Shown here: positions 1 through 31,758 of the stretch, piece after piece
Position numbering within the stretch: position 1 is the stretch's first letter
Layout of the letters: each line of letters begins with the position of its first letter
Virus record (IMG/VR): IMGVR_UViG_3300002134_000200
Location: 1 to 31,758 of that record
Strand: one strand, 5' to 3'
Length of the DNA: 31,758 bases
Origin: a virus
Translations under genes and position numbers: made by a program
The notes under the pieces: model-generated
The model's database searches: none
Told to the model about the DNA's origin: nothing
What the model saw: only the letters and a program-made list of their open reading frames with translations

Positions 1-204
1 CTAGTAGGAGGAGTAAATACAGGTAATAAGTCTCGGTCTCGGTCTCGGTTTGGGCCTCGGTTTAGCTCTGTGTCTGGGCCTTGGTCTTGCTCTGTGTTTG
101 GGCCTTGGTCTTGGTCTGGGTCTGGGTCTCGGTCTTGGTCTGTGTCTAGGTCTTGGTCTATGTCTAGGCTTTATTATTACTCAAAATCAAAAGGCAGTTT
201 ATGA
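1..204 (+). CDS. Array microgene unit 0 (5' end cut by window edge)
   Basis: This is the 3' part of an array ORF, open for 67 codons from base 1 in the same frame as the later units. It begins inside the conserved N-terminal core (LVGGVN, then NKS). A Ser-X tract follows with X = Arg, Gly, Trp and a few Val, Cys and Met, and it ends with YYYSKSKGSL. The TGA stop at 202-204 overlaps the next ATG (201-203). The start codon and about the first four codons lie outside the window. Function is unknown. Confidence 0.6.
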   Translation, partial: LVGGVNTGNKSRSRSRFGPRFSSVSGPWSCSVFGPWSWSGSGSRSWSVSRSWSMSRLYYYSKSKGSL

Positions 205-452
205 TAACGATACTATTAAGTGGATTAAATACAGGTAATAAGTCTGTGTCTGAGTCTGTGTCTCGGCTTGGGTCTAAGTCTCGGTCTCGGTCTTGGTCTA
301 GGACTAGGTCTGTGTCTTGGTCTGGGCCTTGGTCTGGGTCTTGGTCTGGGTCTTGGACTGGGTCTAGGTCTTGGTCTTGGACTGGGTCTAGGTCTTGGTC
401 TGGGGATGGGCTTAAGTATTATAAATACTCAAAATCAAAAGGCAACTTATGA
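201..452 (+). CDS. Array microgene unit 1, Ser-X dipeptide repeat protein (83 aa)
   Basis: The start is ATG 201, six bases after an AAAAGG ribosome binding site. The product has three parts: a hydrophobic N-terminus (MITILLSGLN), a linker NKS, and about 50 residues of alternating Ser-X with X mostly Arg, Gly or Trp. It ends in YYKYSKSKGNL. This N-terminus is the most divergent of the set (LLSG in place of LVGG). Its stop overlaps the unit 2 start as ATGA, so reinitiation is likely. I recognise no family. The alternating pattern would put Ser on one face and Arg/Trp/Gly on the other of an extended strand, which is inference only. Confidence 0.6.
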   Translation: MITILLSGLNTGNKSVSESVSRLGSKSRSRSWSRTRSVSWSGPWSGSWSGSWTGSRSWSWTGSRSWSGDGLKYYKYSKSKGNL

Positions 453-682
453 TAGCAATACTCGCAGGTGGATTAAATGCAAGTAATAAGTCTGGGTCTA
501 GGTCTGGGTCTCAGTCTTGGTCTCAGTCTTGGTCTTGGTCTAGGTCTGGGTTTTGGTCTCGGTCTTGGACTGGGTCTGGGTCTTGGACTGGGTCTGGGTC
601 TAGGTCTTGGACTGGGTCTAGGTCTTCGGCTGGGTCTAAGGCTTTGTATTATTATTATTCAAAATCAAAAGGCAACTTATGA
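449..682 (+). CDS. Array microgene unit 2, Ser-X dipeptide repeat protein (77 aa)
   Basis: ATG 449 overlaps the stop of unit 1 and has the usual AAAAGG site. The N-terminus reads MIAILAGGLN, then ASNKS. The Ser-X tract contains two Gln at X positions and several Thr replacing Ser, and it ends YYYYSKSKGNL. Bases 495-616 are identical to 1101-1222 in unit 5, so the tract was copied between units. A second frame (Gly-Leu repeats) is also open here from an ATG at 477, but that ATG is absent from several units. No family recognised. Confidence 0.6.
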   Translation: MIAILAGGLNASNKSGSRSGSQSWSQSWSWSRSGFWSRSWTGSGSWTGSGSRSWTGSRSSAGSKALYYYYSKSKGNL

Positions 683-876
683 TAGCGATTCTAGTCGGTG
701 GATTAAATGCAAGTAATAAGTCTTGGCTTGGGTCTCAGTCTAGGTCTTGGTCTGGGTGTAGGTCTAGGTCTGTGTCTGGTTCTTGGTCTTGGTTTAGGTC
801 TGGGTCTGTGCCTTGGTCTTGGTCTCGGTCTATGTCTGGGCTTTATTATTACTCAAAATCAAAAGGCAGTTTATGA
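679..876 (+). CDS. Array microgene unit 3, Ser-X dipeptide repeat protein (65 aa)
   Basis: ATG 679 overlaps the stop of unit 2. The N-terminus is MIAILVGGLN followed by ASNKS. The repeat tract is shorter and less regular than in units 2 and 5, with Cys, Val, Phe and Pro among the X and Ser positions. The C-terminus is LYYYSKSKGSL. All departures from GGTCTN are substitutions that keep the six-base phase. No family recognised; expression is assumed from the conserved start, RBS and frame. Confidence 0.6.
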   Translation: MIAILVGGLNASNKSWLGSQSRSWSGCRSRSVSGSWSWFRSGSVPWSWSRSMSGLYYYSKSKGSL

Positions 877-1058
877 TAGCGATTCTAGTAGGGGGGTTAA
901 ATAGAGGGAATAAGTCTAGGTCTGGGTCTAGGTCTTGGACTGGGTCTAGGTCTGGGTCTAGGTCTGGGTCTTGGACTGGGTCTGGGGCTGGGTTTTATTA
1001 TTGGTCTGGGTCTTGGTCTGGGTCTTATCTTCACTCAAAATCAAAAGGTAATTTATGA
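873..1058 (+). CDS. Array microgene unit 4, Ser-X dipeptide repeat protein (61 aa)
   Basis: A longer reading of this frame begins at 813, but the conserved start with RBS and ATGA overlap is ATG 873. The N-terminus is MIAILVGGLN then RGNKS. The tract is split by FYYW, and the tail is YLHSKSKGNL. Bases 982-1099, covering the end of this unit and the start of the next, are identical to 1218-1335. The last complete unit therefore arose partly by copying this one. No family recognised. Confidence 0.6.
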   Translation: MIAILVGGLNRGNKSRSGSRSWTGSRSGSRSGSWTGSGAGFYYWSGSWSGSYLHSKSKGNL

Positions 1059-1294
1059 TAACTATACTAGTAGGTGGATTAAATAGAGGGAATAAGTCTA
1101 GGTCTAGGTCTGGGTCTCAGTCTTGGTCTCAGTCTTGGTCTTGGTCTAGGTCTGGGTTTTGGTCTCGGTCTTGGACTGGGTCTGGGTCTTGGACTGGGTC
1201 TGGGTCTAGGTCTTGGACTGGGGCTGGGTTTTATTATTGGTCTGGGTCTTGGTCTGGGTCTTATCTTCACTCAAAATCAAAAGGTAATTTATGA
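1055..1294 (+). CDS. Array microgene unit 5, chimeric Ser-X dipeptide repeat protein (79 aa)
   Basis: The start ATG 1055 follows the sequence AAAAGGTAATTT. The tract 1101-1222 is identical to unit 2, and the tail from 1218 is identical to unit 4, so this unit is a mosaic of two neighbours. The product is MITILVGGLN, then RGNKS, Ser-X repeats, FYYW, a short second repeat stretch, and YLHSKSKGNL. A Pro-Arg frame of 63 codons is open on the opposite strand, an automatic consequence of the hexamer. Function unknown. Confidence 0.6.
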   Translation: MITILVGGLNRGNKSRSRSGSQSWSQSWSWSRSGFWSRSWTGSGSWTGSGSRSWTGAGFYYWSGSWSGSYLHSKSKGNL

Positions 1295-1389
1295 TAACTA
1301 TACTAGTAGGTGGATTAAATAGAGGGAATAAGTCTTGGGCTGGGTCTTATTTTGATTTATTAGCAAGAGTCAATCTTATTGAGTATTAA
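1291..1389 (+). CDS. Degenerate last unit of the microgene array (32 aa)
   Basis: This unit keeps the RBS, the ATG overlapping the stop of unit 5, and the full conserved N-terminus (MITILVGGLN, RGNKS). It holds only about two hexamers before unrelated sequence (YFDLLARVNLIEY). The SKSKGNL tail is missing and no further ATGA follows. It looks like the decayed or not-yet-expanded 3' boundary of the array. It may be non-functional. Confidence 0.4.
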   Translation: MITILVGGLNRGNKSWAGSYFDLLARVNLIEY

Positions 1390-1472
1390 TGAGGGTAACA
1401 ATAATACCTAAAAATTGTTACAAAAAACGATTTTACAGAAGAAATCTAGTTATTTATAAAAAGGAAAAACAA

Positions 1473-1592
1473 ATGATTACAAATATTTTAATAGGATTAT
1501 TCTTTTTTTGCATCGGCTTTTCAGTCGGCACTAAATTAACTTTTGATTTTATCACATCCGACCTTGACGATGGGAGTGGAGATAAACGTTAA
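1473..1592 (+). CDS. Small single-pass membrane protein (39 aa)
   Basis: The frame is open from 1389, but ATG 1473 has an AAGGAA site seven bases upstream and removes an implausible basic leader, so I chose it. The product starts MITNILIGLFFFCIGFSVG, a strong N-terminal membrane segment of about 18 residues. A short tail ending in acidic and basic residues (DLDDGSGDKR) follows. It lies between the microgene array and two small plus-strand genes, so it is probably in the tail of the rightward early transcript. No family recognised. Confidence 0.55.
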   Translation: MITNILIGLFFFCIGFSVGTKLTFDFITSDLDDGSGDKR

Positions 1593-1676
1593 AGTCACAA
1601 ACTTTTTAAAAAATTAGGGGTAAATATAGGTGATTTAGTTGATCAGTAATTAATCGAATTAATAAAAAGGTATATT

Positions 1677-1940
1677 ATGCTAACGGAAAAAGAAGTTGTA
1701 GACAAATACAAAGATACATTATTATCATTTACATATCATGAAAAGCATTGCTTTCATTTTAAAGGGATTGCATCAGATGGAGCTCAAATAGTAGCCTTTA
1801 TAGGCGGCTGTCCTGATTACATCTACAGAGAATTTATAGAAAACAATGAAAAACGTTCTTTGAATATACCATCAAAAAATTGGAACTTTGTTCAAATAGA
1901 AAAAGATGGTAATCTGATTTTTGATTATCATGATGTTTAA
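1677..1940 (+). CDS. Hypothetical small phage protein (87 aa)
   Basis: The ORF begins at ATG 1677 with the leader AAAAAGGTATATT, and the same leader precedes the next gene. The protein is soluble with mixed composition, with no signal peptide or membrane segment, and has a central CHFHFK-like stretch and a GGCPDYIY motif. I do not recognise a family. It belongs to the short plus-strand cluster that ends at the bidirectional terminator. Confidence 0.7.
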   Translation: MLTEKEVVDKYKDTLLSFTYHEKHCFHFKGIASDGAQIVAFIGGCPDYIYREFIENNEKRSLNIPSKNWNFVQIEKDGNLIFDYHDV

Positions 1941-1953
1941 AAAAAGGTATATT

Positions 1954-2163
1954 ATGCATAATGATTTTATGGATGAGTTGGATATAACAGAAGAACAACT
2001 TGATTATTATCTAGATCATTCAACGCAATTTGATCACGAATTTTCGGCTAAAACGCTTCTGCTTGCTATCCTGAATAAAGAAGAGCCTATTGGAGAAATA
2101 CGCCGTGAGATTATTAGATATCAAGAGCAAATTTACAACTTAACAACCACAAAAACTAACTAA
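1954..2163 (+). CDS. Hypothetical small acidic protein (69 aa)
   Basis: The frame is open from 1921, but ATG 1954 carries the same AAAAAGGTATATT leader as the preceding gene, which fixes the start. The product (MHNDFMDELDITEEQL...) is acidic and probably helical, without membrane segments. Its stop lies inside the left arm of the terminator hairpin shared with the convergent late operon. No family recognised. Confidence 0.65.
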   Translation: MHNDFMDELDITEEQLDYYLDHSTQFDHEFSAKTLLLAILNKEEPIGEIRREIIRYQEQIYNLTTTKTN

Positions 2164-2204
2164 AATCTAAATAAAAAAGTTGGATTTATTTGTTAGTCTT
2201 TTTT
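2151..2204. terminator. Bidirectional intrinsic terminator between convergent operons
   Basis: The inverted repeat pairs ACTAAC (2155-2160) with GTTAGT (2192-2197), and AAATC (2163-2167) with GATTT (2183-2187). An A-run lies on the left (2151-2155) and a T-run on the right (2199-2204). This suits termination in both directions. It overlaps the stop codons of the plus-strand gene ending at 2163 and the minus-strand gene ending at 2193. The loop is long (15 bases) and the pairing partly AT, so strength is uncertain. Confidence 0.55.
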
Positions 2205-2369
2205 AAATATTTTGCTAGTAGTAAAAGCCCTTAACACCATAATACCTACACCGACCAAAGCACCAAATATGCCAGAATTATCTGATATAAATGTTGTAAA
2301 TTCTGCGCTCTCTAAGCCCGCAAGAAGAAGCACTGATGCACCAAAACCAAATGATCTAAATCCTTTCAT
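2193..2369 (-). CDS. Small membrane protein, possible holin (58 aa)
   Basis: Reading the minus strand from CAT at 2367-2369 gives a 58-residue protein starting MKGFRSFGFGASVLLLAGLE. It has two hydrophobic stretches (about residues 7-22 and 34-48) and a basic tail (KIFKKD). Size, topology and position at the end of the late operon next to a DUF5675 protein fit a holin or holin-associated protein. No specific family is recognised, so the role is inference. Confidence 0.55.
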   Translation of the reverse strand: MKGFRSFGFGASVLLLAGLESAEFTTFISDNSGIFGALVGVGIMVLRAFTTSKIFKKD

Positions 2370-2378
2370 AATAAAATC

Positions 2379-2795
2379 CTAAATAATATCTAACTTAAAT
2401 TCAGTATATCCTAAAATACGCTTTATGTCATCCATTGCGTTCATGCTGTTTAAAACCGCTTTGCGCAACACCCCACTTTTATCTTTCATGTAACCAGCCG
2501 ATAAACCAGTCGCAATACAACCCTCTAATTGGTCAGCTCTATTTGCCACATGTATTAATATAAAAGTCCTGTTCGGAACATTCCATACTTGCCATACTTC
2601 TGGGTAAGTCTTTAATGTTTGGCTGAAAAAAGGTTTACATATATAAGTACCTTTCGGTATACAGCTAACAAATTTCTCATTATTTAGCCAGGGTTTCTCA
2701 ATTGTATGAAATATAGGGTCTTCAAGCCCTTCTATAGACATAATACCAAGTGTGCAGTAAGTATCACCGTAATATCTATGCAATGTAACTTTCAT
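2379..2795 (-). CDS. DUF5675-like lysis-region protein (138 aa)
   Basis: The sequence shows the features I associate with DUF5675 phage proteins: an N-terminal beta-rich half, IPKGTY (46-51), VWNVPNRTFILIH (about 70-82) and EGCIATG (91-97). The histidine followed by Gly-Cys-Ile resembles the catalytic surroundings of L,D-transpeptidase (YkuD) folds, so a wall-active role is possible but unproven. It follows a coiled-coil/TM protein by two bases and precedes a small membrane protein. No lysozyme, amidase or peptidase endolysin was found elsewhere, which makes this the best candidate for a wall-acting enzyme. Confidence 0.65.
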   Translation of the reverse strand: MKVTLHRYYGDTYCTLGIMSIEGLEDPIFHTIEKPWLNNEKFVSCIPKGTYICKPFFSQTLKTYPEVWQVWNVPNRTFILIHVANRADQLEGCIATGLSAGYMKDKSGVLRKAVLNSMNAMDDIKRILGYTEFKLDII

Positions 2796-2796
2796 G

Positions 2797-3132
2797 TTAC
2801 CATATCCCCATTAATTTTGTAGCAATAAAAAGCATTAATGCAAGGATTGCGCCACCAAGGAATTTAATAACTCGTATCAATATAGGTAAAAAACTTTGTG
2901 CGTTTTGTAGCGTGGTTTGCAAAGATGTAATAGCATGAGTATTTTCGTTCGTTGATTTTTCCATTTTTTCAAACTGGTGAGAAAACATATCTTTTAAACC
3001 CTCCATAACCTGTTTAAAGCCGTTAAATTCGTGCTTAGAAAGCTTTTTCTCCTCAACAATATCAATCCGCTTATGAGCAGCTTTTACTGACTCCTCGGCT
3101 TTTGCAATGCGTTCTTTCAAGTCATCCTTCAT
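2797..3132 (-). CDS. Coiled-coil protein with C-terminal membrane anchor, XhlA-like (111 aa)
   Basis: Residues 1-80 are charged and heptad-rich (KERIAKAEESVKAAHKRID...), predicted coiled coil. Residues 81-110 are a hydrophobic membrane segment (FLPILIRVIKFLGGAILALM). This architecture matches phage lysis accessory proteins of the XhlA/haemolysin type, though homology is not demonstrated. Its start overlaps the stop of the upstream 50-aa gene by ATGA, and it lies two bases from the DUF5675 gene. Confidence 0.65.
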   Translation of the reverse strand: MKDDLKERIAKAEESVKAAHKRIDIVEEKKLSKHEFNGFKQVMEGLKDMFSHQFEKMEKSTNENTHAITSLQTTLQNAQSFLPILIRVIKFLGGAILALMLFIATKLMGIW

Positions 3133-3281
3133 TTATCTGTCTTTTTATTTTTTTCTTGCAGAACTGGTGCAGGCTTTAAGGTCATCAGAATATTTATGCT
3201 TTCAAAAACATCCTTAGCAGGAAATTGTTGTATTGCTGTTAATATTTTTTGAGCTTGTTCTTTAGAAATTATTAAATCCAT
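3129..3281 (-). CDS. Hypothetical small protein (50 aa)
   Basis: This short minus-strand ORF starts at CAT 3279-3281 (MDLIISKEQAQKILTAIQQF...) and ends TDK with its stop overlapping the next gene's start (ATGA). An AGAGG-type site lies upstream. It is helical, has no membrane segment, and ends in a basic tail. It fills an otherwise empty gap of about 150 bases between two co-oriented genes, which supports it being real. No family recognised. Confidence 0.55.
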   Translation of the reverse strand: MDLIISKEQAQKILTAIQQFPAKDVFESINILMTLKPAPVLQEKNKKTDK

Positions 3282-3292
3282 TTTTTACCTCT

Positions 3293-3571
3293 TTATATAA
3301 AATATCTGGTTGATTCACTGTTCTGAACCTGATCAATAAAAGTCTGCCTTTCTGCATTATAACGTAGCTGTAAGATTAATGCGCTCCAATTTGGTACATC
3401 AAGCACTTGACTGCTTTTTTTAAGATCACTAGGTATACTAGGCCGTAATTGATCATTAACATAACTTCCCCAATTCAAAACAGAATTTGCTCGTGATGAA
3501 TAACTGCTCTCGGAATAATCTTTACTATCGTTAGAACTATAAGCTCTTGGTGGCAATTGCTTTACTCTCAT
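3293..3571 (-). CDS. Hypothetical protein between tail fibre and lysis genes (92 aa)
   Basis: The start overlaps the stop of the upstream 79-aa gene as ATGA. The N-terminal third is Ser/Tyr-rich (SSNDSKDYSESSYSSRAN) and looks disordered. The C-terminal half contains VPNWSALILQLRYNAERQTF. There is no membrane segment. It may be a fibre-associated or virion protein given its place just after the fibre genes, but no family is recognised. Confidence 0.65.
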   Translation of the reverse strand: MRVKQLPPRAYSSNDSKDYSESSYSSRANSVLNWGSYVNDQLRPSIPSDLKKSSQVLDVPNWSALILQLRYNAERQTFIDQVQNSESTRYFI

Positions 3572-3807
3572 TTTGAATCCTCTTTATCATAAATTGCTAA
3601 TAATTTATTAATCTCAACATTGCGAGCGGTTAAATCAGCCATAACTCGATTGTTCTCGATTATTTCAGTTTTCATCCTTGCAATAAAGTTAGGGACAGTA
3701 AGATCTTCTCTAGCAATGTTTACGTTGCCAGTAGCTGTGGTATATACTTTTTCAATTCTTATATGATCTGGTTTTTCAGATTCTAAAATTTCTATTTTCA
3801 TTTCCAT
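3568..3807 (-). CDS. Hypothetical protein downstream of tail fibre (79 aa)
   Basis: The ATG at 3805-3807 (minus) follows AAAGGA by eight bases. The product has a beta-like N-terminal half and a helical C-terminal half (NFIARMKTEIIENNRVMADLTARNVEINKLLAIYDKED), probably a coiled coil. It is coupled to the next gene by an ATGA overlap. It could assist fibre assembly because it immediately follows the fibre gene, but this is inference only. Confidence 0.65.
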   Translation of the reverse strand: MEMKIEILESEKPDHIRIEKVYTTATGNVNIAREDLTVPNFIARMKTEIIENNRVMADLTARNVEINKLLAIYDKEDSK

Positions 3808-3866
3808 TTACATATTCCTTTCTGTTAAATATATTGTTAATAAAATATATTATCTTACTTAATAAA

Positions 3867-6800
3867 TCAAGCTATAGTGCCAACTGGTAAATATCTAAAG
3901 CCTACCGTTCCAATATTAACTCTAATAAAATGCGTTACGGTCAAAGTTTTTGCGCCCACCGCTTCTATAGCATTACCAGTGCCAATTGTGGCGTTAAACT
4001 CTATCAGTTCTCTTGATGTATCGGCTTGTGATAAATATAAAGCTGGTATTCCACCAGAGGCAGAATTTTGATTAGATGTAAGTTGACCGCTTGCAGATCC
4101 TCCACCAAATACCGCCCAACCACTATTTGTTATAATAAGTGGCTCTCGTTTTGCAGATCCATCATCATTGATCTGCCTAAAGATGTAATTACCCTCATCT
4201 GATATAATGTCGCATATTTTATTATTGGTTGATGCACTATTATCTCGCATTCGCAAAAAAGCTGCCGCCGTTCCTGCTATTTGCAATACTTGATTCGCCC
4301 CACCGCTGACTGTCACATTGTTATTAGTCTCTATATTTATAGCAGTCCCACCAGAGCCACCGAGTCGCAATTCACCTGCTCCATTATTTATAACAACAGC
4401 ATTTCTATCTGCAACGGTTATGTAGACTGATGAATACATTGTTATATTAAAAAGATTGGCAGTGTCATTCTTAAGTTGCAATTGTGTTACTGAAAAGGCA
4501 TTAGCCGCTGCGCCCTCAAGTAATAAGTTGGTCTCACCAATAAGGTTGCGGTAAATATGTAACGCCTTGCCTGCTGTTGGGTTAACCCCTATACCAACAT
4601 TGCCATTTGCAAATACAATTTCATCAATTGTTGTTCCTGTTCTTTGAACCTCTAGCCAAGTTGTACCAACAGTGTCGCCATCGTTAATAGCTGTCATGTA
4701 AAGGTTTTCATTTGCAGCTAATATTTTCCAACGCTTGTTATCTACCGCGCCATTTCCTTGATAGAAAGTCAATTGCGGGGCTGTTGTATCTTCTAGGGCA
4801 AGGGTGTAGCCACCATTGGCTTGAATATGAACCTTGCCTGCTGTTGGGTTACCCCCTATACCAACATTGCCCCCACCTGGATTTAACAACAAATCAGTAA
4901 ACGATGTTTCAGCGTTATTAGAAGCCTGAATATAGGCATACTGCCCAACTCCGCTTTGCCAATAAGCCCCTAAAGTTAAGCGTTGGTCGGCACTATCTAA
5001 AACTTGCGTGCAACGATCGCCTGTAGTGCTTGCCATACTAAAATTATGCGTGCCTGCGCTTAAATAAGTTCTTGCCAGTGGGTTAGTCCCTAGCCCTAGA
5101 TTTCCACTAGTTGTTAGTGCAACAAGATCATTTGTACCTAAACCAGAGCTATTTGATATTTTAAAAATATTGCTATCGGATTTATCTATACCAAGTGAGA
5201 AATCAGCAGAAGCAGCTGTATTAAAATAAATAAAAGGGTCACCACCACCAACCGCCGTATTTATAATTAACCTAGCATTTGCTCCAGAGGTAGAATTAGT
5301 GTTCTGTATCCGCCCCCCTACCGAGCCTGTACTGCTGCGTGTGATAGTTAAATCGCTTGTGATAGTTGTTGATGTGCCAGTAGGTGCAAGAGTTAAATTA
5401 CCACTAGAATTAACAGTAATACTTGCATAAGTAATAGCATCAAAACTAGCTCTTATCTGTTCGGTTGTGGCTAAACTATTTATTTTACCACCACCAGAAA
5501 TAACAGCCCCAAACACCCAATTACCACCAGCCAATAATGCCCCGTGATTTACAATTCCGTTGCCGTTCTGAAAATAAGTATCACCAGTAATATCAGAGCT
5601 GCCGATATATAAATTATCAGGGTTAGTACTATCTAATAATAAAACTTGTGCATTTATACCATTTGATTTCTTAATAAAATAACCTGCAAGGTTTGCAACA
5701 GTTACGCTGTCAAATGTGATATCTTGTGGTAGCGTTAAAGTAACCGCCCCTTGTTGAGCGGAGCCCGACACGCCGTTTACTAAAACTTGTCCAGCAGTGC
5801 CAGTAACAGAGGTTACGGCTTGAGAAGAAAAATCACTTAAAAGCAAATTTCCGTCAAAGTCGGTTGTTAAAAATTTCCCATCCCCACCAACTAGTGAAGT
5901 AAAACGTGCAGTTGATAATACCACATTATCTTTAACTTTTATTTTACTTTCACTAAACTCAAGATTAGTTGTGTTAATATCGGCTGATATAGTGCTGCCT
6001 GTAATGTTAATCCCATTGCCACCAGTAAAACTAACATCAGAAACCCAGCTTGTATTTGTCCCATCTGTACTTAGAAATTTTCCATTGTTTAGGGCTTGGT
6101 CAGGTAGTAAAGCGTTTAACGCTGCATTGGCTGTTGTCTCACCTGTCCCCCCATAGTCTATTGCTATTGGATCACCTTGCCACTTCCCAGAAATAATTCC
6201 TGTTGTGAATAAGTTCCGTGTACCTAAATTAACATTTTGGGTTGCGCCGATATATGGAACATAACCCGATAAATCCCCACTAGTGATATAGCCCGCATCA
6301 TTATTCCATTGAGAAACATCTGGAGAATCAAAGTCCGCGACTGTTAAGGGATTAAGTGAAAAATTGCCAGAGTTGGGATCATAAACTATTGGAGGTGTTG
6401 CGTTTACCTGACTCCTTAATCCCCCACCTCCTCCCATCCATCGGTTGTTATTTAGGTTGATTCTTCCAACTGATATTTCCCTACCATCCGATAGATGAAT
6501 TATTATTTCCCCATTATTTGTGGTTATTATATCCTTAATACTACAACCATCTAATCCTGGATCTCCAGGCTTTCCTTTCTTCCCCGGCTTCCCTTTGATT
6601 TCATCTATAGAAAATAAAGGATTAAGCACTTCGGAGTTTTCTTTTTTCCAAAATACTACATCATTGCTGCGTGTAAGCTCTATAGATAAACCATCTAATC
6701 CTGGATCTCCAGGCTTTCCTTTCTTCCCCGGCTCTCCCTTTTTACCGGGTATAGGATCTTCCTTTACCTTACCAGCATTTACTATCTTGCCGTCAAACAT

Positions 6801-6962
6801 TGTAAGAAAAAGATTGTTATTCTCAATTTCAGCATCTTTTATACTATTAAAAAACTTCTTAACAATAAGTTGCCTTGGGTTGTTTTCAACAATCTTAACC
6901 CTATTTTCAAGGCTTTTAAGCTTTTTTACAAATTCTAAAAGTACAGAAAGTTTTTTGTTCAT
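3867..6962 (-). CDS. Large tail fibre / receptor-binding protein with collagen-like segments (1031 aa)
   Basis: The N-terminus (about 1-30) is a probable coiled coil. Two collagen-like Gly-X-Y stretches follow at residues 72-91 and 124-139, both carrying GKPGDPGLDG. A glycine run sits at about 177-181, then a long beta-rich, Thr/Ser/Asn/Gly-rich region with recurring GNVGIG-NPTAGK-type blocks, typical of trimeric phage fibres. It has the size and composition of a trimeric adhesin. No catalytic motif or intramolecular chaperone domain is obvious at the C-terminus. The start overlaps the upstream gene's stop by one base. It probably determines host range. Confidence 0.85.
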   Translation of the reverse strand: MNKKLSVLLEFVKKLKSLENRVKIVENNPRQLIVKKFFNSIKDAEIENNNLFLTMFDGKIVNAGKVKEDPIPGKKGEPGKKGKPGDPGLDGLSIELTRSNDVVFWKKENSEVLNPLFSIDEIKGKPGKKGKPGDPGLDGCSIKDIITTNNGEIIIHLSDGREISVGRINLNNNRWMGGGGGLRSQVNATPPIVYDPNSGNFSLNPLTVADFDSPDVSQWNNDAGYITSGDLSGYVPYIGATQNVNLGTRNLFTTGIISGKWQGDPIAIDYGGTGETTANAALNALLPDQALNNGKFLSTDGTNTSWVSDVSFTGGNGINITGSTISADINTTNLEFSESKIKVKDNVVLSTARFTSLVGGDGKFLTTDFDGNLLLSDFSSQAVTSVTGTAGQVLVNGVSGSAQQGAVTLTLPQDITFDSVTVANLAGYFIKKSNGINAQVLLLDSTNPDNLYIGSSDITGDTYFQNGNGIVNHGALLAGGNWVFGAVISGGGKINSLATTEQIRASFDAITYASITVNSSGNLTLAPTGTSTTITSDLTITRSSTGSVGGRIQNTNSTSGANARLIINTAVGGGDPFIYFNTAASADFSLGIDKSDSNIFKISNSSGLGTNDLVALTTSGNLGLGTNPLARTYLSAGTHNFSMASTTGDRCTQVLDSADQRLTLGAYWQSGVGQYAYIQASNNAETSFTDLLLNPGGGNVGIGGNPTAGKVHIQANGGYTLALEDTTAPQLTFYQGNGAVDNKRWKILAANENLYMTAINDGDTVGTTWLEVQRTGTTIDEIVFANGNVGIGVNPTAGKALHIYRNLIGETNLLLEGAAANAFSVTQLQLKNDTANLFNITMYSSVYITVADRNAVVINNGAGELRLGGSGGTAINIETNNNVTVSGGANQVLQIAGTAAAFLRMRDNSASTNNKICDIISDEGNYIFRQINDDGSAKREPLIITNSGWAVFGGGSASGQLTSNQNSASGGIPALYLSQADTSRELIEFNATIGTGNAIEAVGAKTLTVTHFIRVNIGTVGFRYLPVGTIA
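6545..6733. repeat. Duplicated 45-base collagen-coding segment inside the fibre gene
   Basis: Bases 6545-6589 and 6689-6733 are identical over 45 positions and encode the two Gly-X-Y stretches of the fibre (KKGKPGDPGLDG). The offset of 144 bases keeps the reading frame. Identity at third codon positions points to recent duplication or gene conversion. Confidence 0.9.
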
Positions 6963-7312
6963 TAAGCTATATTAGAAAATATTAAATTAGCACCAAACGT
7001 TTCACTGGCACTTGATACTATTTTTATAAATGGAAGCAGCCCACGCATTAAATCAGACGGCAAAGCAAAAACACCCAAAGACGTTGTATCAACAGTTAGC
7101 GTTATAGCTGTGCCAGCAGTAAGCCCATATATGCCTAATGGTGTTTTATATGTTGTAAATGTTCCACCGCTTCTAAGTGAGGTTGTTATCGTTAAGCTTG
7201 CGCTTGTAATTTCCGGTATATCTATCCCGCTTAATGTAAATCCATTGGGTACTTGTACCTCTTCTGAAACTCCGGAAGTAATCGTAACTGCCTTAAATAT
7301 TTGTCCTGTCAT
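6962..7312 (-). CDS. Beta-rich virion-associated protein (116 aa)
   Basis: This is a Thr/Ser/Gly-rich protein (MTGQIFKAVTITSGVSEEV...) of the type found among phage head or tail decoration proteins, with no membrane segment or catalytic motif. It lies between the collar-domain protein cluster and the large fibre gene and overlaps the fibre start by one base. It is probably a structural accessory of the fibre. No family recognised. Confidence 0.6.
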   Translation of the reverse strand: MTGQIFKAVTITSGVSEEVQVPNGFTLSGIDIPEITSASLTITTSLRSGGTFTTYKTPLGIYGLTAGTAITLTVDTTSLGVFALPSDLMRGLLPFIKIVSSASETFGANLIFSNIA

Positions 7313-7315
7313 TTT

Positions 7316-7555
7316 TTAGTCTCCTAAATTATTTATTGCTATGATTAAGTCCTGGTAAGGAGTTAAATCTTTAACATTAATATGATGTTTTTTATCGTTA
7401 ATAAGCTGTAATATTCCATCACCTTGATATTCAAAATATTTCCCTTCCGTTATTGGAAAGTCAGGATTTTGATTAATAAAATGTTCATAATCCCCTATAT
7501 ATACGCCATTTTGATAAATAGTATTATCAGGATGATATTTAAATTTGTAAGTCAT
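7316..7555 (-). CDS. Hypothetical protein in tail cluster (79 aa)
   Basis: The frame is open from 7582, but ATG at 7553-7555 is preceded by AGGAAAAATT and is the better start (MTYKFKYHPDNTIYQNG...). The product is Tyr/Asp/Asn-rich, contains PITEGKYFEYQ, and has no membrane segment. It lies between the collar-domain tail protein and a beta-rich structural protein, so a virion or fibre-assembly role is plausible. No family recognised. Confidence 0.6.
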   Translation of the reverse strand: MTYKFKYHPDNTIYQNGVYIGDYEHFINQNPDFPITEGKYFEYQGDGILQLINDKKHHINVKDLTPYQDLIIAINNLGD

Positions 7556-7563
7556 AATTTTTC

Positions 7564-8730
7564 CTATATCGAAATATACCAATAAACGCCAAATACTTTA
7601 TGTAAAACGCTGGTTGCTGATCCAGTATAAGTAAGCCCTGGTACGGAATGCGTATGTGATCCACCCCCTCCTGTTGATGTGGCTGCGGCAGAAATAACCG
7701 TGGTTGTTACTTTTGCAGCACCGCCAACTTTTGTTGTGCCTCCATCTCCTCCAGTCTGGATTGAAACGTCATGCGTATGTGCTGGCATTTGACTAGTAGA
7801 AAGAGTGGTTGCGCCAGTTGTGCTAGATGAGTTTGTGCCCGCAGAAGCCACTGTTGTCGCTCCTGCGGTTGCTCCCGCTTCCGTGATTGAACCACTAGCT
7901 GAAACACCAAAAGGAGAATAATCCCTTCGATCTGGAATCGTTATAGTTTTGTTAGCTGCAAAGTCGGCTGCCGCCGTGCTACCTCTCCCACTTGACACCG
8001 GTGATACTGAATCACTAGTATTATTCCATAAATAAGTAAATAATGTTTCATATTCTAATCCATTAAATGTACCACCAGAAGTCTTAGCTATAGTATCACC
8101 ATTCATTAATAAATAACCAGTAGGGGCACTGCTTTGAAAACCCATTTGAATAAAAGTTGGCGGTGAACTCGCTAATGTCGTAGGGTTTAAAACTTGAAAA
8201 TTAGTGCCATCATAAACAATTTGATAAACAACAGATGTAAGTAAATTACCAGAAGATAAAGGAGAATCTGGCGGATATACTAAACTTTTTACTCCTAAAT
8301 TCGATATATTAATTGTAGATGGTCCAGTATTTGCAATATTAAATATAACATTATATGTATCTCCCGCGCTGTAACTTAATATTGAAGGGCTAGGACTTAA
8401 TGTATAAGTGTTTACAGTTCCTGTTGTTTCATAAAAATTGTTACTTGCAGCAAAAGAAGAAACATTATCTACTGGATAACCAGACAATTGAACATCATCC
8501 GCATCTGTGACGTTAATTTTGTAATTTCCATCTAACCAGATATCCGCTTCACCAACTGAATTTAATATAACCGGATTAGTATTTTGCGCGCCGGCAGTAT
8601 CATATGTTTGATATGAGACTTTGTTACTTAAAGTTCCAGCCTCATAAGTATAAACCTTTCCACTAGCTAATGGTGTTCCATCTGTATTCCAGAATTTAGC
8701 CCTTGGTGGTATTAAAAGTGATGCTGTCAT
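7564..8730 (-). CDS. Tail protein with phage tail-collar domain (388 aa)
   Basis: The N-terminal 90 residues (IPPRAKFWNTDGTPLASGKVYTYE...) resemble a domain common at the start of podovirus tail proteins. About residues 195-270 look like the phage tail collar domain (FQSSAPTGYLLMNGDTIAKT ... ITIPDRRDYSPFG). A PAHTHDV motif and Gly/Ser/Thr-rich stretches follow, then a C-terminal SHTHSVPGL. Histidine-rich PxHxH motifs are usual in collar-type fibres. It starts by a four-base overlap with the ejection gene upstream. Role: short tail fibre or tail tip. Confidence 0.85.
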   Translation of the reverse strand: MTASLLIPPRAKFWNTDGTPLASGKVYTYEAGTLSNKVSYQTYDTAGAQNTNPVILNSVGEADIWLDGNYKINVTDADDVQLSGYPVDNVSSFAASNNFYETTGTVNTYTLSPSPSILSYSAGDTYNVIFNIANTGPSTINISNLGVKSLVYPPDSPLSSGNLLTSVVYQIVYDGTNFQVLNPTTLASSPPTFIQMGFQSSAPTGYLLMNGDTIAKTSGGTFNGLEYETLFTYLWNNTSDSVSPVSSGRGSTAAADFAANKTITIPDRRDYSPFGVSASGSITEAGATAGATTVASAGTNSSSTTGATTLSTSQMPAHTHDVSIQTGGDGGTTKVGGAAKVTTTVISAAATSTGGGGSHTHSVPGLTYTGSATSVLHKVFGVYWYISI

Positions 8731-10352
8731 TTTTTACCCTTGTTTTTAATTGCAATACGTAGTGCTTGCGCAAAAGCAGTATCGTTCCCTTTTTTACCTA
8801 CGATTTGCGCTAACTCTTTAATGTTTTCATCTGCTAATTCCACCAATACCTCTATTGGAACTTCGCTTTGTTCTGCTATCTTTACCATCTGCGCTTCTCT
8901 TGATGAAAGTTTTTCAATTTCCTTGGCTCTCTTCTGGCTTTCCTGGAATACAGCTTTTTTTGCTTTTTCGCCTTGGTACGCTAAAACCCTGGCCGCGCCT
9001 TTCCGTGCTGCACTACCCCCTATGGCAGTAGCTGCTACATTAGCCATGCCCCCACCAGAGCCACCAACTATTAAAGGAAGTAATCGACTACCCATCATTT
9101 TAAGGGCGTCCACCCCTAAACTTTGTGATGCCATTTTTTCTAGATATTTCTGCGCCTCAGGGCTAAATGATTTAAATCTAGAGCTTTCAATAAGGTTTCT
9201 TGCTCCCGACTGAATTGCAGTTGCTTCTTGCGGCATGCGTTTTGCGTGGTCAAAGATATTTTGAATATCTTCTAACTGTTTAGATGTAAAAAACTCTGAT
9301 TTAGCGTTATTCCAGGCGGTCAATCCTTTTTGTGGTTCTGATTCTTTTATGGCATTTCTAAAGCGTGACTGTATTTCCAGAATATCCCTTGTATCGTTAG
9401 TTGCTACATTATCCTTCCATGAATCCTGAGCTTTCCGTGTTAACGCTTTGTCGATTTCATCAATAGTTTTCATGTCTAAAGGTTTATCAGCGTATTTACT
9501 AAATATCTGATTAAGCTTACTCCCGGCACTTTCCCCTATAAGGTCCGAGGCTATATCTGACTGAGGATTAACATTTTTAATATTATCGGCAAAAGATTGC
9601 ATAAAATCCTCTGGTAGTAGTGCGCCCTCTTCTTCGGCTAGCTTATATGAATTAGTTGCCTTAGTTTTCATTTCTTGAACTGAAGGAATTGTAATTTTTT
9701 CTTTTCCTATTATATCCCTTGCAATTTCCCCCACGCCCTGACCAGTTTTCTTTACTACTTGATAAGGAGCTTGCATGGCAAAACTTGCTACTTTTGGCGC
9801 TGATTTTACTGAGCCTTTTAAAATAGTACCCGTACCACCTGGGATTAAGAAGGCGGATGCATCTCCTAAACCTTCTACATCTCTGGCAAAATTAGGATAA
9901 GCGATTTTAAAAGCTTGACTGTTGCGTTGCATATCAGATTTCAAACCAGATAAAGCCGTTCCTGCGTTAGTTTTTCCTAAAACATCTAACCCTAATGCCT
10001 GCCTGTCTTTGAAGCCTTGGGTTGTGAATTTATCATAAGCAATGTTTGACAAAGATTTTATACCTTCACCCAATACATCATTAGCAGCGCCCATTATATT
10101 TGTTCCAGTTTGCCACGCCCCACGAAAAGGGTTTTGTTGGTTTTCATTTGGCTGAGTTGCTGTTGCAGCATTAATTTCTTTTTGTCTGGCAATGCGATTA
10201 GATAAATCTTGTGAAACATTATCAATAAACCCCGAAGGTTTTTCATTAGGTAAATCATCGAAGTTTATATCTATATACCGTTGTCTTGCCCCCTGTTTTA
10301 TAAGAGGGTGATTAGGATCATCCGGTAAATCATCAAAAGTTATTTCCTTCAT
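8727..10352 (-). CDS. Probable DNA ejection / internal virion protein, P22 gp16-like position (541 aa)
   Basis: The N-terminus carries two copies of a FDDLP motif (ITFDDLPDDPNHP and INFDDLPNEKP), a feature of many phage internal virion proteins. The centre is Gly/Ala-rich, with a hydrophobic LLPLIVGGSGGGMANVAATA stretch at about 425-450. Long charged helices follow (KAVFQESQKRAKEIEKLSSREAQ). It is third in a row of three ejection-type genes upstream of the tail proteins, as in P22-like phages (gp7-gp20-gp16). Direct homology to gp16 is not shown. It overlaps both neighbours by four bases. Confidence 0.7.
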   Translation of the reverse strand: MKEITFDDLPDDPNHPLIKQGARQRYIDINFDDLPNEKPSGFIDNVSQDLSNRIARQKEINAATATQPNENQQNPFRGAWQTGTNIMGAANDVLGEGIKSLSNIAYDKFTTQGFKDRQALGLDVLGKTNAGTALSGLKSDMQRNSQAFKIAYPNFARDVEGLGDASAFLIPGGTGTILKGSVKSAPKVASFAMQAPYQVVKKTGQGVGEIARDIIGKEKITIPSVQEMKTKATNSYKLAEEEGALLPEDFMQSFADNIKNVNPQSDIASDLIGESAGSKLNQIFSKYADKPLDMKTIDEIDKALTRKAQDSWKDNVATNDTRDILEIQSRFRNAIKESEPQKGLTAWNNAKSEFFTSKQLEDIQNIFDHAKRMPQEATAIQSGARNLIESSRFKSFSPEAQKYLEKMASQSLGVDALKMMGSRLLPLIVGGSGGGMANVAATAIGGSAARKGAARVLAYQGEKAKKAVFQESQKRAKEIEKLSSREAQMVKIAEQSEVPIEVLVELADENIKELAQIVGKKGNDTAFAQALRIAIKNKGKK

Positions 10353-11605
10353 TGATTTAACCCTCTGGGGTCTAAACCATTTTCAAGAAGTCTTTTTTCT
10401 ACTGCGGCGCGGCTTTTCCCTGCCGCTATTGCTGCCCTTGCTTTTTCATAAGGGTCTACAGGCTCTAAGGTACTTCTAAACGCTCCTTGAGGAGATAAAT
10501 TACCTTCTATATATGGCGCTAGCTCTTGTGCGGAAGTTGCCTCCATCATATCTCTAGGTGAAGGTAAGTTTATATCTTCAATTCCCCCAAATCGTTTATA
10601 ATCCTGCTCATATGCAGTTCTTACATTTTGAAGTGAGCGAATCCTTTTCCTTCTAAAATCCTCAAGGTTTTTTAGAAATTGTTCTTCCCCTTGTGAGCTT
10701 AAAAGATTTTGGGCGGATGCTTGAAGTAATGCCAACTCTACTTCTGTGACTTGACCCAGGGCCCCTCCTGTTGGAGAATTATCACGCATCTCTTGTAATG
10801 CGTCAAAGCCGGCATTTGCTAGTAGTGTATCAACGTTCGCTTTTAATCTAAAAGCTGGTGTATTAGGAATTGCTCCAGTTAATGCGCCTGTAAAACCTGT
10901 AGAACTCCAGGCATTCCTAGCTAAATCTGCTATTTCTTGAACTTTAGGTTGTATAAATTCTTCTGTAAGCTCTTTTGACTGTAAAGATCTCTGTATCTGT
11001 GGCAAGGATTGTTTCCCTTTTTCTAGATATTCCGCTTTTAAACCTGCTTGTTTGGTCTTAGCTTCTATCTTAGGGTTCATTTGAAGATCAACGTTTTTTT
11101 CCTTCTGCCTTTCAGCAGCTTTTGTACTAGACACAGCCTCATTATAACCTGGTTTTATAGTTGGATTCCCAAAATCATCAATTACAATACCCTTACCTGC
11201 GTTAGCTTTTCCAAAATAAGCATCCTTTAAATCTGGCTCATTCTGTAATCTATTCATAAATACTCCAGTACTACCCCCGGCATTCATTTGGTTGATCTGA
11301 GCTTTTTTATATTCCCTATCTAATTTAAACGTAGAAAGAGTGTTGGATGTTATGGCCTGCATTTCATTAACCCAATCTGGGTCATATTGTTGTGGTACTT
11401 TTCCAGACTTTATATCATCTGGTGCTATTATGCCTGAATTAACGCCGATTTGGATTCTTTTAGAATAATTTTCCGGGCTTACGCCATTTAAAAGCTCAGA
11501 AGCCGCAGCAAGTTTTTTTTCAGCAAGCGCAAATTGGCTCCCTTGGTTGGTTAAGTCGTTTTGAACTATCTTTTGCCCTTGTTGATATGCGTCCCATTTA
11601 GCCAT
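10349..11605 (-). CDS. Probable DNA ejection / internal virion protein (418 aa)
   Basis: A long, mostly helical, Gln/Ala/Lys-rich soluble protein (MAKWDAYQQGQKIVQNDLTNQ...) without a signal peptide. The middle of the three-gene ejection cluster is where P22-like phages encode gp20. The C-terminal part contains GNLSPQGAFRSTLEPVDPYEKARAAIAAGK, a typical linker-like end. The role is inferred from position and composition, not from a diagnostic motif. Confidence 0.65.
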   Translation of the reverse strand: MAKWDAYQQGQKIVQNDLTNQGSQFALAEKKLAAASELLNGVSPENYSKRIQIGVNSGIIAPDDIKSGKVPQQYDPDWVNEMQAITSNTLSTFKLDREYKKAQINQMNAGGSTGVFMNRLQNEPDLKDAYFGKANAGKGIVIDDFGNPTIKPGYNEAVSSTKAAERQKEKNVDLQMNPKIEAKTKQAGLKAEYLEKGKQSLPQIQRSLQSKELTEEFIQPKVQEIADLARNAWSSTGFTGALTGAIPNTPAFRLKANVDTLLANAGFDALQEMRDNSPTGGALGQVTEVELALLQASAQNLLSSQGEEQFLKNLEDFRRKRIRSLQNVRTAYEQDYKRFGGIEDINLPSPRDMMEATSAQELAPYIEGNLSPQGAFRSTLEPVDPYEKARAAIAAGKSRAAVEKRLLENGLDPRGLNQ

Positions 11606-11612
11606 TTTCTAC

Positions 11613-12440
11613 CTACATAAATAAAGTTGCGGATCCAGCAATCGGATTTCCTAGTCCCGCAGCATATCCAATAGCATTAGACACGCCTTGTAGGCCAGTC
11701 TGCCATTGCTGAGCTGCCCCTAGAGTTCCTTGTGCTTGTGCATTTCCTATATTAGTCAAGCCGGTTCCTACCGCTGCCGCTTTATTAGCCCCTAAATTTG
11801 CTATATTACTTGCTGTGCTAGTAGTTACGTTTGCAAGATTATTCCCGGCGTTGGTATTGATATTTGCCATTGAGCCCGCTGCATTCTGGCCGGAATTACT
11901 TACTCCCGCAAGCCGGTTATATAAATTGGCTTGATTAGTATTATATCTGTCAAAAGCATTTTGATATTCCTGAGACGCTGATCTTTGATTGTAATCTGTT
12001 AACCCCCTTAAGGCCGCGCCGCTAAAATATTGACCTTTGGCGCCTTGCATCCTTGCTAATGCCTTTTGTCCTTCTTCTAGCCGGAATTGATACCCTGGAT
12101 CTTCTTCATAATCCGCCATTGTAAATGGCCTTGAAAGGCTTCCATAATCCCCAACTGTACCACCTGATTGATCTGAGCCACCGATTCCTAAATTATATCC
12201 TAGTTGGTTATTTGCGGCCGTTCCAGTTGTAAGAAACGGATTAAAATAACCCAAAGAAGTATCTCTTGAGGTGGTAAGATCTCCACGTGCTGTTGTGGCA
12301 GCATTATTAAGATTTTTCTCTGATTCCTCAAATTGCCGCCTCTGCTCCGCTATTGCTGCTTGCTGAGCGGCCACCATTTGTTTACTAGCTTTTTTTGAAG
12401 CTTTTCCTCCGATAATAGAACTTGCTACGGAAGTTGCCAT
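11613..12440 (-). CDS. DNA transfer protein, P22 gp7-like (275 aa)
   Basis: The frame opens at 12485, but ATG 12438-12440 has AAGAGG seven bases upstream and gives the characteristic N-terminus MATSVASSIIGGKASKKASK, so I use it. A helical segment rich in Ala/Gln/Arg follows (AAQQAAIAEQRRQFEESEKN), then DYEEDPGYQFRLEEGQKAL and an Asn/Ala/Gly-rich repeat region. The block around DPGYQFRLEEG is widespread in podovirus DNA-transfer proteins. It begins the three-gene ejection module right after the GNAT gene. Confidence 0.8.
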   Translation of the reverse strand: MATSVASSIIGGKASKKASKQMVAAQQAAIAEQRRQFEESEKNLNNAATTARGDLTTSRDTSLGYFNPFLTTGTAANNQLGYNLGIGGSDQSGGTVGDYGSLSRPFTMADYEEDPGYQFRLEEGQKALARMQGAKGQYFSGAALRGLTDYNQRSASQEYQNAFDRYNTNQANLYNRLAGVSNSGQNAAGSMANINTNAGNNLANVTTSTASNIANLGANKAAAVGTGLTNIGNAQAQGTLGAAQQWQTGLQGVSNAIGYAAGLGNPIAGSATLFM

Positions 12441-12441
12441 T

Positions 12442-12888
12442 TTATAACCTCTTAATAAATGTTCTTTCTGATGGTGCATAACCAAGGCGAGAATAAAGTT
12501 GCTGCAACTCTGGCATTCCCTCTACTGAAAGCATAGTAAAAGGCACTATTCCCCTTGATTTTACTTCTTGTTCTAAAGCGGAAAGTAATTTTATCCCCAC
12601 CCCTTTTCTTTTTTCTGGTGTTACATACCAAAAAAATTCTTGTGCCATTTTCATTTTTAGATTGTACCATACCGGGTAAATAAGACCGCCAATCATACCA
12701 ATAGCTTTATTCTCTTTCGCTATAAATATTATAGTGTCCTCATCTTCTAGCATGCCTTCTAAGGCAGTAAATGCAGATTCATCATCCCATTTAATACCAA
12801 CTTTATCCCATTGAGCCTCATAAAAGAAAGCTCTTCCCATTTTAACTAAGTCTGATAAATCTGATTTTGTGGCTTTTAAAATATGCAC
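12442..12888 (-). CDS. GNAT-family N-acetyltransferase (148 aa)
   Basis: The acetyl-CoA binding motif A is visible at about 93-105 (KRKGVGIKLLSAL). The C-terminal motif B region reads LYSRLGYAPSERTF (131-144), and a central strand FFWYVTPEKR precedes motif A, so the fold is intact and of typical length. The start is GTG at 12886-12888, seven bases after AAAGAG in the loop of a leader hairpin. It heads the second late cassette, upstream of the ejection genes, with its own promoter. Similar GNAT genes occur within structural modules of other podoviruses; substrate unknown. It might modify a virion or host protein. Confidence 0.85.
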   Translation of the reverse strand: MHILKATKSDLSDLVKMGRAFFYEAQWDKVGIKWDDESAFTALEGMLEDEDTIIFIAKENKAIGMIGGLIYPVWYNLKMKMAQEFFWYVTPEKRKGVGIKLLSALEQEVKSRGIVPFTMLSVEGMPELQQLYSRLGYAPSERTFIKRL

Positions 12889-12939
12889 GGATAAACTCTT
12901 TTATTTTATCCGCGTGACCACTTCTGGATAGCGTAACGC
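12889..12939 (-). promoter_or_regulatory. Structured 5' leader element, copy 1 (before GNAT gene)
   Basis: On the minus strand the leader reads GCGTTACGC, 10 bases, GGTCACGC, then GATAAA and TTTATC flanking ATAAAAGAG, ending just before the start codon. GCGTTAC can pair with GTCACGC (one mismatch), and GATAAA pairs with TTTATC, placing the AAAGAG ribosome binding site in the loop. The same arrangement lies before the portal gene at 20631-20681. A translational or antitermination element, or a shared protein-binding site, is possible. Confidence 0.65.
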
Positions 12940-12968
12940 TCGGATATTGTTATATTCCAGATCAAATT

Positions 12969-12996
12969 ATTATACATTACCCCTAAATTTAGTCAA
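12969..12996 (-). promoter_or_regulatory. Sigma70-like promoter for the ejection/tail/lysis cassette
   Basis: On the minus strand TTGACT (12996-12991) and TATAAT (12974-12969) are separated by 16 bases. The -35 box overlaps the TGA stop of the preceding virion gene. Predicted transcription starts near 12962, giving a leader of about 75 bases that contains the structured element before the GNAT gene. Confidence 0.65.
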
Positions 12997-13241
12997 TTAA
13001 GTATTTTCCAATCTGTAGAGTTAGAAACACCTGTTGCCACGTATACTTTTCCTAAAACTGAATCTATAAACAAATCTCCTATTTTATCAGGCGTAGTTGT
13101 AGGTGCCGCGACTCCGGTAAAAATAGTAGGGGCTCGATATAACAACCTGTACACAGCATTAAACCAATTTAACCAAATTGGCTGAATTATACCTCTTACA
13201 TCAGTTAATGTGCTGATTGGAATATTAATTAGTCTAGGCAA
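12993..13241 (-). CDS. Small tail-associated protein (82 aa)
   Basis: The product (MPRLINIPISTLTDVRGIIQ...) ends with APTTTPDKIGDLFIDSVLGKVYVATGVSNSTDWKIL. The motif DKIGDLFID followed by KVYVATG and DWKIL is one I have seen at the C-termini of phage tail and fibre proteins. It is the last gene of the capsid/portal cassette, overlaps the upstream gp10-like gene by eight bases, and its stop codon is part of the next promoter. Probable virion protein. Confidence 0.6.
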   Translation of the reverse strand: MPRLINIPISTLTDVRGIIQPIWLNWFNAVYRLLYRAPTIFTGVAAPTTTPDKIGDLFIDSVLGKVYVATGVSNSTDWKILN

Positions 13242-14679
13242 GTCCCTTCTCCACTTTAATGTGCGCGGCGATCATGTAAACCGGAATATCGGCCATAATT
13301 GTTACTCTAAATACTCTTTGTCTTGAGCGGCCAAGCCTTCTAAAGATCACTCTAGCTATATAATCGCCTAAAGCACCTATACTAGTATATATTTCATTTG
13401 ACCAACTATGACCGCCATCATCTGACCAATCCAGAATGGCCTGCGGATTAACGTTTTCGTTGCTTCCTGTATTAGTGCCAACTCCGGTTTGCATATCGAT
13501 CTGGAAAAATGAAAAATATAAATATTCTAAGTCGTCATAAAAATAAGGCATTGTTCGCTGCCTGCGAATCAAATTACCATTGTCTTGGGTATAATTTAGC
13601 GATTGCTCATATATAACCCCAGTTTCTCTATCAGAAACGAGGTGCTTTCCAAAAGCAAAAACGTGAAATAATGCGCGATCAGCCTGATATGCTCCTACGT
13701 TCACGTTCCAAAATCCTCTTTCGTGCCACTGATCTATTGTAATGTCATACACTAACGTGGTAGGAGCGCCTGATATATTTAAAACATAGAAGTAATGACC
13801 ATCTTCTTGATAAGAATAAGAACTAGTATTAGATGTATCATACCTTGACAAATAAGCCTCTATTGCCTCGGTTGAGATTCTCCGGGGCTGATACCCATCC
13901 GCCATCCAAACAATATTAGCCCCCGACTTATCCGAGCCTACCCAAAATATTGTATTTGCGCTTTGTTGGACAGAAAATGGAGCAGTACAGCCATATTCTA
14001 AAAACACTCCTTGGACTACTTCTAAAGGAAATGGGCTTGCTCCTGTATCTACTAAAAATTCTACTGTATTCGATCCTATTAACGCAACTTGCTGATGAAC
14101 ATTAACAACTGCAACAAGATTATCAGGTGACCCTTCTGCATTCGCAAAATCTAAGGCGTCCCAAGTTAAACCATCATATATATTTGATATAAAATAAATC
14201 CCACTATCGGGTTCATTACAAAGGAAATACCCCCCAATAAAACAAACAGTGACCGCGCCAAGGAAACCAACTCCTGCGCCGCTTGTATCAATTTGTGTAA
14301 ATGTGCCAGAGCTTAAATCTAATATCCAGCCATCAGGACTACCGTCAACAATAATCAATTCAAGCCCATTATCGGACATTGATACATTACCAGTATATGT
14401 GGAAATTTGCCCCCTTGGAGTATACTCACTATCTTCTAATACCTCATATAACATGTCATATGCAACAGCAAAAGCTCTGCCAGCCGAGGTAATATAAAAA
14501 CCCCTTATAGGTTGAAGTGGAAGCGTTAAATATTCCGTTTTCCCAGGTGTAGGGCACATAATAAATTGACTTTTACTAGTTCCTGTTTTTGATTTGGCAG
14601 GATAGCAATTTATTGCTCTTTGCGAATCGAAGTTTACCGACCTATAAACATAAGATGGACCAACAAAAGGGATTTTCAT
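13234..14679 (-). CDS. Packaged DNA stabilisation protein, P22 gp10-like (481 aa)
   Basis: The length (P22 gp10 is about 470 residues), the N-terminus with a FVGPSYVYRSVNFDSQRAINCYP block, and the WFWVG/YQEDGHYFYVL-type beta blades all fit the gp10 tail hub protein that seals the portal vertex after packaging. Neighbours agree, with the gp4-like gene immediately upstream (stop and start adjoining). The protein is expected to bind gp4 and the tail needle in the mature particle. No signal peptide, as expected for a virion protein. Confidence 0.85.
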   Translation of the reverse strand: MKIPFVGPSYVYRSVNFDSQRAINCYPAKSKTGTSKSQFIMCPTPGKTEYLTLPLQPIRGFYITSAGRAFAVAYDMLYEVLEDSEYTPRGQISTYTGNVSMSDNGLELIIVDGSPDGWILDLSSGTFTQIDTSGAGVGFLGAVTVCFIGGYFLCNEPDSGIYFISNIYDGLTWDALDFANAEGSPDNLVAVVNVHQQVALIGSNTVEFLVDTGASPFPLEVVQGVFLEYGCTAPFSVQQSANTIFWVGSDKSGANIVWMADGYQPRRISTEAIEAYLSRYDTSNTSSYSYQEDGHYFYVLNISGAPTTLVYDITIDQWHERGFWNVNVGAYQADRALFHVFAFGKHLVSDRETGVIYEQSLNYTQDNGNLIRRQRTMPYFYDDLEYLYFSFFQIDMQTGVGTNTGSNENVNPQAILDWSDDGGHSWSNEIYTSIGALGDYIARVIFRRLGRSRQRVFRVTIMADIPVYMIAAHIKVEKGLA

Positions 14680-15402
14680 CTAGTACCCCGTATATATGTG
14701 AGGTGATATAGGGAATGTAGAGCTTGCACGCCCATTAGTTAAATTCTGTGGCATTCCAAGAATCGGGACATTTACATTAATTTTTTTGATTTTATTTTTT
14801 GCGCTTGCTGCCCATTCAGCCAGTGCGGTGGGAACAGGTATATTAAATGCAATACAACATTTTACCGCAAGATTAGATTCTATGTAATCTTCATAGCCCG
14901 GCGGAAAAGAAATATTATCAGTTAGTGCTGTAAAAGAAGATAAAGGCTTCCAGGACCACACTACCGCACGATAAGAAGTCTGCGCGGGTATAGGCCAAAA
15001 ACTTATCTCCCAGTTAGTAGAGCCTGAATTACACCAGGCAGATAAAGCTATAGTTGCCGGAACTTGTTTAGATATAATATTGGCATATTCCTGGTACTCT
15101 AAAAGATTAACTGGTAAGTCATTTCCATTTGTATCCCTCATATATATTTCCGTTATATTAACTGGTCTACTAGTGTTAAAATCGCCACCAAGCCCCATTG
15201 AATAAGTCTGTTGGCCTGAAATAAGATTAAATACCTCTTCCGCAATCTGATATATCATTAAATCTTCTGTAGAATCTGCATCTAACATGCGATTTAGAAG
15301 CCGAAAAGCTTTTTGTCCGTCAGTTGCATTTGGAACTTCATTTGAGGCTATTATTCCCGCATCCTGCATTGCATCTGTAATTATTCCTAAAACTGTGGGC
15401 AT
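14680..15402 (-). CDS. Head-to-tail adaptor, P22 gp4-like (240 aa)
   Basis: The N-terminal part (DAMQDAGIIASNEVPNATDG, then FRLLNRMLDADSTEDLMIYQIAEEVFNL) is typical of P22 gp4 tail accessory factors, and FPPGYEDYIESNLAVKCC in the C-terminal half is also characteristic. It is longer than P22 gp4 (166 residues), as in many marine and environmental relatives. It joins the portal to the gp10-like hub encoded next. The start is ATG 15400-15402 on the minus strand. Confidence 0.85.
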   Translation of the reverse strand: MPTVLGIITDAMQDAGIIASNEVPNATDGQKAFRLLNRMLDADSTEDLMIYQIAEEVFNLISGQQTYSMGLGGDFNTSRPVNITEIYMRDTNGNDLPVNLLEYQEYANIISKQVPATIALSAWCNSGSTNWEISFWPIPAQTSYRAVVWSWKPLSSFTALTDNISFPPGYEDYIESNLAVKCCIAFNIPVPTALAEWAASAKNKIKKINVNVPILGMPQNLTNGRASSTFPISPHIYTGY

Positions 15403-15414
15403 AAAAGTCCTTGA

Positions 15415-15741
15415 TTATTTAATTGTTCGCCTTTTTAAATCGCCTTCTATAGCAGAAGCAATATCTATTAATCCGTGTGGATGAACATTAGCTGCCTTTA
15501 AGGCGCTCATTATAATATAGGCTAATGCCTCTTTGTCTTTTTTAGCATCAAGTCCTAAACTATAATCAGGGCCATAATGGTCAGACATTTCAATCCGTTG
15601 AAGAATTGCGCCAGCCTTTGCCACTATATTTATAAGGCAATGTTCTAAGCCTTTGTAAGAGCGAGGATCCTTTTTATAATCCTCACTCCACAAATCAGTC
15701 CAAGGCTGCGTTTTTTGCAACTCTCGAATTTCTTTAAACAT
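15415..15741 (-). CDS. Hypothetical protein in capsid cassette (108 aa)
   Basis: A soluble, mainly helical protein (MFKEIRELQKTQPWTDLWSE...) with an EHCLINIVAKAGAILQRIEMSDHYGPDY segment. The helix pattern with spaced acidic residues faintly recalls MazG-like pyrophosphohydrolases, but the diagnostic ExxE/D motifs are not clear, so I do not claim that. It lies between a beta-rich virion protein and the gp4-like adaptor, overlapping the former by one base. Function unknown. Confidence 0.6.
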   Translation of the reverse strand: MFKEIRELQKTQPWTDLWSEDYKKDPRSYKGLEHCLINIVAKAGAILQRIEMSDHYGPDYSLGLDAKKDKEALAYIIMSALKAANVHPHGLIDIASAIEGDLKRRTIK

Positions 15742-16382
15742 TAGCTTACCGCTGGTAGTTCGATATACTGTATAAATAACGTACCAGAGCAGCTATTTAA
15801 ATCACCGCTGGAAGTTATAGACACGGGATCGCCACCAGTAATGAATACCCCTCTTGGGATAAGAAAACCGCTATCTCCAGCATCATCAGTACCTAAAGCT
15901 ATTAAATGAGTTAGTGCACCAAAAGTTGTGGCTGCAATGAAATTGCCGTTAAGGCCGGTAGTAATTGTTGCGCTAGGAAAGACATAACCTGTAGAAGCCA
16001 CTGAAATAGCATCCAGTAAACCATCCGGATCATTTGAAGTTCCTTGCGTGCCGACATCAATTGTGCCAGATTCAGCATCATCTAGATAAATCCACGCACC
16101 TAATGCAATAGCTCCATTAACCGGAAATGAAAAAGAAGTGTTAACCTCTGATCCACTTAATTCAGTTGCGCCGAAAGGTATTGAAGCAATACGCACCGTT
16201 CCACCTACTGTTACGTCTGCATCAGCAAACGGCACACCTTGAGTTGATACTGTGCCAGTAAAATTTACATTACCTGAGTAGGTAATGTCTTTAGCTTCCG
16301 TCATTCCACCCGGAAGTTCAGCGGACATTCCATTACCTGAAATCGCCTGCACTATAGTATTAATTCCACCTGATCCTGTCAT
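15741..16382 (-). CDS. Beta-rich virion protein next to coat, possible head decoration protein (213 aa)
   Basis: A Gly/Ser/Thr/Val-rich protein with many short beta strands and no membrane segment or catalytic motif (MTGSGGINTIVQAISGNGMS...). It directly follows the coat gene in transcription order, the common place for decoration or head-completion proteins, and an AGGAGA site precedes the ATG. No family recognised; decoration role inferred from composition and position. Confidence 0.6.
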   Translation of the reverse strand: MTGSGGINTIVQAISGNGMSAELPGGMTEAKDITYSGNVNFTGTVSTQGVPFADADVTVGGTVRIASIPFGATELSGSEVNTSFSFPVNGAIALGAWIYLDDAESGTIDVGTQGTSNDPDGLLDAISVASTGYVFPSATITTGLNGNFIAATTFGALTHLIALGTDDAGDSGFLIPRGVFITGGDPVSITSSGDLNSCSGTLFIQYIELPAVS

Positions 16383-16413
16383 TTTTAATTCTCCTTAATT
16401 TATATAAAAGGTT

Positions 16414-16430
16414 AGGGATAAAATATCCCT
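16414..16430 (-). other. Stem-loop just after the coat gene
   Basis: AGGGATA (16414-16420) and TATCCCT (16424-16430) form a perfect seven-pair stem with a three-base loop, six bases beyond the coat stop codon. No U-run follows on the minus strand, so it is not a classic terminator. It could stabilise the coat mRNA 3' end or cause partial attenuation. Confidence 0.45.
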
Positions 16431-16435
16431 TTCCA

Positions 16436-17692
16436 TTAACCAGCAATACGGCAACCAAGTTCTGGACGAAGAGTCGCCCATCCACCAAGTAAATCCAAAC
16501 GAGTGATTTTCCTGTCATTAATAATGTCATAACCGTCAATGATTCGGATAGACATTGCTAATTTTTCTGACGTAGCAATACCATTGTCCACGCCAGGCAT
16601 TTTTGGCAACATCACTGTAGCAAACGTAAACGCATCTTTACAGAAAGCCATGTTTTGAGGTGTAGGAGTCGCTGAGGCCCCAAACACTTTTAACACCGCA
16701 GTTGCTGCTATAGTATTAGTAGAACTTGTTACAGTTGCGAAAGGATTTGGAACAGCACTTGTATTGAATACAATCGCAGGACTTACATTAATTGTCATAT
16801 TGCCAGACCCATCTGCTGTTGCAAGGGAAGTAACAGTAAATTGACGAAGCTGACCAGTTGATTGATAGTTTTGCGGATTTATTGCAAATACCCCATTTGT
16901 TGTCAAAGTACCGAAAGTTATTACATCCCCGGCATTTAGAACGTCCCCAGCAGTCCAACCACCTGTCACAACAGAGCTACCAGATGAAACTGCATTAGTA
17001 TTAGTAACAGCATCTCCGGCAACATTAGCGGCGTAAGTACCAATAGTATGAACCGCTATATTTTGATCCATATACCACTCAAAGCCCATAGCTTTACCCA
17101 TAGAACCCTTAATATATTGAGAAGAAATTTCACTAGTTGGGTTAAATAAAGCTGTATTAGCATTGACTACAGCGGCTTGCATATCCGGGTTCATACACAA
17201 AGATCTATCACCCATTGGGGCTGCTTCGTTGTCAAGCTTAACACCAGCTGCAAGCACTACCGCATTAGTAGATGGCGTTGCGCCCGGTGTTCCAACAGTG
17301 TTATAAATGTTTTTATATTGCTGCAATCCATCATAATCAATCATATTAGCAATCTGTGCTACCGCTGGCTTAATAAAACGCTCACGGAATAAATCAATTG
17401 ATAATGCATAATCAGCAGACGTAAATGACATATCCACGCCGTATTGAGTAGTTAAAGTAAGTGGTACGGTACTTTCAGTAGATCCTTGAACTTGAAGAGT
17501 AGGGGTTCTTCTCCCTAAATATCTTACTGGTTTACGAATATTTAAAGTATCGCCAATTTTAGCGCCTGAAATTCCAAATTGTTTATCGTACTGGCGGTTA
17601 ACTTTTCGTGTAAAAGTAAGTTCGTTTTCTAACACTGCAAGTGCATCATTGGTTATCATGCCAATGGTTAGTAAAGTATTTGAAGATGACAT
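16436..17692 (-). CDS. Major coat protein, P22 gp5-like (418 aa)
   Basis: Length is close to P22 coat (430 residues). The N-terminal helix block (LLTIGMITNDALAVLENELTFTRKVNRQY), followed by IGDTLNIRKPVRY and TLTTQYGVDMSFTSADYALSIDLF, is typical of the P22 coat family (HK97 fold with inserted domain). The conserved end contains DGYDIINDRKITRLDLLGGWATLRPELGCRI. It follows the scaffold gene by 47 bases containing a GTTTTTTTAAAAAAC palindrome near 17711-17725, and a GAGG site precedes the ATG. The protein forms the icosahedral shell. Confidence 0.92.
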   Translation of the reverse strand: MSSSNTLLTIGMITNDALAVLENELTFTRKVNRQYDKQFGISGAKIGDTLNIRKPVRYLGRRTPTLQVQGSTESTVPLTLTTQYGVDMSFTSADYALSIDLFRERFIKPAVAQIANMIDYDGLQQYKNIYNTVGTPGATPSTNAVVLAAGVKLDNEAAPMGDRSLCMNPDMQAAVVNANTALFNPTSEISSQYIKGSMGKAMGFEWYMDQNIAVHTIGTYAANVAGDAVTNTNAVSSGSSVVTGGWTAGDVLNAGDVITFGTLTTNGVFAINPQNYQSTGQLRQFTVTSLATADGSGNMTINVSPAIVFNTSAVPNPFATVTSSTNTIAATAVLKVFGASATPTPQNMAFCKDAFTFATVMLPKMPGVDNGIATSEKLAMSIRIIDGYDIINDRKITRLDLLGGWATLRPELGCRIAG

Positions 17693-17739
17693 TATAAAGC
17701 CTCATATATATAGTTTTTTTAAAAAACCATCTATTGAGT

Positions 17740-18522
17740 CTATTTTTTACCAAATAAGTGAGGATGCTGTTGCATTATATAACTGTCAGTATCTAAACTT
17801 TCGAGCTTAACAGTTGTTTTTGCAGTTCCTCTACCAGGCTTTATAGGCTCAGATGATTTACTGATTTTTACTGTTGGCGTAGATAATTCAGATTCGAGAC
17901 GTACTATTTCTTTTATGGCTTGAACAGCGCTCATCTTTGCAATTTTAGCTGCTAGCTCCTTATTTTGAGCCATTTTATAAATGACTTCCGGGCCAGCCTC
18001 TTTTGCTGCATCAATTACGGCTTGATCTAGTTGTACATTATTAAACGCACTTCCTACCACTTCCTCATAGTCTTCATAGTCATCAGACAAAGAATCAATC
18101 TTTTCTTGCCACGTTTGTTGTTCTTTTGCCTTTTGTTTTTCTATCTCAATATTTCTTGCTTCTTTATCACGATTAACAAGCTTTTGTTCAACTTTCCAGT
18201 CGGTTAATGCCTCTGTATATTCGTCATAAGTTGCAAAATTATCTATTATCGGTTTTTCGTTCGTAACCTGTGGGGTTTCAAGTTTGGCGAGCTTGGCCGC
18301 TAATTGTGCATTTTCCTGCTCTAGCCTATTAATCTTTCTATGAAAACCACTAGGGCGCTTACGCTTTACCTCGCCATCAGTGTTATTTTCCTGTTTTTCA
18401 ACAGATTCAGCCGTTTCAGTTTTAGGTTCTTCAGCATCTAATAGCTGCTCAACCACTTGTACCTCTGCGACCTCGTTAGAATTATCAACAGCGAGCGGTG
18501 CGCCAGAATCATTCTCTATCAT
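17740..18522 (-). CDS. Capsid scaffolding protein (260 aa)
   Basis: Highly charged and helical. The N-terminal 70 residues are acidic and low-complexity (AEVQVVEQLLDAEEPKTETAE). A coiled-coil block (RLEQENAQLAAKLAKLE, about 87-105) follows, and the C-terminal part is basic. It sits between portal and coat, the standard position for scaffold in P22-type phages, and P22 gp8 is similar in size (303 residues). Expected to drive procapsid assembly and exit before DNA packaging. Confidence 0.82.
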   Translation of the reverse strand: MIENDSGAPLAVDNSNEVAEVQVVEQLLDAEEPKTETAESVEKQENNTDGEVKRKRPSGFHRKINRLEQENAQLAAKLAKLETPQVTNEKPIIDNFATYDEYTEALTDWKVEQKLVNRDKEARNIEIEKQKAKEQQTWQEKIDSLSDDYEDYEEVVGSAFNNVQLDQAVIDAAKEAGPEVIYKMAQNKELAAKIAKMSAVQAIKEIVRLESELSTPTVKISKSSEPIKPGRGTAKTTVKLESLDTDSYIMQQHPHLFGKK

Positions 18523-18533
18523 ATTTAATTCCT

Positions 18534-20630
18534 TTATTGCCCAGCGACATTGTCGCCAGCAGATTGAATATCTTCGTTAATTGTAATATTATTATTTCCA
18601 TTGTCAAGAGGTGAATTATTATTCAAAACATTTTCCTCCTGTGCAATAGGCTCATTTACATTTAAAAGCTGCATCCTATCATTAATACTTTTCATTTGAG
18701 CCAGTAATAAGGCATGGTTAGTACCACCTTCTTGCTTCATAGCTTCCAAAGCAATATCAGCGTTTATCTGCTCTAAAGCTATACGCTCTTTACTCTCTAA
18801 CTCTAAAACTTTTGTTTCTTTTTCGTCTTGAAGTTTATTTAACTCTTGCGTTAGCTGCTCAATCAACTGTCCATACTGATCTAGTTGCTGCTTAACTTTA
18901 ATAGGGATTTCTTTACCAGGATCAACATCTTGTAATTCGGCTGGTAAAGTCTTTTTTAGTCTTTCAGAAAGTTCTTGCGCTCCTGGTAAATCCATATTAC
19001 GAACAATGATATCACCGGCTACTTTCATGATTTCAGGGCTCCCTTGCGCAAGTTGCGCCATAAGTTCTGCATCTTCCTGACGTTTAGTTTTATAACTTGG
19101 ACCAGTTTCCACAACAACATCATATTCACCTGCTGTAATATCATAAAACTTTTCAATCCCTTCTAATGTTTTTTCGCCAGATGGTTGGTTAATCTTTTTA
19201 TATTCTGATGTGCCATCCTCACCTAAAACCCTTACTACTCTCGCTGTATCGTAAATTTTTGGAATTAAATCAATAAGAATACGCCCTAAATGCAATAACG
19301 AATGCGAGAAATTATCAGCATAATGAAAGTTAGTTACTTCACCCTGCATCTTTCTGGCATTAATCGCCTTTCCTGAGGTTTCATTGCTTCTTGCGCCGAG
19401 TCCGGCGTCATAAATTCCAGTAACAGCCTTTAAATCATCTGCCGCCTGCGCCATAGCCTGCGCCATTGCTTGCACTGGTGGTTCAGCTGTTTCTCTTCGT
19501 GGCGGTGGAAGGTAAACTCCTCCTGTTCCTACCGGATTGTAAGGTAGATATGCATAATTTTGAGTATTAGCCGTTTCCCAAATTGACTTGAAACCCTCAA
19601 ATTGGCCATTTGCACCAACAAAAGGGGCCCTAGGGGCAAGTGCAATCATCTCAGTTTCAGCGGAGGCCCAGTAATTGTACATTCTTTGCGGGTCCTGAGC
19701 ATCACGCACCATACCTTTAATGACGCGTTTACCATCAACGTCTATATCCTCTCCAATTACAGGAATTATTGGTATATATTTACCATCCCAAGGGATTTCC
19801 TCTAAAACTTCCGTTGCTGTTATTTTGCGCCAGACAACTTTGGTTTCCTTGATTTCACGCTTATGGACTGCCTTTACCCCCTCAGGTAAGATATCTACAA
19901 TTGAGCCATCCTCAAGCTGATAAATCGTTTTTTTATTACCCTCCTCAATCGAAAAATATTCTGCCACCCTTATGCTATTTTTATCCTCTGTCATCCACGC
20001 ACGCAATTCATCGCCTTTGCCAGTCAGCGCATCTGAGCTTAAAACTTGTTTATTGGGGTAAAGCCTCTTAAACTCATCATGCGTGACATCTTCTGTAAGA
20101 AACATATATTGGGCATCGGAATAATCAGGCTCTACAGCCGTAGGGTCCACGTAAACAGCAAGAGGATTTTTGATCCGTTTAATTTTTATCTCTTTGTCAA
20201 AGTTTTTATTATTGCAATAATCTGTAACTACCCGAAAATAGCCAAGGCCAGAAATAACCTGTGAATTATTAGCGGTGGAGTAAGCTATCCCAGCTTGTGA
20301 AGCTTCTTGAATGTGCCTCATCATACCGTCAAATATTTTAGCAACATCTTTATCCGAATCGCCAACTGGAACTGTGCGGACACTTGGCATATTTTGCCTT
20401 AAAGAATTTGTTATTTGCCTAGTGAATTGCGGTAATCGATTGATAGTAAGGCAAGGTCTTTGCCCGGATATCCGGTTGTTTTTAATAGAATCATCCCATT
20501 GGTCAGAAACGTAGAACTCAACATCCGCCTTCATTGCGCATCTATTATCAAATTCTGATGCTGCCGCGAAATTAAACCTTTCAAGGGCGGTTTTTATAAT
20601 AGGATTAAATTTAGGTGGTGTTGAAATCAT
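18534..20630 (-). CDS. Portal protein, P22 gp1-like (698 aa)
   Basis: The length is nearly that of P22 portal (725 residues). Family blocks are visible: FYVSDQWDD with CLTINRLPQF near the N-terminus, ISGLGYFRVVTDY, LAVYVDPTAVEPDYSDAQYMFLTEDV, and the Gln/Glu-rich coiled-coil C-terminus of portal barrels (about 585-650). The start ATG (20628-20630) lies nine bases after AAAGAG in the loop of a leader hairpin. It heads the portal-scaffold-coat-adaptor cassette and has its own promoter after the terminase gene. Confidence 0.92.
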   Translation of the reverse strand: MISTPPKFNPIIKTALERFNFAAASEFDNRCAMKADVEFYVSDQWDDSIKNNRISGQRPCLTINRLPQFTRQITNSLRQNMPSVRTVPVGDSDKDVAKIFDGMMRHIQEASQAGIAYSTANNSQVISGLGYFRVVTDYCNNKNFDKEIKIKRIKNPLAVYVDPTAVEPDYSDAQYMFLTEDVTHDEFKRLYPNKQVLSSDALTGKGDELRAWMTEDKNSIRVAEYFSIEEGNKKTIYQLEDGSIVDILPEGVKAVHKREIKETKVVWRKITATEVLEEIPWDGKYIPIIPVIGEDIDVDGKRVIKGMVRDAQDPQRMYNYWASAETEMIALAPRAPFVGANGQFEGFKSIWETANTQNYAYLPYNPVGTGGVYLPPPRRETAEPPVQAMAQAMAQAADDLKAVTGIYDAGLGARSNETSGKAINARKMQGEVTNFHYADNFSHSLLHLGRILIDLIPKIYDTARVVRVLGEDGTSEYKKINQPSGEKTLEGIEKFYDITAGEYDVVVETGPSYKTKRQEDAELMAQLAQGSPEIMKVAGDIIVRNMDLPGAQELSERLKKTLPAELQDVDPGKEIPIKVKQQLDQYGQLIEQLTQELNKLQDEKETKVLELESKERIALEQINADIALEAMKQEGGTNHALLLAQMKSINDRMQLLNVNEPIAQEENVLNNNSPLDNGNNNITINEDIQSAGDNVAGQ

Positions 20631-20681
20631 ACAAATAAACTCTTTTTGTTTATCTGCGTGACCGCGCCGACCGCGTAACGC
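20631..20681 (-). promoter_or_regulatory. Structured 5' leader element, copy 2 (before portal gene)
   Basis: The minus strand carries GCGTTACGC, then GGTCACGC, and GATAAA and TTTATT flanking CAAAAAGAG. The order and near-identical spacing match the copy before the GNAT gene, with two bases fewer between the first two boxes. Bases outside these boxes differ, so the boxes and potential hairpins appear to be what is conserved. Confidence 0.65.
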
Positions 20682-20708
20682 GAGACTAATTATAGTGTCG
20701 GCATTGAT

Positions 20709-20736
20709 ATTTTAATTATTATTTTCTAAATGTCAA
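20709..20736 (-). promoter_or_regulatory. Sigma70-like promoter for the portal/capsid cassette
   Basis: On the minus strand TTGACA (20736-20731) and TAAAAT (20714-20709) are 16 bases apart. As at 12969-12996, the -35 box overlaps the TGA stop of the gene before, and the distance to the start codon is nearly the same (about 106 versus 108 bases). Confidence 0.6.
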
Positions 20737-22358
20737 CTCATCCAGTTGTTAGGTGCATGTTGTGAAGCAAAACTCCCTGGTTGTGAAAGTTCCTTTACTT
20801 GCTTGGGCCAGGTTAAGATGAGGTCTGGGTCAAATAAACGCGCCAGTGAATCCAACATATCATCATGCACTGGAACAGGAAAAGCTAAATATTCCTCGTG
20901 AATAAAATCATGCACCAAGTCCCGCGTCTTTTTCTCATAATTCGTATAATAGAAGGTTCGTGGCAATAATATTCTTCCCTGCTCAAAATATGGTATTAAC
21001 CTTTTTATTCGGTCAGGCTTTGGGGTTGAGCCACCAGCAGCATGAACGTCAAAGCTGTAATTTTCTTCTGCTTGTCGGCTCTCTATATGCTGAATATCAG
21101 AATCTTTACCGTATTGCTCATAGCGCACGCCATCACGCATAGGCTTGTATTTTCGGTGCCAATCAAAGACTAAATTAGTTCGCTCGGTCAAATTTAATCT
21201 ATCTCTTGCCATGTCCAACACCCTAATCTTTCCATCTTCGCCAAGGCCCACAACCCACCCGCATGTATAATCATTAGCCTTCTTTTTGCCGTTTGCAGGA
21301 TCAAATAACAAATAAATATTTAAACCCACAAGGTTTACATTGTCATAATATTTAATCCACTCATCCTTAAAGCCTTGTGCCTCATCAGCCTTGGGATTTT
21401 GGAGCATTTGGCAGGCAAATATATATGGGCCCTCATCTCTACGTTTATCTGTTAACCTCTCCCTAGATAGTAACACAGGATCACCCTCCGGGCTACCATC
21501 AATAGTAGCAGGGTGTATACGTGCTATGGCTGTTTTACGCTCTAATACAACACGATATGTATCGTTATAATGATATCTTGTGCCGATGAAACGACGCTTA
21601 CCACCATCTGAACCAAGGTTGTAGGATAAAGCTAAGGAATCAGTGGTTTTCGCTATCATCTCCGGGCTCGTTACGCTCTCTTTTGTCACAATGTCATCAT
21701 AAATAAGCTTAAAGAAATGTTTAGATGTTGGCTGCCCATCTACTATGCCCCACGCCTCAACAGTTGACTCTTTTTGATTTGATTTACGCTTAACAACTAT
21801 ACCGTCATCCTCTGACCATTTAGGTGATTCTTTTCGGGGATTTTGGTATAAAATATCTGGAAAAATCTTTTTTAATAAGTCATTATTTTCAAACTCATTT
21901 TTAATTTGTTTAAGAAATCCCTTGGCTATCGGGCGTGTATGCGAAAATATCCCGAACGTCTCTTCGCGCGAAGTAAATGGATCATCTCCGTGTGAACGCA
22001 AGATATCTTGTATAGTTTTGCCAAATGTTATAATAGTGGATTTATAATGCTCCCTGGCCCACAAATCCAACATACCATCTGGATGCGCTTGTACATCTTT
22101 ACATCTATCAAGCAACCATTGCTTGCCCATATCTTGGCGCCGACAAACTACAAATAGCAAAAAAAATAAATCCCGCCTAGCATAATCCCGGTAAATCTCT
22201 CTTACTAACTCAACTGGCACAGACTCTAATAGATGTTTAATCGTAATGTACCCATCAACCGTCAGCTCAATCTCGGTAATTTTATCCTGAATAATAGCGG
22301 ATTTACGTTTATTAAACTCAGCGCGTATATCATCAATTGTAATATCTTCCTGCAACAT
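20733..22358 (-). CDS. terL: Terminase large subunit (541 aa)
   Basis: The ATPase half has a Walker A-like AREHYKST (101-108) and a Walker B FKLIYDD (216-222). The RNase H-like nuclease half has LLFDPANG (350-357, catalytic Asp353), VRYEQYGKDSD and the final HDDMLDSLAR motif (498-507). The length fits podovirus large terminases. It packages the genome into the procapsid through the portal encoded next. Small subunit upstream (47-base gap). No inteins or frame breaks. Confidence 0.92.
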   Translation of the reverse strand: MLQEDITIDDIRAEFNKRKSAIIQDKITEIELTVDGYITIKHLLESVPVELVREIYRDYARRDLFFLLFVVCRRQDMGKQWLLDRCKDVQAHPDGMLDLWAREHYKSTIITFGKTIQDILRSHGDDPFTSREETFGIFSHTRPIAKGFLKQIKNEFENNDLLKKIFPDILYQNPRKESPKWSEDDGIVVKRKSNQKESTVEAWGIVDGQPTSKHFFKLIYDDIVTKESVTSPEMIAKTTDSLALSYNLGSDGGKRRFIGTRYHYNDTYRVVLERKTAIARIHPATIDGSPEGDPVLLSRERLTDKRRDEGPYIFACQMLQNPKADEAQGFKDEWIKYYDNVNLVGLNIYLLFDPANGKKKANDYTCGWVVGLGEDGKIRVLDMARDRLNLTERTNLVFDWHRKYKPMRDGVRYEQYGKDSDIQHIESRQAEENYSFDVHAAGGSTPKPDRIKRLIPYFEQGRILLPRTFYYTNYEKKTRDLVHDFIHEEYLAFPVPVHDDMLDSLARLFDPDLILTWPKQVKELSQPGSFASQHAPNNWMS

Positions 22359-22405
22359 AATTGTAAACTTTCAGTTGTTAAAAATTACAGGTCAGGATTT
22401 TATCC

Positions 22406-22762
22406 CTACTCATCCAAACTATCGGTTGCTAGTATTGAGGCGATATCCTCATCAGATAATTTAGAAAGGACCTTTTGTGTTACATTAGAGACGTGGTGAT
22501 CTTGCTTTGACTCAAGCTTATCTGGCACTTTGCCGTACCCAGAATCCATAAGCTCTTTAAGAGCTACAATATCACCAGTGAGTGCTTTATCAATAGCAGC
22601 TAAGATCACATCATCCACAACTAAACCTTTTTTTCCACTCTTTTCTAGGTGTTTGCGATAAAGGGTTGATCTGTTAAGCGCACCTTTTGGGCGACCATTT
22701 CGGTTAGCATTAGTGGGGTCAACGTCGAATCCTTTGCCTATTAAATTTTCTGGGTTTGCCAC
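22406..22762 (-). CDS. terS: Terminase small subunit, DUF5681-type (118 aa)
   Basis: The N-terminus carries RNGRPKGALNR, the signature of DUF5681-type proteins that precede large terminases. A basic helical segment and a middle region (VVDDVILAAIDKALTGDIVALKELMDSGYGKVPD) typical of small terminases follow, with an acidic C-terminal tail. It probably recognises the packaging site. It lies immediately before terL in the same operon. Confidence 0.85.
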   Translation of the reverse strand: MANPENLIGKGFDVDPTNANRNGRPKGALNRSTLYRKHLEKSGKKGLVVDDVILAAIDKALTGDIVALKELMDSGYGKVPDKLESKQDHHVSNVTQKVLSKLSDEDIASILATDSLDE

Positions 22763-22765
22763 GCT

Positions 22766-23107
22766 TTATCTCGCATTATTATTGTTTATCAGCTTATTGC
22801 TTGGTTGGTGTATTTTTTTTGATGTATTTTTTATTTTTTTTTGTGGCTCAAGAACAACTGGTTCTTTCTTAATTTCTATAGTTTCTATAGTTTCTATAGT
22901 TTCTATAGTTTCTATAGTTTCTTGAGGTGCTGTTTGAAGCCATTTTTCAATAAAGACACCTGATTTTTCAGGCTTTTTGGCTGTTTTAATAATTTTAAAA
23001 TCATAATCCCGACATTTTTTATTAATGATGTTTAGTGTTTCATTTGATATTGGGAGATTTATACTATCAACATACGATCCATATTTATCGTTAAGTACTA
23101 GATACAT
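22766..23107 (-). CDS. Hypothetical protein with Glu-Thr-Ile repeat (113 aa)
   Basis: The N-terminal half (MYLVLNDKYGSYVDSINLPI...) is folded-looking. Residues from about 62 contain five or more tandem ETI triplets encoded by a nine-base DNA repeat, followed by a basic tail ending NNNNAR. It overlaps the upstream gene by 17 bases and ends three bases from terS. Its place before the terminase suggests a packaging or DNA-associated role, which is inference. No family recognised. Confidence 0.6.
   Translation of the reverse strand: MYLVLNDKYGSYVDSINLPISNETLNIINKKCRDYDFKIIKTAKKPEKSGVFIEKWLQTAPQETIETIETIETIETIEIKKEPVVLEPQKKIKNTSKKIHQPSNKLINNNNAR
22873..22917. repeat. Nine-base tandem repeat TTTCTATAG x5 in coding sequence
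   Basis: Five perfect copies of TTTCTATAG occupy 22873-22917, and a degenerate sixth follows at 22918-22926. They encode the Glu-Thr-Ile repeat on the minus strand. Identity at all positions implies recent slippage expansion, in frame. Confidence 0.95.
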
Positions 23108-23459
23108 TTGGCTTACCCTTTAATTCAGCAGTTTCTACATCATCAACTTTTACTTTTTCCCTAAGTGCGGGGTTATTTAGTATGTAATATTTATCACTTA
23201 TTTCTGATTCTGGGATAAAAGTTAATTTTTTTGCGTCAATGTCCATCCATTTCCCCCACCCATATTTATCATTCATCGCTAAAAAACCCTCTCTTTGTTT
23301 TTTATTCAGGGCCGCAGTTTTATCAGCTAATTTGTATTTAACCTCTAAATCATGGGCGGCTTGCTCAATTTTAAGCATAATATCGGCTAACTCATCCCTT
23401 AATTTGACGCAATCGCTCATTATTTTAATAATTTTTGGGTCGGTAATGTCTTGCGGCAT
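23091..23459 (-). CDS. Hypothetical protein, first gene of terminase operon (122 aa)
   Basis: The ATG (minus, 23457-23459) follows AAGGA. The N-terminal half is a long helix pair (SDCVKLRDELADIMLKIEQAAHDLEVKYKLADKTAALNKKQREG), likely coiled coil; the C-terminal part is mixed (KYGWGKWMDIDAKK). No membrane segment. It leads the packaging operon behind a promoter-like sequence. No family recognised. Confidence 0.65.
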   Translation of the reverse strand: MPQDITDPKIIKIMSDCVKLRDELADIMLKIEQAAHDLEVKYKLADKTAALNKKQREGFLAMNDKYGWGKWMDIDAKKLTFIPESEISDKYYILNNPALREKVKVDDVETAELKGKPNVSST

Positions 23460-23481
23460 TGAAGTCCTTTTTTTTATTTTT

Positions 23482-23491
23482 ATTGTACAAT
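23482..23491. promoter_or_regulatory. Palindrome ATTGTACAAT, possible operator
   Basis: A perfect ten-base palindrome lies at the expected start of the leftward terminase transcript, between the divergent minus-strand packaging operon and the plus-strand HTH gene at 23624. That position suits autoregulation by the HTH protein, but a short AT-rich palindrome can occur by chance. Confidence 0.35.
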
Positions 23492-23517
23492 AATAGTTAA
23501 TTAGTTGGGTTTTACAA
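23490..23517 (-). promoter_or_regulatory. Candidate promoter of the terminase operon
   Basis: On the minus strand TTGTAA (23517-23512) and TATTAT (23495-23490) are separated by 16 bases, about 30 bases before the first gene of the packaging operon. It resembles sigma70 less closely than the other late promoters. On the plus strand a GATAAT at 23572-23577 could serve the HTH gene, without a convincing -35 box. Confidence 0.45.
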
Positions 23518-23623
23518 TAAAAAAATGCATATTTAAACCCTTCTCAAATATTTACCGCATAAATACAATTTGATAATGTAGATGCAAATAAAAAAATAAA
23601 AGAAAAAATTAAAGGATTTAAAG

Positions 23624-23797
23624 ATGACTTGGCAAAATAAAGTAAAAGAACTCTTTGGTTACCGTTATCGATCAATCTTAGCTAATATTGCAAAGGTTAA
23701 TAAGCGTACTGTTGAGCGTTGGGATCGGGGAGAATACAAGATTAATAAAGAAGTGGTTGATAAAATTAATAGAATGTACGATATATGGCGTAAATAA
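23624..23797 (+). CDS. Small helix-turn-helix DNA-binding protein (57 aa)
   Basis: ATG 23624 follows AAAGGA by seven bases. The product contains a clear helix-turn-helix (ILANIAKVNKRTVERWDRGE, residues 18-37) inside a small helical domain of Cro/XRE-like size. It is the only plus-strand gene in this minus-strand half. It is divergent from the packaging operon and convergent with the early operon ending at 23806, so it may regulate one or both. It could control late transcription; this is inference. Confidence 0.7.
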   Translation: MTWQNKVKELFGYRYRSILANIAKVNKRTVERWDRGEYKINKEVVDKINRMYDIWRK

Positions 23798-23805
23798 TAT
23801 TTAAA

Positions 23806-23964
23806 TTATTCATATTGATTTTCTGGGGGGTGGAATCCTAACTTTAATTTTTTACGGCGTAAGATTAACCCCTCAGCTGTATATAAAACTAGCGTCTCCT
23901 CTTCTTCACATTCGTAAATTAAAGGAGTGGGACAATCTCCATTATAAAACAAATCATCTATCAT
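23806..23964 (-). CDS. Hypothetical small acidic protein (52 aa)
   Basis: This minus-strand ORF runs from CAT 23962-23964 and reads MIDDLFYNGDCPTPLIYECE... with an EEEET run and a basic patch (LRRKKLKL) later. Its start overlaps the stop of the zinc-binding-type gene upstream as ATGA, which supports translation. It is the last gene of the leftward early operon. No family recognised. Confidence 0.55.
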   Translation of the reverse strand: MIDDLFYNGDCPTPLIYECEEEETLVLYTAEGLILRRKKLKLGFHPPENQYE

Positions 23965-24167
23965 TTGTTTAATTCGCTCCAATGTTTTTTACAATACCAT
24001 TTTCCTAATAATTCTTTTGCTAATTCTACATTGTTATTAGACATCGATTTTAAGGCGCTTTTTAAGCTCGCTGAGCGCCCAAACGCCCCTTCCTTATGGC
24101 ATACCTCACAAGTATGCAAAAAGACTCTTGCGTGCGTGTTTTTGATCGTTTTAAGTGATACTGGCAT
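23961..24167 (-). CDS. Small putative zinc-binding protein (68 aa)
   Basis: Residues C20-x2-C23 (HTCEVCHKEG) and C59-x2-H62 (WYCKKHW) form a likely Cys3His zinc site, giving a small zinc-ribbon or HNH-like finger without the catalytic HNH residues. It overlaps the upstream HTH-type gene by 17 bases and is coupled to the next gene by ATGA. Probably DNA- or protein-binding; the exact role is unknown. Confidence 0.65.
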   Translation of the reverse strand: MPVSLKTIKNTHARVFLHTCEVCHKEGAFGRSASLKSALKSMSNNNVELAKELLGKWYCKKHWSELNK

Positions 24168-24339
24168 ATCTTGCCCTCAATTGGCCTCTTTTTCCTACTA
24201 CTGCTGAATAACTCCTTTGAAGTTTATCGCCCGCTTTGCGAAGGGATAAACCCTGATTATCTATCAAATCCATTAACAACTCTTCATCTTCTTTTGTCCA
24301 CTTCTTGAAATTATTTCTAGAATAAATTTTTTTATTCAT
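24151..24339 (-). CDS. Small Myb/SANT-like or GcrA-like DNA-binding protein (62 aa)
   Basis: The core WTKEDEELLMDLIDNQGLSLRKAGDKLQRSYSAVVGKR (residues about 14-51) has the pattern of a Myb/SANT or GcrA-type trihelical DNA-binding domain: acidic first helix, then AG-x-L-x-RS, then a basic recognition helix. It is a single domain with no extra parts. It sits in the leftward early operon downstream of replication genes and probably regulates transcription or replication. Confidence 0.65.
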   Translation of the reverse strand: MNKKIYSRNNFKKWTKEDEELLMDLIDNQGLSLRKAGDKLQRSYSAVVGKRGQLRARYASIT

Positions 24340-24357
24340 TTTACACCCCCTGTTAAA

Positions 24358-24828
24358 TTATTGAATTTTGTTGTATTTTAATCTAAGCTTTTTTAGACTC
24401 CTTTGCTGTATTGGGTACGATCTATCATATGCGGCCTTTTTATCAAGTTTATCAATTAATTTAATAATATCTGCGGGTTTTGGCATGACAGTCTCTTCCG
24501 TCATGTAAATTTTAAACGCTTTTTCTATTTTAGAATAATCATACTCAGCCAAAACCAATTGGAAAGCATGGCTGATGTTTTCAAGTTGATCAGGCTCTTT
24601 TCCAAAAATATCAAGAGAATCAAAGCAAATAAGTAATAAATGAGAAAGCTTACGCCTGCCCTCTTTATCCTCAAGCAAGGCCAAGGGCTTCTTTTGCTCT
24701 TTGGTGCTTAGATTTCGTTGTTGGGTGAATGTAGGACTGGATTGTATAATCATCTCTCCATGCTTCTTTTTCAAGCCATCTGAAAGCATCTTTATTTGAT
24801 TGTCCAGTTCTTCTGATATAAGCTTCAT
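24358..24828 (-). CDS. Possible helicase loader / replication accessory protein (156 aa)
   Basis: The frame opens at 24858, but ATG 24826-24828 has AAGGAG nine bases upstream, so I place the start there. That still overlaps the preceding replication gene by 158 bases in another frame; a TTG near 24684 would shorten the overlap but has a weak site. The part after about residue 40 is helical. The VMPKPADIIKLID motif resembles the end of the loader-and-inhibitor-of-G40P type domain found beside phage initiators. Role inferred from this motif and from the initiator upstream. Confidence 0.55.
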   Translation of the reverse strand: MKLISEELDNQIKMLSDGLKKKHGEMIIQSSPTFTQQRNLSTKEQKKPLALLEDKEGRRKLSHLLLICFDSLDIFGKEPDQLENISHAFQLVLAEYDYSKIEKAFKIYMTEETVMPKPADIIKLIDKLDKKAAYDRSYPIQQRSLKKLRLKYNKIQ

Positions 24829-25417
24829 AATTTCGTACTCCTTGCATAATATTTTCAATGTTATCTTTTTTTAACGCTATTACAAATTTACTCTGTGCAT
24901 CTTTTCTTGAACCTTTGCCGCGATTGTTTTGCGGATAAGCTAACCAAAAGTCACAAAAATTATTATCATCTATATTATTATTGTTTACATTGTTTACATT
25001 GTTTTCATTGTTATCTGTTGTTAGTCGTTTGTTATTCGTTTGTTGTTCGTTTGTTACTCGTTTGTTAACTTGCTTGTTACTCTCCTGATATTTATTGTAG
25101 TTAACTATTGATATTAAATGATTTTTATTCGTTGTTTCGCTTGTTAACTCGTTTGTTGATATAAGCTTTCTTATACAGGTCCGCGCTTGCATAACACTTA
25201 AGCCAGTTTCTTTATTAATTGTATTTAAAGATGTGATAAAAGAGCCTCTTTTAATAGATATGCCCCGCCATTGTGTATCTTTGTGATTGGCTCTTAATAA
25301 GCAATAAACAAAAAAATGCGATGTGTTAACATCGGTGAACCATTCCCAATCCTTAAAGCTCCTATACAATTGTATCCAACCTAAGCCATCACCTCTATCT
25401 TCTGGATATCTACTCAT
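24671..25417 (-). CDS. Phage replication initiation protein (248 aa)
   Basis: The N-terminus (GWIQLYRSFKDWEWFTDVNTSHFFVYCLLRANHKD) followed by GSFITSLNTINKETGLSVMQARTCIRKL is the winged-helix module typical of phage replication initiators. A low-complexity Asn/Thr-rich linker (about 125-155) leads to a C-terminal block, FCDFWLAYPQNNRGKGSRKDAQSKF ... KDAFRWLEKEAWRDDY. The order WH - linker - FW-x-AYP block is the usual layout. It probably recruits the host replicative helicase, helped by the downstream gene. Confidence 0.8.
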   Translation of the reverse strand: MSRYPEDRGDGLGWIQLYRSFKDWEWFTDVNTSHFFVYCLLRANHKDTQWRGISIKRGSFITSLNTINKETGLSVMQARTCIRKLISTNELTSETTNKNHLISIVNYNKYQESNKQVNKRVTNEQQTNNKRLTTDNNENNVNNVNNNNIDDNNFCDFWLAYPQNNRGKGSRKDAQSKFVIALKKDNIENIMQGVRNYEAYIRRTGQSNKDAFRWLEKEAWRDDYTIQSYIHPTTKSKHQRAKEALGLA

Positions 25418-25439
25418 AATTTATCTCAATTCTTTCAAA

Positions 25440-25757
25440 CTAAACATTCATAGTTATAGACTGATTATTATTATTTATTCTATCAGTCCATTTAGCAGGC
25501 GTAACAGATTCAAGATCTAGTTGTGTATCAGTTTGATCTAATTCATTTCTAGACCTTTCACATAATATTTGCCCGACCTTTACAATATGGCTTGCAGCAA
25601 ATATAAACCCTGCAAATAAACCTGTCTTAAAAGCAATAGAATTATCTCCATCGCCATTTGCTACCGCCGCAGCCATTCCTGATACGTTTATAAGCGCCCC
25701 AGTTAACAACATCACCGGCCATAATAACCCATCTTTATTTGTTTCGCGGTTTGTCAA
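25440..25757 (-). CDS. Membrane protein with two hydrophobic segments (105 aa)
   Basis: The start is TTG (plus CAA at 25755-25757), about eight bases after AGGA on the minus strand. Two membrane segments are visible (LLWPVMLLTGALINVSGMAAAVA, about 11-33; AFKTGLFAGFIFAASHIVKVG, about 42-62). A hydrophilic tail with an Asn run follows. It lies in the early operon between a nuclease and the replication initiator. Possible exclusion or membrane-anchoring role; no family recognised. Confidence 0.6.
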   Translation of the reverse strand: MTNRETNKDGLLWPVMLLTGALINVSGMAAAVANGDGDNSIAFKTGLFAGFIFAASHIVKVGQILCERSRNELDQTDTQLDLESVTPAKWTDRINNNNQSITMNV

Positions 25758-25851
25758 TTTTTTTTCCTAAAGTATTTGTTTTAAAATTCTTGTAACTTGG
25801 AAGTTTCTTTGGAAACATTAACCTCCAGAGATTTATAAATATTTTTAACAT
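25735..25851 (-). CDS. Tiny basic protein (38 aa)
   Basis: This minus-strand ORF starts at ATG 25849-25851, five bases after GAGG, and reads MLKIFINLWRLMFPKKLPSYKN..., with an amphipathic N-terminus and a Lys-rich tail. It overlaps the following TTG-start gene by 23 bases and fills an otherwise unexplained gap of about 100 bases. Coding potential is moderate only. Confidence 0.4.
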   Translation of the reverse strand: MLKIFINLWRLMFPKKLPSYKNFKTNTLGKKIDKPRNK

Positions 25852-25858
25852 GGCAGCC

Positions 25859-26176
25859 TCATTTTATAATGTTAACTTTAATGAAATATTGTGCCTCAAC
25901 TAGCTTTCGTTTTAATCTAGATAAAGGAGGGTCAAAGCCTTTAACATCCTCAATTATCAATTCGTTATTCTTATAATATCTAAAATCCAGTATCACTTTA
26001 CAGATCTTAATATTATTGATAGTAATTTGATAAACTGGCTGCAACTCTAAGCTTTGAATTTCACCCATATTTTCAAGTTGTTTTAAATAGAAGTACCTGC
26101 TAGCTTCAACCTTTGATGCAAATGTTATATCGCCAATTGTAGTTCGCTCAGCGTTCATCTTATGCTTTTTAGTCAT
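25859..26176 (-). CDS. DUF1064-type PD-(D/E)XK nuclease-like protein (105 aa)
   Basis: The features match DUF1064 phage proteins: FASKVEASRYFYLKQLENMGEI (Glu24), QPVYQI, ILDFRY (Asp64) and ELIIEDVKG (Asp77-x-Lys79). Together these give the E...D...(E/D)xK pattern of restriction-type nuclease folds. Such genes are common in phage replication modules. It overlaps the methyltransferase gene by eight bases. The length is normal and the catalytic residues look intact; the substrate is unknown, possibly branched DNA. Confidence 0.75.
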   Translation of the reverse strand: MTKKHKMNAERTTIGDITFASKVEASRYFYLKQLENMGEIQSLELQPVYQITINNIKICKVILDFRYYKNNELIIEDVKGFDPPLSRLKRKLVEAQYFIKVNIIK

Positions 26177-26939
26177 TTATTTTTTTTCCTTTTTCAGCAA
26201 ATATAATAGCTCTTCCTATAATTTCAGGTATTTGAGGAACTACTGTATTCCCTAATCTTTCGACTCTGTCCACGATATCGGGTAACCCATTAAACTTTCT
26301 GTGATCTGGATAAACCTGTTTAAACGAAATTTGCTTAATATGAGCAAGTAATACCAAAATTGATCTTGGTGTCCTTTTTTTACTGAGTTGATAATTAATG
26401 TTATTGTAAATCTTTTCAGACGTAGTCCATCCGATTTCAGAGGGGTAGGCAACAATCCAAACCCTCTTCCTAAGATGCCCCGCGCCAACTGCGGCAGCCG
26501 GTATAATGTGCCATTGTGCATCATACCCGATAGAGGCCAAGTCATACATAAGTTTTGCAAACCATCTGCCCCGCTCTCCAGAAAGCAAGTTTGCGACATT
26601 TTCAATGATTGTGTATTTTGGTCTATAATCGCTAATGATTCTAAACATTTCTTTCCAAAGTCCACTTCTTGGTGCGGATAAGCCTCCTTTCCTACCCGCA
26701 AGTGATAAGTCTTGACAGGGGAATCCTCCGCAAATAACATCAACTGTCTCACTAAAAACCTCTTTATTAATATTACATACATCGTTTAAAATTGGCACAT
26801 AAGGCCAATGCTTTTTAAGTATTTTTTTTGCATGGGGGTCTATCTCGCAAAATGCTATAGTTTCCATTCCGGCTCTTTCCAAGCCAAGACTAAACCCACC
26901 AATGCCACTAAATAAGTCTAAAACTTTAAAAGTTGTCAT
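26169..26939 (-). CDS. DNA (cytosine-5) methyltransferase (256 aa)
   Basis: All key motifs are present in order: DLFSGIGGF (motif I, 8-16), GGFPCQDLS (motif IV with catalytic Cys75), ENV (motif VI, 113-115), LRKRVWIVA (motif VIII, about 156-164) and RLGNTVVPQ (motifs IX-X, about 228-236). The target-recognition region (about 165-220) is short and the whole protein is shorter than the usual 300-400 residues. No cognate restriction enzyme is nearby, so it is a solo phage enzyme, likely protecting DNA from host restriction. It overlaps the HTH regulator gene by 14 bases. Confidence 0.92.
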   Translation of the reverse strand: MTTFKVLDLFSGIGGFSLGLERAGMETIAFCEIDPHAKKILKKHWPYVPILNDVCNINKEVFSETVDVICGGFPCQDLSLAGRKGGLSAPRSGLWKEMFRIISDYRPKYTIIENVANLLSGERGRWFAKLMYDLASIGYDAQWHIIPAAAVGAGHLRKRVWIVAYPSEIGWTTSEKIYNNINYQLSKKRTPRSILVLLAHIKQISFKQVYPDHRKFNGLPDIVDRVERLGNTVVPQIPEIIGRAIIFAEKGKKIND

Positions 26940-27132
26940 CTATTTTCTTCCCAGACAGGATTTCATAAGACTTAATAAGTTTCTCGTAAGTTGCTAATAA
27001 AATTGAACGATTGTTCTTTGACCATTGCGAGGCTGTGGCTTCGGATACGCCCGCATGATCGCAAACATCTTTAACAGTTAATCCAGCCCCTCGAACCATA
27101 TTCTTAAATTTGGACCCTTTGATAATTTCCAT
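26926..27132 (-). CDS. HTH transcriptional regulator of the early switch (68 aa)
   Basis: The helix-turn-helix GLTVKDVCDHAGVSEATASQW (about 17-37) lies in a small XRE/Cro-like single-domain protein. The ATG (27130-27132) follows AAGGTAACAT. It is the first gene of the leftward operon and faces a divergent AT-rich region with repeated TTAATTA motifs, the standard layout of a phage early switch. With no integrase in view it may act as a Cro-like regulator rather than a lysogenic repressor. Confidence 0.8.
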   Translation of the reverse strand: MEIIKGSKFKNMVRGAGLTVKDVCDHAGVSEATASQWSKNNRSILLATYEKLIKSYEILSGKKIDDNF

Positions 27133-27140
27133 ATGTTACC

Positions 27141-27154
27141 TTAATTATAATTAA
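27141..27154. promoter_or_regulatory. Palindrome TTAATTATAATTAA, candidate operator
   Basis: A perfect 14-base palindrome sits just downstream of the leftward early promoter and before the HTH start codon. Its TTAATTA core recurs in the direct repeats of the rightward promoter, so both may bind the HTH protein. Confidence 0.5.
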
Positions 27155-27160
27155 TGCCTT

Positions 27161-27189
27161 AAATTATATAATTAAAATAATAGTGTCAA
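27161..27189 (-). promoter_or_regulatory. Leftward early promoter
   Basis: On the minus strand a consensus TTGACA (27189-27184) is followed by TAATTT (27166-27161) at 17 bases or TATAAT (27168-27163) at 15 bases. The overlapping -10 choices cannot be separated by eye. It drives the HTH-methyltransferase-replication operon. Confidence 0.6.
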
Positions 27190-27213
27190 GAATAAATTAT
27201 AGACTTCTTACAT

Positions 27214-27256
27214 TTAATTTAATTAATGTTAATTTAATTATTGACTAGTTTAATTA
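27214..27256. repeat. Direct repeats TTAATTTAATTA in the early promoter region
   Basis: Exact 12-base copies at 27214-27225 and 27229-27240 are followed by TTTAATTA at 27249-27256 inside the rightward promoter. The spacing of the TTTAATTA core is 15 then 16 bases, not a whole number of helical turns. Likely operator sites for the HTH protein. Confidence 0.5.
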
Positions 27257-27269
27257 TATTTGCTATAGT
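27241..27269 (+). promoter_or_regulatory. Rightward early promoter
   Basis: TTGACT (27241-27246) and TATAGT (27264-27269) are separated by exactly 17 bases, a near-consensus sigma70 promoter. It lies 33 bases before the first gene of the rightward operon and overlaps a TTTAATTA repeat in its spacer, so repression by the HTH protein is plausible. Confidence 0.7.
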
Positions 27270-27301
27270 GAATCAACGCAATATAACAAAAGGTGTTTTA
27301 A

Positions 27302-27589
27302 ATGATTAATATTTACTTGGATAATAAGGATCTTCCTAGCTTTGAATGTATAAGTGTAAATCAAGCCATCAAGGATATTGTTGATCGTTATTTTGAAGAT
27401 TATTTTGAGGATGGTTTTTATCCACAAATTACATCTATAACATTAGATAGGTGTAATGGGGCGGTTAAGCTTAGTAACTCTCTTATTGATAAATTTACAC
27501 AGAAGCTTGATTCTAAATTTCAACAAACCCAAGAGGATTATATAGCAGAAAAAGAACATATAATAATGGAGCGTATGAAATGTCTTTAG
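27302..27589 (+). CDS. Hypothetical early protein (95 aa)
   Basis: ATG 27302 follows AAAAGG by eight bases. It is an acidic protein (MINIYLDNKDLPSFECISVN...) with an Asp/Glu/Phe/Tyr-rich central part (DRYFEDYFEDGFYP) and a charged C-terminal helix. No membrane segment. It is the first gene of the rightward operon and overlaps the next by ten bases. No family recognised. Confidence 0.65.
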   Translation: MINIYLDNKDLPSFECISVNQAIKDIVDRYFEDYFEDGFYPQITSITLDRCNGAVKLSNSLIDKFTQKLDSKFQQTQEDYIAEKEHIIMERMKCL

Positions 27590-27945
27590 CTATATGCAAT
27601 AATTGCGCATCTTTAATTGATACTGATCAAGATGATTTTTTTGAGGTAGAGGATTATAATATTATTTGTGAAGAATGTGAGATTAAAAACGCTGAAATAA
27701 CGCCAGATTATTATACTAATGACTATGTGTTTTTATCAAGTAAAGAACGCCGCCGCATGAATGAATCTTTTGAAACAATCTTAAAAAAAGGGGAGGATGA
27801 TAAATCTATGTCAAGAAATAACCGTCTAAAGATTAAATCGGAAATAAGAAATATTGTTAACAATATATTACCATATGATAGTGAGTTATCTATAAAGTTA
27901 ACAAGTTTACTAGAAGCAATGGATATAACAGACAGGAGTAAGTAG
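27580..27945 (+). CDS. Hypothetical zinc-ribbon-like early protein (121 aa)
   Basis: C6-x2-C9 (ICNNC) and C30-x2-C33 (IICEEC) form a probable four-Cys zinc site. A region with SSKERRRMNESFETILKKG and a helical C-terminus follow. It overlaps the upstream gene by ten bases. Probably a nucleic-acid- or protein-binding early protein; family not identified. Confidence 0.65.
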   Translation: MSLAICNNCASLIDTDQDDFFEVEDYNIICEECEIKNAEITPDYYTNDYVFLSSKERRRMNESFETILKKGEDDKSMSRNNRLKIKSEIRNIVNNILPYDSELSIKLTSLLEAMDITDRSK

Positions 27946-27965
27946 TGGTAGATTTTATTATTCTA

Positions 27966-27986
27966 TTAATTATTAATTATTAATTA
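27966..27986. repeat. Three tandem copies of TTAATTA
   Basis: Heptamers at 27966-27972, 27973-27979 and 27980-27986 form a perfect 21-base tandem repeat in a short intergenic gap of the rightward operon. The core equals that of the candidate operators at 27141-27256, which raises the possibility of an internal regulatory site. Confidence 0.5.
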
Positions 27987-27997
27987 TAGGCAGTTAT

Positions 27998-28135
27998 ATG
28001 AAAAAAAACAATGAATTAGAAGTTAAATGGACACTAAGTGAGTGGTTAATAATAGTATTATGCTTAATTATGGTCGTTCAAATTTTTAGGTATAAAGATA
28101 TTTTTATAAATGCGGTCACTAATTTTATATTATAG
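27998..28135 (+). CDS. Small single-pass membrane protein (45 aa)
   Basis: ATG 27998 gives MKKNNELEVKWTLSEWLIIV..., with one membrane segment at about residues 15-31 and a short polar tail. A weak TAGG site precedes it. It lies seven bases before the next gene and fills a gap in the rightward operon. No family recognised. Confidence 0.5.
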   Translation: MKKNNELEVKWTLSEWLIIVLCLIMVVQIFRYKDIFINAVTNFIL

Positions 28136-28142
28136 GTAAAAC

Positions 28143-28685
28143 ATGACGGAAACAAAAACACATTGGCTACAAACGCCAAATAAAAACTACATGGGGCATT
28201 GGGATTTACCAAATGGCAAACCTGTAATACTAACAATCAAATCAGCCCAATGGGAAGAGGTTAAGAATCCTATAATTAACACCTCAGAAGCCAAAAGGGT
28301 TGTAAGGTTTAGTGAAGATTATAAGCCATTTATTTGTAATGAAACAAATGCGCAAGCAATATTAATATCAACTGCTTGTAAATTTATGGAGGATTCTATT
28401 AGCAAGAAGATAAAACTATTTGCATCAACGGTAAAAGTAAAAGGTGAAGTTGTTGATTGTTTACGAGTTGCTAAAGTATCACAAAAAGAACTAAATCCAA
28501 ATTGTATTAATTTGCAACAAATCAACGAGATTGAGGAAATATTACCATACACTGGTAAAACTTCTAAAGATATTTGCGACTCTTTTAAGATTAAATCATT
28601 AAGTGAAATCCCAGAGTTTAAATTTATTTCTGTTATTGACCGTTTAACATCGTTAAAAAAAGGGCTTGAAAATGGAAATACTTAA
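28143..28685 (+). CDS. Conserved phage protein paired with YqaJ exonuclease (180 aa)
   Basis: The opening (THWLQTPNKNYMGHWDLPNGKPVILTIKSAQWEEVKNPI) and the block KRVVRFSEDYKPFICNETNAQAI are characteristic of an uncharacterised family that I know from phage recombination/replication modules. It sits directly before the YqaJ-type nuclease, overlapping it by 14 bases, so an accessory role in recombination or DNA binding is likely. The C-terminal half is mostly helical. No enzymatic motif is visible. Confidence 0.75.
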   Translation: MTETKTHWLQTPNKNYMGHWDLPNGKPVILTIKSAQWEEVKNPIINTSEAKRVVRFSEDYKPFICNETNAQAILISTACKFMEDSISKKIKLFASTVKVKGEVVDCLRVAKVSQKELNPNCINLQQINEIEEILPYTGKTSKDICDSFKIKSLSEIPEFKFISVIDRLTSLKKGLENGNT

Positions 28686-29283
28686 TATAGAGCAAGGCTC
28701 GGAAGAGTGGTTAAATGCTCGGCGGGGCATACCAACTGCAAGCAATTTTAGTAAAATCATTCAAAATAATGGGAAGAAATCTACGCAAGAAAATGCGTAT
28801 TGTTATTTACTTGCAAGTCAAATACTTTCTCATTGTGATGATGAGCTACAATATACTAACGCTGCTATGGAGCGAGGAACGGAACTAGAGCCTGATGCAA
28901 GGGCAGCTTACGAACAATATGCATTTAACCCGGTTGAGCAGGTGGGTTTTATTAAGAATTATGGCTGTGGCTACTCCCCAGACGGGCTTGTTGGTGCAGA
29001 CGGTTTAATTGAAATCAAATGCCCGAACCAAGCAACACACACTAAATACTTATATAACAACGTAATTCCTTCTGAATATTTCGCACAAGTGCAAGGTGGC
29101 TTATATATTACAGGGCGCGCTTGGTGTGATTTTGTAAGTTTTCATCCTAATTTCAAAGGGAATAAAAAAATATTTATTATTAGAGTTTATAGGGATGAAG
29201 AGTTTATAGATAAATTAGGTGTTTTACTTAAAGAATTTAATGCCAAAAGAGATTTAATTGTTAAAACTATAAGGAGTAAATGA
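28672..29283 (+). CDS. YqaJ / lambda-exonuclease-like recombinase (203 aa)
   Basis: The frame is open from a TTG at 28666, but ATG 28672 gives the family-like start MEILNIEQGSEEWLNARRGI. The nuclease motifs are intact: QGSEEWLNARRG, RGTELEPDARAAYE (Glu71), GYSPDGLV (Asp104) and LIEIKCP (Glu114-x-Lys116). The length matches the family. It would resect DNA ends for homologous recombination, working with the upstream conserved protein and the SSB-like protein downstream (two bases away). Such recombinases could also promote shuffling in repeat arrays. Confidence 0.9.
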   Translation: MEILNIEQGSEEWLNARRGIPTASNFSKIIQNNGKKSTQENAYCYLLASQILSHCDDELQYTNAAMERGTELEPDARAAYEQYAFNPVEQVGFIKNYGCGYSPDGLVGADGLIEIKCPNQATHTKYLYNNVIPSEYFAQVQGGLYITGRAWCDFVSFHPNFKGNKKIFIIRVYRDEEFIDKLGVLLKEFNAKRDLIVKTIRSK

Positions 29284-29284
29284 C

Positions 29285-29554
29285 ATGAAAAAATATGATA
29301 TTGTTGCCGTGGTTGGCACATATACAAATCAAGAAGGTAAAGAGAAGAAACGCTACAAGAATGTAGGGTGTATTATAGATAAAGGAACTGGGCCTTTTAT
29401 TCTTCTTGATAGGGTTTTTAATCCAGCTGGTCTTCCTAACCCTGAGTTTAGGGATACCGTAGCCCTTTCTTTATTTGCCCCAAGTGAAGAAAAAGAAAGT
29501 GATTCTAAACAAGAATCAACATCACAAGAATTAAACGATGAAATCCCATTTTAA
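29285..29554 (+). CDS. Small SSB-like ssDNA-binding protein (89 aa)
   Basis: The N-terminal 60 residues (YDIVAVVGTYTNQEGKEKKRYKNVGCII...) have the strand-turn pattern of a small OB-fold. The C-terminus is an acidic, Ser/Gln/Glu-rich tail ending NDEIPF, almost identical to the bacterial SSB tip (DDIPF) that recruits partner proteins. AAGGAG lies eight bases before ATG 29285. Adjacent to the exonuclease. The tail is strong evidence for an SSB-like role; fold homology is inferred. Confidence 0.75.
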   Translation: MKKYDIVAVVGTYTNQEGKEKKRYKNVGCIIDKGTGPFILLDRVFNPAGLPNPEFRDTVALSLFAPSEEKESDSKQESTSQELNDEIPF

Positions 29555-29567
29555 GGAGTAGAACAAA

Positions 29568-30425
29568 ATGAAAGAATCAACAAAGCATTTTATAGATGCT
29601 AACATATCTGTATTGGTTTATGGCAATAGTGGCTGGGGTAAAACTCAAATAGTTAAGCAATGTGCAGAAGAATTAAACATGAAGTGTTATGTCTTGTCCT
29701 TGGCTGGAGTTGCTCCAGAAGATTTTGGAATACCGTCCACACAAAAAACACATTATCAATATTTACCGCCAAAATGGGCTTATAATTTTCATAAATCACA
29801 AGAAAGTTTTGTGTTATTTTTGGATGAGATCACACAAGCAACCGTACAAGTTATGCACGCTATCTATCCTTTAGTGCTAGAAAAGAGGGTAGGTGATTTA
29901 CATTTACCTAATATGCGTATAATTGCAGCGTCTAACCATGAATATGAGAATCAAAATCTTACACCTATAATGCAACCATTACTCAATCGTTTTGATGTGA
30001 TTGTAGATTTAGAAAAAGATTTTGGAGATACTTTGTCTCAAAATTTTTGGAAATATATCAAATCTAAATACAAGAATTTAGATAATGTTATTGATGTTTT
30101 GTTTGATCAACAAATAACAACTAATCCAAGGGCTTATGAGGTAGGTTTTAATTTCATACAAAACAATCCTCAAGCCTCAAAGCAACAAAAGATGTTAGTT
30201 CTAAGGCGTTCATTTGGCGATTTAGCCCCTGTGGTTTTAAAAAATCTAAAACAAGAAATTATAGAGAATGAAACAAATGATAATAGTAGAATTAGACACG
30301 CTGCGAGGGCATTTAAAAATAAGATGCTTTTTGTTGATGGAAAATTTGAAATAAACCCCACTAAAGAATTAATTAGTAATATTTATAATTTAAGTGAGGA
30401 GGAAAAGGCCAGTGCTTTTATCTAA
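29568..30425 (+). CDS. MoxR-type AAA+ ATPase (285 aa)
   Basis: Walker A GNSGWGKT (19-26), Walker B VLFLDE (82-87) and an LLNRFDVIVDL segment (arginine-finger/sensor region) identify a MoxR-type AAA+ ATPase. The LAGVAPEDFGIPS block after the first strand is also typical. The protein lacks extra domains. AAGGAG precedes ATG 29568. It overlaps the following vWA gene by 14 bases, the usual MoxR-vWA partnership in which the ATPase acts as a chaperone on or with the vWA protein. Unusual in a small P22-type phage. Confidence 0.88.
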   Translation: MKESTKHFIDANISVLVYGNSGWGKTQIVKQCAEELNMKCYVLSLAGVAPEDFGIPSTQKTHYQYLPPKWAYNFHKSQESFVLFLDEITQATVQVMHAIYPLVLEKRVGDLHLPNMRIIAASNHEYENQNLTPIMQPLLNRFDVIVDLEKDFGDTLSQNFWKYIKSKYKNLDNVIDVLFDQQITTNPRAYEVGFNFIQNNPQASKQQKMLVLRRSFGDLAPVVLKNLKQEIIENETNDNSRIRHAARAFKNKMLFVDGKFEINPTKELISNIYNLSEEEKASAFI

Positions 30426-31488
30426 AACAGAGAAGCTTATTAGAGTCGCCGTTATTGAGGGTAACTTAACAATGGCTAAACTAATAAGGTTATTACAGCC
30501 TATGGATGGTGGCTTAGCTGCCACTGATGGCAACGCTATATATGTATCAGATAAGTTTTGGGAGCTTCCATTAGATCAACAATATTTTATTGTAAATCAT
30601 GAGTTTCTACACATTATATTAAACCATGTAGAGCGCAGCAAGGGTAAAGATAAATATATTTATAATTTAGCCGGTGATGTGATTGTTAATGATTTACTTT
30701 GTAAGCGTGGTCGGAGAATGCCAAAAGGCGCTATAACGTATAAATCTTTAGAAGTTCCTAGCGATTTTAAAACAACAGAGCAAATCTATGATTACTTGTT
30801 AAAAAATGCCAAAAATCTTGATCCTAATCCTGATTTCAACCAAGATTTAACAAAAGATATAAAAGAAAAAGCAAATAAAGAAGTTACGCAAGAAATCAAA
30901 AAACTTGCTGATACCGAAATAAATCAATCCTATAAAAACGCTGCTATTTTAGAGAAGATAATTCCACCAACACAAGATATTAGACAAGTGAGTTGGTTTG
31001 ATAAATTGATCGTAGAAATAGGACGTTTAGCTCTAAAGACAAACGAAAAAACTTACTCACGCCCACCAAGGGTAGAAGTTAAAGGGTGTATTATGCGCGG
31101 TGGTTATATTAAACAGTATATTCCAAAGATCAACATTATTATAGATGTATCAAGTTCTATGGGCGATGAACCTTTGAAAATTGCGGCAAAGATTAACGCG
31201 GCAAAACAGAAGCTTAAGATATTTTTGCCTAAATACTTTTGGTTAAATACCTTTTTTGGGGAAATTACAGATATATCAAAGATTCCATTAGGCGGTGGTA
31301 CAGATTTATCTAATGTATTAAAAATTTCTGGTGCGGATCTAAATGTTTTAATTACAGATTGTGAGGATGAGGGGGGGATAGATAAAATAAATAAATCTAC
31401 AAATAGGTTGTTTGTTATTACTACTAATTCGCAAACAAAGTTAAAAAATACTCAGAGTCACAAAATAATACTTATAAATAATTTTTAA
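30412..31488 (+). CDS. Metallopeptidase-like / vWA protein, DUF2201 type (358 aa)
   Basis: A GTG at 30394 extends the frame, but AGGAGG lies nine bases before GTG 30412, so I start there. The N-terminal domain has an HEFLH zinc-peptidase motif (63-67) in an NHEFLHIILNH context, the putative metallopeptidase part of DUF2201. A charged helical linker (about 130-190) follows. The C-terminal vWA-like domain keeps the MIDAS pattern: DVSSS (from 245), GGTDLS (Thr297) and ITD (Asp316). It is the partner of the MoxR ATPase and the last ordinary gene before the microgene array (ATG 31503). Confidence 0.85.
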   Translation: MLLSKTEKLIRVAVIEGNLTMAKLIRLLQPMDGGLAATDGNAIYVSDKFWELPLDQQYFIVNHEFLHIILNHVERSKGKDKYIYNLAGDVIVNDLLCKRGRRMPKGAITYKSLEVPSDFKTTEQIYDYLLKNAKNLDPNPDFNQDLTKDIKEKANKEVTQEIKKLADTEINQSYKNAAILEKIIPPTQDIRQVSWFDKLIVEIGRLALKTNEKTYSRPPRVEVKGCIMRGGYIKQYIPKINIIIDVSSSMGDEPLKIAAKINAAKQKLKIFLPKYFWLNTFFGEITDISKIPLGGGTDLSNVLKISGADLNVLITDCEDEGGIDKINKSTNRLFVITTNSQTKLKNTQSHKIILINNF

Positions 31489-31758
31489 GCAAAAGGCAGC
31501 TTATGATAGCGATACTAGTAGGTGGATTAAATACAGATAATAAGTCTTGGTCTGGGCCTTGGTCTTGGTCTTGGTCTGGGTCTGTGTCTAAGTCTAGGTC
31601 TCAGTCTGGGTCTAGGTCTGTGTCTAGGTCTGGGTCTGGGTCTCGGTCTATTTCTTGGCCTAGGTCTGGGTCTAAGTCTGGGTCTAGGTCTGGGTCTGTG
31701 TCTGGGTCTGGGGTTGGGTCTCGGTTTGTGTCTTGGGGTGGGTGTTATTATTACTCAA
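31489..31758 (+). repeat. Tandem microgene array, right part (first unit, cut by window end)
   Basis: After the vWA stop, the sequence AAAAGG-CAGCTT-ATG begins the same core as in the left array, followed by about 34 GGTCTN hexamers and TATTATTACTCAA. Joining the two window ends would complete the core except for about 28 bases, so the array is interrupted by the window boundary and may contain further units. Confidence 0.9.
31503..31758 (+). CDS. Array microgene, first unit (3' end cut by window edge)
   Basis: ATG 31503 has AAAAGG six bases upstream and follows the vWA stop by 14 bases. The N-terminus is MIAILVGGLN then TDNKS. The Ser-X tract is the longest in the window, about 65 residues with X mostly Gly and Arg, some Trp, Val and Lys. 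It reaches YYYS at the window edge, so only a few codons of the tail are missing. Function unknown; it is presumably co-transcribed with the MoxR-vWA genes. Confidence 0.6.
   Translation, partial: MIAILVGGLNTDNKSWSGPWSWSWSGSVSKSRSQSGSRSVSRSGSGSRSISWPRSGSKSGSRSGSVSGSGVGSRFVSWGGCYYYS

Follow-up and report, generated by a model that had tools for sequence, protein, structure and literature searches.

A phage tandem array of Ser-X microgenes is best read as an expanded second gene of an Sm-fold and dipeptide-repeat gene pair

The two ends of a linear virus record of 31,758 bases, analysed here in full and called the window, carry a tandem array of small open reading frames (ORFs), and the question this locus raises is whether these are translated genes and, if so, to which family they belong and what they might do. 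A first-pass annotation had placed unit starts at 201-1291 and 31503 plus one partial unit; we recovered all of these, for a total of eight ATG-type units (tandem-repeat scores up to 763, far above chance). A unit consists of a core of about 14 amino acids, an (Ser-X)n body and a SKSKG[NS]L tail, the exceptions being the truncated units and the unit at 1291. The first unit downstream of the preceding gene (31503..31757, + strand) has MIAILVGGLNTDNKS followed by a Ser-X body and is cut by the contig end after 85 or more amino acids, while the partial unit (1..204, +) starts within the core at residue 5 and continues through a Ser-X body to an LYYYSKSKGSL end and a TGA at 202-204. The units that follow, all on the + strand, lie at 201..452 (83 amino acids, MITILLSGLNTGNKS core), 449..682 (77, MIAILAGGLNASNKS core), 679..876 (65, MIAILVGGLNASNKS core), 873..1058 (61, MIAILVGGLNRGNKS core) and 1055..1294 (79, MITILVGGLNRGNKS core). 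The array closes with a short terminal unit at 1291..1389 (+, 32 amino acids) whose core, MITILVGGLNRGNKSWAGSYFDLLARVNLIEY, leads into a short unrelated end without a Ser-X body or SKSKG[NS]L, so the earlier statement that every unit has such a body and a SKSKGNL-type end does not extend to this one.

AAAAGG sits 6-7 nt upstream of each ATG, and at six of six junctions the TGA stop of one unit shares bases with the next ATG (ATGA), as the first-pass annotation had described. Its term "near-identical" suits cores and SKSKG[NS]L tails but not the units as wholes: compared in full with the 679 unit, they reach 55-68% identity, and a stretch of 92% identity is common to the last two full units. 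The record begins and ends within the array (31757 is open and position 1 is mid-unit), so there are at least eight units, and the assembly may have broken a circular genome within the repeat.

The array follows a YqaJ exonuclease, an AAA ATPase and a DUF2201 protein in a + strand early operon. The AAA/MoxR-like ATPase (29568..30425, +) is a context gene of the same operon, and the gene directly upstream of the array (30394..31488, +) encodes a DUF2201_N putative metallopeptidase-type protein (Pfam PF13203, 5.5 × 10−18; phrog_1314), occupying the site where other phages carry an Sm-like gene. A search of the window for Rfam families and tRNAs returned none, a null which, for Rfam, does not bear on coding versus non-coding. 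Terminator-like matches within the array were set aside as over-predicted owing to the repeat itself. Other repeats occur elsewhere in the window: an ORF at 22766-23107 (− strand) has a 9-nt tandem repeat coding for (IET)n (TIETIETIETIETIE), two short tandem repeats (9 and 11/22 nt) lie side by side at 24980-25082 within an ORF at 24671-25417 (−), and a 1031-amino-acid tail-type protein at 3867-6962 (−) has collagen-like Gly-X-Y stretches (GKKGEPGKKGKPGDPGLDG).

The Ser-X body is built from one repeated hexamer, TCT-NGG, so that X is Arg, Gly or Trp. The window holds 172 of these hexamers (positions 1-1260 and 31544-31736), with GGG (55), TGG (45), AGG (27) and CGG (13) as X codons. We scanned IMG/VR for five consecutive TCTNGG units and obtained at least 120 stretches, from which pure microsatellites such as (GGTCTC)n were removed by demanding a mixed fourth base; among the matches listed, this gave 93 locus-strands (window included), 170 distinct runs and 4,451 hexamers. 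At the majority of the loci listed, N is A, G or T at similar frequencies and C is rare or missing; some loci have C, G or T and little or no A, and the window shows both patterns. Across the family, the third positions of Ser codons change least (2.9%, versus 5.7% at first and 5.9% at second positions). Purifying selection on the peptide would not by itself predict this pattern, which may reflect homogenisation by recombination together with weak constraint on the exact residue; a constraint at the DNA or codon level could also be its source. The first-pass argument was that differences between units in the core fall at codon positions 3/1/2 in a 7/6/3 split. The split is exact in the core, but with 16 columns it is weak evidence, and the argument breaks down in the body, where the trend is opposite: the 172 Ser positions of the window comprise 136 TCT, 36 amino-acid-changing variants and no synonymous ones.

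That the ORFs are translated and selected, as first proposed, is better backed by the placement of starts, the depletion of stops and the recurrence of the peptide irrespective of codon. In the Ser-X frame, an ATG lies within 60 nt upstream of the run in 157 of 171 runs (median 30 nt) and a stop codon follows at a median of 6 nt downstream; upstream ATGs in the other forward frames number 15/174 and 19/175, and those in the reverse frames 8-24 of about 171. G-to-A changes at codon position 2 were seen in none of 1,096 TGG codons, where they would give TAG, versus 241 of 2,263 AGG/CGG/GGG-type codons (10.6%), and at position 3 in 1 of 1,097 TGG codons, where they would give TGA, versus 53 of 2,075 others. 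Hexamers are not independent, so the p values for this stop depletion are too small; the contrast is nonetheless plain. When loci were retrieved through the neighboring Sm gene instead of the repeat, a single Ser codon predominated in each tail gene (TCT, TCG, TCA, AGC or AGT, depending on the phage), and this use of five Ser codons for the same (S-[RGW])n indicates that the peptide recurs, not the DNA. Disrupted frames in related arrays, named beforehand as the sign of a non-coding repeat, were rare, with a stop within the run in only 4 of 179 related runs and frames otherwise open. Judged from sequence, the array is a run of real small translated genes.

Directly upstream of most first Ser-X (SX) genes lies one small gene family, which falls into two clades. 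Clade A carries the motif LMGERVTLFC.NYIYTGKLVGVND...ESFG.LK and clade B the motif IGK.YFIRTVT...ASW.ADTGRF...EVEP..., and the profiles of the two match each other (97%, E = 2.9 × 10−11). AlphaFold models of both show the Sm fold, with a predicted N-terminal helix and five-stranded Sm barrel. For clade A (pLDDT 91), with Foldseek also run, the best structural match was the archaeal SmAP 1i8f_C (Z 10.4, 65 aligned residues, 1.7 Å), and the clade B model (pLDDT 90.8) matched the same structure best (Z 9.8, 64 aligned, 1.5 Å). Searches of family members against Pfam and PHROG gave no convincing assignment and no Sm family match; PHROG matches at E values of 0.005-0.008 were judged to be chance, and neither Hfq nor another Sm family was among the Pfam matches of the A3 and A4 members. 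DUF6948 (PF22253) is a remote homologue of clade B by profile (96%, E = 4.7 × 10−9), and its relation to clade A alone was not detectable by profile comparison. Read by eye, several clade B members (L056, L069, L098, L099, L110 and L117) have GRG at the position of the Sm2 RG motif; clade A shows no clear Sm2 RG motif, which makes canonical RNA binding doubtful there. The Sm gene has dN/dS values of 0.03-0.34 in the fifteen clade A pairs of lowest dS.

To count the pairing, we performed searches with the Sm gene as query, without selection for repeats. For clade A, 80 loci were kept of 186 IMG/VR relatives and 10 were added from MAGs; in 75 of these 90 loci an SX ORF begins between −4 and +96 nt relative to the Sm stop, and of the other loci several are cut off or have short SX ORFs (e.g., L138, L153, L157 and L168). 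For clade B, with 80 kept of 228 relatives, an SX ORF was scored in 72, and L402 and L405, scored G via a short overlapping frame, bring this to at least 74 of 80; among the exceptions, L403 and L464 look degenerate, three are cut and L447 is without an SX ORF. For DUF6948, 80 were kept of 559 relatives (73 distinct), and an overlapping or adjacent (Gly-X)n ORF was present in 71 of the 73, both exceptions ending at a contig end. Each set contains near-copies, so these figures count records and not independent events. DUF6948 with Gly-X also occurs in the isolated phages Vibrio IKEMa6-1, Pectobacterium Koroua, Iodobacter PhiPLPE and Chlorobiaceae CV-1-33, and an Sm gene of clade A or B with SX in the named metagenomic phages MW202825 and MW202573; BLASTN of the array itself found one phage, MW202825, plus one chance-like plasmid match. 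Programmed frameshifting that would fuse Sm and tail was ruled out, as frame offsets differ between phages. Apart from the repeat gene, none of the genes around the Sm gene proved to be a fixed partner; recognizable neighbors include SSB, RecT-like, RusA-like, DNA methyltransferase and clamp loader genes, which suggests an early region. By gene content and order, hundreds of phage contigs carry the Sm-fold gene and the dipeptide-repeat gene as a near-obligate pair, and we regard this as almost certainly a conserved, translated gene pair.

The second gene of the pair has a short head (about 9-15 residues) and then a tail of low-complexity dipeptide repeats, and both parts vary with the partner. 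The tail is (Ser-[Arg/Gly/Trp])n beside clades A and B and (Gly-[Tyr/Ser/Asp/Asn])n beside DUF6948. Clade A heads are basic (mean net charge +3.3, e.g., MIRGKKQKW), clade B heads are near neutral (+0.3, e.g., MNAAILREGFDRS), and DUF6948 heads are typically MSKLNKP, part of which may be a shared constraint since the first head codons overlap the Sm gene at these loci. Head type thus tracks Sm clade, a match that could come from descent alone given that Sm and tail cassettes are inherited together. Tails change in frame between strains: in 22 related prophage loci the tail ORF length is a multiple of 6 in 20.

Arrays are found in other phages as well, with 14 runs in L010, 9 in L025, 7 in L071 and 6 in L093. 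L119 (5072-8802) and L071 carry SX genes with a common head, MIKKSIYKRNIW, at several genome sites, one of them behind an Sm gene (L204, L205). In L161, an ORF 7 nt past a clade A Sm gene has a variant Ser-[Arg/Tyr/Gly] tail with NNC codons and not NGG. L050 (1820-2797) has five tandem ORFs with MKMIQKIIRTNR-type heads and Ser-[Trp/Arg/Ser/Leu/Phe] tails nearly without Gly, and no Sm match was found across its 113-kb record. Two human gut phage scaffolds, L308 (MT835900) and L309 (MT836871), have a short Gly-X stretch behind DUF6948-like genes; it is fused to a long region (IKSFN..VY.ID..) that is apparently folded and had no Pfam match above the cut-off.

The window units, with their ATG, short head and alternating Ser-X in which X is mostly Arg, Gly or Trp, fit the pattern of the second gene, and the array very probably belongs to that family. 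We found no Sm-like gene in the window with the clade A, clade B or DUF6948 profiles (best E value 0.9; positive controls 1 × 10−30 or better). The window heads are closer in composition to clade B than to clade A, though their scores against the clade B head profile (1.1-4.0 bits) are reached by 5-16% of shuffles and are not significant; the 679 unit scores 3.6 bits, which 5% of shuffles equal. DNA patterns drawn from the core and tail of the window units had no match in IMG/VR, a search of phages with the unit protein, subject to low-complexity filtering, gave none, and the window ATPase as query found no relatives. The window portal has many, 1 of 31 of which, L302 (portal about 43% identical), carries a clade B Sm gene followed by two SX units. 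A DUF2201 gene was sought in these portal relatives and none was found, which is uninformative. Near its SX pair, at 2677-3205 (−), L302 also has (Thr-Thr-Val)n and Asn/Cys-rich repeats in overlapping ORFs of low complexity. For 25 SX records the fetched stretch shows no Sm gene next to the repeat; over the whole record, ten of these contain clade B matches and nine clade A matches (overlapping sets), and some large SX records have no Sm match record-wide. The window array is either detached from its Sm gene, or on an incomplete contig, or using another partner. The best reading is a detached or expanded version of the second gene; where the array had first been treated as a system of its own kind, it would instead be the expanded second gene of a widespread Sm and dipeptide-repeat pair.

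Sm proteins form rings that bind RNA. In the mechanism we propose, which we hold to be about evenly balanced between right and wrong, the pair would be a split nucleic-acid-binding module: gene 1 would supply a small Sm/LSm-fold protein that forms a ring, and gene 2, directly downstream and often overlapping the stop of gene 1, would supply a disordered tail in trans, versus the C-terminal extension of Hfq. The clade-specific head may dock the tail onto the ring, and the tail would then engage nucleic acid or other tails through numerous weak interactions. At an early stage of infection, such a pair might serve as an RNA/DNA chaperone or form condensates. With extra units, as in the window's putative tandem expansion of gene 2, a phage would make more tail peptide and more kinds of tail; the Sm partner of these units may be off the contig, too diverged or absent. 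That many phages combine a conserved Sm ring with a hypervariable in-trans tail, its class and head matched to the clade and some with arrays of up to about 14 units, is a tentative generalization to which we give slightly less than an even chance.

The alternative that survives best, although we consider it unlikely, is that the repeat is translated but nearly functionless, a tolerated minisatellite whose size changes by recombination behind a useful Sm gene. Codons are indeed homogenized within each gene, non-synonymous changes at Ser exceed synonymous ones, and tails vary between strains with nearly identical Sm genes, with 18 tail haplotypes versus 7 Sm haplotypes in the 22 prophage loci. 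Such drift sits poorly with a repeat gene that is near-universal behind three Sm families, with the strict loss of stop-creating changes and the balanced use of Arg, Gly and Trp, and with conserved heads and the same peptide rebuilt from TCN and AGY serine codons. It is improbable that the peptides act on the host alone, as Arg/Trp-rich takeover or antimicrobial-like products whose mRNA the Sm protein regulates or whose action it counters: their composition, the basic clade A head, the early-gene neighborhood and a window that carries peptides without a detectable Sm gene are all in keeping with this, but heads track Sm clade, and the tail beside DUF6948 (Gly/Tyr/Ser/Asp) has no Arg or Trp, so a shared role cannot depend on these residues. 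We rate as equally improbable a silk-like or FUS-like fibre or matrix former with the Sm protein as nucleating ring and nucleic acid unnecessary; a small residue strictly alternating with variable ones, the Tyr/Ser/Gly or Arg/Gly/Trp/Ser tails and the several tails per genome would suit it, and this reading, drawn by analogy, partly overlaps the preferred one. Although a 6-nt unit by itself keeps frames open and third codon positions are the least variable, a non-coding DNA or RNA element (iteron, decoy, recombination site or structured RNA) with an accidental frame is very improbable given the depletion of TAG and TGA, the ATG at a fixed distance in a single frame, the different DNA hexamers for the same peptide and the conservation of heads.

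The gene pair brings Sm proteins together with low-complexity tails in a very compact genetic arrangement. Where annotated, including in the isolated phages PhiPLPE, Koroua and IKEMa6-1, the pair appears as hypothetical proteins or its second gene is missed. The pairing gives DUF6948 a testable context, and the tails, strain-level variants included, are a natural series for probing what such sequences do. We found no paper naming DUF6948 and no description of the pair or the array in the open-access papers searched in full text, in line with the first-pass statement that no described phage system was known to have this structure.

Among known systems, Hfq, archaeal SmAP and eukaryotic LSm proteins have the fold in common with the phage partner (Z 9.8-10.4 to archaeal SmAP, for predicted models). 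The likeness to Hfq would be one of working and not of family membership, as there is no sequence match, and the Sm2 RG motif of Sm/LSm families is visible only in part of clade B. Hfq has its Sm core and a disordered tail that tunes binding on the same chain (PMC5606850), whereas the phage tail is a separate, translationally adjacent dipeptide-repeat gene. DUF6948, a domain of unknown function, is a remote homologue of clade B and is likewise followed by an overlapping dipeptide-repeat ORF, with a Gly-X tail and MSKLNKP head in contrast to the Ser-X tails beside clades A and B. In Borg elements, in-frame DNA repeats give rise to fast-changing, mostly disordered protein regions and to some small stand-alone repeat ORFs (PMC9879509), and the likeness lies in these in-frame repeats and the variable, mostly disordered regions they yield. 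Borg repeats are mostly perfect units spread over many proteins of one archaeal element group; in the phage repeats, one position of the dipeptide is constant and the second variable, and the repeat gene is linked to an Sm protein.

Follow-up and report, generated by a model that had tools for sequence, protein, structure and literature searches.

A virus that carries long arrays of the hexamer GGTCTN, in which five bases recur while the sixth changes, raises two linked questions: what such DNA encodes, and how its variation arises. The array considered here lies in a stretch of 31,758 bases (the window) that makes up an entire IMG/VR virus record and also contains P22-like portal, coat and terminase genes. 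The trait turns out to mark a gene family carried by numerous uncultured phages, this one included, and usually accompanied by a partner gene with a predicted Sm fold; it was missed as such by an earlier sequence-only reading confined to this single window.

The hexamer array of the window

The array comprises eight units, all on the + strand, of which seven form a block at the left of the contig and one lies at its right end. The individual features are:

1..204, +, microgene unit cut at its 5' side by the contig end; tract 29-172 of 24 hexamers; tail YYYSKSKGSL*
201..452, +, microgene of 83 aa with head MITILLSGLNTGNKS; tract 241-420 of 30 hexamers
449..682, +, microgene of 77 aa around the tract noted earlier, with head MIAILAGGLNASNKS and tail YYYYSKSKGNL*
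489..650, +, tract of 27 copies of the hexamer GGTCTN within the 449..682 microgene, Ser-Arg (SR) frame TCT NGG
679..876, +, microgene of 65 aa; tract 719-844 of 21 hexamers
873..1058, +, microgene of 61 aa; tract 907-996 of 15 hexamers
1055..1294, +, microgene of 79 aa; tract 1089-1232 of 24 hexamers
1291..1389, +, vestigial last unit with head MITILVGGLNRGNKS, followed by hardly any repeat
31503..31758, +, first microgene of the right-end array, cut at its 3' side by the contig end; tract 31543-31746 of 34 hexamers

Each unit is laid out as a 15-residue head and a hexamer tract, to which complete units add a tail; heads read MIAILVGGLNxxNKS with variants, and tails are Y-rich and end in SKSK-G-N/S-L. 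Every ATG in the left block overlaps the preceding stop by four bases, as seen for the microgene at 201..452, and the right-end microgene starts 14 bases past the stop of the gene at 30394-31488. The tract at 489-650, inside the 449-682 microgene, confirms the location first pointed out (491-640); it has a long N string in common with the tract at 1089-1232, which is a recent copy within the array. Because both contig ends sit in the same type of array, the genome is probably circular or permuted and was presumably broken in the repeat. Positions 1 and 31758 both fall in array sequence, and a gap of ~28 bases would join them as consecutive units.

Counted with up to two mismatches across the five fixed bases, the window holds 175 GGTCTN hexamers in seven tracts, fewer than the about 200 copies originally claimed. 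G1 is conserved in 139 of these, G2 in 171, T3 in 143, C4 in 152 and T5 in all 175, and the description of five nearly fixed positions suits G2 and T5 but is generous for G1 and T3. The N base is G in 67, T in 51, A in 38 and C in 19 hexamers, a usage that contradicts the similar amounts of the four bases previously asserted (chi-square against uniform, p = 3e-6) and that also departs from the base composition of the window (p = 1e-11), a comparison that the same reading had called for. As that reading had stated, no indel breaks the six-base phase inside any of the tracts. No comparable tract occurs in 199 control viral loci (2.07 Mb), which excludes chance. Two frames run open through the tracts, TCT NGG, in which Ser alternates with Arg, Gly or Trp (Ser-X), and GGT CTN, which encodes Gly-Leu; the third contains 36 stops.

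Several other elements of the contig were recorded alongside the array. Immediately upstream of it, positions 29568-31488 encode an AAA ATPase and, after it, a putative metallopeptidase protein (DUF2201_N), and a gene for a YqaJ-family (RecE-like) recombination exonuclease lies near the array, with nothing tying the gene to array turnover. Near the N terminus of a large putative tail protein (3867-6962, -) lies a GxY stretch that resembles collagen (Pfam Collagen, E 2e-4, below the cut-off). A tail-protein query and a scan for a short pattern returned nothing relevant. A nine-base tandem repeat of 6.6 copies at 22865-22922, in the ORF at 22766-23107 (-), encodes an Ile-Glu-Thr repeat, and short 9-, 11- and 22-base tandem repeats at 24980-25082 lie in a DnaD-like helicase loader ORF (24671-25417, -).

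Ser-X microgenes across phages

A scan of viral contigs for four consecutive GGTCTN returned at least 119 stretches, and 67 of 119 among the matches listed hold tracts of 12 or more hexamers with variable N; among the matches listed for bacterial and archaeal genomes the same is true of 1 of 119, most being plain GGTCTC repeats. A second scan of viral contigs, for the other TCN Ser codons, gave at least 120 stretches, with Ser-[Arg/Gly/Trp] tracts, mostly of a single Ser codon, in 72 of 120 among the matches listed. Related loci were merged into 209 clusters, of which 165 contain at least 12 Ser and at least two each of Arg, Gly and Trp and 44 were dropped; at least 165 non-redundant viral loci, the window included, thus carry (Ser-[Arg/Gly/Trp])n microgenes.

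Over the 165 loci, X is Arg in 2079, Gly in 2001 and Trp in 1877 of 6499 cases, in near-equal thirds (mean fractions 0.337, 0.344 and 0.319, respectively). The joint share of the three residues is partly a matter of construction, because tract finding demanded Arg, Gly or Trp at X, but their near-equal split is not, and the reverse test from the partner gene (see below) used no such rule. The encoded microproteins (233 from 148 of these loci) have medians of 68 residues in length and +10 in net charge, and all 219 complete ones are positively charged. Neighbouring microgenes overlap by exactly four bases in 28 of 67 pairs, and up to 15 tracts, differing in their N strings, are found in one locus (L128).

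The main Ser codon of the tract is TCG in 78 loci, TCT in 57, TCA in 21, AGC in 8 and TCC in 1; AGT was seen in none of the 165, the codon patterns of both viral scans being unable to find AGY tracts. Ser codon purity has a median of 1.0 within tracts (at least 0.95 in 146/165 loci) and of 0.28 in the other ORFs of the same loci (155 loci). Most phages use three N letters, A/G/T or C/G/T, rather than the even four-letter choice envisaged from the window, and therefore have a single Arg codon, which is purely AGG or purely CGG in 120/143 loci; one Arg codon is a usual, not a strictly defining, feature of the family.

In these terms the window has more than the 12 Ser-X pairs that define a tract, with Arg, Gly and Trp all present: its seven tracts contain 121 Ser codons, all TCT (purity 1.0, against 0.27 in the other ORFs of the window), together with TGG 35, GGG 34, AGG 23 and CGG 9. 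It shares the short head and coupled tandem copies of its relatives, and its head MIAILVGGLN has been likened to MNxAILRTGFD heads by eye only. Since it uses both Arg codons, breaking the usual rule, and has no partner gene on its contig, we consider it a divergent or incomplete example of the family. Relatives of its own head sequence, sought in viral contigs, amounted to 0 stretches, and its array DNA had no match among GenBank phages.

Two further loci show related sequences. At 1820-2797 (oriented) of L183, Ser-alternating microgenes have many S, W, L, F, T and Y at X, not mainly R/G/W, and N is only A or T in the exact hexamers. L225 contains an (Arg-Pro)n ORF at 11385-11606, with related ORFs in seven array loci, which may be the opposite strand of the array.

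The family also bears on which frame is used. An ATG is open into the tract in the Ser-X frame for 131/142 tracts, against 15 in the Gly-Leu frame and 11 in the third (69 loci, near-duplicate loci included). Stop codons are rarer in the Ser-X frame than expected from independent columns, with 35 TAG observed against 101.6 (p = 2e-19) and 15 TGA against 24.3 (p 0.02) over 3796 codons, nine near-duplicate loci being left out. Among the six distinct heads of the window, codon differences are synonymous/non-synonymous at 31/45 in the Ser-X frame and at 15/72 and 7/77 in the other two; the corresponding figures for the tails are 3/2, 0/5 and 1/4. A Shine-Dalgarno-like motif was found for 36/142 tracts only, which weighs against the coding reading. 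The ATG test, the avoidance of TAG and the distribution of synonymous changes in the heads nonetheless uphold TCT NGG as the gene frame, in which N, as originally proposed, switches Arg, Gly or Trp after a constant Ser. The further suggestion that one face of the protein is thereby varied presupposes a strand structure, which nothing here shows.

If the Gly-Leu frame were instead the real product, N would be silent and its hypervariability neutral drift. This explanation was favoured at first, because the best conserved bases of the window, G2 and T5, are second codon positions in that frame, which is open through the tracts; it was dropped on the ATG test, on the heads and tails, which vary more synonymously in the SR frame, and on the phages with TCG, TCA or AGC tracts, which keep Ser-X and lose Gly-Leu. 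A silent N should, moreover, show four bases, which it mostly does not, and the Gly-Leu product is largely refuted and in our estimation extremely improbable. In the SR frame T5 and G2 are third codon positions, the reverse of the usual coding constraint, and therefore something besides amino-acid selection holds the DNA; the family-wide codon purity describes this pattern.

A structured RNA or a protein-binding array could itself be the conserved unit, with the protein as a by-product. Compared with dinucleotide shuffles, the unit of the window is predicted to fold more stably (z -5.7), and TCC tracts, which are predicted to be the most stable by far (-104 to -110 kcal/mol per 24 hexamers) and would form extremely stable RNA hairpins, are confined to the one locus of 165. 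On the other hand, the real order of hexamers folds no better than a shuffled one (mean z 0.05, 148 loci), the common hexamer types differ about twofold in predicted stability (about -30 to -66 kcal/mol per 24 hexamers), no Rfam match was obtained, and it is Ser-X, not a DNA motif, that stays constant across hexamer types. A conserved RNA or DNA unit is thus improbable; the folding predictions suggest that RNA structure may limit codon choice and argue that it does not explain hexamer order.

An upstream partner gene with a predicted Sm fold

Comparison of ORFs next to arrays with those of control loci (BLAST) singled out one family of small proteins, with 71 members in 70/139 array loci and none in 199 controls, the controls being viral loci fetched for other reasons and L351, one window in a genome locus, being left out of the 139. 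Profiles of two subtypes, which were built from the array loci themselves and are related to each other (hhalign E 4e-29), match 100/139 array loci and 0/199 control loci, as well as 10/102 pattern-hit viral loci without a called array and 1/119 genome loci. The partner is absent by profile from 39/139 array loci, some of which end close to the array; the window, whose contig ends inside its array, is among them and gives no profile match at E up to 10. The window ORF at 1677-1940, considered as a hidden partner, was ruled out, having no profile similarity and a single weak tblastn match only. An upstream partner gene is a common, not a strictly defining, feature of the family.

The partner usually lies directly upstream of the array, with a Ser-X ORF on its strand in 66/71 cases and a microgene start within 100 bases in 63/71 and within 30 in 55/71. 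The reverse test started from the partner: scanning for it alone yielded 386 stretches, 380 of them relatives, from which 79 loci were kept, near-duplicates included. A Ser-alternating ORF follows within 400 bases downstream of the partner in 70 of these (within 100 in 69), and in 59 of the 70 the top three residues at X are Arg, Gly and Trp. The link between partner and array is strong, not absolute, since seven of the nine partner loci without a Ser-X ORF had 3 kb of room for one.

Modelled with AlphaFold2, the two subtypes reach mean pLDDT values of 90.0 and 92.2. In Foldseek searches of the PDB, Sm/LSm or spliceosomal chains make up nearly all of the best rows for both (best E 1.8e-3 and 8.8e-4). 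Alignment with VIA-align reaches a Z of 10.4, over 64 residues at 1.5 Å, with the best 50 entries all Sm/LSm or spliceosomal by title; structural matches include PDB 1i8f, 1lnx and 4wzj. Both subtypes are accordingly predicted, with high confidence, to adopt a fold like that of the Sm/LSm/Hfq superfamily, which by itself shows no function. The Sm proteins of eukaryotes have tails rich in Arg and Gly, and RNA granules contain LSm proteins that have disordered regions; in the phages the low-complexity portion is encoded by a gene of its own, often repeated in tandem, with Arg, Gly or Trp at X, and we know of no Sm system with such a gene.

At the sequence level the partner lacks a recognisable Sm profile, eight proteins having only weak matches below the cut-off in Pfam. 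Five had likewise only weak matches below the cut-off in NCBIfam, and eight gave weak matches in PHROGs, with one exception to families whose function is unknown. Its best viral match by predicted structure (BFVD) is to proteins named DUF6948 (E 1.2e-4, TM-scores 0.56 and 0.54), from which it differs at 13% identity; no paper on the term was found in the literature searched.

Among 50,697 GenBank phages each partner query matched one, namely MW202573 and MW202825. In the former the partner is followed by a Ser-X microprotein annotated as 'hypothetical protein' (UOF78858.1), and in the latter a Ser-X frame lies downstream of the partner; a tblastn search of GenBank phages with a Ser-X peptide, run with the low-complexity filter on, gave no match. 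The partner was found in no plasmid, in 0/398 genomes from the phylum of the Lamprocystis genome (a search run without a positive control) and in 1/286 genomes from the phylum of a Patescibacteria bin, namely that bin itself. The latter locus (L319 / L653) has an array and an Sm-like partner (E 5.5e-37) on a 10 kb contig, perhaps a phage contig, binned to the Patescibacteria MAG.

Variation of the tracts and possible roles of the peptides

Strain comparisons, all of which are based on metagenome assemblies of a repeat, show how N changes. Between L158 and L174, N differs at 24/47 positions, G1 at 2/46, the second to fifth fixed positions at 0/185 and the flanks at 9/4603 bases, an identity of about 99.8%; the N strings of L158 are found again in another record, L220. 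The pair L583 and L590 differs at 1/4672 flank bases and 2/38 hexamers, readable as small in-register shifts, and L444, L448 and L450 differ by whole hexamers. In L446, L449 and L451 all 87 aligned hexamers are identical despite pairwise flank differences of up to 27/5674 and 30/7334 bases. The variation at N within populations that was looked for on the strength of the window is thus pronounced in the first pair and absent from the last three loci, and because some strain pairs swap N strings while others show no change, N change is episodic. Episodic in-register exchange of whole hexamers fits these strain pairs better than constant point mutation.

Along the tracts the order of X is near random, with a lag-1 identity of 0.319 compared with 0.346 in shuffles (z -4.5), a slightly raised value at lag 4 (z 3.4) and other lags within about 2.3. 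Neighbouring X repeats fall slightly below chance, WW pairs being the least frequent (509, compared with 586-654 for the other eight pairs).

Plain microsatellite slippage that started from a few ancestral blocks and is devoid of function would agree with the whole-hexamer indels between close strains, with the plain GGTCTC arrays of bacterial genomes and with the 26/141 tracts whose repeated N blocks are longer than in shuffles (p < 0.05; nine near-duplicate loci left out). The remaining 115 tracts have no such excess, and simulated tandem duplication and deletion produces strong autocorrelation that is absent from the data, with lag-1 identities of 0.92, 0.81, 0.50 and 0.37 when the units average 1, 2, 4 and 8 hexamers, respectively. 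Short slippage alone is excluded because units of 1-4 hexamers give 0.50-0.92 where 0.319 is seen, and in this respect the sequence-only reading, which had set N usage apart from slippage of simple blocks, was right. Functionless slippage also leaves the near-equal Arg, Gly and Trp, the avoidance of stops and the linked Sm-like gene unexplained, and we rate it as highly improbable.

Diversity-generating retroelements randomise template adenines, giving fixed scaffold bases and scattered hypervariable codon positions. A comparable targeted hypermutation, by which a phage or host enzyme would randomise every sixth base, would account for the contrast between N and the fixed positions and flanks in L158 and L174 and for an N order almost without autocorrelation, and the tracts do resemble these elements in their fixed scaffold bases and hypervariable codon positions. 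They differ in usually having one Arg codon per phage, where a random base should yield both, and in changing by whole hexamers; near-identical strains keep identical N strings, and most loci use three bases, several without A, instead of the four expected from randomised template adenines. The reverse transcriptase (PF00078) was found in 0/41 virus records, which include the window and may be fragments, in a search whose control matched 3/14 genomes. Another hexamer array with one variable base, the telomere repeats of Paramecium, owes its variability to telomerase copying; the present tracts are internal and coding.

We infer from the codon purity, the strain pairs and the lack of autocorrelation that tracts would evolve by in-register exchange, gain and loss of whole hexamers through recombination between tracts, under a selection that would keep Arg, Gly and Trp all present and the frame open. 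Were point mutation rapid enough to randomise N, the third positions of the Ser codons, at which changes are silent in four-codon boxes, should be scrambled as well; only 3.1% of 6499 Ser codons deviate from the phage's own main codon, which favours recombination. The single Arg codon per phage further suggests that each letter acts as an entire hexamer and that the remaining one of the four does not arise. In our judgement, in-register recombination combined with selection on Arg, Gly and Trp is the probable explanation, and a base-specific mutator an unlikely one.

In the account that we put forward, the array would be a tandem set of translated, overlapping microgenes, each consisting of a short head followed by (Ser-X)n. 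Comparison across phages shows X to be Arg, Gly or Trp, each about a third of the time and in nearly random order; gene neighbourhood and structure prediction further indicate that in most relatives the microgenes have as their partner an Sm-like protein, which is encoded upstream and to which they are apparently coupled in translation. The microproteins, which are basic and probably disordered, might serve as a multivalent partner that binds RNA or forms condensates, either together with the Sm-like protein or directly with RNA, a role that we propose tentatively. Composition would matter more than order in such a role, which we favour because the tracts keep their composition although their order is nearly unconstrained. 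We would give the whole account, from coupled Ser-X microgenes and Sm-like partner to in-register exchange and the RNA or condensate role, an even chance.

The same peptides could alternatively form a library of antagonists or binders, in which diversified Arg/Trp-rich sequences are directed against host membranes, nucleases or defence proteins and the Sm-like protein serves as carrier, regulator or antidote. Such a library would be in keeping with coupled tandem copies whose strings differ within one genome (as in L128), with the turnover of strings at the population level and with the basic, Trp-rich composition. PADLOC defence models gave no match, and a held composition with nearly free order fits binding that is driven by composition, not sequence-specific binding; we think a binder library unlikely.

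Six microproteins, five of them from the window, had no match in Pfam at E up to 1 and only weak matches, of E 0.046 or worse and below any cut-off, in PHROGs and NCBIfam. No description of either gene was found in the literature, in a search that covered few subscription journals and lay outside preprint servers; neither microgene nor partner is described in the curated families scanned or the literature searched. A parallel is provided by the repeats of Borgs, which are described as fast-evolving in-frame tandem repeats of extrachromosomal elements that encode disordered regions, differ within populations, are perfect at the amino-acid level and almost lack Trp (PMC9879509). The tracts share with them the fast in-frame evolution, the probably disordered product and the differences within populations, and differ from them in having one variable base in six, Trp at about a third of X and a linked partner gene (PMC9879509). 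They are not perfect amino-acid repeats of the Borg type, X being near random over Arg, Gly and Trp.

A more far-reaching reading, which we regard as doubtful, is that of a two-part system, in which an Sm-fold protein and its coupled Ser-X peptides would be served by a three-letter hexamer alphabet, shuffled in register by dedicated recombination, so that populations would carry a changing library of disordered RNA- or host-binding peptides. If true, this would be a diversity-generating system that lacks a reverse transcriptase, and bacterial viruses would offer a parallel to the Sm proteins that have Arg/Gly-rich partners. It would then also become testable how one base in six can be near random while the other five, synonymous sites included, are uniform within a phage and differ between phages. 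Should the reading hold, phages would encode Sm-type proteins together with a separate, rapidly rearranged Arg/Gly/Trp/Ser partner, and it would become testable whether selection on a disordered protein sees composition and not sequence order, a question for which these near-random strings of fixed composition, many of them already written by nature, would be the material.
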